A stretch of 64,000 bases of DNA from Dehalococcoidia bacterium. GTDB lineage: Bacteria; Chloroflexota; Dehalococcoidia; DSTF01; JACRBR01. Positions 1-64,000 of this stretch are shown here, in pieces. The notes under the pieces were generated by a model. That model saw nothing but the letters and a program-made list of their open reading frames with translations. It did not search any database and had not been told where the DNA came from. A program made the position numbers and the translations under genes. Every line of letters starts with the position of its first letter. The stretch's first letter is position 1. The stretch covers positions 124,001 to 188,000 of the forward strand of contig JAKFYB010000008.1 in the NCBI GenBank assembly GCA_021731085.1, given 5' to 3'.

Positions 1-887
1 TCGCCGCAGAACGGCTGCGTCACCGACGTGATGACACCGACTTCGCCAGCGTTGGGGCCGTCAGCGTAACGCCAGCGGCGGGCGACCTCGCCTTCGTAGT
101 TTGGGTCGGCGGCGACGAGAGGCATCGCTTCGCTGATGCGGCGTACGATCTCCTCGCCCGGTACAACATCGTCGAGCCGCCAGCCGTTCGTGTGGCCGAC
201 GTCCATGTACTCGATGAAGCGCACGATGTGCCCGCGCGTACGGGCCCAGCGCGCGAGATCGGCAATGCCACCATCGTTCACACCGCGCTTTACGACGGCG
301 TTGATCTTCACCGGCAGGCCGGCGGCTGATGCCGTCGCGATGCCCTCCATCACACGCTCGACGCTGAAGTCGGCGTCGTTCATCGAACGGAACGTCGCGT
401 CGTCGAGCGAGTCGAGGCTGACGGTGATGCGCTTCAGGCCCGCCTCGACTAACGCCGGAGCCTGCGCCGCCAGCAGCGATGCATTGGTAGTGAGAGCAAT
501 GTCCACACCATCGATCGCCGACAACATCCGGATCAGCTCTGGAAGTCCGTTGCGAAGCAGTGGCTCGCCGCCGGTGAGCCGCAGCTTGCGCACGCCCTGG
601 GAGGTGACGATGCGGGCAACGCGCGTGATCTCCTCGAACGAGAGAATGTCGCTGCGGCCGAGGAACTGCCAGTCCGCGCCGTAGACCTCGCGCGGCATGC
701 AGTAGCGGCAGCGGAAGTTGCAGCGATCGGTGACGGAAATGCGCAGGTCGCGCAAGTGCCGGCCAAGGCGATCGACGAGATCCGATGCGGTGGAGGACGG
801 GCGCCCCCGCCCGTCAACGACGTGATCGACGGGCGAGGGCGCCCGTCCTCCTGTCACATCCGTCGTCTCAGCCTGATCCTGCTTCAC
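1..887 (-). CDS. moaA: GTP 3',8-cyclase MoaA (partial, C-terminus outside window)
   Basis: Radical-SAM enzyme that converts GTP to 3',8-cyclo-7,8-dihydro-GTP, the first step of molybdenum cofactor synthesis in the cytoplasm. The reverse strand reads through [20 protein letters not shown] and then CMP, giving the CxxxCxxC cluster motif, followed by [11 protein letters not shown] (the GGEP SAM site) and [12 protein letters not shown]. The 3' end runs off position 1, so the C-terminal second cluster is not seen. The only upstream start that keeps the frame is GTG at 887, 20 nt inside rdgB. That start gives a low-complexity N-terminal extension of about 40 residues, half of it encoded by a 60-nt palindrome. 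Third gene of the ppa-rdgB-moaA run. The family is secure; the start is less so. Confidence 0.9.
792..851. repeat. 60-nt palindromic element inside moaA
   Basis: Two 24-nt arms (792-815 and 828-851) are inverted copies with one mismatch, separated by a 12-nt loop. The arms begin GGAGGACGGGCG. The element is exactly 20 codons and is read in frame in the N-terminal extension of MoaA (about residues 13-32). It resembles REP-type or in-frame palindromic elements. It could also act as an mRNA hairpin between rdgB and moaA if moaA starts further in. Confidence 0.85.
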
Positions 888-1500
888 GCGATAGTTCCTT
901 CAGCACATCTAACGCCTTTGCAGCCGCCAGTCCGCGGTGGCCGATGCGATTCTTCTCGTCCGGCGGCAGTTCCGCGCTCGTCCTGCCGCCGTATCCCGGC
1001 ACGATGAACAGCGGGTCGTAACCGAAGCCGTTCTCGCCGCGCGTCTCATGCCCGATGTGCCCCGGCCACTCTGCTCGCACGAAGCGCATCTCACCGCCCG
1101 GAAGGGCGATCGCTATCGCACAGACGAAGCGCGCCGTGCGGCGATCGTCGGGCACACCAATGAGCTCGTCGAGCAACAGACGAAGCTGCTCTGATTCGGC
1201 GATATCGTCGCTGAATATGCCGGATCCAGCATAGCGCGCCGAGAAGAGCCCCGGCCGTCCGTCAAGGGCGTCCACCTCGATGCCCGAGTCGTCGCCGAGC
1301 GCCGGCAGGCCACTGATGCGCGCGGCCTCCTCCGCCTTGATGGCGGCGTTCTCTTCGTACGTCGCACCGGTTTCGGCGGGGTTGAAGTCGATGCCGAGGT
1401 CGCGAGGTGTGACTAACTCGAAGCCGCAACCGTCGAGGAGGCCAGCGTACTCGCGCAGCTTGCCGCGATTGTTGGAGGCGATGATGAGCTTCGGCGTCAC
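868..1500 (-). CDS. rdgB: XTP/dITP diphosphatase (RdgB/HAM1)
   Basis: House-cleaning pyrophosphatase that hydrolyses non-canonical purine nucleotides (XTP, dITP, ITP) to monophosphates. The 210-residue product starts at GTG 1500 with the [10 protein letters not shown] nucleotide-binding motif, then [16 protein letters not shown] (catalytic and metal residues) and FGYDPLF, all in the usual order and at the usual family length. The start codon shares a GTGA overlap with the ppa stop. An in-frame ATG at 1536 lies inside ppa and would add residues absent from the family. Pairing with ppa makes sense because both act on pyrophosphate products. Confidence 0.95.
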
Positions 1501-1979
1501 GCGAAGGCCGCTCGCGCTTCGGCGATGATGCGCCACGCCTCCGCGCGGTCGCCCCAGCCGTAGATGTCGACGGCCAGTTCCTGCAGCTTCTTGTACGTGC
1601 GGAAGAACTGGTCGATCTCGAGCTGCCAGTGCGCGGCGATGTCCTTGAATTCATTGATGTTGTGGAAGCGCGGGTCCGCCACGGGCACGCAGATGATCTT
1701 GTCGTCGAGGCCTTTGTCGTCGCGCATGCGGAGGACGCCGATCGGGCGCGCGGTCACCAGGCTCGGCGCGATGCTCGGCTCTTCGCAGATGATCAGCGCG
1801 TCGAGATGGTCGCCGTCGTCGGCATGCGTGTTGGGGATGTAGCCATAGTCCGTCGGGTAGTGAACGGAGGAGTACAACGTGCGGTCGAGGCGCAGCATGC
1901 CACGCGCTTCGTCGTACTCGTACTTATTCCGGCTCCCCTTCGGGATCTCGACCAGAACTTCGACCGTCGTCTCCTGCAT
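1497..1979 (-). CDS. ppa: Inorganic pyrophosphatase, family I
   Basis: Soluble Mg-dependent enzyme that hydrolyses pyrophosphate to orthophosphate, pulling biosynthetic reactions forward. The 160-residue protein begins MQETTVEVLVEIPKGSRNKY. It carries the substrate-binding KGSRNKYEYD stretch and the metal-binding DGDHLD motif, and its length is close to that of the bacterial class. Start chosen at ATG 1979, because upstream codons of the open frame are not conserved. First gene of the ppa-rdgB-moaA run. Confidence 0.95.
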   Translation of the reverse strand: MQETTVEVLVEIPKGSRNKYEYDEARGMLRLDRTLYSSVHYPTDYGYIPNTHADDGDHLDALIICEEPSIAPSLVTARPIGVLRMRDDKGLDDKIICVPVADPRFHNINEFKDIAAHWQLEIDQFFRTYKKLQELAVDIYGWGDRAEAWRIIAEARAAFA

Positions 1980-2019
1980 AGGTGGATGATAGCAGCGTCC
2001 ATTGTCGGCTGTCGCTGGT

Positions 2020-2481
2020 CTACCAGCCGTCGTCATCCGGTCGGGAGCGGCGGAGGATGGCGCTGTCAGCCCAGGTGCTGAGGATCGCGCTCGTGACGGC
2101 GATGACGAGCGCGCCGAGGAACGCGGCCCAGAAGCCGTCGACGATGAATTCAAGGTCGAACCAGCCGGCGATCCACTCGGTGATGACGAGCATGAAGCCG
2201 TTGATGATCAGCAGGAAGAAGCCGAGCGTCAGGCACGTCAGCGGGCACGAGATGAACGAGACGATCGGCTTGATGAAGGCGTTGACGACGCCGAATATCA
2301 GCGCCCCGAACAGCAGCGCCGTCGCCGTCTCGATGTCGAAGCCTGTGACGAGCGCCTGCGCCAGCCACAGCGCTGCTACGTTGATCACGAACCGCACGAT
2401 CATGCCGAGGACGCCGAAGTCCTCGCGTTTCGGCTGCTGGAAGCGCACGTAGAAAACGTCTCCGTTGCGACCTGCGTTCAT
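2020..2481 (-). CDS. PF04020-type ('phage holin 4_2', YvlD-like) membrane protein
   Basis: Small integral membrane protein with about four hydrophobic helices. It contains LLFGALIFGVVNAFIKPIVS and LTLGFFLLIINGFMLVITEW, the hallmark NxxIKP(I/L) and LTLGxFxLxxN(G/A) motifs of PF04020. The family name mentions holins, but these are chromosomal proteins of unknown function in many bacteria. Two starts are possible: ATG 2481, or ATG 2403, which gives the N-terminus typical of the family (MIVRFVINVAALWL). Monocistronic, just upstream of ppa on the same strand. No phage genes nearby. Confidence 0.8.
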   Translation of the reverse strand: MNAGRNGDVFYVRFQQPKREDFGVLGMIVRFVINVAALWLAQALVTGFDIETATALLFGALIFGVVNAFIKPIVSFISCPLTCLTLGFFLLIINGFMLVITEWIAGWFDLEFIVDGFWAAFLGALVIAVTSAILSTWADSAILRRSRPDDDGW

Positions 2482-2593
2482 GCGTTGAGTATTGCGGACG
2501 GCGGCGCTTCAGTCAGCAGCAATCTTCCCTGCGGAATCGGCAGGGCGTTCGAGGGGCAGCCCTGCGTGGCCGCCCACTCGCCGCGCGCCAGTG

Positions 2594-3019
2594 CTACCCG
2601 ATGCGCTGCCACGTCGTCGACGCCGCGACCGCAACGCCGTCCGCCGTCACGAAATCCTGCATGAGCGTCAACCTGTCGCCTTCGACGGTGAAGCGCCGCG
2701 CGTGCTCGTTGCCGACCCACTGCGGAAACGCGCTGCCCGCGACGTGGTGCTGGAGGACTCCGCCCGCATCGATCTCGTACGTGCCAAAGTAGCCGACGTA
2801 GCCCGGAAACGCGGACGCCATCGCGTTCTCGATGCCGCTATGGCCGCCGTCCACGACCGGTCGCTCGGCGCGCATGATCTGCGCCGCCATGTTGCCTGCA
2901 GCGTCGTAGGTGAGGACACCGACCGCGTTGGCGCCGAAGGGGTTGGCGTGCCGACCGTCGGCGCGCTTCCACTCGGTCGCGACAAGCGCCCACGTGCCGA
3001 TGATGCGCGGATCAGTCAT
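2594..3019 (-). CDS. Lipocalin-like domain protein
   Basis: A 141-residue protein beginning MTDPRIIGTWALVATEWKRA, the GTWxLxS/A opening of the lipocalin-like family PF13924. It continues with GVLTYDAAGNMAAQIMR and an alternating beta-strand pattern ending LTLMQDFVTADGV. Members are small beta-barrels, probably ligand binding, with no assigned reaction. No signal peptide. Its ATG overlaps the stop of the upstream gene by 4 nt (3016-3019), so the two are translationally coupled. Confidence 0.7.
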   Translation of the reverse strand: MTDPRIIGTWALVATEWKRADGRHANPFGANAVGVLTYDAAGNMAAQIMRAERPVVDGGHSGIENAMASAFPGYVGYFGTYEIDAGGVLQHHVAGSAFPQWVGNEHARRFTVEGDRLTLMQDFVTADGVAVAASTTWQRIG

Positions 3020-3420
3020 GAGTACAGGCCCTTGTGGTCTATCATGCCCCCGATTTGGACAGCACGTCTTCGGCCCGCATCCGTTGGCTTAACCCACACG
3101 TCATCAACATCCAAGTCCTGCATCTTCAAGTCTTGCTGCTTGCGGACGCCATTGTCGTATTCATCCAGTATCTTCTGCCAGAACCCATCGTCAACGATGC
3201 GTTCTCGATCGTCGCCATCCCGCACGACCAGCAATCCATTTTCATGGAGCTCACGGATTCGCTGCACGATCGTCGCAGCTGATGGGGGATTGGTCGCAAT
3301 CTCTTCACGAACCTCAGCAACCAACAATGACAGAGAATTACCAGGGCCATCGACGGAGTAGCAAAACACCGCCCACTCGATTGGGTCTTCCGCATCCACA
3401 GCGTGATCGGCGCCGACCAT
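3016..3420 (-). CDS. Hypothetical protein, possible winged-helix fold
   Basis: 134 residues, not recognised. The middle part (about residues 28-75, ending IRELHENGLLVVRDGDD) reads like a helix-helix-wing arrangement, as in small MarR/PadR-type or plant-pathology-like winged helices. This is an inference from pattern only. Acidic C-terminus, no signal peptide or membrane segment. Overlaps the lipocalin-like gene by 4 nt, suggesting a two-gene operon. Confidence 0.6.
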   Translation of the reverse strand: MVGADHAVDAEDPIEWAVFCYSVDGPGNSLSLLVAEVREEIATNPPSAATIVQRIRELHENGLLVVRDGDDRERIVDDGFWQKILDEYDNGVRKQQDLKMQDLDVDDVWVKPTDAGRRRAVQIGGMIDHKGLYS

Positions 3421-3439
3421 GCTCTAACCTCAACCAACA

Positions 3440-3462
3440 CGCGGGCTGAAGGCCCGCGCTAC
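3440..3462. repeat. Short palindrome, GCGGGC-TGAAG-GCCCGC type
   Basis: Inverted repeat CGCGGGC...GCCCGCG with the TGAAG loop, followed by CTAC. It lies in the 68-nt gap between the gene ending upstream and the glyA stop (3489). Same family as the copies at 21104, 22041, 23675, 36293, 40982 and 55904. Confidence 0.85.
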
Positions 3463-3488
3463 AGTCGCTCGACCCCAGCACCTAGTCC

Positions 3489-4766
3489 CTACACAACGTG
3501 CATTCCCGGCGCGGGGAAGTTGCGGCAGAAGTCGCGGACTTCGTTGGCGATGCGGTCGAGCGCGTCTTCGTCCTTCACGTTGTCGGCGACCTGGTCCATC
3601 CACGCGGCGATCTGGCGCATGTCGTCTTCCTTCATGCCGCGCGTCGTCACTGACGGCGTACCGATGCGCAGCCCGCTCGGGCTGAACGGCTTGCGCGGGT
3701 CGAACGGGATGGTGTTGTAGTTGGCGACGATGTTCGCGCGGTCGAGCGCCTTCGCGTACTTCTTGCCGATGACCTTCTTCGCCGTCAGGTCCATCAGCAC
3801 GAGGTGGTTATCGGTGCCGCCCGTAATCAGGTCGAAGCCACGCTCACGCAGTTCGGCAGCTAATGCCTTGGCATTGGCCACGATCTGGTGGCCGTACTCG
3901 CGGAACTCGGGCGTAGCGGCTTCCTTCAGCGCCACGCCGACGCCGGCGATCGTGTTCTCGTGCGGCCCGCCCTGCAGGCCGGGGAAGACGGCCTTGTCGA
4001 TCTTCTCGGCGTGCTCTTCCTTGCACATGATCATCGCCCCGCGCGGACCACGCAGCGTCTTGTGCGTCGTCGTCATCACCGCGTCCGCGTACGGCGCCGG
4101 ATCAGGATGCGCGCCCGCGACGATCAGGCCCGCGATGTGCGAGATGTCGGCGAGGAAGAACGCGCCCGCCTCTTTCGCGATCTCGCCGAACAGCTTGAAG
4201 TCGAATGAACGCGGATACGCAGTCGCCCCGGCGACAATGATGCGCGGCCGCTCGCGCAGGGCCATCTCGCGTACCTTGTCGTAGTCGATGAGGTGCGTCG
4301 TCTCGTCGACCTCGTAGCGAATCGACTTCCAGAACTTGCTCGTCGCGCTCGCCGTCCAGCCGTGCGTCAGGTGGCCACCGTGGGGCAGCGCGAGTCCCAT
4401 GATCGTGTCGCCCAGGTCGAGCAGCCCCACGTACACGGCGAGATTCGCCGGCGAGCCGGAGTATGGTTGGACGTTCGCGTGTTCGACGCCGAACAGCGCT
4501 TTCGCGCGGTCGATGACGATCGTCTCGATCTCGTCAACGTTGCGCTGACCCTCGTAGTAGCGCTTGCCGGGGTAGCCCTCGCTGTATTTGTTGGCGAGCA
4601 CGCTGCCGGTCGCTTCCATCACGGCGCGAGAGGTGTAGTTCTCGGACGGAATCAGCCGCACCGTCTCGACCTGGTACTGCTCTTCCGCCTTAATCAGCCG
4701 GAAGATCTCGGGGTCAACGTGCTCCGTCTCGGCCAGATATGGATCGCGGACATCGGTCGTAGTCAT
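3489..4766 (-). CDS. glyA: Serine hydroxymethyltransferase
   Basis: PLP enzyme interconverting serine + THF and glycine + 5,10-methylene-THF, the main one-carbon source. The 425-residue protein has SENYTSRAVMEATGS and KYSEGYPGKRYYEGQ near the N-terminus. The PLP-binding lysine is K236 in TTTHKTLRGPRGA. The usual length and domain order are kept. Start at ATG 4766 fits the family N-terminus. Appears monocistronic, with palindromes on both sides. Confidence 0.97.
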   Translation of the reverse strand: MTTTDVRDPYLAETEHVDPEIFRLIKAEEQYQVETVRLIPSENYTSRAVMEATGSVLANKYSEGYPGKRYYEGQRNVDEIETIVIDRAKALFGVEHANVQPYSGSPANLAVYVGLLDLGDTIMGLALPHGGHLTHGWTASATSKFWKSIRYEVDETTHLIDYDKVREMALRERPRIIVAGATAYPRSFDFKLFGEIAKEAGAFFLADISHIAGLIVAGAHPDPAPYADAVMTTTHKTLRGPRGAMIMCKEEHAEKIDKAVFPGLQGGPHENTIAGVGVALKEAATPEFREYGHQIVANAKALAAELRERGFDLITGGTDNHLVLMDLTAKKVIGKKYAKALDRANIVANYNTIPFDPRKPFSPSGLRIGTPSVTTRGMKEDDMRQIAAWMDQVADNVKDEDALDRIANEVRDFCRNFPAPGMHVV

Positions 4767-4828
4767 GTTCTCATCCTATGTGCTTCTTCGTGGCCCTTCG
4801 TGGATCAACAAGTCGTGGAAAAGAAACG

Positions 4829-4854
4829 GCCACGGCGCTCAGGGCGTCCGTGGC
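4829..4854. repeat. Imperfect palindrome upstream of glyA
   Basis: GCCACGG at 4829-4835 pairs with CCGTGGC at 4848-4854, with an inner CGC/GCG pair. It sits in the 216-nt gap between fabH and glyA. It could be a fabH terminator-like hairpin (no U-tract) or another dispersed palindrome. The rest of the gap shows no gene. Confidence 0.5.
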
Positions 4855-4982
4855 TTTGCGTCGTGCGCGCGTGGATCGGACAGCCCTATCGCCGTGGCCT
4901 GCGTCCGAGTCCTGAGTGGCCGTGCGTCTGTGTCATGTGGGGGTAGGTTATCGCGGAGGCAGCGAGCGGTCAAAGTGGACAG

Positions 4983-6041
4983 CTAACCAGCCCCGCCCGC
5001 CGGAACACCCGCAGCTTCCTTCGAAGCCACCGCAGGCCGAACACCAACGCGGCTGTATTCGAGGATCATGGCGCCCCATGCGAGGCCGCCGCCGATCGTA
5101 CACATGGCGACCTTCATGCCCTCCTCCAGGCGGCCCTCGCGGTACGCCTCGCTGAGGGCGATCGGGATCGTCGCCGAGGAGTTGTTTCCGTACTTGTGTA
5201 CTGTCGCGATGACCTTCTCGAGCGGCATGCCGAGTGCCTTCGCGGTGCCCTGCATGATGCGGAGGTTCGCCTGATGCGGCACGAAGAGGTCGATGTCATC
5301 AACCGTCAGCTCCGACTGCACGAGCGCTTCGCGGACCGCGTCCGTCATCGCGTGCACGGCCGACTTGAACATCGCCGGGCCATCCATCTGGATCATGCAC
5401 TGCTCGAGCGTCGGGCCGTTGCCGTCCTCGTCGCGCGCGGCCCCGATCCCCTCCGCCCAGAGGTGGTACTTCTTCGAGCCGTCGCTGCGCATGACGAGCC
5501 CGAGCGGCCCACCGTACTCCGCCGCTTCGAGCAGCACCGCGCCGGCGCCGTCGCCGAAGAGCACGCATGTGCCGCGGTCCTGCCAGTTGATGATGCGCGA
5601 CAGCACTTCCGTGCCGACGACGAGCACGCGCTTCGACGCGCCGGTCTGGATGAACTGCATGCCCGTCGCGAACGCCGAGAGAAAGCCGGCACAGGCTGCG
5701 GCGCAGTCCCAGCCTCCGGCGTGCGTCGCGCCGATCTTGTCCTGGATAAGTGAGGCCGTCGACGGAAAGAGCCCGTCCGGTGTCGTCGTGCCGACGAGCA
5801 CGAGGTCGATGGTCGCGGGATCGATGTCCGCGTCCTCAACCGCCATTTTCGCGGCAGCGAGACCGAGCGATGACGCCGTCTCGTCGTTGCGCGCGATGCG
5901 GCGCTCCTTGATGCCCGTGCGGTCCTGGATCCACTGGTCCGAAGTCTCGACCGTGCGCTCAAGTTCGGCGTTGGTGACGATGCGCTCAGGAAGGTAGTGC
6001 CCCAGGCCGGCGATGCGGACATTCTGCAAGCGGGATTGCAT
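4983..6041 (-). CDS. fabH: 3-oxoacyl-ACP synthase III (KAS III)
   Basis: Initiates fatty-acid synthesis by condensing an acyl-CoA primer with malonyl-ACP. 352 residues. The catalytic triad is visible: C117 in CAAACAGFLSA, H256 in VPHQANLRI, and N286 in HKYGNNSSAT. FGDGAGAVLLEA is the conserved glycine-rich segment. The C-terminal tail after LEYSRVGVRP is longer than usual by about 18 alanine/glycine-rich residues. No other fab genes adjoin it. Confidence 0.95.
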   Translation of the reverse strand: MQSRLQNVRIAGLGHYLPERIVTNAELERTVETSDQWIQDRTGIKERRIARNDETASSLGLAAAKMAVEDADIDPATIDLVLVGTTTPDGLFPSTASLIQDKIGATHAGGWDCAAACAGFLSAFATGMQFIQTGASKRVLVVGTEVLSRIINWQDRGTCVLFGDGAGAVLLEAAEYGGPLGLVMRSDGSKKYHLWAEGIGAARDEDGNGPTLEQCMIQMDGPAMFKSAVHAMTDAVREALVQSELTVDDIDLFVPHQANLRIMQGTAKALGMPLEKVIATVHKYGNNSSATIPIALSEAYREGRLEEGMKVAMCTIGGGLAWGAMILEYSRVGVRPAVASKEAAGVPAGGAG

Positions 6042-6130
6042 CCGGCCTCCCTTCCCGCCCGAAACTCAGCGTGAGCGGGCTACTGGTGAGTATAGCCAAC
6101 CCGCGCTCGCCCTCACGGCCGCTCCGTCGA

Positions 6131-6589
6131 TCAGGTCTTCGCCGTTCTCCCGGCCTCGATCTCCATGAGGTCGTTTGTGAAGTTGTAACTCATCTGGATC
6201 GGCACAACGGGTGCGCGATTCTCGTTGAAACTGTCGACGTCCCACTTGAGCTGACGGCAGTCACCCACGATCTGCTTGCGTCGTCCCTTGAACGCTACCT
6301 CCATGTGCTCCCGCGACGCCGTTCGAATGTCTCCCCAAAATACAGACTGATGGACACGGGCCGCGTGCTTCGCGCGCACCGCTCTGCCCTGTGGATCAAC
6401 AAGAGTTTCCTCGCGCATCGCGACGCTCAATTCCTCGGCGCACTGGCTGATAAGCGACGCTGGCTGAGGCTGCCACTTCCTTTCACGAACGGCCCAAGCG
6501 GCAATTTGGCGAGTGGTCGCCGGCCAATCCTGCTTGGCAGCGATGTACTCGTTAACGATGCGCTGCATCTGTTCGTTGTAGTTGCTCAT
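6131..6589 (-). CDS. Uncharacterised protein, third gene of the HigBA/ImmA module
   Basis: 152 residues, no family named with certainty. The N-terminal part (PATTRQIAAWAVRERKWQPQ) resembles a helix-turn-helix-like wing. The middle (SQCAEELSVAMREE, DPQGRAVRAKHAARV) is rich in charged helices, followed by SVFWGDIRTASREHMEVAF. No signal peptide or membrane helix. It starts 16 nt after the higA stop with no terminator between, so it is very probably co-transcribed with the toxin and antitoxin. Accessory, regulatory or effector roles are all open. Confidence 0.75.
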   Translation of the reverse strand: MSNYNEQMQRIVNEYIAAKQDWPATTRQIAAWAVRERKWQPQPASLISQCAEELSVAMREETLVDPQGRAVRAKHAARVHQSVFWGDIRTASREHMEVAFKGRRKQIVGDCRQLKWDVDSFNENRAPVVPIQMSYNFTNDLMEIEAGRTAKT

Positions 6590-6605
6590 GGTTCGCTCCC
6601 TCAGA

Positions 6606-7766
6606 TTAGGATGCCAATGGCATTCGGTGTCCCCACCCGTCTGTTAATGCTGACTGCACGATGTGTTCTCTCACGTTCACTAGCAGCTTGCGGAACTTTG
6701 AATAGTGAACTCCTCTGTTGTGCAATTGACCGACAACGATGCCGGGATGAACGCCGTGAAGCGTCGCAAAGTTTCGAATTGTGCGCTCAGAAAACAGTGG
6801 GCCTACTCGGGTGACGAAATCGTCGAGAGTCTCACCGTCTATGAGCGCTCCTTCTGCCACTTCATCAGCTTTCCTTTCGCGCTCAGGCTTGTTTTCCTTC
6901 GCCTCTCTCGCTTCACCCACCAAGTCGATATCCACCGCAGGGTCATCTTCGCGCCCATCACCATTGAAGACGTGCGCTAGTTCATGCATCAACGTGAACC
7001 AGAAATTATCGATCCTTCCATATCGAAGCGAGACGACTACGACGGGACTGCTTCGATCAAGCCAGATGCATGCGCCGTCGATTCGAGTCTTAGTCAGATG
7101 TTCGAGCACAAGGAATCGGATGCCTGCCTCAGACAACACACGAGGAACGTGACGAATCTCTGTCGGATCAGCCATGAGCAAGCGCAGGGAATCCCAAACG
7201 ACTTGCCTCGACCGTTTGTCGAAGGGACGGCTAACCGGCACAGCACGACCCAAGTGCTTGGCACGACAAATCCATGCAAGCTGGCTGGCATTGAATTGGT
7301 CGTAGCCGGTTCCCATCCGTGCCGCTGTTGCCAGAACAGGCGGCGACTCGTTCAGGTCTTGAACCTCAAGAAAGTCGAGAAGTGTCTTCTCGAGAACACT
7401 AGGATTGCTCGAAAACTCGATCCATTGGCGTTTGACCATTTCTCGAATGGGTGCTTTTGAGTAGATCCTAGCTCGGAGCCCGACGCTGGGATCAGGGGCC
7501 TGACTGCGCTTCAAGTGAAGTTGCCACGCAGAGTCAGCGTTTAGCCAAAATTCGGCGGTCGTTCCCTCGAAAGCCTGCGCGAGTCCCTTAGCTGTCTCGG
7601 GCGTAACGATCTTCTTTCCAGCAATCAACTCATTCACTAGCTGGCTTGGGCGTCCAAGAATGTCTGCAAGGTCAGCCTGGCTCCACCCGCGGTCATCCAG
7701 CGCCTCGCGAATCCAGTCGCCAGGTGGAAATACTTCGGCCGGCACTCTCTCGTTCATCACAATCAC
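6606..7766 (-). CDS. higA: HigA-type antitoxin fused to an ImmA/IrrE metallopeptidase
   Basis: 386 residues in two domains. The N-terminus (about 15-75) is an XRE/HigA helix-turn-helix: GWSQADLADILGRPSQLVNE with a following recognition helix. The C-terminal half holds a zinc-peptidase HExxH at residues 261-265 (LMHELAHVFNGDG), as in COG2856 ImmA/IrrE proteins. Such fusions are known among HigA-like antitoxins. The HTH part is expected to bind its own promoter and neutralise HigB, while the protease may cleave a regulator. Begins 3 nt after the higB stop. Confidence 0.88.
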   Translation of the reverse strand: MIVMNERVPAEVFPPGDWIREALDDRGWSQADLADILGRPSQLVNELIAGKKIVTPETAKGLAQAFEGTTAEFWLNADSAWQLHLKRSQAPDPSVGLRARIYSKAPIREMVKRQWIEFSSNPSVLEKTLLDFLEVQDLNESPPVLATAARMGTGYDQFNASQLAWICRAKHLGRAVPVSRPFDKRSRQVVWDSLRLLMADPTEIRHVPRVLSEAGIRFLVLEHLTKTRIDGACIWLDRSSPVVVVSLRYGRIDNFWFTLMHELAHVFNGDGREDDPAVDIDLVGEAREAKENKPERERKADEVAEGALIDGETLDDFVTRVGPLFSERTIRNFATLHGVHPGIVVGQLHNRGVHYSKFRKLLVNVREHIVQSALTDGWGHRMPLAS

Positions 7767-7769
7767 CCC

Positions 7770-8066
7770 TCAGTGGTAATCCGTAATCTCGCAGATGACG
7801 ACGACCTTGCTAGGTGACTCCCCCTTCAATTCCACGATCAGCCGAAACTGATCGTTTAGCCGCATTGAATATTGGCCCTCGCGATCCCCGCTCAATTTCT
7901 CAAACCTTAGCCCGGGCCACGCGCGAAATTCGCGCTCGTCGGTCGAGTACCGGATGTGAGCCACCACTCTTCGATAGCGCTTGACGATCGCAGCCGCGAA
8001 CCCAGCCGTGAACTGGCTATCCGTTTCCAATCGGTCGAGGTCATCTCGCGCAAATTGAACATCCAT
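7770..8066 (-). CDS. higB: RelE/ParE-superfamily toxin, HigB type
   Basis: 98-residue basic protein with the RelE fold pattern: a helical N-terminus (FAAAIVKRYRRVVAHIRY), then beta-strands EFRAWPGLRFEKLSGDREG, YSMRLNDQFRLIVELKG and VVVICEITDYH. The arginine in MRLNDQFRLI and the terminal DYH match mRNA-interferase active-site residues. Toxin first, antitoxin second is the HigBA order. The start at ATG 8066 lies only a few bases downstream of the predicted promoter. Confidence 0.88.
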   Translation of the reverse strand: MDVQFARDDLDRLETDSQFTAGFAAAIVKRYRRVVAHIRYSTDEREFRAWPGLRFEKLSGDREGQYSMRLNDQFRLIVELKGESPSKVVVICEITDYH

Positions 8067-8077
8067 GTCACAAACCT

Positions 8078-8106
8078 ATGTTAGGCCGGCGATCTCCAAT
8101 AGTCAA
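8078..8106 (-). promoter_or_regulatory. Predicted housekeeping promoter of higB-higA
   Basis: On the minus strand, TTGACT (8106-8101), a 17-nt spacer and TAACAT (8083-8078). Transcription would begin about 5 nt before the higB ATG, so the message would be nearly leaderless. HigA presumably represses here. Confidence 0.6.
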
Positions 8107-8153
8107 GTGCTATATTCACCCTTACTGTGAAGGTATGATTTTCAACTAGAGAC

Positions 8154-8183
8154 TTGCCCGCCTCTTCGGCCCCTTGATACAAT
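8154..8183 (+). promoter_or_regulatory. Predicted sigma-A-type promoter of the hrcA operon
   Basis: TTGCCC (8154-8159), an 18-nt spacer and TACAAT (8178-8183). The start site would fall near 8190, directly before the CIRCE element, the expected arrangement for HrcA repression. Confidence 0.65.
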
Positions 8184-8194
8184 GGCCTCAGGAC

Positions 8195-8221
8195 TTAGCA
8201 CTCGTGACTGGAGAGTGCTAA
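8195..8221 (+). promoter_or_regulatory. CIRCE operator (HrcA binding site)
   Basis: Perfect consensus: TTAGCACTC (8195-8203), a 9-nt spacer, and GAGTGCTAA (8213-8221). HrcA dimers bind this inverted repeat and repress heat-shock operons; binding relaxes when HrcA misfolds. It sits 11 nt before the hrcA ATG, between the promoter and the coding region. Confidence 0.97.
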
Positions 8222-8232
8222 TTTGAATCTGA

Positions 8233-9288
8233 ATGAGCCTTACCGAGCGCCGCGCCAAGCTGCTGAGCCTCCTGATCGGGGAGTACGTGGACTCCGCTAC
8301 CCCCGTGGGGTCGGAGGCCATGGTGCGCCGGTACGAGTTGCCGTTCTCAAGCGCCACCATCCGCAACGAGATGGCGCGGCTGGAGGAGGATGGCTACATC
8401 ACGCACCCCCACACCTCGGCCGGCCGCGTGCCCTCCGACAAGGGCTACCGCTACTACGTCGAGGCGCTGATGGAGGAGCGGGACCTGTCGGCCCAGATCA
8501 AGCAGACGATCCGCCACCAGTTCCACCAGGCGGGCCGCGAGGAGGACGAGTGGGTGCACCTGGCGGCGGCCGTGCTGGCGCGCGCCGTAGAGAACGCCGC
8601 CGTCGTGACGATGCCGAACATGGCGGAGTCGCGGCTAAAGCGCGTCGAGCTGGTGAGCATTCAGGACACGTCGGCGCTGCTCGTCGTCGTGATGCAGCAG
8701 GCGCGGGTGAAGCAGCAGGTACTCATCTTCCCGGAGCCGATGGAGCAGGACGGCCTGACGGCGATCAGCAACCACCTCAACGACGCCTTCCGCAGCCTCA
8801 GCGCGGGGGAGATCGGGCGCTCGCAGGTTCAGCTCACGCAGATGGAGTGGCACGTCGCCAACGCCGTCCGCGAGATCCTCGCCTCGACCGACGCCGGCGG
8901 CTTCGACGAGGCGGCGCTGGAAGGTATTCGGACGGTGCTGCAGAAGCCGGAGTTCGCGAGCAGCGACAAAGTGTTGAACCTGCTCGACGTGATGGAGCGC
9001 CGAAACCTCGGCAAGTACATCCCGTTCTCGGAGCTGGCCGATGGCAGCGTGACGGTGATGATCGGCGCCGAGAACGAGCAGGACGCGATGCACGACTACA
9101 GCCTCGTGATCAGCCGCTACGGCACGCCCGGCGGGATCACCGGGGCGATGGCCGTCGTCGGGCCGACGCGCATGCACTATCCGCGCACGATCAGCACCGT
9201 TCGCTTCCTTAGCGAGCTGATGGGCGAGATGCTGACGACGTTCTATGACGAACCCCCGGTCACGGAGCAGGGCGCCGGCGATAAGTGA
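8233..9288 (+). CDS. hrcA: Heat-inducible transcription repressor HrcA
   Basis: 351 residues. The N-terminal winged helix includes YVDSATPVGSEAMVRRYELP, SSATIRNEMARLEEDGYITH and PHTSAGRVPSDKGYRYYV, all diagnostic of HrcA. The later part has the GAF-like region and ends with YSLVISRYGTPGGITGAMAV and GPTRMHYPRTISTVRFLSEL. It represses its own operon through the CIRCE site just upstream. No clear Shine-Dalgarno precedes ATG 8233. Confidence 0.97.
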   Translation: MSLTERRAKLLSLLIGEYVDSATPVGSEAMVRRYELPFSSATIRNEMARLEEDGYITHPHTSAGRVPSDKGYRYYVEALMEERDLSAQIKQTIRHQFHQAGREEDEWVHLAAAVLARAVENAAVVTMPNMAESRLKRVELVSIQDTSALLVVVMQQARVKQQVLIFPEPMEQDGLTAISNHLNDAFRSLSAGEIGRSQVQLTQMEWHVANAVREILASTDAGGFDEAALEGIRTVLQKPEFASSDKVLNLLDVMERRNLGKYIPFSELADGSVTVMIGAENEQDAMHDYSLVISRYGTPGGITGAMAVVGPTRMHYPRTISTVRFLSELMGEMLTTFYDEPPVTEQGAGDK

Positions 9289-9342
9289 AAGGCGACGAGA
9301 CAACAACAGACAGCAAACCGAAATGCATAAATGGAGATGGAT

Positions 9343-9912
9343 ATGACAACAGACAGAGATGACGCACCAACAGCAGAACCATCAGCGGACACGGCGAGCA
9401 GCGATCTGCCATCCAGCGTCGAAGCATTGGAGACCCTGCTCGAGGATGAGCGGGAGAAGTCGCAACGGCACTTCGCAAGCTGGCAGCGGGCGGCGGCGGA
9501 CTATCAGAACTTCAAGCGGCGCGTCGAGGAAGAGCGCAGCGAGACGGCTCGGTTCGCCAACGTCGCGACGATCCTGAATCTGCTGCCCATCGTCGATGAC
9601 TTCGATCGCGCGTTCATCAACATCGACCCGACCGTCGCGGGCCTCAACTGGGTCGACGGCGTGCGGGCGATCCAGAAAAAACTGCAGGGGCTGCTCGAAG
9701 TGATGGGGGTGAGCGAGATCGCCGCCGACGGTGAAGTCTTCGATCCTGCGCTGCACGAAGCCGTCAGCCAGGGGCCGGGCGAGCAGGACAGGGTCGTCGC
9801 AGTAGCGCAGAAGGGCTACAAGCTCGGAGACAGGGTCATCCGGCCATCGATGGTCGTAGTCGGGAACGGAAGCGGGACGCAGGCAGCAGGAAGCGAGGAG
9901 CCAGGGACATGA
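9343..9912 (+). CDS. grpE: Nucleotide exchange factor GrpE
   Basis: Dimeric co-chaperone that releases ADP from DnaK. The coiled-coil N-terminal part (LLEDEREKSQRHFASWQRAA, DYQNFKRR) leads to the beta-domain core VIRPSMVVV. The motif YKLGDRVIRPSMVVV is typical. Start taken at ATG 9343 because GGAG (9333-9336) lies 6 nt upstream; an in-frame ATG at 9331 would add four residues. Shares an ATGA overlap with the next small ORF. Confidence 0.95.
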   Translation: MTTDRDDAPTAEPSADTASSDLPSSVEALETLLEDEREKSQRHFASWQRAAADYQNFKRRVEEERSETARFANVATILNLLPIVDDFDRAFINIDPTVAGLNWVDGVRAIQKKLQGLLEVMGVSEIAADGEVFDPALHEAVSQGPGEQDRVVAVAQKGYKLGDRVIRPSMVVVGNGSGTQAAGSEEPGT

Positions 9913-10136
9913 CGAATCACACGACGAACGACAACGAACACATCCGCGCGGCGGTGCAGCTCGTCGGCGCGAAGGCGCGCAACCGGCTGGTGCTGCTGCA
10001 GCAGCGCGTCGAGGCGACGCCCGCGCTTGCGGATGAGATCGCTGAATTGGAGCGCATCGACCGCATGACGGCGGGGGCGTGGCAGGAGCTCAACGAGGAG
10101 CACGCGCACGACGACGACGGGGTGCAGACGGCATAG
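9909..10136 (+). CDS. Small acidic hypothetical protein between grpE and dnaK
   Basis: 75 residues, helical and acidic ([20 protein letters not shown] then [15 protein letters not shown]). No recognised family. It overlaps the grpE stop by 4 nt and is followed 73 nt later by dnaK, so translational coupling supports it as a real gene. Position and charge suggest a co-chaperone-like or regulatory role, which is inference only. Confidence 0.65.
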
Positions 10137-10209
10137 GATCCCAACAACTACGCGTCGAGGCAGACGCTGTGGACAACGAGAAAACAACGAGAGAAAAGGA
10201 GAACTTCAA

Positions 10210-12117
10210 GTGGGTAAGGTAATTGGCATCGACCTTGGGACGACGAACTCCGTCGTCGCGGTGATGGAGGCGGGCGACCCCGTCGTCATCCCGAACAGCG
10301 AGGGTGGGCGCATCACGCCGTCCGTCGTCGCCGTGAGCAAGAGCGGCGAGCGGCTCGTCGGCACTGTCGCCAAGCGGCAGGCGGTCACGAACCCCGACAA
10401 CACGATCTACAGCGTGAAGCGCCTCATGGGCCGCAAGTTCGAGGACAGCGAGGTCCAGCGCGACCTCTCGCTGATGGGCTACAAGATCGAGCGCGCGGGC
10501 AATGGCGACGCGCAGGTCGGCCTCGGCGGTCGCAGCTACAGTCCGCCGGAAGTCAGTGCGATGATCCTGCAGAAGCTGAAGGCTGACGCGGAGGCATACC
10601 TCGGCGAGACGGTCACGGAAGCCGTGATCACGGTGCCGGCGTACTTCAACGACAGCCAGCGCCAGGCGACGAAGGACGCGGGCAAGATTGCCGGCCTCGA
10701 CGTGCTGCGCATCATCAACGAGCCGACGGCAGCGGCGCTGGCATACGGCCTCGACAAGAAGACCGAGGAAGTCGTCGCGGTGTACGACCTCGGAGGCGGC
10801 ACGTTCGACATCTCGATTCTCGAGCTGGGCGAAGGCACATTCCAGGTGAAGGCGACGAACGGCGACACACACCTCGGCGGCGACGACTTCGACCAGCGCA
10901 TCATCGACTTCCTCGTGACCGAATTCAAGAAGGAGCAGGGCATCGACCTCAAGCAGGACCGCATGGCCCTGCAGCGCCTCAAGGAAGCGGCCGAGAAGGC
11001 GAAGATCGAGCTGTCATCGGCGCAGCAGACGGAAGTGAACCTGCCGTTCATCACCGCCGACGCCGAAGGCCCGAAGCACATGGCCATCACGATCACGCGC
11101 GCCAAGCTCGAACAGCTTGTGGGCGAGATGGTGGACAAGACGTTGGAGCCGCTGAAGGCAGCGCTCAAGGACGCGGGCCTGACGACGGGCCAGATCGACG
11201 AGATCGTGCTCGTCGGCGGACAGACGCGCATGCCGCTCGTGCAGGAGAAGGTGAAACAGTTCTTCGGCAAGGAGCCCCACAAGGGCGTAAACCCGGACGA
11301 GGTCGTCGCGATCGGCGCGGCGATCCAGGCGGGCGTGCTGAAGGGCGAAGTCCGCGACGTGCTGTTGCTCGACGTGACGCCGCTGACGCTCGGTATCGAG
11401 ACGCTGGGTGGCGTCGCGACGCCGCTGATCACGCGCAACACGACGATCCCAACGAGCAAGTCGCAGGTGTTCTCGACGGCGGCCGACAACCAGCCGTCGG
11501 TCGAGATTCACGTGCTGCAGGGCGAGCGCGCGATGGCGCAGGACAACAAGTCGCTGGGGCGCTTCATCCTCGACGGCATCCTGCCGGCGCCGCGCGGTGT
11601 GCCGCAGGTCGAGGTGACGTTCGACCTCGATGCGAACGGCATTCTCAACGTCTCAGCGCGCGACAAGGCGACCGGCAAGGAGCAGAAGATCACGATCACG
11701 GCGGGCGGTGGCCTGTCGAAGGAAGAGGTCGAGAAGCTCCAGCAGGAAGCCGAGTTGCACGCGTCCGAGGACAAGGAGCGCCGCGACGAGATCGAGACGC
11801 GCAACACGGCCGACAGCATGGCCTACCAGGCGGAGAAGACGGTCCGCGAGAACGCCGACAAGATCCCCGAGGAGTTGAAGTCGGAGGTCGAAGGCAAGAT
11901 CGCCGCCGTCCGCAGCGCGCTGGCATCGGGCACGACGGACACGATCCGCAGCGCCACGTCGGAGCTCGGCGAGTCGATGCAGAAGATCGGCCAGGCCGTC
12001 TACGGCGCACAGGGTGAGCCCGGCGCGGACGGTATGGGCGGCGAGCCCGGTGCTGACGGCGCGTCGGAGGCGGGCGCCGAAGAGGGCACTGTCGAAGGCG
12101 AGTTCCGCGAGGTGTAG
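10210..12117 (+). CDS. dnaK: Molecular chaperone DnaK (Hsp70)
   Basis: 635 residues with the signatures [27 protein letters not shown] and [11 protein letters not shown], the substrate-binding domain, and a glycine/acid-rich tail ending EGEFREV. ATP-driven folding of nascent and stress-denatured proteins. It starts at GTG 10210 with AAGGAG (10197-10202) 7 nt upstream. No dnaJ follows; the operon ends at a hairpin terminator. Controlled with hrcA by CIRCE. Confidence 0.98.
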
Positions 12118-12157
12118 TCGAGTCTTGGGCCTGTTAGCGCCCTGCGAGATCCATCAT

Positions 12158-12193
12158 GAGAGGAGCGATCACGACGGTCGCTCCTCTTCTTTT
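12158..12193 (+). terminator. Rho-independent terminator of the hrcA-dnaK operon
   Basis: An 11-bp stem, GAGAGGAGCGA (12158-12168) with TCGCTCCTCTT (12178-12188; one G-U pair), a 9-nt loop, then CTTTT. It lies 41 nt after the dnaK stop. Confidence 0.8.
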
Positions 12194-12805
12194 GTAGTGG
12201 ATGAATCGGCGAGCCGGACGATGTGGTGGCCGGGTGCCACCTCCGTCAAGTCACCAGCATTGAACGCTTCCCACCAACGCTGGCCACCGCTGATGAAGTC
12301 CGCAATCGGAATCTCAACGATGACGGTGTCCAAAAGCTAATCTCGTCGAACCAGATCCTGATGTCCAAGTGGCCGACATCCTGAACATAGTCTTGGAAGA
12401 GGGTGTGATCGAGTGCGTCCTGCCGTCTGAGCCAAATTCACAGTCGAGACTTAGCTTGTCGCTCCATCGTTTGAAGCCATCCTCGTCAGCGTCAACGAAC
12501 TCCCACCCATAAATCTCCTGCTGCATGCGGGCTCTTAAGGCGAGTATGTCATCGAGCTGCAGCGGGAGTACGTCCGCGGTGTCGTCGTTCCACGGCCCGT
12601 TTCGGAGAGACGCCGCCACCCGACCCACAGATCGCGGGAGCACTTGTATCCGCCGGTCAAGGGGCGATGGTGAACCGTCCGAGGGAAGGGTCAGGACGGC
12701 GAAAGTAATTTCGGCGGCTCGCTTTTCAGCCGTGATTGCGATTCCAAGAAGGGTCGCCTCGTTCAGTGCGACGCCGATGCCCTGGATCTCTTCCGCGGTC
12801 AGCAT
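12169..12805 (-). pseudogene. Hypothetical gene disrupted by two frameshifts
   Basis: The frame from ATG 12805 reads a plausible protein to about LSLDCEFGSDGR, then loses sense. Shifting one base restores HTLFQDYVQDVGHLDIRIWF and FDEISF. A second shift near 12330 restores DTVIVEIPIADFISGGQRWW up to TGA at 12169-12171, inside the dnaK terminator. Each shift is explained by one missing base in a short homopolymer (AGG for AGGG near 12411; TTTT for TTTTT near 12333). The intact protein would be about 213 residues, family unknown. Recent decay or consensus errors are both possible. Confidence 0.7.
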
Positions 12806-12914
12806 GGAACCATCCTACTGGAATCGCCGAGGGCCAGTGCACTTTGAGCCACACCCGTGACTGTGTACGATCCCCTCACGTACGACGACGCGCGCGAGGG
12901 AGGCGCTGACATCC

Positions 12915-14492
12915 ATGGAAGTACCGCTGCTGATCAACGACTTTCTGCGCCGGGCGGCGAAGTTGTATGGGGACAAAACGGCGATCGTCGATGGCGAGAA
13001 CAGGTTCACGTACCGGGAGTTTCAGGCGCGGTGCAATCAGCTTGCGCACGCGCTGACAAAGCTCGGCATCAAGCAGGGCGATCGCGTTTGCATCCTCTCG
13101 CCGAACTCGCACTTCTTTCTCGAGAGCTATTACGGCGTCTCGCAGATCGGCGCTGTCGTCGTGCCGCTGAACTACCGGCTGACGGCGGCCGACCACGAAT
13201 ACATCATCAATCACGCGGGTGTGACATGCGTGCTCGTCGACTGGGAGTACACGAGGGTCGTCGATGAGATCCGTCCGAACCTGACGACCGTGAAGCACTG
13301 GATCGTCGCACAGGATGGTGGCGACGCGCCCGGCGGCTGGACGGACTGGAACGCGCTCATCGCCGGCGAGCCAACGACGCCCACGCAGCCCGTCGAGATC
13401 GGCGAGAACGACCTGTTCTCGCTGAACTACACGTCCGGGACGACGGCGCGGCCGAAGGGCGTGATGCTGACGCACCGCAACTGCTATATCAACGCCTACA
13501 ACTTCATCGCCCACTTCAGCATCCGGCACGATGACGTCGAGTTGTGGACGCTGCCGATGTTCCACGCGAGCGGGTGGGGTGGGCCGTTCGCGCTGACGGC
13601 GATGGGTGCAACGCATGTCGTATTGCGCGCCGTCACCGGCCCGGACATATTCCGCTTGATCGAAGAGGAGGGCGTGACGTTTGCGTGCATGGCGCCAGCC
13701 GTCCTCAGCACCGTCCTGAACTACGAGGGCCGCGCGAATCACAACATCACGACGAAGCCACGCTTCGTCGTAGCGGGCGCGCCGCCGCCGGCCGCCTTCA
13801 TCCAGCGTATGGAGGAGGAGCTTGGCTGGGACTTCATCCAGATCTACGGCCTGACGGAGACGGCGCCGATCATGACGGTCTCCGCGCCGGACCATCACTA
13901 CACGGACGGCGACTTTGCGCGCCGGGCTCGCGCTGGCGTCGAAGCGATCGGCGTCGACGTGCAGGTGCTCGACGACAACGGGAAGCCGGTACCACAGGAC
14001 GGCGTAAGTATAGGTGAGGTCTGCTGCCGTTCGAACATCGTGCTCGCGGGGTATTGGGAGCAGCCGGAGGCGACAGCCGAGGCCATCCACGACGGCTACT
14101 TCCACAGCGGCGACCTGGCAGTGTGGGACGAGACCGGGAGCATCCACATCGTCGACCGCAAGAAGGACGTGATCATCTCCGGCGGCGAGAACATCTCTTC
14201 GCCCGAGATCGAGGACGCGCTGTACAAGCATCCGGCCGTCCTCGAGTGCGCGGTCGTCGGCGTGCCGAGCGAGAAGTGGGGCGAGACGCCGAAGGCGCTC
14301 ATCGTCCTGCGCGAGGGTCAGCAGTCGACTGAGGGCGAGATCATCGAGTTCAGCCGCCAGCACCTCGCGCACTTCAAGTGCCCGACATCGGTGGAGTTCG
14401 TGGAGTCGCTGCCGCGGACAGCGACGGGAAAGCTACAGAAGTTCGTGATTCGGGAGAAGTACTGGGGTGCGGGGCAGCGGCGGGTAAACTGA
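12915..14492 (+). CDS. AMP-forming acyl-CoA synthetase
   Basis: Member of the ANL superfamily that activates a carboxylate (probably medium- or long-chain fatty acid) to acyl-AMP and then acyl-CoA. 525 residues with the P-loop-like YTSGTTARPKGV, the core motif YGLTETAP, the hinge SGDLAVWD, GGENISSPEIE, and the C-terminal catalytic lysine in RTATGKLQK. No signal peptide. The substrate cannot be read from sequence. Monocistronic. Confidence 0.92.
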   Translation: MEVPLLINDFLRRAAKLYGDKTAIVDGENRFTYREFQARCNQLAHALTKLGIKQGDRVCILSPNSHFFLESYYGVSQIGAVVVPLNYRLTAADHEYIINHAGVTCVLVDWEYTRVVDEIRPNLTTVKHWIVAQDGGDAPGGWTDWNALIAGEPTTPTQPVEIGENDLFSLNYTSGTTARPKGVMLTHRNCYINAYNFIAHFSIRHDDVELWTLPMFHASGWGGPFALTAMGATHVVLRAVTGPDIFRLIEEEGVTFACMAPAVLSTVLNYEGRANHNITTKPRFVVAGAPPPAAFIQRMEEELGWDFIQIYGLTETAPIMTVSAPDHHYTDGDFARRARAGVEAIGVDVQVLDDNGKPVPQDGVSIGEVCCRSNIVLAGYWEQPEATAEAIHDGYFHSGDLAVWDETGSIHIVDRKKDVIISGGENISSPEIEDALYKHPAVLECAVVGVPSEKWGETPKALIVLREGQQSTEGEIIEFSRQHLAHFKCPTSVEFVESLPRTATGKLQKFVIREKYWGAGQRRVN

Positions 14493-14496
14493 GGGC

Positions 14497-14533
14497 TTGC
14501 GATTGGTGCTATCCTTTTGCTAGCATAATGCTA
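14497..14533 (+). promoter_or_regulatory. Promoter with overlapping palindromic operator of the toxin-antitoxin pair
   Basis: TTGCGA (14497-14502), an 18-nt spacer and TAGCAT (14521-14526). The -10 is one arm of the inverted repeat TAGCAT-A-ATGCTA (14521-14533), whose other arm reaches into the ATG. Ribbon-helix-helix antitoxins usually bind such sites, so autorepression that blocks RNA polymerase is likely. Confidence 0.5.
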
Positions 14534-14787
14534 TGAGTACAGCCGTAGTCACCCAAATTCTGGTCAGAGGACTCACTCCTCAGGCTGTAGAGCGGCTCAA
14601 GAAGCGAGCGAAGCGCAACCGCAGATCTCTAGAGGCTGAAGTACGAATGGTTCTAGAAGATGTTGCGGAGAGCGAAGCGGTTGCTGGGGCAGACTTTTGG
14701 CGAATGGCCGATCAACTGAGTGCGGAATTGGCCGGTCGTTCGCACACGGATAGCGCCGTTCTCATTCGCGAGGATCGCGACGCGTGA
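14533..14787 (+). CDS. FitA-like ribbon-helix-helix antitoxin
   Basis: 84 residues. The N-terminal strand TQILVRGLTPQAVERLKKRA followed by RRSLEAEVRMVLED matches the FitA/Arc-type ribbon-helix-helix fold; the acidic C-terminal tail would wrap the toxin. It precedes the PIN-domain toxin gene with a 4-nt overlap. Expected to repress its own promoter with the toxin as co-repressor. Confidence 0.88.
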   Translation: MSTAVVTQILVRGLTPQAVERLKKRAKRNRRSLEAEVRMVLEDVAESEAVAGADFWRMADQLSAELAGRSHTDSAVLIREDRDA

Positions 14788-15227
14788 CAACCCGCGTTGT
14801 CGACGCGAGCATCGTCGCCAAATGGTTCATTCCGGAGACTCACTTCCACGAGGCACGCCTGCTACGAATGAGCGGTGACTCGTTGGTCGCGCCTGACCTC
14901 CTCACCGTTGAACTCGCCCGCTTCCTCTTGAAGAAGGTTCGCCGAGGCGAAATGACGGAGGAACAAGCGCGCCGGCCGCTTGATGCCGGCCTGGACAAGA
15001 CGGTTCGCTTCTATGCGATGCTCGCGGTCCTCGACGATGCTGTGAACATTAGCTTCCGGTTCAATCGCGATCCCTTCGATGCCCTGTACGTCGCACTCGC
15101 ACTGCGAGAGCGGTGCACGTTCGTGACGGCCGACCGAGTCCTCTATGACGCGCTCATCGACGCCCTTCCCGACACAATGGTGTGGGTTGGCGACCTCCCA
15201 GCGCTCCTCGGAACGTCTTCGGCCTAA
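14784..15227 (+). CDS. vapC: PIN-domain ribonuclease toxin (VapC/FitB family)
   Basis: 147 residues. Acidic catalytic residues are visible in order: D7 (VVDASIVAKWF), E43 (LLTVELAR), D99 (DPFDALYVALA) and D117 (TADRVLYDAL). PIN toxins cleave tRNA or rRNA when freed from the antitoxin. Partner of the RHH antitoxin immediately upstream. Confidence 0.93.
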   Translation: MTTRVVDASIVAKWFIPETHFHEARLLRMSGDSLVAPDLLTVELARFLLKKVRRGEMTEEQARRPLDAGLDKTVRFYAMLAVLDDAVNISFRFNRDPFDALYVALALRERCTFVTADRVLYDALIDALPDTMVWVGDLPALLGTSSA

Positions 15228-15257
15228 TCCACCCCTACGGATCCGCCGACAACCCTA

Positions 15258-16391
15258 GTGGTGGACACGTACGGGAACTCCCGCAGAATGCACGCCGCGC
15301 TGCTTGGCGCCCTTGCGACCCTTGGGGTGGCGGCTGGTGTCGCGTGCTCATTGGCTTCGGCGTCCGGACAGCGGACGACGCCGCCTGAATCTGCGGTTGA
15401 GGTTGTCGGTGCGCAGCTTGAGATGGCCTCGGGCGAGACGCATGGGTTGAGGCGCGAGCCGTCTCCGGTGCTGTATCCACAGCTCATCATCGCGAGCGCG
15501 GGCGTCGCCGGAGACGGCGTGCGTATCACGCTGCCGTATGACGACACGCTTGTGACCGCGTGGGCGATCGCCGATGAGACGAAGCTCGGCATCCTCGAGC
15601 GCGATGCCGAGGGCGAGTGGATGTGGTCGGCGGCGATCATCGATCCTGCAACGAACATGGCGGTGGGCGAGACGCATGGCGGTGCCGCGTGGGCGGTTGG
15701 GCCGTCGTGGATGATGAAGCCCTGGCAGCAACGGCGCGTGCTTGGTTCGGAGTTCCGTCTGGGCGAGCGCAACGTGCTGGTAATCCACGGGTGGAACAGC
15801 GAGCCTTGGGACGCGTGCATGCTGGCGCTGGCCGGCGGCCTCACGCGCACGTACGCCAACGTCGCTGCGGTCGCGTATCCGTCGGCGTTCGATATCACGG
15901 AGAGCGCGAACTGGCTCCGTGCCGAGATCGAGGCTCGATGGGCGGAGACGCCCTTTGACATTGTTGCATTCAGTGAAGGCGGGCTGGTTGCGCGGGCCGC
16001 GCTTGAGGCTCATTCGTGGAACGGCGACCGGGTCGTTGGCGCGGACATCGAGCGGCTGATCACGATCGCGACGCCGCACGAGGGGCTGCTTGATGGTGCG
16101 CCAGCTTCGCTGCTTGACGATGTCGCGAATCAGCAGATGCGCGCGGGTTCTCCGTTTCTTCGCGAGCTTGCGTCCGGTGAGGCACCCGCGGGCACGGCGT
16201 ACCACCTCGTCGCCGGCGATACGGGCGGTGGCCACGATTCCATCGTGCCGACAGAGAGCGCCCTGGCACGAGCGACGCTGTCGGCCAAGACGCGGGCGAC
16301 GCTGCGGCTGCCGCACAGTCCCGGGCGGCCGGGCGGGCGCGGTCTGCCCTGCGACGAGCAGGTCTATGAGGTCATACGCAGTTTGTCTTAG
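15258..16391 (+). CDS. Putative exported alpha/beta-hydrolase lipoprotein (lipase-like)
   Basis: 377 residues from GTG 15258. The N-terminus has basic residues, a hydrophobic stretch and C30 in LGVAAGVAC, a plausible lipobox. The core shows VLVIHGWNSEPWD (oxyanion loop HG) and a nucleophile S239 in AFSEGGLVARAAL, where the usual GxSxG has alanine in the first place. GDTGGGHDSIVPTESA could hold the acid or histidine. This layout fits PGAP1/triacylglycerol-lipase-like enzymes acting outside the membrane. Substrate unknown. It lies directly before the ECF sigma pair, overlapping its likely start. Confidence 0.75.
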   Translation: MVDTYGNSRRMHAALLGALATLGVAAGVACSLASASGQRTTPPESAVEVVGAQLEMASGETHGLRREPSPVLYPQLIIASAGVAGDGVRITLPYDDTLVTAWAIADETKLGILERDAEGEWMWSAAIIDPATNMAVGETHGGAAWAVGPSWMMKPWQQRRVLGSEFRLGERNVLVIHGWNSEPWDACMLALAGGLTRTYANVAAVAYPSAFDITESANWLRAEIEARWAETPFDIVAFSEGGLVARAALEAHSWNGDRVVGADIERLITIATPHEGLLDGAPASLLDDVANQQMRAGSPFLRELASGEAPAGTAYHLVAGDTGGGHDSIVPTESALARATLSAKTRATLRLPHSPGRPGGRGLPCDEQVYEVIRSLS

Positions 16392-17055
16392 ACAATCTAG
16401 ACGCCGGCGCAGATCGTACAATGCTTCACAAGCTGCTCGCGAAGAGCGATTCTACCCTCTGGAGCCTGATCTGGACGGCAACGGCGCGCGAATACCCATT
16501 GGAGACTTAGACGATGCTGGCTTGCTGCTCGCGATGCAGCGGGGCGATGAGTCGTCGGTGACCGCACTATACGACCGCCACGGCGGCGCAGCATATGGGC
16601 TGGCGTACCGCATCACGAATGACGGGACGCTGGCGGAGGATGTCGTGCAAGAGGCCTTCGTCTCAGTTTGGAAGCAGTGCGGGAGGTTCGATACGAACCG
16701 TGGCCAGGTGCGATCGTGGTTGCTGACGATCGTGCACCACAAGGCGATCGATGCTGTGCGCCGCCGGACGAATCGGCCAGAGCGGCGCCTGCCGGATGGT
16801 CCGGAGGAGTTCGTCGATGGGCAGGCGCGGCCTGAGCAGCTCGCGGAGATGACGATGGACGCCGCTGCTGTGCGTGAGGCTGTCGCACTGATCCCCGAGG
16901 AGCAGCGCAAGACGGTGCTGATGGCGTACTTCGAGGGGCTGACGCACCTCGAGATCGCTGAGCGGATGCAGGTGCCGCTGGGCACGGTGAAGAGCCGGCT
17001 GCGTATTGGGTTGGAGAAGATGCGCGAGTATCTGCGGCCGAGGGTGCTGGAATGA
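16366..17055 (+). CDS. ECF RNA polymerase sigma factor
   Basis: Sigma-70 region 2 is seen in YDRHGGAAYGLAYRIT and AEDVVQEAFVSVWKQ, and region 4 in IPEEQRKTVLMAYFEGLTHL followed by GTVKSRLRIGLEKM. Most similar in style to SigK-like ECF factors. The start is unclear: ATG 16366 (26 nt inside the lipase gene) gives 229 residues with a basic leader; TTG 16522 or ATG 16534 give family-like lengths of 173-177. The frame stays open further upstream, but only opposite the lipase frame. It overlaps the anti-sigma gene by 4 nt. Confidence 0.9.
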   Translation: MRSYAVCLRQSRRRRRSYNASQAAREERFYPLEPDLDGNGARIPIGDLDDAGLLLAMQRGDESSVTALYDRHGGAAYGLAYRITNDGTLAEDVVQEAFVSVWKQCGRFDTNRGQVRSWLLTIVHHKAIDAVRRRTNRPERRLPDGPEEFVDGQARPEQLAEMTMDAAAVREAVALIPEEQRKTVLMAYFEGLTHLEIAERMQVPLGTVKSRLRIGLEKMREYLRPRVLE

Positions 17056-17789
17056 ACTGCGAGCAGGCCGAAGAGCTGATGGGCGCGTATGCCCTCGACG
17101 CACTCCCGGACGAGGAGATGGCGGCAATGCGCGCGCATCTCGCGACGTGTCCTGAGCACTCTGCGGCCGCCGCGGAACTGCGCGCGGTTGCTATGACGCT
17201 CGGGGAGACGACGGACGAGATGGCGCCGCCACCGGGCCTTCGCGCGCGCATTGCGGCCGCGGTAGGTGAATCGGAACCGGCGTCTGGCACTACGGTCATC
17301 GATCGGCCGGTCGACATTCGGCCGCATACGGAGACGCGCCAATCTTCACGGCGATTCGGCGGCTTTAGTGCGCAGGCATGGGGCGCGATCGCGGCGGTGC
17401 TGGCGATTGCGGTGGCAGGGCTGCTCGCGTGGAACATGGCGCTGCGAAATGGGGACAGTGGTTCCGACGCGCGCGTGCAAGCCGTCACGACGCTGCAGGT
17501 GGAGAGCGGCGCCGCGGCCGGGCATGTCGTCGTGTTCGATGACGGTACGGCCACCGTCGTGGGCAACGCGATGCCGCGTCTCGATACGACACACGCGTAC
17601 CAGCTGTGGTCACTGGACGAGCTTGGCCAGCCGACGAGCCTGGGACTGCTGGAGTACGACGAACGCGGCGAAGCCAACGCGACGGTCACGCTCGATAGCG
17701 ATAGCGCGACACAGATCGCTATCACCATCGAACCCGCGGGTGGCAGCAAAGCGCCGACGTCCGCGCCGATCGCTGTCGCCGATCTGTAG
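17052..17789 (+). CDS. RskA-type membrane anti-sigma factor
   Basis: 245 residues. The N-terminal sigma-binding zinc-finger-like region (NCEQAEELMGAYALDALPDE, then HLATCPEHS) is cytoplasmic. One transmembrane helix lies near residues 115-132 (AIAAVLAIAVAGLLAW). The exterior C-terminal domain (VVVFDDGTATVVGNAMP, YQLWSLDELG) matches the RskA fold PF10099. It holds the co-encoded sigma factor inactive until a cell-surface signal triggers release. Start ATG overlaps the sigma stop. Confidence 0.93.
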   Translation: MNCEQAEELMGAYALDALPDEEMAAMRAHLATCPEHSAAAAELRAVAMTLGETTDEMAPPPGLRARIAAAVGESEPASGTTVIDRPVDIRPHTETRQSSRRFGGFSAQAWGAIAAVLAIAVAGLLAWNMALRNGDSGSDARVQAVTTLQVESGAAAGHVVVFDDGTATVVGNAMPRLDTTHAYQLWSLDELGQPTSLGLLEYDERGEANATVTLDSDSATQIAITIEPAGGSKAPTSAPIAVADL

Positions 17790-17925
17790 CCCCATATCGC
17801 GTTCGGGATTGCGCTCCGAATTTGACAGCGCGTTCCCGGAAGATCGCGCTGGAATCGTCGAACATTCGAATCTGATTCCTTCGAAATTCAGCACGAACTC
17901 GCCGTTAACATCTCCGGTTCCCTTA

Positions 17926-17962
17926 CGCGCATTCTCACGTCCGTATGGGCGGAGAATGCGCG
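17926..17962. repeat. 11-bp inverted repeat in the gap after the anti-sigma gene
   Basis: CGCGCATTCTC (17926-17936) and GAGAATGCGCG (17952-17962) are perfect inverted arms around a 15-nt loop. It lies in the 285-nt gap before the CAP-domain gene. It lacks a U-tract, so it could be a terminator helper or an operator. A TTGACA hexamer at about 17822 has no convincing -10. Nothing else is seen in the gap. Confidence 0.6.
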
Positions 17963-18074
17963 CGTACCCTCCGACTTTACCCATGCCACACGACCCCCAC
18001 CGGCGGCCATGATGCACCGTCGCGCGAGCCATCGAGTAGACGCACGCGCATGACGAGAGGTCAAGGAGGTTGCT

Positions 18075-19142
18075 GTGCAGGGACGTACGCTCGTCGAACG
18101 CGCATCGCTGTTTTTCTTCGTCGCCGGACTTGCGATCACCGTCATGGTGTTCATCAGCCGGAACAACTCATCCGAGGCGCCGGTCAAGGCGACGGCGGAA
18201 CAGCAGCAGCGCTCCTCCGAGGCGCTTGGCTTGCAGACCGGCCCGCGAGGCTTTGAGCCTGCCGCATCCGTCGGAGAGATGACGCACACCGCAGTCAAGC
18301 TCTACGCCCTTTCGGCGCACCTGGCGCGGGTGTTCCAGCCGGAGCCGACGCTGGCCGAGGTGCTCGTCGCCGCGGATCAGGTGCAGCGTGCACAGGACTA
18401 CTACCGCGCAATCGGCGCCGCACCAACACCGACGATGGCTGAAGTACTCGTTGCGGCCGATCAAGTGCAGCGTGCGCAGGACTACTACCGCGCGATCGGC
18501 GCCGTGCCATCGCCGACGACGGCTGAGATACTCGTCGCTGCCGACCAGGTGACGCGCGCTCAGGACTACTTCGAAGCGCTGTCCGTTCCTGTCACGCCTG
18601 TGCCCACAAGCACACCAATCCCACCGCGCCCAACGGACACGCCGGTTCCACCTCCACCGACGAACACACCCGTGCCGCCGCCGCCGGCGCCTCCAACGTC
18701 GACTCCGGAGCCGATCGTTCAGGCTGGCAACGGCTGGTGGGACGCGGCGTTTGAGGCGGAAGTGTTCGCCGTGGTCAACCAGAAGCGCGCCGAAGCGGGC
18801 CTCGCACCGTTGGCCGTGGAGTCACGACTCACGCAGGCCGGCAAGAACTACGCGAAGGTGCTGGCGGACCACAATCACTTCTCGCACACGGGTCCCGACG
18901 GCAGTACGCTCGTCTCTCGCGTCGAGGCGGCAGGGTTTCCGTTCACGGTGCAGATCGGTGAAGTGATCGCCTGGGGCAGCAACGGGTGGCCACCGGCAGA
19001 CATCGTGCAGGCCTGGATGGACAGCCCGTCACACCGCGAGCAGATCATGAGCCCTGTCTACACGCAGGCGGGGGTGGGCTGCTACTTCACGGAAGAGGCC
19101 GGGCTCACGGTGCGATGCGTGATGGATCTCGCGGGGAGCTAG
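18075..19142 (+). CDS. Secreted or anchored CAP (SCP/PR1) domain protein with 28-residue repeats
   Basis: 355 residues from GTG 18075, preceded 5 nt upstream by AAGGAGG. An N-terminal signal anchor (SLFFFVAGLAITVMVFI) is followed by three near-identical 28-residue units (residues 92-175; ADQVQRAQDYYRAIGA). Next comes a Pro/Thr-rich stalk (about 176-218), then a CAP domain with VFAVVNQKRAEAGLAPL, HNHFSHTGPDGS and DSPSHREQIM. CAP proteins of bacteria are extracellular and mostly of unknown function. The stalk and repeats suggest a surface-displayed module. Confidence 0.88.
   Translation: MQGRTLVERASLFFFVAGLAITVMVFISRNNSSEAPVKATAEQQQRSSEALGLQTGPRGFEPAASVGEMTHTAVKLYALSAHLARVFQPEPTLAEVLVAADQVQRAQDYYRAIGAAPTPTMAEVLVAADQVQRAQDYYRAIGAVPSPTTAEILVAADQVTRAQDYFEALSVPVTPVPTSTPIPPRPTDTPVPPPPTNTPVPPPPAPPTSTPEPIVQAGNGWWDAAFEAEVFAVVNQKRAEAGLAPLAVESRLTQAGKNYAKVLADHNHFSHTGPDGSTLVSRVEAAGFPFTVQIGEVIAWGSNGWPPADIVQAWMDSPSHREQIMSPVYTQAGVGCYFTEEAGLTVRCVMDLAGS
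18348..18599 (+). repeat. Three tandem 84-nt (28-codon) repeats in the CAP gene
   Basis: Units at 18348-18431, 18432-18515 and 18516-18599 encode (T)xAE(V/I)LVAADQVxRAQDYY-type segments. The first two are almost identical in protein yet differ at several silent positions, so the duplication is not brand new. The third is more diverged. Confidence 0.9.
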
Positions 19143-19169
19143 CACGAGTCATTTTGAAGCAACAGAGAA

Positions 19170-19199
19170 GGGACGCCGAGTTGGCGTCCCATTTTCTTT
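19170..19199 (+). terminator. Rho-independent terminator between the CAP gene and atpC
   Basis: GGGACGCC (19170-19177), loop GAGTT, GGCGTCCC (19183-19190), then ATTTTCTTT. Serves the CAP gene; because atpC converges and ends at 19214, the hairpin probably also ends the atp operon from the other side. Confidence 0.85.
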
Positions 19200-19213
19200 G
19201 TCCTGTCGTCGTC

Positions 19214-19642
19214 TTACCGCCGGACGCCACCAACGCGACGCTTGCGGTTTTCGGCCACGCGCAGTCGGATCAGCGCGCGCTGCAGTTGCGCCTGCACGGC
19301 CGCCATGTCTTCCACAGTCTCTCGGTTGTCGAGCGCATCACGTGCCGCCTCGCGAGCCTTCTCCGCGCGCTCGATGTCGATCTCGTCCGCGCGCTCCGCA
19401 GCGTCGGCGAGCACGATTACGCGGTCGTTGAGGACCTCGAAGAATCCGCCCGTTACCGAGAATGGAATCTCCTCCGTGCCCTTCTTCAGGATGAGTTCGC
19501 CGGGGGCGAGCATCGTCATGAAGGCGGCGTGCTTCGGCAGGACGGCGAGTTGGCCCTCGACGCCGGGCGCGATCACCTCATCGATGCCGGACTCTTCGAG
19601 CATCTTTCGTTCGACCGTGACGATTTCGACAGTTAGTGGCAT
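19214..19642 (-). CDS. atpC: F1Fo ATP synthase subunit epsilon
   Basis: 142-residue F1 stalk subunit with the N-terminal beta-sandwich (PGVEGQLAVLPKHAAFMTML, GGFFEVLNDRVIVLAD) and the C-terminal helical hairpin (ARDALDNRETVED). Couples rotation and regulates hydrolysis. Last gene of the atp operon, 8 nt after atpD. Confidence 0.95.
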   Translation of the reverse strand: MPLTVEIVTVERKMLEESGIDEVIAPGVEGQLAVLPKHAAFMTMLAPGELILKKGTEEIPFSVTGGFFEVLNDRVIVLADAAERADEIDIERAEKAREAARDALDNRETVEDMAAVQAQLQRALIRLRVAENRKRRVGGVRR

Positions 19643-19650
19643 CTCGTCGC

Positions 19651-21127
<1,477 letters not shown>

Positions 21128-21133
21128 ATTCTC

Positions 21134-21997
21134 TTAGCCCTTCATTGCTTCGACACCGCCGACGATGTCGAGCAGTTCCTTCGTGATCTGCTCCTGCCGC
21201 GCCTTGTTGTAGATGAGCGTCAGCGTCTCGATCATTTCGTTCGCGGCGTCGGTGGCGCTGCGCATGGCGACCATCCGCGCGGACAGTTCGCTCGCCTCAT
21301 TCTCGAGGATGGCTGCGTAGATCGTCATTTCGATGTAGCGCGGCAGCAGTTCGGCGAAGACGCCCTCCGCGCTTGGCTCGTAGATGTAGTCGATGTCCTC
21401 GACGGTGATGTCGCTGATCTCTTCCGGCTCGATCGGCAACAGTTGGCGGACGACGGGCGTCTGCACAGCCGTGTTGACGAGCTTCGGGTAGAGCAAGAAG
21501 ACTTTGTCGACGCGTTCGCTCAGGTACTCATCGGCGACGATGCGGTTGATCGGCAGCGTGTCGAGCAGTTCCGGGTAGTCGGGCAGCGTGAAGTCGGCGA
21601 CGAGCGGCTGGCCCGTTCGCACGATAAACTCGCGCGCCTTCTTGCCGACGGTCACCCAGGAGACCGTCGATTCCTGTTCGAGCGCGAACGACGCCGCCTT
21701 GCGCGCGAGGTTGCCCGGGAGGCCGCCCGCGAGGCCACGGTTTGGGCCGAGGTAGAGAATCAGGGTGTTGTTTACGGGCCGCTCAGTCAGGAATGGGTGC
21801 GCCTGTTCCTCGTCGCTGCGCTGCTTGGCGAGGTCGCCGAGGATCTCGCGCATCTTGTCCGCGTATGGGCGCGCGGCGAGAGCACGCTGCTGCGAGCGCC
21901 GCATCTTCGAGGCGGCAACAAGCTCCATCGCCTTGGTGACCTTGGCGATAGAACTGACGGAACGCACCCGCCGCTTGATTTCTCGAATGCTTGCCAC
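21134..21997 (-). CDS. atpG: F1Fo ATP synthase subunit gamma
   Basis: 287-residue central stalk. The N-terminal helix ASIREIKRRVRSVSSIAKVT and the C-terminal helix ATDAANEMIETLTLIYNKAR, ending RQEQITKELLDIVGG, match the family. The Rossmann-like middle has NTLILYLGPNRGLAGGLPGN, where most relatives have (S)DRGLCG. Flanked on both sides by palindromic repeats. Confidence 0.95.
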   Translation of the reverse strand: MASIREIKRRVRSVSSIAKVTKAMELVAASKMRRSQQRALAARPYADKMREILGDLAKQRSDEEQAHPFLTERPVNNTLILYLGPNRGLAGGLPGNLARKAASFALEQESTVSWVTVGKKAREFIVRTGQPLVADFTLPDYPELLDTLPINRIVADEYLSERVDKVFLLYPKLVNTAVQTPVVRQLLPIEPEEISDITVEDIDYIYEPSAEGVFAELLPRYIEMTIYAAILENEASELSARMVAMRSATDAANEMIETLTLIYNKARQEQITKELLDIVGGVEAMKG

Positions 21998-22040
21998 TGA
22001 CTACTCCACGCCACGGATCTCCGCGGCACTCACCACACCG

Positions 22041-22064
22041 CGCGGGCTGAAGAGCCCGCGCTAC
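22041..22064. repeat. Palindromic repeat in the atpA-atpG gap
   Basis: CGCGGGCT (22041-22048), loop GAAG, AGCCCGCG (22053-22060), then CTAC. It lies in a 74-nt gap between atpA and atpG. Confidence 0.88.
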
Positions 22065-22071
22065 GACCACT

Positions 22072-23647
<1,576 letters not shown>

Positions 23648-23674
23648 TTCTTGCTCGCACGTCCTCGACCACCA

Positions 23675-23698
23675 CGCGGGCTGAAAAGCCCGCGCTAC
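23675..23698. repeat. Palindromic repeat in the atpH-atpA gap
   Basis: CGCGGGCT (23675-23682), loop GAAA, AGCCCGCG (23687-23694), then CTAC. Third copy within the atp operon. Confidence 0.88.
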
Positions 23699-23709
23699 AG
23701 CCGCTGTAA

Positions 23710-24255
23710 CTACCTCACTGCGCCTTCGAGGCGGCGCTTCAGCGCTACCAGGCGTGACTTTGTGCTTCCGTCGATCAGTTCGTCACCGATGCGGGCGACG
23801 AGGCCGCCTATGATGGATTCATCGACAATCGCCGTCACATCGATCTGCTTGCCGGTGATAGACGAGAGCCGCGTCGCGATCGCCCGACGCTCGTCGTCGG
23901 ACAGGGGCACCGCCGTCGTGACTATGGCATGCGCGACGCCGCGCTGTGCGTCGTAGCGCTCCATGAACCCACGCAAGATTTCGGGCGCGAGATCGGTCTT
24001 GCCTCGCTGTTCGAGAAGCCGCACCAGATTCCACGCCTTAGGCGCCACCTTCGCCTCAACGCCTGCCGACAGCAAGCGGAGCTTCTCGTCACGCGGCACG
24101 CGCCCGCTGGCGAGCAAGCCGCGGACGTCGCCGTCTGAGACGAACTCCGCGATGGTTTGCAGGTCGCGCGCCCATGCGTCAGCAGTACCGGTCTCCGTGG
24201 CAAGCTCGAAGACGGCTTCTGCGTAACGGTTGGCGGATGCGATTCGTGAAGCCAA
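23710..24255 (-). CDS. atpH: F1Fo ATP synthase subunit delta
   Basis: 181-residue peripheral-stalk cap of F1. N-terminal helix bundle (NRYAEAVFELATETGTADAW), then LGDxL-like C-terminal GGLVARIGDELIDGSTKSRL preceding the last helix, typical of OSCP/delta. Begins 2 nt after atpF ends. Confidence 0.93.
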   Translation of the reverse strand: MASRIASANRYAEAVFELATETGTADAWARDLQTIAEFVSDGDVRGLLASGRVPRDEKLRLLSAGVEAKVAPKAWNLVRLLEQRGKTDLAPEILRGFMERYDAQRGVAHAIVTTAVPLSDDERRAIATRLSSITGKQIDVTAIVDESIIGGLVARIGDELIDGSTKSRLVALKRRLEGAVR

Positions 24256-24257
24256 CG

Positions 24258-24776
24258 CTAGTTGTTCCTCTCGGCGAAGCTCGATCCCGCGAGCGCTTCG
24301 GTGATCAGCCGCTGATGCGCATTGCGATCGAGCGACTGGCCGATGACCTTCTCGGCCGCTTCGATCGCGAGATCCGCGAACTCTCGCCGCAAGTCGGCGA
24401 TGGCGGTGTCGCGTTCCTGCTGGATGTCGTTGCGCGCTCGCGCGAGCGTCGCTTCCGCATCGGCCTGGGCCTGCGTCCGTGCGTCTGCCTGGATACGCGT
24501 CGATATCTCCTGCGCTTGCGCAATCAATTGCTGCGCTTCGCGACGGGAGGCATCGACCGCCTCCTGCACATTTCGCTCGGACTCAGCGGCCTGCACCTTC
24601 GCCTGCTCGGCGGCGGAGAGACCCTGGGCGATCTTTTCGCGACGCTCGTCCAGCATCTTCGTCAGCGGACCCCAGGCGACGAGTCGCAACACGATGAGCA
24701 ACACCGTGAAGTTGACGACGTTCGCGATGAGGACCGGGACGTTAATGCCCAGATCCGCAATTCCAAGAATGACCAT
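24258..24776 (-). CDS. atpF: F1Fo ATP synthase subunit b
   Basis: 172 residues: one N-terminal membrane helix (NVVNFTVLLIVLRLVAWGPL) followed by a long charged coiled coil (LDERREKIAQGLSAAEQAKV onward). Peripheral stalk linking subunit a to delta. Upstream gap to atpE is 68 nt. Confidence 0.95.
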   Translation of the reverse strand: MVILGIADLGINVPVLIANVVNFTVLLIVLRLVAWGPLTKMLDERREKIAQGLSAAEQAKVQAAESERNVQEAVDASRREAQQLIAQAQEISTRIQADARTQAQADAEATLARARNDIQQERDTAIADLRREFADLAIEAAEKVIGQSLDRNAHQRLITEALAGSSFAERNN

Positions 24777-24844
24777 GACCTACCTCAACCAGCTTGCGCC
24801 GGAGCGGCGGCTGGGCCCGCTGCTGCTGCGGGCCTGCCCGTCCT

Positions 24845-25111
24845 CTAGAAGATGAACCCAATCATGATCGCGACGACCAGCGCGTAGATCGCGATAGCCT
24901 CGGCGAACACGATGGCGAGGATGAGCGAACTCTGAACCTGAGGCTGTGCCTCCGGGTTGCGCCCGATCGCTTCCATGGCCTTCGCTGACATCATGCCGAT
25001 GGCGAGGGCGGGCGCGATACCACCGATACCGATGGCGAGACCGGCGCCGATGTACTTCAGACCAGCGTCCGTGAACGCCAACAGCGGGACTACCAAACTT
25101 GCAAGTTCCAA
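24845..25111 (-). CDS. atpE: F1Fo ATP synthase subunit c
   Basis: 88-residue hairpin of two membrane helices joined by the RNPEAQP loop. The ion-binding carboxylate is E71 in VFAEAIAIY, and no Na+-type serine or threonine follows it, so proton coupling is expected. The N-terminal helix carries the glycine-rich GAGLAIGIGGIAPALAIGMM stretch. Forms the rotor ring. Confidence 0.96.
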   Translation of the reverse strand: MELASLVVPLLAFTDAGLKYIGAGLAIGIGGIAPALAIGMMSAKAMEAIGRNPEAQPQVQSSLILAIVFAEAIAIYALVVAIMIGFIF

Positions 25112-25241
25112 GGCAGGACTCCTTCTTCAACTTCCGCCCGCCCACCAGGGTCAGGCGTTCTTCCTCTGTTCAAGCCTCCGCTCACATACACGGAGGGACT
25201 TCCTCTACTTAGTTGCGCTCGCCGTGCGAGCGCATCCGCTC

Positions 25242-26564
25242 CTAGTGCGCCGGCGCCGTCTGCTGATCGCCCGGCACGTCGTGCTCACCGAGATCATGCT
25301 CATCGCCGTGATCCTCGTGATCGTGCGATGCGACTGCCAGCGCGCCGAAGGCGACGGTCAAGCTGAAGAACACGAATCCCTGGATCGCACCGACGAATAC
25401 TTCCAGTCCATAGAACGGGAGGGCGACAAGGAACGGCATCAAGAATGTCATCACCAACAACAGGATCTCACCGGCCAGCATGTTGCCGAAGAGCCGGAAG
25501 GTAAAGCTGATGAGACGCGCGAACTCTGCGATGATCTCCAGGAATCCAACAAATGCGCCGATCGGATCTGTGATCGGATTGCGGATGAACTTGCTGCCGT
25601 ACTTGAAGAATCCGAGTGCCGTGATGCCCCAGAACTCGATAAAGACTACGGAGATGAAGGCGAGCGACAGCGGCGAGTTCAGGTCGGTATTGAAGCTGCG
25701 GAAGTAGGGATAGATAACGGCCACCTGTTTCCCGTCCGCCTCAAGCTGCAATCGCGCCTCTTCCGAGTGCTCGATGTTGATCTCGCGCTTGCACTCCTCG
25801 ATTACGGTGACGCTCACCTCAGGCTCCTCGCCACAGACGGCGTATTCCTCTGAAAGATCGAGATTCGCTGCGCCCGGCATGGCCGCGTCGATCGCCAACT
25901 CCTGGGCGTGATGTAGCGCTTCTTCGCGCTCTTCCTTCAATGCGAGGACTTCCTCGCGCGGCGCCTTATCGAGGTTCGCCTGGCGGATCTGCGCGTCGAT
26001 CTCGTCGACCTCGTGCATATCGACTTCGAACTCCACCAGCGGCGCGTCGCCGCCCAGCTTGAACGGAAAGATCCAGCTGATGCCACCCTGCTCGGTGAGG
26101 ATGTGCGCCTCTTCATGGAAGTGGTGCGAGTCGACCGGCACAACCTTGCCGAACGAGTTGTAGATTGGCGTGAGAGCGAGCCAGTTGTTGATCCAGATGA
26201 ATACGAAGAGCGTCGCGGCAACGGCGAAGAAGCGGCGACCGTTCTTTTCGCCGGCCATCTGGATCGACGTGTTGTATAGGAATTCGGTGACGCCTTCTAT
26301 GGCGTTTTGCAGCCCGCTCGGGATGAGCTTCATATTCCGCGTCGCGCGCCAACAGACGAAGATGATGACGAGTGTCGCTAATACGCCCGCGACCTGCGTG
26401 TTGAGGATCATCGGCGTCAGGAATTCGCCGTAGTCCGAACTCGACGTCCACAGCGGCTCGCCCTTGATCTCGATGATCGGCTTGGGGCCACGGACGAAGA
26501 AGAATCCAAACCCAATGAGCGCGAGCGCGCCGAGGGCGATGAGGATTGCCTTTGGATTCTTCAC
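25242..26564 (-). CDS. atpB: F1Fo ATP synthase subunit a with a large extracytoplasmic insertion
   Basis: 440 residues from GTG 26564, where 240-300 is usual. The essential arginine is R357 in FTFRLFGNMLAGEI. The helix pair with NNWLALTPIYNSFG (about 113-138) is followed by some 140 extra residues. That insert is acidic, has a coiled-coil-like stretch (EEVLALKEEREEALHHAQEL) and two cysteines (C244, C258). The normal frame resumes at NTDLNSPLSLAFISV, which in relatives directly follows helix 2, so the insert lies in an outside loop. The C-terminus ends in a His/Asp-rich tail (SHDHEDHGDEHDLGEHD). An ATG further upstream would add an arginine-rich leader overlapping the preceding gene and is less likely. 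Confidence 0.93.
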   Translation of the reverse strand: MKNPKAILIALGALALIGFGFFFVRGPKPIIEIKGEPLWTSSSDYGEFLTPMILNTQVAGVLATLVIIFVCWRATRNMKLIPSGLQNAIEGVTEFLYNTSIQMAGEKNGRRFFAVAATLFVFIWINNWLALTPIYNSFGKVVPVDSHHFHEEAHILTEQGGISWIFPFKLGGDAPLVEFEVDMHEVDEIDAQIRQANLDKAPREEVLALKEEREEALHHAQELAIDAAMPGAANLDLSEEYAVCGEEPEVSVTVIEECKREINIEHSEEARLQLEADGKQVAVIYPYFRSFNTDLNSPLSLAFISVVFIEFWGITALGFFKYGSKFIRNPITDPIGAFVGFLEIIAEFARLISFTFRLFGNMLAGEILLLVMTFLMPFLVALPFYGLEVFVGAIQGFVFFSLTVAFGALAVASHDHEDHGDEHDLGEHDVPGDQQTAPAH

Positions 26565-26595
26565 GTTGTGTTTCTCTGCTGATGCGACGCTGCGC

Positions 26596-26853
26596 CTACG
26601 TGCTGTCGTTCTTCTTCTTCGCCGCCAGTTTTCGGGCGGCGTCACGCTCCATATCGCGGAGGGTCTCCGTAATCATCCTGTAGGCGCCCACAAACGCGAT
26701 AACCAGCCCAAGTGCCAGTCCTGCAAGCGTGAACGCGGGCGCGGTGCCCAACCAACGGTCTATGAAGTACCCCAGCGTTGGCCCACCCGCGATACACGTC
26801 GCCAGGTACGACCCTAATCCTAGTAATTGTGCAACCGGGCCAAGGCGATCCAC
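26596..26853 (-). CDS. AtpI/AtpZ-like membrane protein
   Basis: 85 residues with two membrane helices (YLATCIAGGPTLGYFIDRWL, LALGLVIAFVGAYRM) and a basic tail, matching the AtpZ/AtpI PF09527 pattern GxxxDxxLGTxP. First gene of the atp operon; members assist c-ring assembly or ion supply. Confidence 0.85.
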   Translation of the reverse strand: MDRLGPVAQLLGLGSYLATCIAGGPTLGYFIDRWLGTAPAFTLAGLALGLVIAFVGAYRMITETLRDMERDAARKLAAKKKNDST

Positions 26854-26898
26854 CGTACGCCCCCACCCCGAGGTTTACGCCCTTTCAGGACTTTGCGA

Positions 26899-26927
26899 AT
26901 TCTATCACTAGCGCCCCACCCGATCAA
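26899..26927 (-). promoter_or_regulatory. Predicted promoter of the atp operon
   Basis: Minus strand TTGATC (26927-26922), a 17-nt spacer and TAGAAT (26904-26899), about 46 nt before the first atp start. The surrounding 212-nt gap holds no gene that I can support. Confidence 0.6.
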
Positions 26928-27065
26928 CGTGAAATTTCGCACAATCTTCAAATATCTGAGCGCGGGTCAAGTATGGGGGCGCAGCACGACAGGAACAAGC
27001 GCATACGCGAGCATGTCAACGAGTGGAGGCTGGTCGCACGCACGGATTCGGCGGAGTTGTGCGGC

Positions 27066-27605
27066 CTACGACGAGCCCTTGCTTCGCTTGTCGAAATCGT
27101 CAAGATCGAGGCTATCGATGAAGTCCTTGAAGGCCGACATCTTTTCAAGCTCTTCTGGCAGCACCTTCTGGCGCTCGCCGTTGCCTTCAACCTGTTCGCC
27201 GTCTTTGTCCAGCAGGACACCGGCGCGGTCGAGGACGCTCTCTTCGGCGAAAATGGGCACGCGGACGCGGACGGCCAGCGCCAGCGCATCGCTTGGGCGC
27301 GAGTCGATTTCCAGCGGCGCGCCGTTGTAGTCGAGGACGATACGGGCATAGAAGGTGTCGTTTGAGAGGTCGTTCACGAGGATGTGATTCACGTTCGCGC
27401 CCAGCGTCTCAATCGCCGAACGGAGGAGGTCGTGGGTGAGGGGCCGAGCGACGGAGACTTCCTGAAGCTGGACGGCGATGGCGTCGGCTTCAGCGGGCCC
27501 GATCCAGATCGGCAGGTATCGCTCGGACGCCTTCTCCTTGAGGATAACGACCCTCTGGTAGTTCATCAGGCTGACCCTGATGCTTTCGATCGTCATCTCA
27601 ATCAC
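27066..27605 (-). CDS. Bifunctional nuclease family protein (DUF151/BFN)
   Basis: 179 residues beginning (V)IEMTIESIRVSLMNYQRVV, then YLPIWIGPAEADAIAVQLQ, RPLTHDLL and SRPSDALALAVR, all hallmark DUF151 motifs. Plant members show DNase/RNase activity; bacterial roles are poorly defined. Start at GTG 27605 fits close relatives; ATG 27626 and ATG 27596 also keep the frame. Acidic C-terminal tail. Monocistronic. Confidence 0.88.
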   Translation of the reverse strand: MIEMTIESIRVSLMNYQRVVILKEKASERYLPIWIGPAEADAIAVQLQEVSVARPLTHDLLRSAIETLGANVNHILVNDLSNDTFYARIVLDYNGAPLEIDSRPSDALALAVRVRVPIFAEESVLDRAGVLLDKDGEQVEGNGERQKVLPEELEKMSAFKDFIDSLDLDDFDKRSKGSS

Positions 27606-27689
27606 GCCGCCCTGCCTTCCATACATCCGATTCCAGTCTAGGGAGGCGACCTCCGCGCGTCAAAGCGCCACGCGGGGCTGTCAAAATCG

Positions 27690-29066
27690 TCATGAAACTT
27701 CGCTGAGCGGCGGGCCGGGCCGGCGGCCCACCGACCACTTCGTTTCTAGATAGATGCTGACACCCGCGAGCGTGCCTAGCGCCAAGGCGATGAGGAATAG
27801 CACCGCAGTCACACCGAAAATATCGGCCACGGAGCCCGCCACGACTAGCGGCAGAATGCCGACGGCGTTCGCCAACACGACCTGGGCGGCGAAGACGCGG
27901 CCACGCTGCTCGGCGGGGGCGCGTTCGTGCAGGGTCGTCTGGGCGGGCGCATTCACGAGCGCATAGGCGAAGCCGACCGGGCCCGCGAACCCCATCGTCA
28001 GCAAGACGAGGATTGAGAGACCGCCGGCGCGGCCATCGTCCGAGAACGGATTGAGGTTCTCGGTCGTCTGGAGCCACTCGGCGAAGGGCTCGACCAGGCC
28101 AAGCGCGATGCAGCAGAGAGTGAGGCCCGTCAACCCGGCGATCACCGTACGCGTCTTCCCAAACCGCGCCGCGATTAACGGCAGCGCACGCAGTCCAATG
28201 ATCGCGCCGACACCGACCGGCGCGAAGATCGTCACCGCCTTATCCGGCGATATCTCCAGCACGGCCTGCATATAGCGCGGTACAAGCACCGCAAACAACA
28301 ACACCATCGAACTGCCGGCGGCGTAGTGAATGAGGGCCAGCGACGACACAGGATCCTTGCCGATCGTCCGCAGCGTGTTCATGTAGTCGCCGCCGGCACT
28401 GCGCAGCTCGCCGAACGTGGGCATGCTTCTATCCGGCGCCTCATCATCATCCACGATGGGTGGCATCAGCCATGCACACAGCACGGCGATTGCAAACATC
28501 GCCGAACCGATGATGAAGATCCATTCCGCACCGAGCGTCGGCAGCAAAATGGGCGCGAGAAAGATCATGCCGATGAGCTGCGAGCCTGTTACGGCCATGC
28601 TGAAAACACTGTTCGCCGCCATCAGCTGACTCTTCGGCACGACAGACGGCACGGTCACGGCGTCGGTAGTCCCGAAGAACTGGCTCGCCGTCGCGAAGAA
28701 CACGCTGATGACAATGAGGCCGACGAAGTGATCGCGCGAAAGCAGAAATGCGATGGCCAGCAACATCCGGGCGACGTTGGTGTAGATCAGCAACAGGCGC
28801 TTGCTCCAGAGGTCGACGATAACGCCTGAGAAGACGCCAAAGACGACGGACGGAATCACGAATGACAGTACGAGCACGGAGGTAAACGTCGATCCGTCGG
28901 TCAGGCTCGTAACGAGGACGAGCAGCGTGAAGAGGATGGCGTTCTGCGCCGACTGCGAGATCAGTTGGGCGAGCCACAAGAGCAGGAAGCTCTTGTGCAT
29001 CAGGACGGGCTTTTGCTTCTCCTCAAGCGGCTGGGCGCGCAAGACCTGCAGTTGCGGCGTCGCCAT
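27690..29066 (-). CDS. MFS transporter
   Basis: 458 residues, about 12 membrane helices. Opens with SFLLLWLAQLISQSAQNAIL and contains GVFSGVIVDLWSKRLLLIYT (loop 2-3 motif) and the signature APAEQRGRVFAAQVVLANAV, typical of the MFS_3/enterobactin-exporter-like group. Probably a drug or metabolite exporter; substrate unknown. Its ATG shares one base with the TGA of the preceding MFS gene. The frame is open far upstream but overlaps that gene. Confidence 0.9.
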   Translation of the reverse strand: MATPQLQVLRAQPLEEKQKPVLMHKSFLLLWLAQLISQSAQNAILFTLLVLVTSLTDGSTFTSVLVLSFVIPSVVFGVFSGVIVDLWSKRLLLIYTNVARMLLAIAFLLSRDHFVGLIVISVFFATASQFFGTTDAVTVPSVVPKSQLMAANSVFSMAVTGSQLIGMIFLAPILLPTLGAEWIFIIGSAMFAIAVLCAWLMPPIVDDDEAPDRSMPTFGELRSAGGDYMNTLRTIGKDPVSSLALIHYAAGSSMVLLFAVLVPRYMQAVLEISPDKAVTIFAPVGVGAIIGLRALPLIAARFGKTRTVIAGLTGLTLCCIALGLVEPFAEWLQTTENLNPFSDDGRAGGLSILVLLTMGFAGPVGFAYALVNAPAQTTLHERAPAEQRGRVFAAQVVLANAVGILPLVVAGSVADIFGVTAVLFLIALALGTLAGVSIYLETKWSVGRRPGPPLSEVS

Positions 29067-30418
29067 CAGTAGGCCCTCTTCGGCTCGGCGAGGTTCTTCC
29101 CTGAGTAGAACATCGCGGCGAGGCCGCAGACGACGGCGATGACGAAAAACATCGGCTCCACGCCGACGATATCCGCGAACAGACCCGTGAGGAGAATCGG
29201 AGGAATCGAAGCCAGGTTCGTCAGTACGCTCTGCGCCGCGAGTACGCGTCCCTGCATGTCCCTCGGTATGCGCTCGTTGACGATCGTGCGGGCGATGATG
29301 TTCACGAACGTAAACGAGAACGCCAGCACGGGCCCGAGCACTGCCGAGATCATGATACGCGCTGTGGTGTCGCCAAAGGGACCGGGGTCGAACAGGCCGA
29401 AGGGGTTCAGGCGTTGCAGCGCATCGCCGATCGGCCCGACGAATGCCAGCAAACCGATGCAGACAAGCATTGCCGCGAACGAACCGCCGAGGCTCCACCA
29501 CGGCGACATGCGAGTTGAGACGTTGGCGACGATGCGCATCGCAAGCCAGATGCCAATAGCGGCAGGAGCGGCGACGAAGATTATGTTCTCTGGGCTCATA
29601 CCCAGCACCTGCGTCGCATAGCGCGGAAGCAGCGTTGCTACAACCAGGCCAGCCGTGTTTGCCAGCACAAGCGTCACGACGCTTATGTAAGCGACCGAAT
29701 CCTTTGTAAGGCGACTCCATGCCTCCGCGAAACGTTCGCGCGTCTCGGCGATCGTGACGTCGACGGTCGAGATTGGGCCGCCGAGACCGGGGATGCTCAT
29801 GAAGGCGGCCGCGGCGAGTGCGAACATGATGGCGCAGACGATGGCGAGCGGGGCAGGGCCGACCGTCCAGAGGAACAGCGTCGGCAAAATCATCAGCCCG
29901 ATGATCTGGGAGATCAGGGAGCCGAGGTTGTTCACTGAGTTCGCGGACGCGTACTCATCGGGCTCGACGACAGCGGGAAGAGCAGCTCCTTCGGCCGGGC
30001 CCGAGAACTGTGAGCCGACGGCGAAGACAACGGCGATGATGTAGATGACGAGCACGTTGTCGGTCGAGAGCGCGAGGAGGACGCAGAGGCCGGCGCGGAC
30101 GGCGTTCGTGCCAGCGAGCACCACGCCTTTCGGCATGTTGTCGACCATCGCGCCGGAGATCGTGCCGAGCAGCGCGCTCGGAGCGATGTACGCGACGACG
30201 AAGAGGCTGCTGGCGAAGCTCTTGCCCGTCGCGTTCACGACGAGGATGAGCATCGTGTAGACGACGGCGTTGACGGGAATGGAAGACAGCAGCCGCGCGA
30301 GCCACAGCTTGCGGTAGCCGTCCTTCTCGAAGAGGGAGCGCTCACCGACAAGCGACGACAGCCGCAGCATTGCTGAGCGCCCGTATGCACTCGCCCGCTC
30401 GGCGTCCACGCGATTCAT
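29066..30418 (-). CDS. MFS transporter (second of a tandem pair)
   Basis: 450 residues, about 12 membrane helices. ISGAMVDNMPKGVVLAGTNA and ERIPRDMQGRVLAAQSVLTN align with the same places in its neighbour, so the two are diverged tandem paralogues. The stop overlaps the next ATG by one base (TGATG), favouring coupled translation. They may act as two carriers or as a paired exporter. Confidence 0.9.
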   Translation of the reverse strand: MNRVDAERASAYGRSAMLRLSSLVGERSLFEKDGYRKLWLARLLSSIPVNAVVYTMLILVVNATGKSFASSLFVVAYIAPSALLGTISGAMVDNMPKGVVLAGTNAVRAGLCVLLALSTDNVLVIYIIAVVFAVGSQFSGPAEGAALPAVVEPDEYASANSVNNLGSLISQIIGLMILPTLFLWTVGPAPLAIVCAIMFALAAAAFMSIPGLGGPISTVDVTIAETRERFAEAWSRLTKDSVAYISVVTLVLANTAGLVVATLLPRYATQVLGMSPENIIFVAAPAAIGIWLAMRIVANVSTRMSPWWSLGGSFAAMLVCIGLLAFVGPIGDALQRLNPFGLFDPGPFGDTTARIMISAVLGPVLAFSFTFVNIIARTIVNERIPRDMQGRVLAAQSVLTNLASIPPILLTGLFADIVGVEPMFFVIAVVCGLAAMFYSGKNLAEPKRAY

Positions 30419-30657
30419 CCGTCACGCTCCATCACGACGCGAAGCTGTTCCGGATCGACTTCGGGCCCGCGGCTGATGAAGGCCTTCAGGCGCTTCTCCA
30501 GCGTGCGGCGCTCGATAAGCACGCGGTGCTTGCACGTCCGGCATGTCACACCGATGTCGGCCCCCACGCGCACCACCTCCCACTCGAATCCGCCGCACGG
30601 ATGCGGCTTACGCAACCGCAGGACGTCGCCCATCCGGAAGTCGACAATCTCAGACAC
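30415..30657 (-). CDS. DUF951 family protein
   Basis: 80 residues with VDFRMGDVLRLRKPHPCGGF, WEVVRVGADIGVTC and CRTCKHRVLIERRTLEK, the cysteine pattern and order of DUF951 (PF06107). Likely a small zinc-binding, possibly nucleic-acid-binding protein. It overlaps the downstream MFS gene by 4 nt and pyrF by 8 nt, so it is in the pyrF-murI operon. Confidence 0.9.
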   Translation of the reverse strand: MSEIVDFRMGDVLRLRKPHPCGGFEWEVVRVGADIGVTCRTCKHRVLIERRTLEKRLKAFISRGPEVDPEQLRVVMERDG

Positions 30658-31498
30658 TGGCGACTAACTCGAACCCCATCTGCGCGCGCACGATGTTGAT
30701 CTCGTCGCGAAGGCGCAGGGCTTCACGCCGTGCAGCCTGCGGGAAGTCCGCGCCCTTCGACGCATACGTTACTCCCCGCGACGCACTCACAAGAATTCCG
30801 AGTCCGCGCTTGTCGAGTCCCGCGCGCACGGCAGCCTCGAGCGAACCGGCCTGCGCACCGATGCCCGGCAGCAGGAGCGGTGTATCAGGGCATAGTTCCC
30901 GAAGACGGCGCATCTCGTCCGGATACGTCGCACCCGTGACCATGCCAACGTTGCCGTGAGCGTCCCACGATCGGCATCGTTCCGCGACGACTTCGTATAG
31001 CGGTTTGCTACCGGCTTCCGTCGCTACGGGCAGGTCTTGCAGGTCGCCGGCGCCCGGATTCGATGTGCGCGTGACGACGAACACACCATGCTGCGGCCGT
31101 TCTATCCATGGCACGATCGAGTCGTGGCCGAGGTACGCGTTCACGGTCGAAGCATCGAAGCCGAGGTCGTCGAAGAGCGCGCGCACGTACGCACGGGCGG
31201 TGTGCTCTACATCGCCGCGCTTTGCGTCCGCGAGCGTGATGATGTGCGGCGGGATCGCGGCCAGCGTCTCGCGCAGTGCGGCGTACCCGCGCTCGGGCCC
31301 GAGACCTTCGTAGAACGCGACGTTGGGCTTATATGCGCAGACGAGGTCGCTGGTGGCTTCGATGATCGCGTGGTTGAAGGCGGCGACATCGTCCGGGCCG
31401 AACCCTTCGGGCATCAGCGATAGCTCCGGGTCGAGGCCGACACAGAGCAGGCTGCCGCTCTTTTGCCACGCGGCCTCAAGCTTCTCTCGATACGTCAT
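30650..31498 (-). CDS. pyrF: Orotidine 5'-phosphate decarboxylase
   Basis: Final step of UMP synthesis. 282 residues of the longer type-2 OMPDC subfamily. LCVGLDPELSLMP opens the barrel, LADAKRGDVEHTA carries the catalytic Lys-Asp network, and GMVTGATYPDEM and LLPGIGAQAG bind the phosphate. Overlaps murI by 4 nt and DUF951 by 8 nt. Confidence 0.95.
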   Translation of the reverse strand: MTYREKLEAAWQKSGSLLCVGLDPELSLMPEGFGPDDVAAFNHAIIEATSDLVCAYKPNVAFYEGLGPERGYAALRETLAAIPPHIITLADAKRGDVEHTARAYVRALFDDLGFDASTVNAYLGHDSIVPWIERPQHGVFVVTRTSNPGAGDLQDLPVATEAGSKPLYEVVAERCRSWDAHGNVGMVTGATYPDEMRRLRELCPDTPLLLPGIGAQAGSLEAAVRAGLDKRGLGILVSASRGVTYASKGADFPQAARREALRLRDEINIVRAQMGFELVASV

Positions 31499-32280
31499 CG
31501 TGCTAGTGCTTCCTCTCCTGCTAACCGGGCCCTCACTGTTTCGAACCGCGACGCGTCTCCACTACAGATGTACTGAGCAGTCCCGCCTGACGCTCGCTGG
31601 TCGCGCAGGTCGCCTTCATCGAGAAGTTTCGCCACCTGGCGCGCGATCGCCTCCGAAGGCTCGATCACGGTCGCATCCTCACCGAGCGCACGTTCGAACG
31701 CGGCGCGCAGGAAGGCGTAGTGCGTGCAGCCGAGGGCGAGCACGTCCGCGCCGGCCGCGCGTGTCGCATCAGCGTACCGCTGTACGAGCGTGATCGAGTC
31801 GGGCGTATCGAGGTCGCCCGACTCGACGGCGTCCGCGAGGCCGGGCGCTTCGATGACGGTAACTCGCACATCGCGGCCATGGCGGTCGATGAGGCGGGCG
31901 AGCTTTTCGCCGCGCGCGGTGCCGGGCGTCGTAAGGAGCGCAACCGATCCTGTCTCCGTGCGCTCGGCTGCGGGCTTCAGAGCCGGCTCGGTGCCGACGA
32001 ATGGCACAGCGAACGTCTCGCGCAGGTGGGCGATGGCGGCGCTTGTCGCGGTGTTGCAGGCGACGACGACGAGCTTCACGCCCTTCGCCCGCAGTTCGCG
32101 CGTGATCGCCTCGGCGCGGGCGCGAACCTCGTCCTGCGAGCGCTGGCCGTAGGGAAAGTGCGCGGTGTCGGCGTAGTAGAGGATGTCTTCGCCGGGAAGC
32201 AACCGATGCACTGCGGCGAGGACGGCGAGGCCGCCCACGCCGGAGTCGAACATCCCGATGGGAGCGGTCGCCTCTGGCAT
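31495..32280 (-). CDS. murI: Glutamate racemase
   Basis: Supplies D-glutamate for peptidoglycan. 261 residues with GMFDSGVGGLAVL, the two catalytic cysteines in VVACNTATSAAI and LALGCTHYAFLR, and ILYYADTAHFPYG. Start at ATG 32280; the frame stays open upstream but without conserved sequence. First gene of murI-pyrF-DUF951-MFS-MFS. Confidence 0.95.
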   Translation of the reverse strand: MPEATAPIGMFDSGVGGLAVLAAVHRLLPGEDILYYADTAHFPYGQRSQDEVRARAEAITRELRAKGVKLVVVACNTATSAAIAHLRETFAVPFVGTEPALKPAAERTETGSVALLTTPGTARGEKLARLIDRHGRDVRVTVIEAPGLADAVESGDLDTPDSITLVQRYADATRAAGADVLALGCTHYAFLRAAFERALGEDATVIEPSEAIARQVAKLLDEGDLRDQRASGGTAQYICSGDASRFETVRARLAGEEALAR

Positions 32281-32416
32281 GTCCACAGATCGTATCAGAA
32301 GAGTGCAAACGGCTTCGCCGTCGATATCATGTCCCGCGAGATGCGGCGCGAGCGGGCGTCCCTGTAGCGCGTTTCGGATCGAGTGACCGCGAGTTGGCGC
32401 ACGAGGATGGGATGAG

Positions 32417-32671
32417 ATGGCAGGATTCGGGACGACGGCAGCTCTCATTACGATTCTGATCGCTGCCCTCGTCGCGGTGCCGGGACTGCTTGCATCCCGC
32501 GGTGGGCGCGTGGGCCGCATGTTTCGCAGCTTTGGGAAGGCAGGCGGCGAGGTTGCGGCAACGCTGCCACCAACTGCGGGGCGACCTGCTGGCGCCCGAT
32601 TCTGCACCGAGTGCGGTTCGACGCTCGGCGTCAGTGCCACCTTCTGTACGCAGTGTGGGGCGCGGCTCTAA
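32417..32671 (+). CDS. Small membrane-anchored zinc-ribbon protein
   Basis: 84 residues. An N-terminal membrane helix (TTAALITILIAALVAVPGLL) and a C-terminal zinc ribbon, FCTECGSTLGVSATFCTQCG, with four cysteines as CxxC-x12-CxxC. A double-zinc-ribbon-like tail on a membrane anchor; function unknown. Diverges from murI; the 136-nt gap holds no clear promoter. Confidence 0.7.
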   Translation: MAGFGTTAALITILIAALVAVPGLLASRGGRVGRMFRSFGKAGGEVAATLPPTAGRPAGARFCTECGSTLGVSATFCTQCGARL

Positions 32672-32682
32672 CGCGACGCCGA

Positions 32683-32703
32683 ATCACCAATCTCCGATCA
32701 CGT
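32683..32703. repeat. Heptanucleotide array (3 units)
   Basis: ATCACCA, ATCTCCG, ATCACGT, starting 12 nt after the zinc-ribbon stop and crossing the stop of the convergent lipoprotein gene. Confidence 0.6.
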
Positions 32704-33696
32704 CTTCGTCCAGGTCACACCGCCGTTGGTCGTTGTCCACGTGCCCTCCGGCGTAGTAATGCTGCCGTTGTCGGCGCTCGTGAAATTGATCGCGTCGACA
32801 GGCACGCCCGCGTTCAAACCCGTGACGACGACCTCCTGCCAGTTGTGGCCGCCATCGGTCGATCGCAGCAGGTTGTGGCCGGCGCTGTTGAGGCCAAGCC
32901 ACCCGTCGTCGAGGTTCTGGAAGAAGAGCGCGCGAGCGCCGTTGCCGTTCGGCAGTTGGCCCACGCCTGACTCTGCCGGCGGATTGCCGAGCGTCGTGCG
33001 GCTGATCAGCACCCATGATGCGCCGCCATCATCGCTGCGGAATAGGAACTTCTCGTTGCTGCCCGCCGCAGCGCCGCCGTTACAGATCTGCCACTTCGTC
33101 TGGCCCCTTGTGAAGCCGACGCTCGCCGTCAGCGCCTGACCTTCGAGCGAGGTACGCAGTGTGCACGCGTCCTCGAGCGCGACGTTGGTGTTCCAGTCGA
33201 TCTGGCCACAGCGGTGGATGAGGTGCTGGCCCGGGTATCCGGCAAGCTCGTTGATCTCGATGAGCGCGTATCGCGGCGCCTTCGAAGTCAATGCGTCCGG
33301 CACGAGCAGGAACTGGTTCACGCTGCCGTCCGTAACGGTGACGATGCCGTGGATGGCGACGTCGCCGAGGACGAAGGCCTCAGGCGCACCCTCGGACTGC
33401 GGGCATGTACGAGATGTCGCCACAAGATAGAGATAGCCGTTCATGCCGTACGACGGTGGGCGGCCGAAATCATCGCCACGGACGAAGACGGCGAGTTGGC
33501 CAGCCGGTGGAAACGCATCGCCGGGATCGGCAGCGTAGGCGCTGAACGTGGTGTTGTCGGCGCCGATGCCGCTCTGGTCGTTGGCGACGTTGAGCTTCCC
33601 CGAGCCGACGAGCGTGCACGAAGCAGCGAACACCGCGCCAACTCCAAGAACGAGCACTAATATGCGCAGGGCGAGGGTATGACTGGACGCGATCAT
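32698..33696 (-). CDS. Exported lipoprotein with BNR/Ycf48-like repeats
   Basis: 332 residues from ATG 33696, with AGGAGG 8 nt upstream. Signal peptide ends LGVGAVFAASC, a lipobox. The C-terminal half has two beta-propeller-like units: FLFRSDDGGASWVLIS and LLRSTDGGHNWQEVVV, and a third ends TTTNGGVTWTKT, the SxDGGxxW Asp-box motif. Likely a surface sensor or adhesin-like protein. Longer upstream frame rejected. Confidence 0.75.
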   Translation of the reverse strand: MIASSHTLALRILVLVLGVGAVFAASCTLVGSGKLNVANDQSGIGADNTTFSAYAADPGDAFPPAGQLAVFVRGDDFGRPPSYGMNGYLYLVATSRTCPQSEGAPEAFVLGDVAIHGIVTVTDGSVNQFLLVPDALTSKAPRYALIEINELAGYPGQHLIHRCGQIDWNTNVALEDACTLRTSLEGQALTASVGFTRGQTKWQICNGGAAAGSNEKFLFRSDDGGASWVLISRTTLGNPPAESGVGQLPNGNGARALFFQNLDDGWLGLNSAGHNLLRSTDGGHNWQEVVVTGLNAGVPVDAINFTSADNGSITTPEGTWTTTNGGVTWTKT

Positions 33697-33892
33697 CTGC
33701 GGGACCTCCTGATCGCTAGGGAGAGGATGTGCCTGTCTAGGCACAGTATGCCCTACCAGGAGGAGCGCGTCGCAAGAATCTGCAGCATCTGACGCACCGA
33801 CGACACCGTATCTAACGGAAGAGGCGCGTGAAGGATCGTGCCTGTCATCAATTCGGCAGGCACGACGAACGGAGTGGGATACCCTGCAAACT

Positions 33893-35440
33893 GTGACTCG
33901 ACAACCCCTCCGCGGCATAGTGGCTCGAAGCGCTGCGTTCTTTGCCGCGACCGTGCTCGTCTTCTCAGCCTGCTCCGGCGACAATGCGGCGGATCCGACA
34001 CCGACTCCAACCTCCCCGACGCCGGCCGCAACGGCCAGTCCACCGCCGAGCCCTACAACGGCTCCCGTCGTCATAGCGCCACTGGAGTGGGAGTCGTGCC
34101 ACGAATCCTTTGAGTGCGCGGAGATCACAGTGCCGCTGGACTACGCAGATCCGGCGGTGGGCAACGTGACGCTGCCGCTAATTCGGCGTTTGGCGATGGA
34201 AACAGATAATCGAATTGGTTCGCTGCTCGTGAATCCTGGCGGACCCGGCGTCTCGGGCGTGGACTTCGTGCGCAACGCTTCGACGCTGTACTCCGAAGAT
34301 GTCCGAGCGCGCTTCGATATCGTCGGCTGGGATCCACGCGGCGTGGGCGGTAGTGCGCCCGCCGTCAACTGTCTCGAAGACCTCGATCCGTTCGTCTCCG
34401 CTGACCCGTCGCCGGACAGCATCGCGGAACAGCAAGCGCAGGACGCTGTCGCGAAGGACTTTGCGGATGCCTGCGCCGCCGAGAGCGGCGACATCATCCC
34501 CTACCTCGCGACGGAATACACGGCACGAGACATGGATGCGATCCGTGAGGCGCTCGGCGACGAGAAACTGACGTACTTCGGGTACTCGTACGGCACCTTC
34601 CTGGGCGCGATCTATGCAGACCTGTTTCCAGATCGGATCAGGGCCCTCGTGCTCGACGCAGCCGTTGACCCGTCGATCACGGCGCAGGAAGACGCCAAGA
34701 ATCAGGTGGTTGGTTTTGAAACATCGCTCAACGCCTTCCTTACCGCGTGCGAGGCCGAGCCCGACTGCGCATTCCACTACGCCGACAATCCTGCTGCTGC
34801 GTACGACGCACTGATGCTATCGCTCGATGCAAAGCCCGCTTACGGCGACGGAACGATCGAGGTCGGCGTTGCAATCGCAGAGTTGGGCGTACTGTCCGCG
34901 CTCTACAGCGAGGCCCAGTGGCCGGCGCTCGCGGAAGCATTGGCCGCAGCGGAGGCGGGCGACGGATCGGCGCTGCTGGAGATGTCGACGTTCATCACCG
35001 GCCGTTACGGCGCGGCGAACTACACCGACGAACTCGAACAGCGCATCGCGATCAGTTGCGTCGATTCGCAGCGCCTTACGTACGATGAGAAGGTGGCACT
35101 GCAGGCAGAGCTAGCGATCCTTGCGCCGCGCTTCGGCGATCCTGGCATCGGTCCCGCGGGCGACCCGTGTGACTTCTGGCCGGTGCCATCACTGCGCGAT
35201 CCGAAGCGCATAACAGCGCCAGGCTCGCCGCCGATCCTCGTCGTTGGCACAACGGGCGACCCCGCGACGCCGTACCAACAGGCGGTTTCGTTGGCGAAGC
35301 AGCTCTCGCAGGGCGTACTGCTGACGCTGAACGGCGAACAGCACACGGCATACGGCGGTGTCAGCGACTGCATCGACAGCGCCGTCGATGCGTACCTCAT
35401 CGACCTCGTCCCACCGGCCGACGGCACTGTCTGCGACTAA
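33893..35440 (+). CDS. Exported S33-family alpha/beta-hydrolase (tripeptidyl-aminopeptidase-like)
   Basis: 515 residues from GTG 33893. Lipobox LVFSAC (C27), then a Pro/Thr-rich spacer, then the hydrolase: LLVNPGGPGVSGVDF (oxyanion), VGWDPRGVGGS, nucleophile S232 in YFGYSYGTFLGAIYAD, acid in VVGTTGDPATPY and histidine in NGEQHTAYG. The C-terminal TAP-like domain is present. Such enzymes release short peptides from N-termini outside the cell. Confidence 0.9.
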   Translation: MTRQPLRGIVARSAAFFAATVLVFSACSGDNAADPTPTPTSPTPAATASPPPSPTTAPVVIAPLEWESCHESFECAEITVPLDYADPAVGNVTLPLIRRLAMETDNRIGSLLVNPGGPGVSGVDFVRNASTLYSEDVRARFDIVGWDPRGVGGSAPAVNCLEDLDPFVSADPSPDSIAEQQAQDAVAKDFADACAAESGDIIPYLATEYTARDMDAIREALGDEKLTYFGYSYGTFLGAIYADLFPDRIRALVLDAAVDPSITAQEDAKNQVVGFETSLNAFLTACEAEPDCAFHYADNPAAAYDALMLSLDAKPAYGDGTIEVGVAIAELGVLSALYSEAQWPALAEALAAAEAGDGSALLEMSTFITGRYGAANYTDELEQRIAISCVDSQRLTYDEKVALQAELAILAPRFGDPGIGPAGDPCDFWPVPSLRDPKRITAPGSPPILVVGTTGDPATPYQQAVSLAKQLSQGVLLTLNGEQHTAYGGVSDCIDSAVDAYLIDLVPPADGTVCD

Positions 35441-35448
35441 GGCAGAAC

Positions 35449-35484
35449 GCTGGAAGCCGGTGATCACATCGACCGGCTTCCAGC
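35449..35484. terminator. Perfect 13-bp hairpin between two convergent genes
   Basis: GCTGGAAGCCGGT (35449-35461), a 10-nt loop, ACCGGCTTCCAGC (35472-35484). It lies 9 nt after the S33 stop and 7 nt after the arsM stop of the other strand, so a shared bidirectional terminator is likely, though no long U-tract follows on either side. Confidence 0.6.
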
Positions 35485-35491
35485 ATCCAAA

Positions 35492-36262
35492 TCAAGATCC
35501 TAACGAGCAGCATGTCGGGCCGCAGCAGGATCCCTCGTCCGCCGACTTGAACGCGGAGATCGTCGCGGAGAACCACGGCTTGGAACCGATCTTGGATCGC
35601 GAGTCGATGCGCGCCTCGGCGAAACCGGCGGCCTTCATGCGGGCCAGGTAGTCGTCTTCGAGCAACGCGCCTGATGCGCAGCCGGCCCACAGTGAGAGGT
35701 CGTTGGTTTCGGCTTCGGTGAGCTCGCGGGAAAGAAGGACGTCGGACACATGGAAGCGGCCGCCCGCCTTCAACACGCGGTGCGACTCGCGGAAGACGGC
35801 GTCCTTGTCGGGCGAGAGGTTGATCACGCAGTTGGAGATGATGACGTCAACGGTGCCGTCGTCGATCGGCATCGACTCCATCTCGCCCTTGCGAAACTCG
35901 ACGTTCTTCGCGCCCAGCTCGTCGCGATTCTTGTTGGCGAGCGCGAGCATCTCGTCCGTCATGTCGAGGCCGATCACGCGGCCGGTTTCGCCGACGGCCT
36001 TCGCCGAGAGGAAGCAGTCGAGCCCCGCGCCGGAGCCGAGGTCGAGCACAGTCTCGCTCGTCTTCAGCCCAGCGATCGCCGTCGGGTTCCCGCAGCCGAA
36101 CGACGCGACGGTCTCAGGCATGCCCTTGATGTCGTCGAGGAGGTAGAGCTTCTCTTTGTAGTCATTCACGTCTTCGGGGCCGCAACACGATGAAGCCTTG
36201 ACCGCGCGCTCGCCGTAGAACTCCTTCACCGCGCCTTTGATTTCGTCTGCTGTTCGTGCCAT
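35492..36262 (-). CDS. arsM: Arsenite S-adenosylmethyltransferase
   Basis: 256 residues. Methylates As(III) with SAM. Conserved cysteines: the CC pair in KASSCCGPED, C in ISNCVINLSPDK and C in LWAGCASGA. SAM site VLDLGSGAGLDCFLSA. The C-terminus carries another SCCGPTCC cluster. Start at ATG 36262. It follows arsR in the same direction after a 100-nt gap with a palindrome. Confidence 0.95.
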   Translation of the reverse strand: MARTADEIKGAVKEFYGERAVKASSCCGPEDVNDYKEKLYLLDDIKGMPETVASFGCGNPTAIAGLKTSETVLDLGSGAGLDCFLSAKAVGETGRVIGLDMTDEMLALANKNRDELGAKNVEFRKGEMESMPIDDGTVDVIISNCVINLSPDKDAVFRESHRVLKAGGRFHVSDVLLSRELTEAETNDLSLWAGCASGALLEDDYLARMKAAGFAEARIDSRSKIGSKPWFSATISAFKSADEGSCCGPTCCSLGS

Positions 36263-36292
36263 CTCGTCCGTCCTTTCTTGCGGCTGCGCCGC

Positions 36293-36315
36293 CGCGGGCT
36301 GAAAGCCCGCGCTCC
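36293..36315. repeat. Palindromic repeat between arsR and arsM
   Basis: CGCGGGCT/AGCCCGCG arms with a GAAA-type loop, followed by CTCC instead of CTAC. It lies in the arsR-arsM gap, just upstream of the arsM ribosome-binding region. Confidence 0.85.
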
Positions 36316-36362
36316 GCTTCCTATCGCTTATTTCCGATACGGCGGCCAAACGAAGACGCGCG

Positions 36363-36668
36363 CTAGCAGCACGCCTCGCTCAGTGCGCCGAATTCGCGCT
36401 TTAACCACTCGAGCGCTTTGGGCTCGAGGCAGTAGCAGGTGTTCGGACCCTCGATTGTGCCGCGTACGATGCCGCCGTCCTTCAGCACCTTCAGGTGCTC
36501 CGACACCGTCGACTGCGCCAGCGGCAGCTCGTCGACCAGGTCGCCGGTCACGCACGTCTGCCGCGCGCCGAGCAGCTTCACGATGCGGAAGCGTGCCGGA
36601 TGCGCGATCGCCCGCAGCATGGCGACGGTCTTTGCTTCGTCCCGGGTCGTCTCAATCACCTTCATCAT
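36363..36668 (-). CDS. arsR: ArsR-family metalloregulator
   Basis: 101 residues with an HTH (LPLAQSTVSEHLKVLKDGGI) and wing TIEGPNTCYCLEPKAL. Candidate As(III) ligands are C in GARQTCVTGDL, the CYC pair and the terminal ACC. It should repress the arsR-arsM operon and let go on binding arsenite. Start at ATG 36668 (or the adjacent ATG 36665). Confidence 0.92.
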   Translation of the reverse strand: MMKVIETTRDEAKTVAMLRAIAHPARFRIVKLLGARQTCVTGDLVDELPLAQSTVSEHLKVLKDGGIVRGTIEGPNTCYCLEPKALEWLKREFGALSEACC

Positions 36669-36701
36669 CGGAAATTTACGATATAAGTCGGCGAAAGTCA
36701 A
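36667..36701 (-). promoter_or_regulatory. arsR promoter with overlapping ATCG/CGAT operator
   Basis: Minus strand TTGACT (36701-36696), a 17-nt spacer and TAAATT (36678-36673). The start site would fall at or within a few bases of the arsR ATG, so the mRNA would be leaderless. An inverted repeat ATCG-N8-CGAT (36667-36682) covers the -10 and the start codon, a good ArsR site. Confidence 0.6.
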
Positions 36702-36706
36702 GCCGG

Positions 36707-38071
36707 CTACGCCCGCCAGCGCACGGCGTACACCCACACCGGCTCGCCGACACCCTTCATCTCCTGTTCACCGCGATCCTCGAACTCCACACCTGCCGAC
36801 GAGCGCGCCATGCCGCGCACAACGTCTGAGACGAGCACCTCGCCCGGCGACGATAGCCCGCATATGCGCGAGGCGATGTTCACCGTGCCGCCGTACACAT
36901 TGTTGTCCTCGCGGATCACGTCACCCGCGTGCAGGCCGATGTGCAGCCCCAACTCCGATGCCGCGCTGAGGTTCAGGCAGCGGTGGGCGCCGTCGATTGC
37001 CTGCGCCGCCGAAGGAAAGGTCGCGAGCACGCCATCGCCCAAGACCTTGCCCTCCACCACGGAGCCGCCCGCCGCGCGGATGGCGTCGCGTTCGGCCGCA
37101 TCAAGCGCGCGCGAGGCGTCGCGAAATGCTGCATCGCCCATGCGCTCCGTCAGGGCCGTCGAGGAGACGATGTCCGTAAACAGAATGACCGTCGTTCCAG
37201 TTGCGCGAGACGCAGCCTCACGTTCGGCCGGCGCCGCCTTTGCGGGCGGGTCGGAGATGCCGAGGAACGACGTGACTGCACGTTGCACCTCCGCCGCGTC
37301 GCCGTACCATGGGTTCGCCGCCGAGCCATGCTGGGCGACGAACTGGGCGCCCGGGATGCGCGTCGCGAGATCGCGCCCGGAGGCGAACGGCACTGCTCGA
37401 TTCTCGCGCCGGTGCATCACGAGCGTTGGCAAGCGCAAAGAGCCCGCTTCGTCGACAACATCGACATCGAACCCGCACGAGTACAGCTTGATCGCGTCGG
37501 CCATCTCGACGAAGTCCGGTGTTCGTCGCAGTTCCTTGTAGTGCTCGGCCAGCGTGATGTTCTGTTCAGCTTCCGGGTCGCTGTAGTAGCCGATCGCGTA
37601 CAGCGCCGCCTCGGGTTCCTCACGCATCATTCGCAGCAGCCGGTCCATCTGCTCGCGCGGTGCGATTGTGCGTCCGCTCGCGTAGGTGCCGTCGAGGATC
37701 AACTTCGTCACGCGTTCAGGATGGCGAGCTGCGTAGGCAATCGCGATCGGCCCGCCGAAGCAGTGGCCGTACAGCACGGCAGGCTCCGACGCGTGGGCGT
37801 CCATCACCGCCTCGAGATCCCGCACGAGCGCGTCGAGGTCGATCGCCTTCACACCTCGATCGGAGAGTCCGTTGGCGCGAGAGTCGTAGAACACGAGCCG
37901 GTGTTGCCGCGCGAAAGGCTCGAAGAAGTTCACGAAGGCCGGCATCTCCCACGACAGCTCGACGTTGCTCATCCAGCCGCGGACGTAGACCAGCGGCGGG
38001 CCGTCGCCCCAGGTGCAGCAGGCGATGCGGACATCGTCGCTCGTCATCACGAAACGAATGGGCGGACTCAT
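36707..38071 (-). CDS. Class III adenylate/guanylate cyclase with a degenerate alpha/beta-hydrolase domain
   Basis: 454 residues from ATG 38071. Residues about 5-272 form an alpha/beta-hydrolase domain. Its nucleophile elbow reads GHCFGG (C104 for Ser), the acid position is N224 (HRRENRAVPF) and the usual histidine is N253 (SAANPWYGD). Residues about 293-452 form a class III cyclase: metal aspartates D300 (LFTDIVSST) and D346 (LGDGVLATF), K342, and N398/R402 in VNIASRI. The cyclase should work, while the hydrolase looks converted to a sensor. Confidence 0.9.
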   Translation of the reverse strand: MSPPIRFVMTSDDVRIACCTWGDGPPLVYVRGWMSNVELSWEMPAFVNFFEPFARQHRLVFYDSRANGLSDRGVKAIDLDALVRDLEAVMDAHASEPAVLYGHCFGGPIAIAYAARHPERVTKLILDGTYASGRTIAPREQMDRLLRMMREEPEAALYAIGYYSDPEAEQNITLAEHYKELRRTPDFVEMADAIKLYSCGFDVDVVDEAGSLRLPTLVMHRRENRAVPFASGRDLATRIPGAQFVAQHGSAANPWYGDAAEVQRAVTSFLGISDPPAKAAPAEREAASRATGTTVILFTDIVSSTALTERMGDAAFRDASRALDAAERDAIRAAGGSVVEGKVLGDGVLATFPSAAQAIDGAHRCLNLSAASELGLHIGLHAGDVIREDNNVYGGTVNIASRICGLSSPGEVLVSDVVRGMARSSAGVEFEDRGEQEMKGVGEPVWVYAVRWRA

Positions 38072-38089
38072 AACGCTCCGTCCGTGCTG

Positions 38090-38118
38090 TTGACAATTCC
38101 CGATGGCAGGAGCATTAT
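38090..38118 (+). promoter_or_regulatory. Strong consensus-like promoter before the 38159 gene
   Basis: TTGACA (38090-38095), a 17-nt spacer and CATTAT (38113-38118). One of the best -35/-10 pairs in the window; transcription would start near 38125, about 34 nt before the ATG. Confidence 0.7.
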
Positions 38119-38158
38119 CGGTCATACGAAGAAAGCTCGCTCGCGAATGGGGGAAGCT

Positions 38159-38557
38159 ATGCCACGCATGCACATGATCGTCCACAAGGCCAACTGGTTC
38201 TTCGACCCGGTCCGCATCGACGAGTTCCCGATGGAGGTCTTCGACGAACTCGGTGACCACGGCTCATTCGCCGATGCCGTCCGCATCCTCGAGATGACGG
38301 AATCGCCCGGCGAGCTGGCCTACATCGACCGGTGGCCAAAGGGCCAGATCGCAGCCGTGTCCGCGGCCGTCCGGAGCTGCCTGTTCCGCACGCCGAGGAT
38401 GCCGATCACGTTCGCCTGGGCGCCCGCGTACGACTACGAGATCACGATCTGGGAGTCGGCCGGCGTGGAAGGCAGCCCACGCGGTGAGATGACGATCATG
38501 TTCCGGAGCCGCTACCCCGGCGACGAGAATCCGGTCACGCTGCCTGTATCGGCGTAG
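38159..38557 (+). CDS. Hypothetical protein
   Basis: 132 residues: MPRMHMIVHKANWFFDPVRI and onward, with no recognised family. The composition suggests a compact alpha/beta domain; no signal peptide. ATG 38159 has GGGGGA just upstream; ATG 38147 is an in-frame alternative. A near-consensus promoter precedes it, suggesting steady expression. Divergent from the cyclase gene. Confidence 0.7.
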   Translation: MPRMHMIVHKANWFFDPVRIDEFPMEVFDELGDHGSFADAVRILEMTESPGELAYIDRWPKGQIAAVSAAVRSCLFRTPRMPITFAWAPAYDYEITIWESAGVEGSPRGEMTIMFRSRYPGDENPVTLPVSA

Positions 38558-38660
38558 TCATCAGACCGACCAATATCCTCTCACCAATCCGATTCCCGTC
38601 AAGCAAGGCGGCCTGCTCGATCGTGGGCCGCGCCTGACCACTGCCGATCTATACTCTGCG

Positions 38661-39491
38661 ATGCTCGACCACGATCACGACGACCGGCCCAGCGCCATCG
38701 ACGACCCCGAGGGCTACATCGCGAGGCAGGCCGAGTGGCACACTGACGACGTCAAGCACCTGCTTCCCCTGGGGCCACCAACCGCGTTTTTTCTGCGGGA
38801 GTGGGACCGGCGCGTACAGGCGACGATCAGATCAGCACCTCCCGGCCGAATCCTCGATGTAGGTTGCGGCAACGCCCGCGACATCTGCGAGCTTGCGAGA
38901 TCCGGCTGGGTTGGCTGTGGCATTGATCCCTCGGGTCCGCAGTTGCTCGAGGCCGACAGGATGGTGGGGGCCTACGGCGCGACGGCCTGGCTGGTGCGCG
39001 CGGTCGGCGAGGCGCTTCCGTTTAAGGACGGAGCCTTCAGCGCCGTCATGTGCAAGTCGGCGATCGACCATGTCGTCGATCGCGACACTGCGATGGCAGA
39101 GTTTGCGCGCGTCACCGCTCCCGGCGGGCGCATCGTCGTCAGCGCTGTGAACTTCGGAGGCCTCACATGCCGCGTGAGCCGCGGCATCTACGGCGTGTCG
39201 CGTCTACTCCGAATCGGCGACCGGCAGAAGCACCGGTTCTGGGATACACACGTCCCGCACGAACACACGTTCGAGGGAACGCACGCGAGCATGACGGGGT
39301 TGATGCCAGCCTCCGTGTCGCTGGAGAAGGTGTATGGCGTGTCGCTACTTTTTGGCTTCCCCGGTTGGGCGAAGGCGATGCGCGGGGTGCCAGGCCGCTT
39401 TGCTGACGGCGTACTCAACTTGCTCGACCGCGTCGCACGTCGTGCGCCACGCTTGGCGGACGTCATCGTGTGCAGCTGGCGAAAGCCGTAG
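38661..39491 (+). CDS. Class I SAM-dependent methyltransferase
   Basis: 276 residues. SAM-binding motif I is GRILDVGCGNARDICELARS, then CGIDPSGPQLLEAD, and a motif-IV-like AVMCKSAIDHVVDRDTAM. The post-domain GGRIVVSAVNFGGLTCRVSR is Methyltransf_11 in style. Substrate not inferable. Convergent with sucC. Confidence 0.85.
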   Translation: MLDHDHDDRPSAIDDPEGYIARQAEWHTDDVKHLLPLGPPTAFFLREWDRRVQATIRSAPPGRILDVGCGNARDICELARSGWVGCGIDPSGPQLLEADRMVGAYGATAWLVRAVGEALPFKDGAFSAVMCKSAIDHVVDRDTAMAEFARVTAPGGRIVVSAVNFGGLTCRVSRGIYGVSRLLRIGDRQKHRFWDTHVPHEHTFEGTHASMTGLMPASVSLEKVYGVSLLFGFPGWAKAMRGVPGRFADGVLNLLDRVARRAPRLADVIVCSWRKP

Positions 39492-39499
39492 CGAGAACG

Positions 39500-40666
39500 T
39501 TACGCCGCTTTCGCTGCGGCGACTGCCTTTGTTGCAGCGTCGCCGAGGTCTTCGGCGCGGATGACCGGTAGGCCGGATTCTTCGATGAGGCGCTTGCCTT
39601 CTTCGACGTTAGTACCGGCGAGGCGGGCGACGACGGGGATGGTGCGCGTCATCTGCTTCTGGGCGCCGATGATGCCCTCGGCGATGATGTCGACGCGGGC
39701 CATGCCGCCGAAGATGTTCACGAGGATGGCCTTCACGTTCTCGTCTCGCGAGATGATCAGCAGGGCGTCGATCACCTTGTTCACGTCGTTCGCGGTCGCG
39801 ATGTCGAGGAAGTTGGCGGGCTCGCCGCCGGCGAACTTGATGCTGTCCATCGTCGCCATCGCCAGGCCAGCGCCATTGACGAGGCAGCCGATATCGCCGT
39901 CGAGCTTGATGAAGTTGTTGATGCCCTTCTCTTCCGCCTCGACCTCGCTCGGGTCTTCTTCGTCCTTATCGCGCAGCGCCTCGACATCGGGGTGGCGGAA
40001 GAGCGCGTTGTCGTCGAAATTCATCTTTGCGTCGAGGGCGAGCACTCGTCCGTCCTTCGTCGTGACGAGCGGGTTGACCTCGGCGAGCGACGCGTCGGTG
40101 GCGATGAATGCTTCGTAGAGGCCAGACATTAGCTTGATCGCCTGCTTCTGCTCGTCGCCCTTGAGGTCGAGTGCAAAGCAGAGTTCGCGCGCTAGGTGGG
40201 GCTGAAATCCGGTGACGGGGTCGATGCTGACACGGTGGATGGCCTCCGGCGTCTTCGCTGCGACCTCCTCGATGTCCATGCCGCCGGCCGAGCTGGCCAT
40301 CATCACGGGCATGCCGGACGCGCCGTCGATCAGCAGGGCGAGGTAGAGCTCGCGGTCGATGGGCATCTGCTCTTCGACGAGCACCGTCTTAACCTTCTGG
40401 CCCGCGGGGCCGGTCTGGTGTGTGATGAGCTGCATGCCGTGGATCTGGCCGAAGACCGTCGCCGCTTCGTCGGGCGAGTTCGCAAGCTTCACGCCGCCGC
40501 CCTTGCCGCGCCCACCCGCGTGGATCTGCGCCTTCACCACGACCTTGCCGCCCAGTTCCGTCGCGATCGCCTTCGCATCAGCAGCGTCCTTCGCGACGCG
40601 GCCCTTCGGGATTGGCACGCCGTGCTGCGCGAAGATCTGCTTGCCCTGGTACTCGTGGATTTTCAT
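39500..40666 (-). CDS. sucC: Succinyl-CoA synthetase beta subunit
   Basis: 388 residues: the ATP-grasp N-terminus MKIHEYQGKQIFAQHGVPIP, GGRGKGGGVKLA, and the C-terminal VNIFGGMARVDIIAEGII and RLAGTNVEEGKRLIEESG (the ADP-forming type). TCA-cycle substrate-level phosphorylation. No sucD lies next to it, unlike the common sucCD order. Confidence 0.96.
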   Translation of the reverse strand: MKIHEYQGKQIFAQHGVPIPKGRVAKDAADAKAIATELGGKVVVKAQIHAGGRGKGGGVKLANSPDEAATVFGQIHGMQLITHQTGPAGQKVKTVLVEEQMPIDRELYLALLIDGASGMPVMMASSAGGMDIEEVAAKTPEAIHRVSIDPVTGFQPHLARELCFALDLKGDEQKQAIKLMSGLYEAFIATDASLAEVNPLVTTKDGRVLALDAKMNFDDNALFRHPDVEALRDKDEEDPSEVEAEEKGINNFIKLDGDIGCLVNGAGLAMATMDSIKFAGGEPANFLDIATANDVNKVIDALLIISRDENVKAILVNIFGGMARVDIIAEGIIGAQKQMTRTIPVVARLAGTNVEEGKRLIEESGLPVIRAEDLGDAATKAVAAAKAA

Positions 40667-40669
40667 GTG

Positions 40670-40690
40670 TCAGCTCTCAGGTGTCAGCGT
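40670..40690. repeat. Heptanucleotide array (3 units) upstream of sucC
   Basis: TCAGCTC, TCAGGTG, TCAGCGT: TCAG recurs every 7 nt, directly before the sucC start. The remaining gap to 41074 (about 400 nt) holds no supported gene. It has a 12-nt palindrome CGGAGATCTCCG (40912-40923) and the two palindromes listed next. Confidence 0.6.
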
Positions 40691-40981
40691 TGCTTTCAGG
40701 TATTGGCGATCGAGATTGTCGCGCACGGCGGGAGTAGGCGCCATGCGGCGAGTCGAGTGAGAGTTCGTTCGGCAGTTTTCATGTTGTTGTGCCCTTCGTG
40801 GCGATTTCCTGCGGCGCGAGCTTCGAAATTGGAAGGCAGAATTGCGTTTATCGCAGCAGGCTGTTCTATTCCACCTTCGCGGGGGCCCTAAAGCAGACCT
40901 CGTGGCGTCGTCGGAGATCTCCGCAGGCATTCTGCACGTCTGCCTCATCCAGATCTAAGGGGGTTTTGGCACTCGAGAGGA

Positions 40982-41078
40982 CGCGGGCTGAAAGCCCGCG
41001 CTCCCGGAAACAGGGACGCTTCCCAATTTGGGTATTACACCAAGAACTTCTGGGACGGAGCCTCAGCTCCGTCCCTAT
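40982..41078. repeat. Composite REP-like region: two palindromes at the end of the GNAT gene
   Basis: CGCGGGC-TGAAA-GCCCGCG (40982-41000) followed by CTCC, then about 50 nt, then a perfect 10-bp palindrome GGGACGGAGC-CTCA-GCTCCGTCCC (41052-41075) followed by CTAT. The CTA after the second palindrome is the reverse of the TAG stop of the GNAT gene, so the element defines that gene's end. Confidence 0.8.
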
Positions 41079-41740
41079 GTGCGAGCGCTTGCTGGCGTTC
41101 GCAGGAAGCACCAGTATTCAGGACCGCCGTCGGGCAGGGTGCCGTTGTGCACGACTTCGTAGCCGTGCTTGAGGTAATACGGGACATTGGCGGCTTTCTC
41201 GGTCTCGAGGTACGTCGCGATGCCCTGCGGGTCGAGGCGGGCGAACATGTCGCCTAGTAGCGCCGTGCCCGCGCCGGTGCGCTGGGCGGCGGGGTCGACG
41301 CCGAGCCAGCAGAGGTACCAGCCGTCGGCGGGGATGTACTTCGTCCGTAACGGACGCTGGATCTCGACCATCATCTCGAAGCGACGCATGCCGGCCGGGC
41401 CGACCGCTTCTTCGACGGCGTTCCAGTCCGTGAGTGTGCTATCGGGGTCCACGTCCTGGTCGGCCATGCCGGGCCGGGCCCAAACGGCGACGCCGCGCAT
41501 CGGTTCGGCCTGCGTGCCGCCAACTACGTGGTTTTCGCCGACGAGTTCGCCCCAAAGCAGGGTCGCGCGGGAGGCTGGTAGAAGCGCGCGGCGACGGTGG
41601 TCATCATCGGGCATGATCCACTGCCACATGGGGTAGTCAAAGAAGGCGCGCGCCATCATCGGTCCGGCTTCTTCGAACTGTGATGCGTCGAGACGATGGA
41701 CGCCGCTTGCGGACGACCTATCGCCAGAGCCAGTTGTCAT
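41075..41740 (-). CDS. GNAT-family N-acetyltransferase
   Basis: 221 residues. Acetyl-CoA site YLCWLGVDPAAQRTGAGTALL and the C-terminal TYLETEKAANVPYYLKHGYE match GNAT motifs A and B. Substrate unknown. Overlaps trpF by 4 nt, so it closes the trp operon. Confidence 0.88.
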   Translation of the reverse strand: MTTGSGDRSSASGVHRLDASQFEEAGPMMARAFFDYPMWQWIMPDDDHRRRALLPASRATLLWGELVGENHVVGGTQAEPMRGVAVWARPGMADQDVDPDSTLTDWNAVEEAVGPAGMRRFEMMVEIQRPLRTKYIPADGWYLCWLGVDPAAQRTGAGTALLGDMFARLDPQGIATYLETEKAANVPYYLKHGYEVVHNGTLPDGGPEYWCFLRTPASART

Positions 41741-42477
41741 CGTGAAGCGCTTTCATCGCTCGCCCGCACTGCTGCTGTGAATGCTGCGATCTTCTGCGAA
41801 TCTTTCGCGCCGTCTGTCTCGACGCCTGTGGAGACATCGACCAGCCATGGTCGCACTGTGCGGATCGCATCGTCAACGTTTTCAGGCGTCAGTCCGCCCG
41901 CGAGCCAGAGGGGGATGCGACGCGCGAGGGATGCTGGCGCAGTCCAGTCCGTGCGCGTACCTGTGCCATGGCTCGGATCGAACATACACGCGACTACGGC
42001 GCCGGGTTCGATGCCTTCGGCGAGGTCTTCGGGAGTGGCTCCGGCGTCATTGCGGAGAACCTTGATCGCCTGGCGATTCAGCATCAGCGCATCGGACCAC
42101 GCCTCGCTGCCACTGAGCTGGATCAGGTCGATGCCGGTCTCGTCGGCGATCTGGTTCACGTCTTCGACGTCCTGATCTTGAAACACGCCGACGACGAGCG
42201 GGCGTTTCCGCGCGAGCAACCGTTCTAGCGCTTCGGCGCCGTGCGCGAACCATGACTCGATCGTGTCGAAGGTGCCCGGATGGAGCGGCGGCGGCTCGTC
42301 CTGCTCCATTTCGCGCAGCGGTGTGCCGATGGCTCGAACGATGAGCGCGGCTTCTTCGACGGACTGCCGGCGCCGTGAACGCTCGGCGAACATGATCCCG
42401 ACGAAGTCAGCGCCAGCCTCTGCCGCCGCGACAGCGTCAGCGATCTTCATGGCGCCGCAGATCTTGATGTAGGTCAT
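41737..42477 (-). CDS. trpF: Phosphoribosylanthranilate isomerase
   Basis: Third step of the anthranilate branch. 246 residues: MTYIKICGAMKIADAVAAAE (general base C7), VGIMFAERSRR, VGVFQDQDVEDVNQIADETG and WLAGGLTPENVDDAI with the phosphate site. An extra insertion lies at about residues 48-80 (EMEQDEPPPLHPGTFDTIES). Overlaps the kinase-like gene by 4 nt. Confidence 0.93.
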   Translation of the reverse strand: MTYIKICGAMKIADAVAAAEAGADFVGIMFAERSRRRQSVEEAALIVRAIGTPLREMEQDEPPPLHPGTFDTIESWFAHGAEALERLLARKRPLVVGVFQDQDVEDVNQIADETGIDLIQLSGSEAWSDALMLNRQAIKVLRNDAGATPEDLAEGIEPGAVVACMFDPSHGTGTRTDWTAPASLARRIPLWLAGGLTPENVDDAIRTVRPWLVDVSTGVETDGAKDSQKIAAFTAAVRASDESASR

Positions 42478-43112
42478 GGCCGTGTAGTCGTTAGGCGTTG
42501 GTCGTTGGTCGTTGGGCGCGCATTTGTCCTGCTATCGATGTACGCGACTGCCTCTTCCACGATTTCGTTGAGGGGGCGTGTGGTGTCGAGGGTGAGACGC
42601 GGGTGAAACTGCGTTGGCGTTGAGCCGGGGTGCTCGCGGAGGTCGAGCGGATCGCGCGGCTGCGATTCGAGGGCGTCGCGAGTCGCGAGCCTGCGCACGA
42701 TCGCTTCGCGATCGGGGCATACGCACTCGATGAGGATCGGCGGAGAACCTGCGGCCGAAGCGATTTCGAGCCAGCGGCGTTCGACGGAGCCCCAGTAGAC
42801 GGGGTTGTCGAGGATGATCGAGTGACCCTCGGCGACGAAGGCGTGGGCTTGCGCAAAAAAGACTTCATACGCGCCAACGGCGGCCTGCTGTTCAGCGACG
42901 CCAGCGCGGAGGAGCGCCGCCTTGATGACGTCTTTGTCGATGACGATGAGGTTGAGGTACGCGCTTAGTTCGCGGGCGACGGTGCTTTTGCCGCTGCCAG
43001 GCTCTCCGTGCATCTGGATGACGAGCTGTCGGTGACGCCCGGCGGAACTGACCTCACTCGGTGATCTGAGCGGAGCTGAAGCTCCGCCGCTACTGGGCCT
43101 GCTGCCGGTCAT
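42474..43112 (-). CDS. AAA-type P-loop kinase-like protein
   Basis: 212 residues with a Walker A at about 36-44 (HGEPGSGKSTVA), DNPVYWGSVERRWLEIA and CPDREAIVRRLATRDALE, as in small-molecule or zeta-toxin-like kinases. Both ends are unusual. Residues 7-15 come from a palindromic repeat, and the last residues (PTTNDQRLTTTRP) come from a heptamer array. No other start is available, so the repeat is translated if the gene is. Overlaps trpC and trpF by 4 nt each. Confidence 0.75.
   Translation of the reverse strand: MTGSRPSSGGASAPLRSPSEVSSAGRHRQLVIQMHGEPGSGKSTVARELSAYLNLIVIDKDVIKAALLRAGVAEQQAAVGAYEVFFAQAHAFVAEGHSIILDNPVYWGSVERRWLEIASAAGSPPILIECVCPDREAIVRRLATRDALESQPRDPLDLREHPGSTPTQFHPRLTLDTTRPLNEIVEEAVAYIDSRTNARPTTNDQRLTTTRP
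42488..42515. repeat. Heptanucleotide array inside the kinase gene 3' end
   Basis: TCGTTAG, GCGTTGG, TCGTTGG, TCGTTGG: four units in exact 7-nt register, read on the minus strand as the C-terminal tail of the kinase-like protein. Confidence 0.85.
43070..43093. repeat. Palindromic repeat inside the kinase gene 5' end
   Basis: GCGGAGC (43070-43076), loop TGAA, GCTCCGC (43081-43087), then CGCTAC. 24 nt (8 codons), translated as part of the N-terminal leader. Confidence 0.8.
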
Positions 43113-43939
43113 ATCAGTAGCTCGCGCATCTTGTTGGGGACATCGGGCGCGGTCATCAGCGATTCGCCGACGAGAACAGCATGGACCTGCGCCTTCGCCA
43201 TGCGTTCGACGTCGGCGCGAACGTGCACGCCACTAAGCGCGCAGACGACGCGGTCCATCGGGATCAGCGGGCGCAGGCGTTCCGTGACGCCAAGATCGAC
43301 CTCGAACGTCCGTAGGTCGCGGTTGTTAATGCCGATCATGTCGCCATCGACCTTCAGCGCGCGCTCGACTTCTTCTTCGCTCGCGACTTCAACCAGCGTC
43401 TCGAGTTCGAGCTTGCGGGCGAGACCGACGAGCGAAAACAGCTCGTCGTCGGTGAGGATGGAGACGATGAGCAAGATCGCGTCCGCGCCGTACGCGCGCG
43501 CTTCATGCACCTGGTACGGGTCGAAGATGAAGTCCTTGCGCAGGAGCGCGGGCCGTCCGCCCGGGTACGAGCCGTCGAGGCTGGCACGGATGTCGGAGAT
43601 GAAGTCGATCGAGCCCTGGAAGTACTTGGATTCGGTGAGGATGGAGATCGCCGCCGCGCCCCCATTGGTGTAGCCGCGAGCGAGCGTGCGATGTTCGAGG
43701 CTGGCGACGAGGCGGCCCTTCGAGGGCGTCGCTTTCTTGATCTCTGCGATGAGCTGGATGCGCTTGCCGCCGTTGCTGGGACCGCGCGGGCCTTCGAGGA
43801 TCGAGCGCACCATCGACCACTGCGGCGTGCGGACGAGATCCTGGCGTCGCTTGAGGGCGTCGAGCGGCTCCTGGAGCTTGCGCTGCTCCACTTCGATGCG
43901 CTTGTCGGCGACGATCTGGTCGATGATGTCTGTCATCAC
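43109..43939 (-). CDS. trpC: Indole-3-glycerol phosphate synthase
   Basis: 276 residues. LIAEIKKATPSKGRL, PALLRKDFIFDPYQVHEARA, GINNRDLRTFEVDL and AVLVGESLMTAPDVP are the barrel signatures with the catalytic Lys and Glu. Overlaps both neighbours by 4 nt (trpD upstream, kinase downstream). Confidence 0.96.
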   Translation of the reverse strand: MMTDIIDQIVADKRIEVEQRKLQEPLDALKRRQDLVRTPQWSMVRSILEGPRGPSNGGKRIQLIAEIKKATPSKGRLVASLEHRTLARGYTNGGAAAISILTESKYFQGSIDFISDIRASLDGSYPGGRPALLRKDFIFDPYQVHEARAYGADAILLIVSILTDDELFSLVGLARKLELETLVEVASEEEVERALKVDGDMIGINNRDLRTFEVDLGVTERLRPLIPMDRVVCALSGVHVRADVERMAKAQVHAVLVGESLMTAPDVPNKMRELLI

Positions 43940-44958
43940 ACTTCGTTTGTGGCTGCGATGAATGCTTCTAGTTTGGCCGTGGCGGCGCCGGTGTCGATGC
44001 TCTCAGCGGCGATCTCTGCGCCGGATAACAGGTCGGTCGCACTCCCCCACACGATGAGTGCTGCAGCGGCGTTGATGATCGCGAAGTCACGCAACGGACC
44101 AGGGCGGCCGCCAAGCACTTCGCGCAATTCCGCTGCATTGTGTTCCGGTGTGTCGCCGATGAGGGCAGAGATGTCATGGCGGGGCAGTCCGGCGTCTTTG
44201 GGGCTGACTGCATATGTGCGCACGGCGCCATCGATCAGTTCCGCGACGACGGACTCGCCCCCGATGCTGATCTCGTCGAAGCCGTCCTCGCCGTGGACAA
44301 CGAGCGCGTGTTCGGCGCCGAGGCGCTGGAGGACGGTCGCCATCTTCTCGACGAGGTCGGCGCGCGGGACGCCGATCACCTGACGGGTCGCGCCAGCGGG
44401 ATTCGTGAGCGGGCCGAGGATGTTAAAGACGGTGCGGATGCCAATCTCGCGACGCAACGGCGCAACGAACTTCATCGCCGGATGAAATGCCTGCGCGAAC
44501 ATGAACCCGAACCCGGAGCGCTCGATACATGCGCCGACCTGCGCAGGTGTGAGATCGATCTTCGCGCCGAGGGCTTCGAGCACGTCGGCGCTGCCACAGC
44601 GGGAGGTCATTGCGCGGTTGCCGTGTTTTGCGACGCGCGCGCCGGCGCCCGCTGCAATGAATGCGGCGCAGGTGCTGACGTTGAACGACCCTGTCTCATC
44701 GCCGCCGGTGCCGCATGTGTCGAGCAGGGGGCCTTCGATCTCGATGCGCGCCGATTTCTCGCGCATGACCTTTGCCATGCCGGTGATTTCGTCGACGGTC
44801 TCGCCCTTCATGCGGAGCGCCGTGACATACGCACCGAATTGCGCCGGGGTTGCCAAGCCGGTCATCAGCTCTTCCATACATGCGCGGGCTTCGTCCTCGC
44901 TCAGGTCGCGCCTATCGGTGAGCTTCGTGATGGCGTCTTTGATTGTGAAGTCAGTCAT
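43936..44958 (-). CDS. trpD: Anthranilate phosphoribosyltransferase
   Basis: 340 residues with DTCGTGGDETGSFNVSTCAA (PRPP loop), KHGNRAMTSRCGSADVLEAL and FAQAFHPAMKFVAPLRREIG, followed by FNILGPLTNPA. Complete. Starts 15 nt after trpG. Confidence 0.97.
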   Translation of the reverse strand: MTDFTIKDAITKLTDRRDLSEDEARACMEELMTGLATPAQFGAYVTALRMKGETVDEITGMAKVMREKSARIEIEGPLLDTCGTGGDETGSFNVSTCAAFIAAGAGARVAKHGNRAMTSRCGSADVLEALGAKIDLTPAQVGACIERSGFGFMFAQAFHPAMKFVAPLRREIGIRTVFNILGPLTNPAGATRQVIGVPRADLVEKMATVLQRLGAEHALVVHGEDGFDEISIGGESVVAELIDGAVRTYAVSPKDAGLPRHDISALIGDTPEHNAAELREVLGGRPGPLRDFAIINAAAALIVWGSATDLLSGAEIAAESIDTGAATAKLEAFIAATNEV

Positions 44959-44973
44959 TGGATTCTCACAGTA

Positions 44974-45546
44974 TCACGCAGTCATCGCGAGGAAGTTCCG
45001 CAGTAGTGTGTGGCCATCAGGGGTCAAAATTGATTCTGGATGGAACTGCACTCCTTCTACGGCTAGCTCCTTATGTCTCACGCCCATGATGATGCCGCTT
45101 TCGCTGCGGGCGGTGACTTCCAGCACGTCGGGCATGGATTCCTCGCGGATGGCGAGCGAGTGATATCGCGTCGCGGCGATCGGTGATGACAGCCCGGCAA
45201 ACACACCTTTGCCGTCGTGGGTGACCTGCGACACCTTGCCGTGCAGGATCTGGCCCGCGCCCTCGACGATGCCGCCGAAGACCTCGCCGATGCACTGGTG
45301 GCCGAGACAAACGCCAAGGATCGGCGTCTTGCCGGCGAAGCGGCGGATGACGTCCTTGCTGATGCCGGCCTCCTCGGGGTTGCCGGGGCCTGGGGAGACG
45401 ATGATGTGCTCTGGCGCCATCGCGTCGATGTCTTCGACGGCAATCGCGTCGTTGCGTACGACCTCGACCGTCGCTCCAAGCTCGCCGAGGTACTGGTAGA
45501 GGTTGTAGGTAAAGCTGTCGTAATTGTCGATCAGCAGGACACTCAT
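44974..45546 (-). CDS. trpG: Anthranilate synthase glutaminase component
   Basis: 190 residues. DNYDSFTYNLYQYL at the N-terminus, the oxyanion loop IVSPGPGNPEEAG, catalytic Cys in ILGVCLGHQCIGEVFGG and the His-Glu pair in VQFHPES. It may also serve as PabA. Its start overlaps the stop of the fusion gene by 4 nt. Confidence 0.96.
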   Translation of the reverse strand: MSVLLIDNYDSFTYNLYQYLGELGATVEVVRNDAIAVEDIDAMAPEHIIVSPGPGNPEEAGISKDVIRRFAGKTPILGVCLGHQCIGEVFGGIVEGAGQILHGKVSQVTHDGKGVFAGLSSPIAATRYHSLAIREESMPDVLEVTARSESGIIMGVRHKELAVEGVQFHPESILTPDGHTLLRNFLAMTA

Positions 45547-46802
45547 CGTTTTCTCGCTTTCATGATCAGGGCGTACGGGGCGAGCTGCGCAAGCCGCGCA
45601 TCGAGATGCTTTGCATCGTCACCTGTGATTCGTGTTTGTTGTGGCTCGACGATTCGTTCAACGGTGAACCCTGCGCCGGTGAGCATGTCGAACCATTGCT
45701 GGAGCGTGTGCGGGTACGCGCGGAAGTCGGCGCCTGCACCATTCTCAAACTGCCATCGCCAATCGAACGTGCTCGTCCAGTAGGGACGGATGATGCCGTA
45801 CGGGGCGGCCGAGTCGCGCAGGTGGTGGAAGGGGTGCTGCACGCTGAACGCGAGCGCGCCCCCTGGCTTCAACACACGCGCGGCCTCTGCGATAGCGACA
45901 TCAGCGTGCTCGACGTGGCCGAAGGAATGAATCGCTACGGCCAGATCGAAGCTTTCGTCGTCGAATCGCGAGAGTTCTTCGATGTTGCCCTCGACGAACG
46001 ACGCATTGTCCGTTGGATGATGGAGGAGATACTTGCGCGCGTACTCGAGCTGCTTCGCGGAGAAGTCGACGCCGACGGCAATCGCGCCCATCATCGACAG
46101 GGCGACGACATCCTGGCCGCCACCACAGCCGAGGATGAGCGCGCGCTTTCCGCGCACGTCATCGAGGATCCGCAGGTCATCCTCGAACAGACCCCACGAC
46201 CACTTGAGGCGGCCCGCATCTCGGTCGCCGTAGGTTTCCTCCTGGTACGACTTCGCGATCGTGTCCCAGCCGGCTTTGTTGTCGGGAGCGGGGGTTTCGG
46301 GCGCAGCGGGCTGCGCCCCTACCGCGGCCGCGCGTTCGGCGAGAGGGACGGCCTGCGCGGTCAGCTCCTTGCCCATCGCGTCCCAGTCGAGCTCATGCAG
46401 CGATTCAGGATCGGTGAGGATTTTGGCGAGCGGGATGCGCATGTCGGGTGGCATCTCGATTGCGTCGAGATCGGCAGCCGCGCACCAGCGTGCGTCGTCG
46501 TAGTCGCCTTCGGCGTTGAAGCGCATCGGGCCGGCGGGCAACGGAGCGCGGAAGATGTTGGCGACGTACTGCGCTTCGCCTTCACTGAGATACACAGTCT
46601 CGACGAAGGCCTCGGTGTCCGGTTCGAGCGTGAGGCCGAACTGCTCGCGCGCGTGACGGCGCATCGCTTCCTCAGCCGCTTCCTGCGCGCCGACGCGCAC
46701 GAGCGGCAGAACGTACTGGCCCGCGAACGGCGCCACGCGGCGGCGCACGACGAGCACGCGCTCCTTTTTCTCGAACAGGATGGCCGTCATGAGGTCAGGC
46801 AT
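45543..46802 (-). CDS. NUDIX-like domain fused to a SAM methyltransferase
   Basis: 419 residues from ATG 46802. Residues about 1-130 resemble a NUDIX hydrolase, but the box GAQEAAEEAMRRHAREQFGL lacks the EE pair, so catalysis is doubtful. A short linker (about 150-170) contains a translated palindromic repeat. Residues about 175-419 are a class I methyltransferase: KRALILGCGGGQDVVALSM, AVGVDFSAKQLEYARKYLL and a LKPGGALAFSVQHPFHH region. It sits between trpE and trpG with 1-nt and 4-nt overlaps, an unusual place for such a protein. Confidence 0.85.
   Translation of the reverse strand: MPDLMTAILFEKKERVLVVRRRVAPFAGQYVLPLVRVGAQEAAEEAMRRHAREQFGLTLEPDTEAFVETVYLSEGEAQYVANIFRAPLPAGPMRFNAEGDYDDARWCAAADLDAIEMPPDMRIPLAKILTDPESLHELDWDAMGKELTAQAVPLAERAAAVGAQPAAPETPAPDNKAGWDTIAKSYQEETYGDRDAGRLKWSWGLFEDDLRILDDVRGKRALILGCGGGQDVVALSMMGAIAVGVDFSAKQLEYARKYLLHHPTDNASFVEGNIEELSRFDDESFDLAVAIHSFGHVEHADVAIAEAARVLKPGGALAFSVQHPFHHLRDSAAPYGIIRPYWTSTFDWRWQFENGAGADFRAYPHTLQQWFDMLTGAGFTVERIVEPQQTRITGDDAKHLDARLAQLAPYALIMKARKR
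46299..46322. repeat. Palindromic repeat in the NUDIX-methyltransferase linker
   Basis: GGGCGCAG (46299-46306), loop CGGG, CTGCGCCC (46311-46318), then CTAC. 24 nt, in frame, encoding about residues 161-168 of the fusion protein. Confidence 0.8.
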
Positions 46803-48280
46803 CAGTACCCCAGCGATCCGCGAGGCATGCCGTCCTGCCGCTCTTCGGCGACTTCGATTGCGCGCAGGGAGCCGCGAGCCTTGTTGCCGGACTCCATGAA
46901 CTCCTCTTCGGGCGTGCTGTCGTAGACGACGCCGCCGGCGGCCTGCACGTACGCTACGCCGGGCTTCATCCAGATGGTCCGGATCGAGAGTGCGGTGTCG
47001 CAGTTGCCGGACATGTCGAAGTAGCCGACACAACCGCCATAGCCGCCGCGCTGTTCCCCCTCGAGCTCCGCGATGATCTCCATCGTGCGGATCTTGGGGG
47101 CGCCGGTGACGGTTCCGTGCGGGAAGTAGGCGCGCAGCGCGTCGTACATCGTCACGTCGGAACGCAGCTTGCCGACGACATGCGAGACCATGTGCATGAC
47201 ATGCGAATAACGCTCGATCTCCATCAGCGATGTGACCTTGACTGTGCCGGGATCGCAGACGCGGCCGAGATCGTTGCGGGCGAGATCGACGAGCATGACG
47301 TGCTCGGCGCGTTCCTTTTCGGACGTTTGCAGCTCCTCGGCCATGCGCTGTTCGTCCTCGGCGTCTTTGCCGCGGCGGCGCGTGCCGGCGATCGGGTGCG
47401 TCTCGATGACGCCGTCTTCGACGCGGATTAGCACTTCCGGCGACGCGCCGACTACGTGCATGTCAGCAAGCTCGAGGTAGTACATGTAAGGAGAGGGATT
47501 GACGTTTCGCAGCGCGCGGTACACCTCGAACGGGTGCGCGTCGGTCTCGCGCGTGAAGCGCTGCGACACCTGGATCTGGTACGTGTCGCCCTTCGTGATG
47601 TACTCCTTCGCCTTCACAACCTTCGCCTTGAAGGCGTCCTCTGTTGTGTTCGAGACGGCTTTGCGGTCGCGCGTCTTGATGGCGGGCGTGTCGTACGGAA
47701 GGCGAGAGAGCGGGGCGGCGAGGCGCTTCACCAGCTCTTCGATCTTCCACGTGGCCTGCCGGTACGAGGCTTCGACGTCGCCGTCGAGCCGCGCGTGGCT
47801 CACGACCTTGATCGTGTGTTGGAGGTGATCGAAGACAAGCAGCGTGTCGCAGAAGAGGAAGATGCTTTCGGGGAATCCCTGCGGGTTAGCGTCCGGCACC
47901 GGCAGCTTCTCGAAATACCGCGCGCATTCATACGCCATGTAGCCAACAGCGCCACCGTGGAAGCGAGGCAGGCCCTCGATCCTCACGGGTGCGTAGCGCT
48001 TGAGTTCGTCTTGTATGACGAGCAGCGGATCGCCGCTCGCGGCTTCCCCCTCACCCGTGCGGAGCACGCGATACGGCTCCGTGCCGATGAAGCTATAGCG
48101 GGCGAGCCGCTCGCCGCCTTCGACGGACTCCAGCAGGAATGAGTACTCGCCTCGCGCAACCTTCAGGTAGGCCGATACGGGCGTTTCGAGATCGGCGTAG
48201 ACCTCGCGAAAGACGGGCACGATGTTGCCGCTTCCGGCGAGGGTCTTCGCCTGTTCGAGTGTTGGTGTGTAGGTCGTCAT
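46802..48280 (-). CDS. trpE: Anthranilate synthase component I
   Basis: 492 residues. LVDLARNDLGRVCDPGTVKV, HPIAGTRRRGKD, GTVTGAPKIRTMEII and QAAGGVVYDSTPEEEFME are chorismate-binding signatures; an N-terminal PVFREVYADLETPVSAYLKV region carries the regulatory lobe. Feedback inhibition by tryptophan is usual (family knowledge). Its TGA overlaps the next ATG by one base. Confidence 0.97.
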   Translation of the reverse strand: MTTYTPTLEQAKTLAGSGNIVPVFREVYADLETPVSAYLKVARGEYSFLLESVEGGERLARYSFIGTEPYRVLRTGEGEAASGDPLLVIQDELKRYAPVRIEGLPRFHGGAVGYMAYECARYFEKLPVPDANPQGFPESIFLFCDTLLVFDHLQHTIKVVSHARLDGDVEASYRQATWKIEELVKRLAAPLSRLPYDTPAIKTRDRKAVSNTTEDAFKAKVVKAKEYITKGDTYQIQVSQRFTRETDAHPFEVYRALRNVNPSPYMYYLELADMHVVGASPEVLIRVEDGVIETHPIAGTRRRGKDAEDEQRMAEELQTSEKERAEHVMLVDLARNDLGRVCDPGTVKVTSLMEIERYSHVMHMVSHVVGKLRSDVTMYDALRAYFPHGTVTGAPKIRTMEIIAELEGEQRGGYGGCVGYFDMSGNCDTALSIRTIWMKPGVAYVQAAGGVVYDSTPEEEFMESGNKARGSLRAIEVAEERQDGMPRGSLGY

Positions 48281-48289
48281 GTGATCTCC

Positions 48290-48384
48290 AGAGCAAAGGA
48301 CATAGAACTTAGGGCTATTTCATCGCCTCGCCAACAGCGACGGCGACTCGTGGCGATTTGCTCTTTGCCCTTTGTTGCTTGTTC
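48290..48384. repeat. Two facing heptanucleotide arrays between trpS and trpE
   Basis: AGAGCAA, AGGACAT, AGAACTT, AGGGCTA (48290-48317), then about 40 nt, then TTTGCTC, TTTGCCC, TTTGTTG, CTTGTTC (48357-48384). The second block is the rough reverse complement of the first, so the pair could fold into a long imperfect hairpin in the trpS-trpE message. Confidence 0.75.
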
Positions 48385-48386
48385 TC

Positions 48387-49412
48387 TCATGGCCGTCCTC
48401 GTACGAAGTAGTCGAGCTTCAGCGCGGCGCGAACATCGACCATCGTCTCTTCAGCCACGGTACGCGCGACGGCGCAGCCTGCTTCGAGCGCTTCCTGCAC
48501 CTCTTTTGGGCGCGCTTCGTAGTGGGCGCGACGCTCGCGGATGGGGTCGAGCAGGTTGTTGATCGCCACGACGAGCTTCTTCTTCACATCGACATCGCCG
48601 AGACCGCCGCGCTGGTAGTGCTCCTTCATGTTGGCGACGTCATCAACGTCCGGGTTGAAGGCGTCGTGGTAGATGAACACGGGGTTGCCCTCGACCTTCC
48701 CCGGGTCTTCTTTCCGAAGGTGATTCGGATCGGTGAACATGCTCATCACCTTCTTGCGCACGGTTTCGGCGTCGTCCTTGAGGTCGATGGCGTTGCCGGC
48801 CGACTTGCCCATCTTGGCGGCGCCATCGAGCCCGACGAGGCGCGTGACCGTGTCGAGCCGCGGCTTCGGCAGCGGAAAGACTTCGACGCCGGTCTCACGG
48901 TTGAAGCGCTCGGCGACGTCGCGCGTCAGTTCGATGTGCGGCAGCTGGTCGTCGCCCACGGGCACCAGATCGGCACGCGGCAGCAAGATGTTCGCGATCT
49001 GCATCAGCGGGTAGATGAAGAAGCCGACGGGTACGCTCTTCTTCGTCTGTTCGAGGATGTCCATCTCGCTCTTCAACGTCGGGTTCTTGCGCAGCGGGCC
49101 CATCGGCAGGTACCAGGACAGCAGCGCCGTCAGTTCGGCGTGTTGGGGCACCTGCGACTCGATGACGTAGTGACCGCGCTGCGGGTCGAGGCCAACCGAG
49201 AGCCAGTCGAGCGCGACCTCCCACACGGACCGCCGCACGTGGTCGATGTCATCGACGTAGTCCGAGACCTGGTAGTCAGCGATGAGGAAGAAACACTCGT
49301 ACTCCTCCTGCAGCGTGATCCACTGCTTGAGGGCACCGGCATAGTGCCCAAGATGCAGCGAGCCCGTCGGCCGAATTCCGGTCAGGATCCTCTTTCGTGT
49401 TTCGATCGCCAT
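48387..49412 (-). CDS. trpS: Tryptophanyl-tRNA synthetase
   Basis: 341 residues. The class I HIGH-like motif is SLHLGHYAG and the KMSKS-like motif is AAKMGKSAGN; GDDQLPHIELTRDVAERFNR binds ATP. Start at ATG 49412 with GGAG 7 nt upstream, after a T-box terminator. Charges tRNA-Trp, and its expression is set by uncharged tRNA-Trp through the leader. Confidence 0.97.
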   Translation of the reverse strand: MAIETRKRILTGIRPTGSLHLGHYAGALKQWITLQEEYECFFLIADYQVSDYVDDIDHVRRSVWEVALDWLSVGLDPQRGHYVIESQVPQHAELTALLSWYLPMGPLRKNPTLKSEMDILEQTKKSVPVGFFIYPLMQIANILLPRADLVPVGDDQLPHIELTRDVAERFNRETGVEVFPLPKPRLDTVTRLVGLDGAAKMGKSAGNAIDLKDDAETVRKKVMSMFTDPNHLRKEDPGKVEGNPVFIYHDAFNPDVDDVANMKEHYQRGGLGDVDVKKKLVVAINNLLDPIRERRAHYEARPKEVQEALEAGCAVARTVAEETMVDVRAALKLDYFVRGRP

Positions 49413-49424
49413 GTTCCAACTCCA

Positions 49425-49463
49425 AACAAAAACGCCCTCACCCCATCGAGGGGCGAGAGCGTT
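49425..49463 (-). terminator. Regulated intrinsic terminator of the T-box leader
   Basis: On the minus strand a 14-bp stem (arms 49463-49450 and 49444-49431) with two wobble pairs, a short loop and a TTTTTGTTT run. Its left arm follows closely after the T-box sequence, so antiterminator and terminator are mutually exclusive. Confidence 0.88.
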
Positions 49464-49750
49464 GTCTCGCGGTACCACCCTGCGTGATCCTTCCCTGGAA
49501 GGATCAATCTCAGTTCCGTCACGTGCCGCTTTTGTGCGACAGATGCGGTGGGCCTGATAACGGCGCCCATCCCGTCGGAAACTACTTAGCCAGCCTCTTG
49601 GCCGTTCGGTCCGAGGCTCCCGGGTCCATTCGGTCTGTCGCGCTGCCGCCGGTTTTCACCAATCCCGGCTCTCTACAGGCTCGCCATCCAGACGTACTCT
49701 TCCCGATCATCGCCAGTGTTTTGTGCCTCGCACAGAGGGTACCCGTGGTT
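49425..49750 (-). ncRNA. T-box riboswitch, tRNA-Trp specific
   Basis: The conserved T-box AGGGTGGTACCGCG is at 49481-49468. Upstream lies a Stem I with the AAGAGTA loop-E-type motif (49701-49695). The GAATGGACC segment places a TGG (Trp) specifier at 49628-49626, followed by a terminator hairpin. Uncharged tRNA-Trp pairs with the specifier and with the T-box bulge and stabilises the antiterminator, allowing trpS and probably the trp genes beyond it to be transcribed. Total length is normal for transcriptional T-boxes. Confidence 0.93.
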
Positions 49751-49759
49751 GGTTCGGCA

Positions 49760-49790
49760 ATGGTATCAGATCGGCCGGTGGGCCCGTCAA
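49760..49790 (-). promoter_or_regulatory. Predicted promoter of the T-box/trp operon
   Basis: Minus strand TTGACG (49790-49785) and GATACC (49767-49762, 17-nt spacer) or TACCAT (49765-49760, 19-nt spacer), just upstream of the T-box leader. Confidence 0.55.
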
Positions 49791-49834
49791 GCGCGGATGG
49801 CGCGATGCAAAGCATGACCCGTCCTGCACGACAA

Positions 49835-49860
49835 GGGCCGACACATAGGTCGGCCCCTAC
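49835..49860. repeat. Palindromic repeat, GGGCCGAC type
   Basis: GGGCCGAC (49835-49842), loop ACATAG, GTCGGCCC (49849-49856), then CTAC. Different core from the GCGGGCTGAAA copies, but the same layout and CTAC suffix. It lies 15 nt after the stop of the minus-strand gene that ends at 49876. Confidence 0.8.
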
Positions 49861-49875
49861 ACCGGCTGTTGCGTC

Positions 49876-50265
49876 CTACGCAGCGCGGATGGTGCGGATG
49901 CTTTCGAAGTCATTGGCGTCTGCCGTCTCGCCCGCGATCTTGCGGTTCACCTGGGCGAGCTCGCCACGCTGACGGCGGGCGATGCGATCGATGAAGCAGG
50001 CTGCCTGGACGACGTGACTCTCCAGGATGGTGAGCGCCGTGCCTAGCCGCGCGTCCTCGAACACGCTCTGTCGGGCCTCTGCGATCGCGCGCAATTCGTT
50101 GACGCGGCCCAGCGCGAACTCGATCCGTGTGGCGTAGCGCTTGGCGTCTCGCGCCTCGCTCTGGTCGGTGAACGTGGCGTTTTCGAGCGCTTCGGCGACT
50201 CGCTCGGCCAGCAGCTCGCTCTGCATGCGCTTCACGTCGGCGGTGGTGGCAATGATCTCGTCCAT
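49876..50265 (-). CDS. Hypothetical helical protein
   Basis: 129 residues, not recognised. Almost wholly helical and charged: KRMQSELLAERVAEALENAT, YATRIEFALGRVNELRAIAE, FIDRIARRQRGELAQVNRK. No cysteine motif or membrane segment. Start at ATG 50265 with GGGGAG upstream. It lies before the trp operon promoter on the same strand, separated by a palindrome. Confidence 0.6.
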   Translation of the reverse strand: MDEIIATTADVKRMQSELLAERVAEALENATFTDQSEARDAKRYATRIEFALGRVNELRAIAEARQSVFEDARLGTALTILESHVVQAACFIDRIARRQRGELAQVNRKIAGETADANDFESIRTIRAA

Positions 50266-50373
50266 GAGCACTCTCCCCTTGGCCAGGCTTCCGTACCTGG
50301 GCGTGCGAGAGTATGCGCGAACGTGGCTTCGTGGGTTCATTGGGAGAAACCCCGCATCCCGCTGTACGAACCC

Positions 50374-51465
50374 CTATCCCTGTGAATCCGCCGAAGCATC
50401 GCTCGGCCGTCGCACCATCTCGACGTACAGCGTTTCCATCAGGCGGGCGTTGTCCTCCCAGCGATACTCACGCTCGACGAGCGCGCGGCCGGAGGCGCCC
50501 ATCATGCGGCGCAGGTCGGCGTCGAGAGCCAACCGCTCGATGGCGACGGCGAGTGCGGTGGGATCAGCGGGCGGAACGAGGATGCCCGTCTTGCCGTCGA
50601 TGACGACGTCGGGGATGCCGTGGATGTTGGAGCCGACAACGGGCAGCTCCATCGCGCTGGCTTCAAGCGCGGCGACACCGAAGCCTTCCCATGTCGACGG
50701 CATGGCGAAGATGTCGAACGTCGCGAGCATCGATGGCACATCCTCGTGGGCGATGTCGCCTGTGAAGCGCACACATTCGCGCAGGACAAGTTCGGCCGTG
50801 AGGCGTTCGAGCGCTGGGCGGCTTGGGCCGTCGCCGGCGAGCACGACCTCGATGGGTGTGCCGCGATCGCGAAGCAGCGCTGCGGATCGCAACAGGTGTT
50901 CGAGGCCCTTTTCGGGTGAGAGCCGGGCGACTGCGCCGACTACGACACTCCCGCCTGCTTCGCGACTGCGATGGCCGTCGAACTTGGTGAGGTCGATGCC
51001 GTACGGGATGACGACGACTTCCCTTCCCTTCGGCACGAACGGCAGGGTTGCATCCGCGAGTCGGCGGCCAGTCGCAGTGATCGCGCCGGCGTGACTCAGC
51101 GCATGCTTTGTGATCCAGCGGTGCAGTGGGGTCAGGTGCGGCGCTTCGAGTACGTCGGTTCCCCAGACGGAAACGATCGACGGCTGGAAGCCCGAGAGGC
51201 CGGCGAGAAAGCCGTAGCTCGTGAGGTGCAGCGCGTGCAGCAGGTCAGGCTTCAGTTCACGGATGAGTGCGCGCACGCGGCGGGCGTGGACGACGTAGCG
51301 CGCTTTGCCGATCGCCTCGAGGCCGTCGATGTGGTGTACGGTCGCGCCCTCGATCGTTGCGTCGCGGAAGGAGATGACGTGCGCGTCCCAGCCGAGCGCT
51401 GCGAAGTGGCGCACCCACTTTTGCGTATGGATGTACGGCGCGTCGGCGAGATAGACGACTCTCAC
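50374..51465 (-). CDS. Glycosyltransferase family 4
   Basis: 363 residues, GT-B fold. N-terminal domain MRVVYLADAPYIHTQKWVRH; C-terminal donor site GAVARLSPEKGLEHLLR, VVLAGDGP and the EX7E-type region PSTWEGFGVAALEASAMELP, where E and GE-like acids contact the nucleotide sugar. Overlaps the O-antigen-ligase-like gene by 4 nt. Role in surface polysaccharide assembly. Confidence 0.92.
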   Translation of the reverse strand: MRVVYLADAPYIHTQKWVRHFAALGWDAHVISFRDATIEGATVHHIDGLEAIGKARYVVHARRVRALIRELKPDLLHALHLTSYGFLAGLSGFQPSIVSVWGTDVLEAPHLTPLHRWITKHALSHAGAITATGRRLADATLPFVPKGREVVVIPYGIDLTKFDGHRSREAGGSVVVGAVARLSPEKGLEHLLRSAALLRDRGTPIEVVLAGDGPSRPALERLTAELVLRECVRFTGDIAHEDVPSMLATFDIFAMPSTWEGFGVAALEASAMELPVVGSNIHGIPDVVIDGKTGILVPPADPTALAVAIERLALDADLRRMMGASGRALVEREYRWEDNARLMETLYVEMVRRPSDASADSQG

Positions 51466-52964
51466 TTCGGCGCGTTGTCCGAGGAGCCATCGGCGACGGC
51501 GAGCGTGAGGTATGCGGGCGGGCGGCGGCGCTTCTCAGCTGCGAGTATCCCCTCGACGGCGACGGCGAGCCCGGCGAAGAGCCAGAGGTACGGGTCTTCG
51601 AGGAAGCGGCCTTCGGTCTGTGAACCCAACAAAATCACGCCACTGGCGATACCGATCGCGATCGCGATGGTTCGCAATTCCACATCGGCAGTGCGTGTCA
51701 GGCCTCGCAGGTATGCCACCCAACGCACGATCAGGAACAGGACGGCGGCGATGCCGATCAGGCCGAGTTCGGCCGGGATGGTGACGGCGGAGGTGTGGGA
51801 CGCGGTCACGTTGGCCTTGATTTTCGGGTCTTTGTAGTCGTGGTAGTCCTCCTCGAAGGCGGTCTGGTAGCCGCCCGCGCCAACGCCCGTCAGCGGGTGG
51901 TCAGCGAACATCTGCAGGCCGGCCTCGACGAGATACTTGCGCGCGCCGAAGGCTTCGACGCCGAAGGTTGCGGTTTCGAGGCGCTGCGCGAAGAAGGGGC
52001 TGACGGCAGCCAGCGCGAGCGAACCGACGACCACTGCGGCTATGCCGACGGCGAGGATGCGGTGGCGCGACTGCGACGCGATCGGGAGCGCGAGGATCGT
52101 GACCGGAAGCGCGACGGCAGCGACGATCCATGCGCCGCGCGAGCCCGTGAAGACGAGCGTGAGCGCGCAGAGCGCGAGGGCGGGCGCGAGGAGCCATCGC
52201 TGTTGGCGGCGCGACGCGAACATCCAGGTGAGGACACCGATGACGATCGCGCTGACGAGCAGGCGCGCGAAGTGATTGGGGTCGGCGAAGGTCGTGTTGA
52301 TGCGCCGCTCGCCGAACTCGCCGAGACCCTCGTTCCAGAGGAACTCGCCCGTGATCTGCTGCCAGACCCCGACGGCCGCCAGCAGGCCGGCCGTCGCGAC
52401 GAACGTCAGCAGCGTCCAGCGCAGGGCCGGCCGATCGCGGACGAAGAACGGTACGAGCGCGAAGCCACCGAGCGAGAACAGCAGGCGGATGGTTTCAGTG
52501 CGGGCGGCGCTGATATCGGCCGCCCATAGCGTCGAGCAGGCGTAGACCGCGAAGAGCAGCGCGAGCGGCAGGGTTAGTGCGGAGGTCGGCAGGACGTTGA
52601 TGCGCGGGCGCGCCGGGCGGATCAGCCAGGCGAGGAACGCGAGCGCGACGACGAGTCGACCGGCGTCGATGATCGAGGTCTCGCCGAGCCCGCCGCCAAG
52701 CTCCGAGCGCGTCTGCAGGATGGGGAACGCGAGCTTGGTGATCTCGAGAGGCAGTGCGATTACGAGCAGCGGCCCGAGCGTCCGTGGTTCGTAGAACGCT
52801 ATGCCGGCGACAGCACACCCGGCTGCAGCGACGAGCCACGGCGCGGGCTCGCGGAAGAGTGCGGCGACCACGCAGACCATCGCGCCGAGCAGGCCAGTGA
52901 TGAGCCACGCCTCGGCGGAGGGCAGCTTGAAGATGGGGGCGGGGCGGCGTTGGACGAGGGCCAT
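51462..52964 (-). CDS. O-antigen ligase/polymerase (Wzy/WaaL-like) membrane protein
   Basis: 500 residues with about 11-12 membrane helices. The central periplasmic-side loop has the typical FGARKYLVEAGLQMFADHPL, then GVGAGGYQTAF and ASHTSAVTIPAELGLIG, which match PF04932 (GxGxGxY, H-x-n-EhG). Polymerises or transfers polysaccharide units. It precedes the glycosyltransferase with a 4-nt overlap. Confidence 0.88.
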   Translation of the reverse strand: MALVQRRPAPIFKLPSAEAWLITGLLGAMVCVVAALFREPAPWLVAAAGCAVAGIAFYEPRTLGPLLVIALPLEITKLAFPILQTRSELGGGLGETSIIDAGRLVVALAFLAWLIRPARPRINVLPTSALTLPLALLFAVYACSTLWAADISAARTETIRLLFSLGGFALVPFFVRDRPALRWTLLTFVATAGLLAAVGVWQQITGEFLWNEGLGEFGERRINTTFADPNHFARLLVSAIVIGVLTWMFASRRQQRWLLAPALALCALTLVFTGSRGAWIVAAVALPVTILALPIASQSRHRILAVGIAAVVVGSLALAAVSPFFAQRLETATFGVEAFGARKYLVEAGLQMFADHPLTGVGAGGYQTAFEEDYHDYKDPKIKANVTASHTSAVTIPAELGLIGIAAVLFLIVRWVAYLRGLTRTADVELRTIAIAIGIASGVILLGSQTEGRFLEDPYLWLFAGLAVAVEGILAAEKRRRPPAYLTLAVADGSSDNAPK

Positions 52965-53193
52965 CGTCCGCCATTGTAGTGCCCGCCGCGCTGGATCGGC
53001 GTGGGCACTATCGCAGCCACTATCTCAGCATTGAAGACGGCTGTACATTGGCTTCACCGCCTTGGGCGGCGTCCGGCATCCGCCCCTCCGGCACCGCGTC
53101 CGAAGCTGCGTATGACACGAACCATTGACCTCACATCGGTCCGGCTGGACACCTCCGGGACGATGCCATTCCGCTTGATGCCGCGGGCGCTAG

Positions 53194-54657
53194 ATGCTGT
53201 TTCCGACGGTCGATTTCGCCATCTTCTTCACGGTCGTGCTGGCGGTCAGCTGGCTGCTACGCTCGCACAACGTGGCTTGGCGGGTCTTCATCATCGGGGC
53301 CTCCTTCTTCTTCTACGGGTTCTGGGAGGCGAAGTTCGCGCTCCTGCTCGCGCTGTCCGTCGTTTTCAACTACTTCATGGGGCTGTTCATCTACCGGGCG
53401 ATGGCGCCGCCCGTGGCCGTGCCTGGTTCTGAGGAGCAGCCGGAGATCGGCGCTGAGCGCACACAGCAGTCTCGGCTGCTGCTCGCGGCGGGGATCGCGG
53501 GGAATCTCGCGATCCTCGGCTGGTTCAAGTACTACGAGTTTTTCTCGGAGTCGCTGAAGAACTCGCTGGCCGATGTCGGGATCGATGCTCCGGTGCCGCT
53601 GCTGCAGATCACGCTGCCGATCGGCATCTCGTTCTTCACGTTCCAGGCGATCAGCTATCTCGTCGACATCTCACGCGGGCAGATCAAGCCGATGTGGCCG
53701 CTGGACTTCGCGACGTACCTCTCGTTCTTCCCCCACCTTGTCGCCGGCCCGATCGTCCGGGCCTCGGAGTTTGCCCCACAGCTGGCAGCGCCGCCGCGGC
53801 CGGACCGCATTCCCGTGACGGGCGCGTTCTTCCTCATCCTTATGGGGCTGTTCAAGAAGGTGGTGATCTCGTCATACCTGGCGACGGAGCTGGTTGACCC
53901 CGTGTTCGCGCTGCCGCAGGAGCATACGTCGCCTGAGATCCTGCTGGCGATCTATGGGTACGCGATCGTAATATTCGCGGACTTCAGCGGGTACACAGAC
54001 ATCGCGATCGGGTGCGCGCTGCTGCTGGGATTTCAGTTTCCGCAGAACTTCAACAACCCGTATCGCTCGCTGTCGCTACAGGACTTCTGGCGGCGGTGGC
54101 ACATGACGCTTTCGCGCTGGCTCCGGGACTACCTCTACATCCCGCTCGGGGGCTCTCACGGCTCGTCGATCTTCACGTACCGCAACCTGATGATCACGAT
54201 GGTGCTGGGCGGGCTATGGCACGGGGCGGCGTGGACGTTCGTGATCTGGGGAACGATCCACGGAACGGGGCTGATCATCGAGCGGCTGATCCGCGGGCCG
54301 GGGGAGGCGCCGTCCGGAACGGGGTGGGCGGTGTTCTGGCGCTGGTTCATCACCTTCCACGTTGTTTGCCTGGCGTGGGTGTTCTTCCGGGCGGAGTCGG
54401 TCGATGTGGCGCTGGAGCTGCTCGATGGCCTGGTCACGTCGTGGGGGCCGGCGCCGCTGGTAACGCCGCTGGCGATCCTGGTGATCGCGGGGATGATGGC
54501 CTGGCAGTTTTTGCCGGACGACGTGATGGATCGTTTCGTCGTGCGGGTGTCGTACTTCAATCCGATCGCGCAGGCGGCAGGGTTCGCCGGCGGCATCGTG
54601 CTGATCGACGCGCTGGGTCCGTCGGGCGTGTCGCCGTTCATCTATTTTCAGTTCTAG
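53194..54657 (+). CDS. MBOAT-family O-acyltransferase (AlgI/DltB-like)
   Basis: 487 residues, about ten membrane helices. Signatures: LFPTVDFAIFFTVVLAVSWL at the start, FGYSDIAIG-like FADFSGYTDIAIGCALLLGF, NNPYRSLSLQDFWRRWHMTL, RDYLYIPLGG, and the catalytic-histidine region GGLWHGAAWTFVIWG. Moves acetyl groups across the membrane onto extracellular glycans, working with SGNH proteins such as the next gene. Confidence 0.95.
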   Translation: MLFPTVDFAIFFTVVLAVSWLLRSHNVAWRVFIIGASFFFYGFWEAKFALLLALSVVFNYFMGLFIYRAMAPPVAVPGSEEQPEIGAERTQQSRLLLAAGIAGNLAILGWFKYYEFFSESLKNSLADVGIDAPVPLLQITLPIGISFFTFQAISYLVDISRGQIKPMWPLDFATYLSFFPHLVAGPIVRASEFAPQLAAPPRPDRIPVTGAFFLILMGLFKKVVISSYLATELVDPVFALPQEHTSPEILLAIYGYAIVIFADFSGYTDIAIGCALLLGFQFPQNFNNPYRSLSLQDFWRRWHMTLSRWLRDYLYIPLGGSHGSSIFTYRNLMITMVLGGLWHGAAWTFVIWGTIHGTGLIIERLIRGPGEAPSGTGWAVFWRWFITFHVVCLAWVFFRAESVDVALELLDGLVTSWGPAPLVTPLAILVIAGMMAWQFLPDDVMDRFVVRVSYFNPIAQAAGFAGGIVLIDALGPSGVSPFIYFQF

Positions 54658-54686
54658 ACGATCTTGGTGACAAACGGCCGTTAACT

Positions 54687-54700
54687 TCATCACGTGATGA
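54687..54700. promoter_or_regulatory. 14-bp perfect palindrome, possible operator
   Basis: TCATCACGTGATGA, in the 104-nt gap between the MBOAT and SGNH genes. It is flanked by two direct CGTTAA copies (about 54679 and 54703). No good promoter hexamers overlap it, so its role is open. Confidence 0.4.
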
Positions 54701-54761
54701 GGCGTTAAATGTTTTGCACGGCTCGTGTTTTCGATGGCAAATGCGGATCGCTTGACGTAGT

Positions 54762-55886
54762 ATGAGAGTGGCGGTCGGGACGACGGCGGAAGAAGCGATG
54801 GAACAGGATCAGGTCCGCCAAGAGGTCTCAGAAGAAGACCCGGGGCACAACGCCCCGGTTCGTGAGACCCAACGCACGATGCACGCCGCCACGATGTTTG
54901 GCGTTGTGGCTCTGACACTCCTCCTCGCCGCTCTTTTTAACGCTGATTCTCTTGTCCAAGGCTCCGAAACGAAGCCGTATGGCGACGATCGCGACTTCTG
55001 GCTGGGCGTCTGGCGGCCTGTCCAGACCGTCAGCGACACGCTGATGCTGGATCGCCCGCGGGCAGCCGTCGATGAGGTCACAGGGCGGGACGGCGGCAGC
55101 CGCCCGATCGACCTGCCGGCCGTTGTGAGTGGCGCCGAGGCGAGCGACGCACCTCCTGAAGTCGCGCCCGCCCCGACGAGCGCTCCCGCGCCGACGCCGG
55201 AACCCACCGTTCGACCGCCAACGACGGGCGAGCCGCTGCGGATGTGGGTCGGCGGCGACTCGCTTGCGGGCATCTTCGGGCAGTCGCTGGTGCGGATGGC
55301 GTCCGACACCGGCGTTGTCGACACGGAGTTGGACTACCAGATCGCGACGGGGCTTGCACGGCCGGACTACTTCGACTGGCCGGCGCGGCTGAAGGGCGCC
55401 GTCGACCTGATGAACCCCGACGTCATGGTGGTGATCCTCGGCTCGAATGACACGCAGGGCCTGATCAACCCCGACGGTGAGGTGTACCAACCGATCAGCG
55501 ATGGCTGGCAGGCGGAGTATCGCCGCCGTGTCGCCGGGACGATGGCCCTGATCGCGCAGCCGGGACGGCTCGTCGTGTGGGTGGGGCTGCCGCCGATGCG
55601 CGATGGCGGCCTGTCAGCGAGCCTCGCGGCGATGAACGCCATCTATCGCGAGGAAGCGGCACGATACCCGAGCTTCGTGTACGTCGACTCCTGGGGCGTG
55701 CTTGGCGACCGCGGGCAGTACGCGGCATATCTTCCCGACGAGAGCGGGCACGTCGAACTGGTGCGCGAGCCGGACGGCGTCCACCTGACGCGCGCGGGCG
55801 GCAATCTGCTGGCGAGTGAAGTTCTGCGTGTTGTCGAGGCACGGGTGCCGCTGACCGCCGATGCGACGGGTTCAACGAAGCCCTGA
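54762..55886 (+). CDS. Membrane-anchored SGNH/GDSL hydrolase (DUF459-like)
   Basis: 374 residues. One N-terminal helix (FGVVALTLLLAALFNADSL), a Pro/Ala-rich linker (about 137-156), then an SGNH domain: block I GGDSLAGIFGQSL, block III VVILGSNDTQGL, and block V EPDGVHLTRAGG. Likely acyltransferase or esterase outside the cell, partner of the MBOAT protein. ATG 54762 is used; ATG 54798 is an alternative. Confidence 0.88.
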   Translation: MRVAVGTTAEEAMEQDQVRQEVSEEDPGHNAPVRETQRTMHAATMFGVVALTLLLAALFNADSLVQGSETKPYGDDRDFWLGVWRPVQTVSDTLMLDRPRAAVDEVTGRDGGSRPIDLPAVVSGAEASDAPPEVAPAPTSAPAPTPEPTVRPPTTGEPLRMWVGGDSLAGIFGQSLVRMASDTGVVDTELDYQIATGLARPDYFDWPARLKGAVDLMNPDVMVVILGSNDTQGLINPDGEVYQPISDGWQAEYRRRVAGTMALIAQPGRLVVWVGLPPMRDGGLSASLAAMNAIYREEAARYPSFVYVDSWGVLGDRGQYAAYLPDESGHVELVREPDGVHLTRAGGNLLASEVLRVVEARVPLTADATGSTKP

Positions 55887-55903
55887 TCGACCCTGGCCGA
55901 CCA

Positions 55904-55926
55904 CGCGGGCTGAAAGCCCGCGCTCC
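55904..55926. repeat. Palindromic repeat between two convergent SGNH genes
   Basis: CGCGGGC-TGAAA-GCCCGCG followed by CTCC, in the 49-nt gap between convergent stops. Could double as a terminator. Confidence 0.85.
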
Positions 55927-55935
55927 GGATATCGC

Positions 55936-56901
55936 CTAGCCGCCGGCGATCGCTGCGATGACGGCCTGGGCGAGGTATGCGCCGCCGGCTGACGTGAAGT
56001 GCACGCCGTCGTCGCCACGGGCGAGTGAGCCATCGGGCGTGTAGGGCGTGAAGTTGCCGTTGGCGTCGGAGGTCAGCGACCACGTATCGACGTAGCGCAC
56101 CCAGGGGCGCCTGGCGGCTTCGGCAGCGAAGACTTGATTGACTCCGGGGACGGATGCTGCGAGATCGGGGCGGCCCATGTTGGGCTGGCCGACCCAGATC
56201 AGGCGCTTGCCGTTGAGTTGATCCATCATCTGGCCGACCTTCGCGCCATACGCTGCGAGGTCCATCCCGACATGGGCGTCATTCGCCCCGACCATGAATA
56301 CGACGACGTCCGGCGAGTACGTCGTCATCTCGCTAGCCATGTACGCGTACCAGTCGAACGACGCGCCGCCGAGCAGGCCCGACGAGAGCTTGTATTCCGC
56401 CGCGGGTTGCACCTGGATCGCGCCCTGCGCGGTCGCGAGGCTGAGGACGCCGACGGACATGAAGTACGACGTGGAGTCGCCGTTGGTGTAGATGCGGAGG
56501 CCGGCGAGCGAGCCCGTTGCTGGCGGCGGGGGTGGCGGTGGCGGCACTGCTGGCACAGGCGTCGAGGTCGGCGCGATGGCTGCTGGCGGTTCTGTTGGCG
56601 GCGCGGTGTCCTCGGGTGGCGGCGCTGGCTCGGGGGTTTTCGTTGGTTCGGCTTGGGCGGCCTGGACTCCTTCGGCGGGTGTTTCGCTGGCTGCTGGTGT
56701 CGGCGGGGCAGTTGTCGCTGCGCGCGTCGCGCGGGCGGTGGGGCTCGTCGCGGGTTCGATCGTTACGCCGGCGCTGGATGATGCGCCGCCGCTACCGCAT
56801 GCGACCGCCATCGTGGCGAGCACGATGGTCAGCGCGAGCGCGGCCGCGGCGAGCATCCGGCGCGGGGCGAGGGCGTGCGTGGGTGGCAATGGTCGATCCA
56901 T
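55936..56901 (-). CDS. SGNH hydrolase lipoprotein
   Basis: 321 residues from ATG 56901. Signal peptide ending LATMAVAC (lipobox, C35), a long Pro/Thr/Ala-rich stalk with a run of eight prolines, then an SGNH domain: TNGDSTSYFMSVGV (serine), VVVFMVGANDAH (Gly and Asn blocks) and RGDDGVHFTSAGG (Asp-His). Distant paralogue of the gene at 54762. ATG 56952 would give a longer N-terminus. Confidence 0.85.
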   Translation of the reverse strand: MDRPLPPTHALAPRRMLAAAALALTIVLATMAVACGSGGASSSAGVTIEPATSPTARATRAATTAPPTPAASETPAEGVQAAQAEPTKTPEPAPPPEDTAPPTEPPAAIAPTSTPVPAVPPPPPPPPATGSLAGLRIYTNGDSTSYFMSVGVLSLATAQGAIQVQPAAEYKLSSGLLGGASFDWYAYMASEMTTYSPDVVVFMVGANDAHVGMDLAAYGAKVGQMMDQLNGKRLIWVGQPNMGRPDLAASVPGVNQVFAAEAARRPWVRYVDTWSLTSDANGNFTPYTPDGSLARGDDGVHFTSAGGAYLAQAVIAAIAGG

Positions 56902-57296
56902 TTCGATGGTTGTTCTGGGCCGCGACGCTGGGTTCGGGGTTGCAGTCAGCATAGCAATCGGCGGCGACGGGAACGTTGCGTGGGCAGCGTTTGATTGTCT
57001 GGTTGCGATTTCCGCTTTTCGACGATCTAGATTCGGGTTGGCGTCTGCTTGACGCGGTCCAGCTTCGGGCCTTTGGTTGTGGATTGATTCGGGTGTGACA
57101 ACGGCCTGTCGCTGCGAGGCCAGAGGCGTTGGCTCCCGGACGCTGCGCGTGGAATCGAATGGCGTGGCCATGAGACTACGATAGGCGGCTGGAGCGCCAG
57201 TTCTTGACGCGCGAGACGGGAATTCGGCCGGAGATTCGGCACAATTTGCACGCGCAACATGACGATCATGACTTGACGCCGTTGGGAGGACTATTC
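56902..57296. other. Divergent intergenic region, 395 nt
   Basis: Between two divergent lipoprotein genes. The minus-strand frame of the SGNH gene stays open through it, but that sequence looks non-coding (mixed, repetitive Pro/Arg). No convincing promoter pair was found on either strand; a GGGAGGA ribosome-binding site at 57284-57290 serves the right-hand gene. Confidence 0.5.
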
Positions 57297-58724
57297 TTGT
57301 CCATGATCCGGCTGCTGGCTGGTCTTCTTGTCCCTGTCGTCCTGGGGACGGTGGCCTTCGGATGTGACGACTCGAAGCCACCCGCAGCAACGCGGACTGC
57401 GCTTTCGATCGAAGAGACGAGCGCAGCGTTCATCCAAACTCCGTTTCCAACATCCACGCCGTTCCAGCTGGACCGCAGCGTGCTGCGACCACCGCCGGCA
57501 TGTCCGGGGTGCCTCGTCGTGGCGGACTATGACAGCACGCGGGCGATCGATCTGAAGACAGGCGTGAGCACGATCATCGGGGAGATACCGGCCGAAGCGT
57601 CATCACCCTACAACTGGCATCCATCGCCCGACGGGAGCGTGTGGGTGTTTCCTTGCAACGCGGAGGGGGCGCTGGACGGTGACAATGGGGCTGCGCGATG
57701 TCTATGGGGCTATGGGCTTTCGGGCATGCCGATCGCCGACCCGATCGAGCGCGGCGCGTTCCTGCATGCGCGCGCGGCATCATGGAGCCCTGATGGCCGG
57801 TTCCTCGTAATGTTCGGTACCACGACGGGCACTCCAGGTTCTGGCGGCATCGTGCAGGAGACCCGCGCATACATACATGACGTGCGAGCCGGGACGACGC
57901 GGAACATCGGTGGCCGCGGATCATTTCAGGAATTCGGCGAGCCTTCATGGTCGCCGGACGGCAACACGCTCGCGATTAGCCGCTCTCGCAACAACGTCTA
58001 CAGCAATGTCCTGGTTGTGGATGCCGCCACCGCCTTTCCGTGGCTGATCACGGAGGACGAGAAGGCACTGGTGCTGTCGATTGGCGGGATCGTCTGGTCG
58101 CCGGACAACAAGCAGATCGCGTTCGTGCGCGACACTGTGGAGCCACTGACACCACTCGCGGGCGCCGCACGCAGCTTCCGCCACACGATCATCATCGCTG
58201 ATGCGGATGGATCGAAGATCCGCGAATTGCCGGATGAGTACGGACTACCGCTGGCGTGGTCACCGGGCGGGCAGTGGCTGCTCGTCGAGCGTTCGTCGCC
58301 GCCGACGGAGGCGACAGGTTTCGTCCAGCGGTCTCTGTTGTTCGCAGTTTCTACAGGAGGCGGTGGCGAACACGTCTTGAGCGAAGGATTCGTGATCATG
58401 AACGGCGGAGCGTTCTCGCCGGATGGCGCACGCGTCGCCTTTATCGGCATTGGCGACCCGAACGACAACACAACCCGGGGCGTCTTCATTGTGAGTGTCG
58501 AGGGTGGGCCGGCAGTGAAGTTGGCGATACCTGACCTGCCATACGCACCGCCGGTTCCGACCTGGACGAAGGATGGCGGGAGCATCGTGTTCTCGGGTTG
58601 GGGCGGATGCGGTAAAGGCGGCTGCTCGCCGGGCGCGCTGCTTCTTGTCGATGTGTCCGGTGCTACGCCTGCTGTGGAGCTGCTGCCGTTCGCCAACCGG
58701 ATCCTCGGTTGGCTGCCGGAGTAG
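57297..58724 (+). CDS. Lipoprotein with a TolB/WD40-like beta-propeller
   Basis: 475 residues if translation begins at TTG 57297, favoured by GGGAGGA 6 nt upstream; ATG 57303 is the alternative. Lipobox ending TVAFGC. The body has repeated SPDG blades: PSPDGSVWVFPC, ASWSPDGRFLVMF, PSWSPDGNTLAISRS, VWSPDNKQIAFVR and FSPDGARVAF, the TolB/PD40 pattern. Probably a surface-exposed binding protein. Confidence 0.83.
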   Translation: MSMIRLLAGLLVPVVLGTVAFGCDDSKPPAATRTALSIEETSAAFIQTPFPTSTPFQLDRSVLRPPPACPGCLVVADYDSTRAIDLKTGVSTIIGEIPAEASSPYNWHPSPDGSVWVFPCNAEGALDGDNGAARCLWGYGLSGMPIADPIERGAFLHARAASWSPDGRFLVMFGTTTGTPGSGGIVQETRAYIHDVRAGTTRNIGGRGSFQEFGEPSWSPDGNTLAISRSRNNVYSNVLVVDAATAFPWLITEDEKALVLSIGGIVWSPDNKQIAFVRDTVEPLTPLAGAARSFRHTIIIADADGSKIRELPDEYGLPLAWSPGGQWLLVERSSPPTEATGFVQRSLLFAVSTGGGGEHVLSEGFVIMNGGAFSPDGARVAFIGIGDPNDNTTRGVFIVSVEGGPAVKLAIPDLPYAPPVPTWTKDGGSIVFSGWGGCGKGGCSPGALLLVDVSGATPAVELLPFANRILGWLPE

Positions 58725-58731
58725 GAGGCCC

Positions 58732-58796
58732 GGAAGTCAGAAGTCGGAGTGGCCAACGGTGCTCCGGCGCCCTCCTCCATCTTCCATCTTCCATCT
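58732..58796. repeat. Heptanucleotide arrays (two blocks)
   Basis: GGAAGTC, AGAAGTC, GGAGTGG (58732-58752), and three identical copies of TCCATCT (58776-58796). They fill most of the 92-nt gap between the propeller lipoprotein and the DUF3291 gene. Confidence 0.85.
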
Positions 58797-58816
58797 TCGC
58801 CGCCTACCCTTCGACC

Positions 58817-59305
58817 ATGTCCTCACACCCCGAATGGCACCTGGCGCAGTACAACGTGGCGCGGCTGATCGCGCCGCTGGATGATCCGCGGCTGGCGGAC
58901 TTCGTCGAGGCGCTGGACCGGATCAACAAACTGGGCGATGACTCGCCGGGGTTTGTCTGGCGCCACCAGAATGCCGACGGAAACTCGACTGGCACGCGCG
59001 TCAGCGACGACCCGATGGTGGTGATCAACTACACGGTGTGGGAGTCGATTGAAGCGCTGTTCGCGTACACGTATCACTCCGACCACGTCGAGGTGTTCCG
59101 GAAGCGGCGGGACTGGTTCGACGACCACAACGGCCGGGCGTACCTGGCGATGTGGTGGATCCCGGCGGGCCACATCCCGACGGTCGAGGAGGCCGAGGAG
59201 CGGCTGGCGCACCAGCGCGCGCACGGGCCGACGCCGTATTGCTTTACGTTCAAGCAGCGCTTCCCGCCGCCGGTCGGCGCGGAGAGTCAAGAACTCAGAA
59301 CCTAG
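58817..59305 (+). CDS. DUF3291 family protein
   Basis: 162 residues: HLAQYNVARLIAPLDDPRLA, LGDDSPGFVWRHQN, VWESIEALFAYTYHSDHVEV and LAMWWIPAGHIPTVEEAEER are DUF3291 (PF11695) hallmarks, a dimeric alpha/beta-barrel fold related to monooxygenases. Start at ATG 58817. The last residues (SQELRT) and the stop codon are written by a heptamer array. Confidence 0.85.
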   Translation: MSSHPEWHLAQYNVARLIAPLDDPRLADFVEALDRINKLGDDSPGFVWRHQNADGNSTGTRVSDDPMVVINYTVWESIEALFAYTYHSDHVEVFRKRRDWFDDHNGRAYLAMWWIPAGHIPTVEEAEERLAHQRAHGPTPYCFTFKQRFPPPVGAESQELRT

Positions 59306-59309
59306 AACC
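59289..59309. repeat. Heptanucleotide array at the DUF3291 stop codon
   Basis: AAGAACT, CAGAACC, TAGAACC. The TAG of the third unit is the gene's stop codon. Confidence 0.75.
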
Positions 59310-59329
59310 GCGGCGGCCGTGCGGATCCT

Positions 59330-60073
59330 CTATGGCCAGAACGTGTCGACGCAGGACGTGATCGCGCTGTTGTAGTCGAGCAGGAATCGGTCGTACGCCC
59401 ACCCTTCCTGCGGCGAGGTGATGTGGTACCAGCCGTCGGGATGTTCGAACGACCCTCCGGGTGATGGCGGATCCGTCATCACTAATCGATCCCCGACGAT
59501 GACCGTGCCATCGGGAATGAGCGCCACAACGGCCGCGCTCGTCGACGGCTCGGCGCGAAGGTTGAGACCGTCTCCGTTGGCGCACACGATCATGTCGCCT
59601 GGCAGCAGGACCGGCGGCCCACCGACATTCTGCGATGCGAACCAGTAGACCCACGTACCGTCCGCCGTGCGGCCCCAGTACGTCATGATGCCGCCCTCGC
59701 TCTCCGTGATACCGACGGCCGCGATTCCGGTCGCGAGCGCCTCGCTGCTCCATTCGCCGGTTGCGCAGGGACCAGCAGGGTTGTCTGCAGAACACTGCGG
59801 GTCGAAGCCGATGTTTGGATCGCGCGCCAGGATCGCTGCCCGCAACTGCCCCGCCTCACCTTCGCCTGAGACGATGGCCGTCGCGTTGGCTGCGGTGGGA
59901 CTGGCCGCTGTCGAAGCGGTCGACGTCGGATCAGGGGCGCTTGTACTTTGTCCGTCCGCGGTCGCCGTCGCAGCGGGTGACGATGGGTCGCCTTCGCTGT
60001 CCTCGCTCCCCCCGCAGGCCGTCAGAGCGAGGAGACTCACGCCAAGGGCCGCGACAAACATCCTAAATCGCAT
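59330..60073 (-). CDS. Lipoprotein with an SH3-like domain
   Basis: 247 residues. Signal peptide with lipobox ALTAC (C20), a Ser/Thr/Ala-rich linker (about 25-70), a small domain with paired cysteines (DPQCSADNPAGPCATGEW), and a C-terminal SH3b-like segment: DGLNLRAEPSTSAAVVALIP and GWYHITSPQEGWAYDRFL. SH3b modules usually bind cell-wall components. Confidence 0.8.
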   Translation of the reverse strand: MRFRMFVAALGVSLLALTACGGSEDSEGDPSSPAATATADGQSTSAPDPTSTASTAASPTAANATAIVSGEGEAGQLRAAILARDPNIGFDPQCSADNPAGPCATGEWSSEALATGIAAVGITESEGGIMTYWGRTADGTWVYWFASQNVGGPPVLLPGDMIVCANGDGLNLRAEPSTSAAVVALIPDGTVIVGDRLVMTDPPSPGGSFEHPDGWYHITSPQEGWAYDRFLLDYNSAITSCVDTFWP

Positions 60074-60107
60074 GCGGATGCCCTCCACCGATATCGGATC
60101 GCCATCT

Positions 60108-60890
60108 CTACTGTTGTTGCTGTGCCTGCTGCCCACGGGCCGCGACGCGGTCGGCGGCCTCTTTGAAGCGCGCGTGATGTTCCGGCGACTGGCGGAGGGC
60201 GGCGTTGTGCTGGCCTTCGGCGGCGCTGCCGGCGTCGATCTGTGTCGCGCGGTCGATCGTGTCCTTCGTGGCGATGAGGGCGGGCGGTGAGTTCTGGGCG
60301 ATCTGGCGCGCCATCTCGAGCGCAGCCGCCAAGGCTGCGTTCGAGGAATCGGACTGCGGCACAACGGCGTTGACGAGACCGATGCGGAGCGCTTCTTCGG
60401 CCTGGACGACGCGCGCGGTGAAGAGCAGATCCTTGGCATAGGCGGGGCCGATGAGGCGCGGCAGTTGGGCACCGCCGACGACGAGGCCGTACGCGGCGCC
60501 GGGAAAGCGGAATGCGGCGTTATCCGACGCGATGCGGATGTCGCAGAGGATGGCGACGAGCGCGCCGCCGCCATAGCAGATGCCGTTGACGGCAGCGATG
60601 AGTGGCTTGCGGAAGTTGGCGACGCCAGCATAGGCGCGGGCCATGCCCTCGCTGCGCCCCTTGCCGTCGATGGCGGCGACGGCTTCCGTCATGTCGGCGC
60701 CGGCGCTGAAGGCGTTGCCGGTGCCGGTCAGGATCGCGCAGTGGACGCTGTCGTCAGCGTCGAGCGCAGCGAGCGCATCGCCGAGGGCTGCATCGAGCGC
60801 GCGGTTGAAGGCGTTGTGCTTCTCGGGGCGCTGGAGGGTGATGGTGGCGACGGCGCCTTCGCGGGTGATGGAGATGATCTCGTCGGGCAT
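60108..60890 (-). CDS. Enoyl-CoA hydratase/isomerase family protein
   Basis: 260 residues. Crotonase fold with the CoA oxyanion motifs FSAGADMTEAVAA and NGICYGGGALVAILCD. At the positions of the two hydratase glutamates it has FRFPGAAYGLVVGGAQLPRL (no Glu) and AKDLLFTAR (Asp), so it is unlikely to be a classical hydratase. It ends in a glutamine run. Confidence 0.88.
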   Translation of the reverse strand: MPDEIISITREGAVATITLQRPEKHNAFNRALDAALGDALAALDADDSVHCAILTGTGNAFSAGADMTEAVAAIDGKGRSEGMARAYAGVANFRKPLIAAVNGICYGGGALVAILCDIRIASDNAAFRFPGAAYGLVVGGAQLPRLIGPAYAKDLLFTARVVQAEEALRIGLVNAVVPQSDSSNAALAAALEMARQIAQNSPPALIATKDTIDRATQIDAGSAAEGQHNAALRQSPEHHARFKEAADRVAARGQQAQQQQ

Positions 60891-60942
60891 GGGTGAAGGT
60901 TACAGGTGACGGGCGGAGGGCGCAGCCCTGACGGCCACGCCC

Positions 60943-60970
60943 TCCAACGTCCAACTTCCAACATCCAGCT
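60943..60970. repeat. Heptanucleotide array (4 units) after the ABC permease stop
   Basis: TCCAACG, TCCAACT, TCCAACA, TCCAGCT. It ends exactly at the last base of the permease stop codon (60970). Confidence 0.85.
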
Positions 60971-61824
60971 CACCCTTGGCGCTTCAGACGGCCCGTCTTT
61001 TTGGCCCATCGCTCCGCTGCGGCGAACGTCGCTAGCGACGCCGGGATCAGGACGATGCCGAATCCGATCAGCGCTAGCAGCTGCGGCGCGAGGTCGGCGA
61101 TGCTTTCGCCGTCGATAATCGCGCCTCGGATGCCGTCGAGGATGTACGTCGCCGGCGAGATGTAGGCGAACACCTGCAGCCATTGCGGCAGCACCTCGAC
61201 CGTGTAGTACACGCCCGACACCAGCAGCACGAAGGCCTGGATCATCATCGACATCTGCTGGCCGCGCTCCGGATAGAGCATGGGCAGGATGCCGCTGAGG
61301 ATCGCGAGCCCGGCGATGCCGAAGCTGCCGACGACGAGCATGGCTCCGGCGGCGAGCCAGTCGCTGTTCGCGAGATCGATCTCGAAGAACGGCGCTGCGA
61401 TCGCGAAGATGATCAGGGTGCGGATCGTCGCGTGCATTACGCCGAATAGCACCATGCCGATCAGATGGATCCAGCGTTCGACGGGGGCCATGAGCGTGTG
61501 CTCGATCGTGCCTTCCCACCGCTCCCACGAGATCACGAGCGATATGTCGTCGAGCACGGCTGATAAGTACGCCCACACGAGCGTGCCAATCAGCAGGAAG
61601 AGCACGAGGCGATCGACGTCGGCCTGCGGCACCGCGCCCGTCTCGCCGACCTGCGTCGCGATGAATGTGACGGCGAGCGTATTTACTACGCCGTATACCA
61701 ACCAGACGATCTCCCACGCCCAGTAGCGCTTCCAGAGGTTGGTCTGCCGTTCGATGAATGCCCAGGCGACGCCCGCGCGCGATTGGCGCTGTGGCATCGG
61801 GATGGGTTGTGCGATGAATGTCAT
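60970..61824 (-). CDS. ABC-2 type transporter permease
   Basis: 284 residues with six hydrophobic segments. ISWERWEGTIEHTLMAPVER is the ABC-2 cytoplasmic motif between helices, and LVSGVYYTVEVLPQWLQVFA with SPATYILDGIRGAI is the typical late segment. Pairs with the ATPase gene upstream in the same direction. Exporter of lipid, polysaccharide or drug; substrate unknown. Confidence 0.9.
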   Translation of the reverse strand: MTFIAQPIPMPQRQSRAGVAWAFIERQTNLWKRYWAWEIVWLVYGVVNTLAVTFIATQVGETGAVPQADVDRLVLFLLIGTLVWAYLSAVLDDISLVISWERWEGTIEHTLMAPVERWIHLIGMVLFGVMHATIRTLIIFAIAAPFFEIDLANSDWLAAGAMLVVGSFGIAGLAILSGILPMLYPERGQQMSMMIQAFVLLVSGVYYTVEVLPQWLQVFAYISPATYILDGIRGAIIDGESIADLAPQLLALIGFGIVLIPASLATFAAAERWAKKTGRLKRQG

Positions 61825-61851
61825 GGTCGCTGCGCTCCAGTTCTACAGGTG

Positions 61852-61918
61852 TTCAGTTGTTCGGGGATTCAGGGACTGCCAACATGCGCGCTGAATCCCT
61901 GAGCAACTGAATCACTGA
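61852..61918. repeat. Octanucleotide array forming a long imperfect hairpin
   Basis: Left arm TTCAGTTG, TTCGGGGA, TTCAGGGA (61852-61875); right arm CTGAATCC, CTGAGCAA, CTGAATCA, CTGACTCC (from 61891). 20-nt arms at 61852-61871 and 61892-61911 pair with only two G-U wobbles. It lies between the ATPase and permease genes. Confidence 0.8.
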
Positions 61919-62832
61919 CTCCCTCCGTCTTCCTCGTCTTCGGCGAGATCCTTGCCGGTGATCTGCATGAAGACGTCTTCCATGTTGATGTCGGCTACGT
62001 CGCGGTCATCTTCCTTCGCGACCATCTGGCGCAGCTCGAGCGGTGTGCCTTCTGCGACAATCTTGCCGCCGCTGATGAAGGCGATGCGGTCGCAGAGGAG
62101 CTCGGCCTCCTCCATGTCGTGTGTCGTCAGCAGGATCGTCGCATCGTGCTCCGCCTGCACCTGCTTCACGAACGCCTGCACGTCACGCTTGCTACGCGGG
62201 TCGAGGCCCGTCGTCGGCTCGTCGAGCAGCATGAGCGTCGGCGACGTGAGGAACGCCCGGGCGACGGCAACCTTCTGCTGCTGTCCGCGGCTCAGGTGCG
62301 ACATCGGCTCGATCGCGCGCTCCCACTCGAGGCCGAGGCGCTTCATGATGTCCGGCGTCTTGGTCTTGATCTGCTGCGGCGAGAGCCCGTAGACCCGTCC
62401 GTAGAACATCAGGTTTTCCATCGCCGTCATGCTCTTGAAGAACGACGGGTCAGCGGAGACGCGGTTGATCAGCGCGCGGACGGCCATCGAGTCCTTCACC
62501 GCATCGAGCCCGAACACATGCACGTCGCCCTCGTCTGGGAGGAGCAGCGTGCTGATCATGCGGATCAGCGTCGACTTGCCGCTGCCGTTCGCGCCGATGA
62601 CGCCGAAGATCTCGCGGCGGCGGATCTCGAACGAGACGTTGTCGACGACGCGACGCGGCCCATCTTGCGTCTTCTTGCGATTCCACGGCAGCGCGCGCAT
62701 CGGGTCGAAGCCGCCGCCGAACGTCTTGGCGACGCCGTTGACGCGCAGGGGCAGTTCGGCCGGGTCGATCACGGCGCGCTGCGGTTGCTGCAATGGATCT
62801 GCTGTTTCCTTCGGATGTTCCATGATCACCAT
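61912..62832 (-). CDS. ABC transporter ATP-binding protein
   Basis: 306 residues from ATG 62832 (GAGGAG about 9 nt upstream). Walker A GANGSGKSTLIRMI, Q-loop region, signature LSRGQQQKVAVARAFL, Walker B LMLLDEPTTGLD and switch His in LTTHDMEEAELLCDRIAF. A leader of about 40 residues precedes the domain. Forms an ABC-2 exporter with the permease 87 nt downstream. Frame extends to 62865 with no better start. Confidence 0.95.
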   Translation of the reverse strand: MVIMEHPKETADPLQQPQRAVIDPAELPLRVNGVAKTFGGGFDPMRALPWNRKKTQDGPRRVVDNVSFEIRRREIFGVIGANGSGKSTLIRMISTLLLPDEGDVHVFGLDAVKDSMAVRALINRVSADPSFFKSMTAMENLMFYGRVYGLSPQQIKTKTPDIMKRLGLEWERAIEPMSHLSRGQQQKVAVARAFLTSPTLMLLDEPTTGLDPRSKRDVQAFVKQVQAEHDATILLTTHDMEEAELLCDRIAFISGGKIVAEGTPLELRQMVAKEDDRDVADINMEDVFMQITGKDLAEDEEDGGSQ

Positions 62833-63242
62833 GTCGGTCGCTCCTCTAACTTCTCTCCATGGCACGAGTTCACGCTAGTACTTCAAGTGCGCTTCAACTC
62901 AAGGGTTTGGTCGCATTCAGATTCAGGACGACAAGAAACCCACCTACGGATGTCCTGCCGTGGTGGGCCGCGCTGGCGCCTGTCGTGTCGGGGAGTTGAG
63001 CTAACTCAATGTTCTCGCAACACGACGGGCGCAGTCGTCCGGCCCACGGGGTTCCCATCCGGCGCGGTTCGCACCGGGAGAACGGCCATTGCCAGGAAGA
63101 TGCCAGTCAACGTCGTGCTGCTCCTTTATCCGGAACAGGTATCCGGAGTTCGCGCATGATACGCGAGCGCGATCAGCGATGTCAACACGATCCCTGCCGT
63201 CATGCGTCAGCAGTCGATCAAGTGCGGTGATCGTGATGACCT
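62833..63242. other. Intergenic region, 410 nt
   Basis: Between the ABC ATPase start and the GNAT stop. It contains direct repeats CTTCAA 11 nt apart (62881-62886 and 62892-62897), and a minus-strand TTGAGT-N16-TACTAG possible promoter near 62900-62873. It also has a small inverted repeat TTGAG-CTAA-CTCAA (62996-63009). No supported gene. Confidence 0.5.
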
Positions 63243-63983
63243 TCACAACACATTTGATGTCCAGAGTTGCGACTCGAACACCATTTCGAAGCCCTGGCGT
63301 TCGTACAGCGATTGCCCGTACCCACCGGCGGCCGTGCTGAGCGTGATCTCGGGGCAGCGGCGGGCGCGGGCGTCTTCGATCGCGCGGGCCATCATCGCAG
63401 TGGAGATGCCGCGGCGGCGGAAGTCGCGCTTTGTGCCGACGGCGTAGATGCCGGCGGTGCCCCTGTGTGTGATGAGGTGAAGCGTGGCGACGGCCTCGCC
63501 GTCGATACAGCCCAAGTAGTAGGTGTGGCGCTTCGGGTCGAGGAGGCCTTCGATCGTGCTGTGGAGCGAGAGGCGGCGCATGGTGGTGTTCGCGCCACCG
63601 TGCAGGATCGCGAACGTGCGCGCGTCATCGGGGGTTGCGATGCGTATTTCGACGGCTCGGTTCGTGGCGGTGGCAGGGGCGTCGTCGCGGAGGCGCATCC
63701 ATATGCGGCGTTCGGAGATCGCCATACGGCGGCGCTTGAGGCGCCGGGCGAGCGTGCGAGGGCGGTCGACGGGTGTGATCTCGATGGCGGGATCACGGTC
63801 GAACGAACGGAGGAGGGCGAAGCCGATGTCGAGCAGCGACTCGACGTTGTCCTCGGGCGTGTCGAAGGCGCTGAGGCAGTTGAGGCCGGGGATGGGGGCA
63901 TCAGAGACGGACGCGAGCGCGCCCTGGAGGTCGAAGCGCTGCGTCCAGCCCTGGCGGCCGCGGATGTCGGCGTTGGCGAGCAT
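63243..63983 (-). CDS. GNAT-family N-acetyltransferase (possibly truncated by window edge)
   Basis: 246 residues from ATG 63983. The C-terminal part is a GNAT fold: VEIRIATPDDARTFAILHGG, TAGIYAVGTKRDFRRRGIST with AMMARAIEDARARRCPEI (acetyl-CoA site R/Q-x-x-G-x-S) and GQSLYERQGFEMVFE. The N-terminal ~100 residues may be the remains of a second GNAT-like domain. The frame is still open at the window end (RLIRRMLANAD), so the true start may lie beyond 64000. Confidence 0.85.
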   Translation of the reverse strand: MLANADIRGRQGWTQRFDLQGALASVSDAPIPGLNCLSAFDTPEDNVESLLDIGFALLRSFDRDPAIEITPVDRPRTLARRLKRRRMAISERRIWMRLRDDAPATATNRAVEIRIATPDDARTFAILHGGANTTMRRLSLHSTIEGLLDPKRHTYYLGCIDGEAVATLHLITHRGTAGIYAVGTKRDFRRRGISTAMMARAIEDARARRCPEITLSTAAGGYGQSLYERQGFEMVFESQLWTSNVL

Positions 63984-64000
63984 GCGGCGAATGAGGCGGC

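Follow-up and report, generated by a model that had tools for sequence, protein, structure and literature searches.

A three-gene module in the window (the whole stretch of 64,000 nucleotides that was analysed) appears, from its sequence relationships, to be a PD-lambda-2/RosmerTA-like system with a new third component, in which the second and third genes form the core. We refer to the genes as A (HigB), B (a HigA-ImmA fusion), and C (the third protein, of 152 aa). As the original prediction had it, the three ORFs form one module on the minus strand (Table 1), in the order A, B, C, with a gap of 3 nt between A and B and a spacer of 16 nt (6590-6605) between B and C. The accompanying claim of a single promoter ahead of the three genes held only in part. 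One promoter-like site was listed there, ending 11 nt ahead of the HigB ATG, and the same promoter scan listed no second minus-strand site in 5900-8300. The match is near chance level, and because the count in the region (two, against 0.8 ± 0.9 in shuffles) is near the shuffle expectation, the site is suggestive only. Elsewhere in the window, a T-box leader (49446-49719, minus strand, 97.4 bits) was the sole Rfam match.

Table 1. Positions of the module, its flanks, and module-bearing IS1-like elements
Feature	Sequence	Position	Strand	Remark
fabH, left border of insertion	Window	4983-6041	-	Relatives' fabH-hrcA junction
C, 152 aa, predicted winged helix (residues 1-90) and long helix (93-125)	Window	6131-6589	-	Structure model
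B, HigA-type HTH and ImmA/IrrE (M78) metalloprotease domain, 386 aa, GTG start	Window	6606-7766	-	
HELAH zinc-protease motif of B, residues 261-265	Window	6972-6986	-	Conserved in relatives
HTH of B, residues 19-73	Window	7548-7712	-	PF01381 HTH_3
A, HigB-like mRNase toxin, 98 aa, ends DYH	Window	7770-8066	-	PF05015, GraT match
Promoter-like site: -35 TTGACT (8106-8101), 17 nt, -10 TAACAT (8083-8078)	Window	8078-8106	-	9/12 matches
CIRCE-type inverted repeat before hrcA, TTAGCACTC-N9-GAGTGCTAA	Window	8195-8221		Perfect 9-nt arms
hrcA, right border of insertion	Window	8233-9288	+	Relatives' fabH-hrcA junction
IS1-like element with module	L006	3596-6965		
IS1-like element with module	L051	2542-5768		
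IS1-like element with module	L071	2016-5758		
IS1-like element with module	L088	3299-5949		
IS1-like element with module	L128	1305-4229		
IS1-like element with module	L131	2130-5981		
IS1-like element with module	L145	3041-5976		

A was recognized by the Pfam model HigB-like_toxin (PF05015, 34.3 bits against a cut-off of 27) and matched GraT (6f8s) in phmmer (E=1e-8). Both proteins end in DYH, and the active site of GraT is described as situated around His92 (PMC6393540); we therefore read the C-terminal His as a mark of the HigB active site. A did not match any PADLOC model at E≤1, PD-Lambda-2_A included. The layout is that of type II HigBA, a HigB-family gene being followed directly, on the same strand, by a gene for a HigA-type HTH protein. 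B scored 31.1 bits with HTH_3, above the cut-off, and 20.0 bits with Peptidase_M78, for which the cut-off is 22. Its HExxH motif is intact, as had been claimed, in the form HELAH; residues H261, E262, H265, and E297 are invariant among 33 aligned relatives, and HExxH is found in all 48 C-bearing clusters. Over residues 6-370, B matched the PADLOC model PD-Lambda-2_B (PDLC03982) with E=5.3e-42. The structure model of B (pLDDT 89.3) matched HigA structures over the first 100 residues in Foldseek (best E 6.9e-5) and HigA/GraA-type chains at about residues 7-128 in VIA-align (Z 11.6-15.1). CapP (7t5t, E 0.024) was the one longer match among the best 40 Foldseek matches listed.

We next consider the identity of C. 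Consistent with the original prediction of a protein of no known family, Pfam and PHROGs gave no match at E≤1, and NCBIfam and PADLOC gave chance-level models only (best E 0.043 and 0.015, respectively). The expectation that C is conserved also proved right: 42 members could be aligned, with G68, R103, and N122 invariant, and the alignment points to a real conserved protein. When these 42 members were compared with Pfam and NCBIfam, single stray matches only were obtained. Structure prediction of C alone, one of the checks suggested at the outset, gave a confident AlphaFold model (mean pLDDT 93.1, pTM 0.80, 42 sequences), in which three helices lead into a beta wing, followed by a helix of 33 residues and a final helix. 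Foldseek returned no match at E≤0.001 in the PDB, the best being a winged-helix domain at E 0.22, and none at E≤0.001 among viral structure models. VIA-align matched about residues 1-90 to 50 entries at Z 6.2-8.2, winged helices being frequent among them. C is thus predicted, in a model of high confidence, to have a winged helix, a generic and common fold that does not by itself prove a function. No paper on C, or on IS1-like elements that carry it, came up in the open-access literature.

C has homologues on 3 plasmids, in 1 phage record, and on 29 viral contigs (33 loci, including many near-duplicates). Rather than being scattered away from HigA/ImmA genes, these homologues had B directly upstream in 32 of the 33 loci, with B-to-C gaps of -14 to +99 nt; the sole locus without B upstream was L080. 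This linkage bears out the view of C as part of the module. Since this first test started from C, the analysis was repeated from B. An alignment of B, with C unused as a query, fetched 79 viral loci, which were clustered at 90% identity; B counted as close when it scored 250 bits or more against a reference B, and at least 450 nt of downstream sequence were needed. C was next door in 40 of the 44 close-B viral clusters (the decayed C genes of L009 and L121 counted as positive), a proportion that may overstate the link because the query, 13 B proteins scanned against one viral-contig collection, was biased to C-bearing members. The clusters at 90% identity also still share ancestry. The close-B clusters without C were L104, L108, L122, and L140, and none of the 8 distant-B clusters carried C. 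When A is also considered, at least one of A and C is present in 57 of the 59 close-B clusters; by labels only L104 and L108 show neither, and the A label of L140, a low-complexity ORF, is doubtful. On a tree of B (65 rows), the C label requires 6 changes, against 15.2 in shuffles.

A-B pairs without C were found in L010-L012, L018, L019, and L122. L018 and L019 belong to the window's phylum, and their B proteins are 48-49% identical to that of the window. Of 400 genomes of this phylum, only that of the window itself gave a confident match to C; C is thus rare there and was probably acquired. The genome-contig collection gave one weak match in a single scan. Three weak matches to C in genomes of the phylum (E 0.001-0.008) were dropped as evidence, as were L002, L003, and L004, beside which B was not seen. 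Two-gene modules do not outnumber three-gene ones in the close clade, where the profile recovered C genes missed by single-sequence searches, the broken one of L009 being an example. Broken C genes lie behind an intact B in L009 (5124-5357) and L121 (5130-5360).

Within the module family, conservation is weakest in HigB, and C accompanies B more faithfully than HigB does. Among the 48 C-bearing clusters (window, plasmids, phage, and viral contigs), DYH was kept in 14, a HigB without DYH was present in 10, and HigB was absent or unseen in 24, as judged with a profile built from 14 DYH-ending HigBs only, for which candidates longer than 102 aa were cut to their last 98 residues. The HigB of L079 is borderline (E=0.058, outside the cut-off of 1e-3) and is entered as none in this status table and as degenerate in the tree count, and for L138 none means not seen, there being no sequence upstream of B. 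The degenerate HigBs are full-length ORFs in the correct position. Full-length homologues without DYH occur in L053, L055, L048, L110, L050, L066, L068, L072, and L078. In Pfam, a check independent of the in-house profiles, the degenerate HigB of L050 was recognized (2.2e-6), that of L068 fell below the cut-off (3.7e-4), and those of L048 and L072 gave no HigB match. The loss of DYH does not prove inactivity, as the last His is kept in L053 (TVH), L050/L066 (DPH), and L051 (DTH). On the B tree of 65 rows, the 25 rows scored as having an intact or a degenerate HigB require at least 4 changes between these two states.

Selection was estimated by pairwise dN/dS in nine pairs, run for A and B. For A without DYH, dN/dS was 0.20 in L053/L055 (bootstrap 0.09-0.39), 0.10 in L048/L110 (0.05-0.21), and 0.06 in L050/L066 (0.02-0.14). 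The intact pair L073/L074 gave 0.05 (0.01-0.16), and L072/L079 gave 0.32 (0.20-0.71) at a dS of 1.85. The A pairs L068/L069 (nearly unchanged) and L068/L072 and L068/L079 (saturated) were uninformative, and the window module has no orthologue close enough for timing selection on its own genes. The low pairwise values indicate that several HigBs without DYH are still selected as proteins.

We also investigated where the module resides. In the window, it lies between genes that are, by their sequences, probably fabH and hrcA, and its near neighbours look like housekeeping genes. The module breaks up a gene order that relatives retain: fabH and hrcA are adjacent, with no A, B, or C, in 8 of the 14 relatives' loci (L246, L247, L251-L254, L256, and L258), and fabH was not seen within the fetched stretch in the remaining 6. 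The CIRCE-type repeat is also present in L245-L247, L251, and L253. L245, a genome of the same genus, holds a different, unrelated 450-aa ORF upstream of hrcA, so the junction may be an insertion spot. Around the window module, the best inverted pair of terminal repeats was 12 nt and not of the consensus, and an IS1-like transposase was found neither around it nor in its genome (a search run without a positive control).

At other loci, the module is carried by transposons. An IS1-like transposase gene lies divergently upstream of the module in 13 of the 48 clusters, and the two transposases checked (L006 and L145) match PF03400. Terminal repeats of the GGTAGTG type, about 20 nt long, enclose the transposase, an optional HigB, B, and C. 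Perfect 8-bp target duplications (8/8), expected by chance at 1.5e-5 per pair, were found for L006, L051, L071, L088, L128, L131, and L145. Together with the empty site in relatives, this transposon cargo identifies the module as mobile. Related IS1-like elements with 8/8 duplications and other cargo were found on an Acidiphilium plasmid (L259, 2267-4900) and a Hoeflea plasmid (L260, 1555-5778), the latter carrying a different XRE-ImmA fusion with HELAH. A RES-Xre pair considered as cargo of the Acidiphilium element was placed outside it by the repeats.

The module was then compared with known systems. PD-lambda-2, as described by Vassallo et al. 2022 (PMC9519451), joins a HigB-like protein to a HigA-peptidase, its third member being "related to a P4 phage antitoxin"; its B alone is reported to be toxic, its A to rescue, and its own C to be needed for defence against lambda. 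The window module shares its order of a HigB-like protein, an HTH-ImmA fusion, and a third protein, and B is homologous over most of its length. However, the genuine PD-Lambda-2_C proteins of L168 and L170 match PF14350 (Beta_protein, ~370 aa), whereas C is a 152-aa predicted winged helix, and A of the window belongs to PF05015 and lacks a match to PADLOC PD-Lambda-2_A. An assignment of C to PD-Lambda-2_C was rejected, as no PADLOC match was obtained for the C proteins of the window, L005, L007, L047, L130, and L145, and the hhalign probability was 0.7%. RosmerTA (RmrA/RmrT), in which ImmA-HTH proteins are described as antitoxins of defence systems with diverse toxins (PMC10440598), likewise has an HTH and ImmA hub antitoxin, swapped partners, and a link to phage defence. 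However, the RmrA models match the HTH of B only (best E 1.6e-5, residues 16-67), and neither C nor A matched RmrT in PADLOC, RmrT toxins being reported as diverse (PMC10440598).

Operons of RelE and Xre-COG2856 (Makarova et al. 2009, PMC2701414) resemble the module as a predicted three-component TA with a RelE toxin and an Xre-protease fusion, but the third party proposed in that account is an Xre repressor, and no C-like 152-aa partner figures in the passages of it that were compared. HigBAC also combines HigB, HigA, and a third gene, and is reported to be triggered by a phage lambda tail protein (PMC11980606); its third gene is described as a SecB-like chaperone, in contrast to the predicted winged helix here, where B also has a protease domain. 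A SecB-like chaperone is disfavoured for C by the predicted fold of three helices, wing, and long helix; SecB was not among the Pfam matches of the 42 C members at E≤0.01, and its absence from the fold list proves nothing. TA modules, Gp49-HigA pairs included, are described as cargo of Tn3-family transposons (PMC7157771), whereas here the elements are IS1-like, make 8-bp duplications, and carry an HTH-protease with C. On these comparisons, the module appears to be of the same kind as PD-lambda-2, with a new third component and a different HigB subfamily.

Several further neighbourhoods were observed. On plasmids of Micrococcus and Rhodococcus (L012, 2206-4089, and L016, 2216-4062), HigB-HigA/ImmA pairs that lack C adjoin multiubiquitin and ThiF-family genes of divergent orientation. 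A Shedu nuclease gene and one for type I restriction lie close to the C-bearing modules of L007 (7104-8282) and L005 (1-2558). In L057 and L058 (3935-5276), which are E. coli lambda-like prophages, HigB is accompanied by an HTH protein of 218 aa and by a third gene that encodes 134 aa.

How might the module work? We propose, at about even chances, a mobile TA-type switch around B as the hub, with A and C as its partners. Repression, neutralization, protease gating, and an anti-phage outcome are transferred here from PD-lambda-2 and RosmerTA. B, through its HigA DNA-binding domain and ImmA protease, would repress the operon and restrain its partner proteins, namely HigB (whose mRNase end is intact in the window) and C, the more constant one; either could be lost while B stays as the hub. 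The trigger would most probably be cell stress or the entry of a phage or mobile element; acting via C or the protease of B, it would shift the B-C state and switch the protease or B itself, after which growth would be halted by B or by the partner(s) set free. Should B itself be harmful, as is reported for PD-lambda-2, the selection that keeps a degenerate HigB would make sense, with HigB as the restraint on B. The phage- or stress-sensing arrangement that the original prediction considered conceivable is thus suggested by analogy to PD-lambda-2. Within this switch, C is tentatively a client or effector of B; it is possibly a sensor or trigger subunit, a somewhat lower-ranked role, and the part of co-repressor is doubtful. 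Counted against the switch are the lack of a defence-island setting in the window, the absence of C beside distant B (0/8) and in L018 and L019, and the generic fold match of C.

Other explanations were weighed against the switch. An unlikely one is a plain addiction or stabilization module, in which HigB would be the toxin, B the antitoxin, and C a regulatory accessory with no defence role. That plasmids, transposons, and a phage record carry the module is in line with this, as are the DYH of the window HigB and the A-B pairs without C; however, of the 48 C-bearing clusters, 24 have a HigB that is missing or was not seen and 10 have one without DYH, while B and C persist, which is unexpected for an addiction toxin. 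Equally improbable is a mobile-element repressor-protease switch like ImmR/ImmA of ICEBs1, in which ImmA is described as cleaving the repressor ImmR (PMC2701414, PMC10440598). B would then repress the element's own promoter, that of the divergent IS1-like transposase or of prophage genes, and C would be a co-regulator or signal input. The predicted winged helix of C and the 13 clusters with a divergent transposase are compatible with such a circuit, but the other 35 of the 48, window included, have an intact module without a transposase in the fetched stretch, and the search of the window's genome, made without a positive control, found none. That C is an independent gene, beside HigBA by chance, is very improbable: L080 is a C locus without B, whereas the 32/33 and 40/44 linkage and the short gaps refute chance co-location in the sampled collections.

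A different assignment of roles, which we consider rather doubtful, would invert the module: B and C would be the working pair, and HigB a retired toxin kept as the binding partner or restraint of B.

HTH-ImmA antitoxins recur in phage defence. The module family offers a natural experiment, in which HigB decays or vanishes while the zinc site of B and C stay. Because HigB decays and B and C persist, the paradox of PD-lambda-2, with its toxic "antitoxin" B and rescuing "toxin" A, becomes directly testable in small operons. The analysis also provides a new protein family, C, and a transposon vehicle to seek in genomes. If the inverted roles are true, the degenerate HigBs under purifying selection, the HigB-free B-C operons, and the universal HExxH would define a new protease-centred class of abortive switch, spread by IS1-like cargo transposons.
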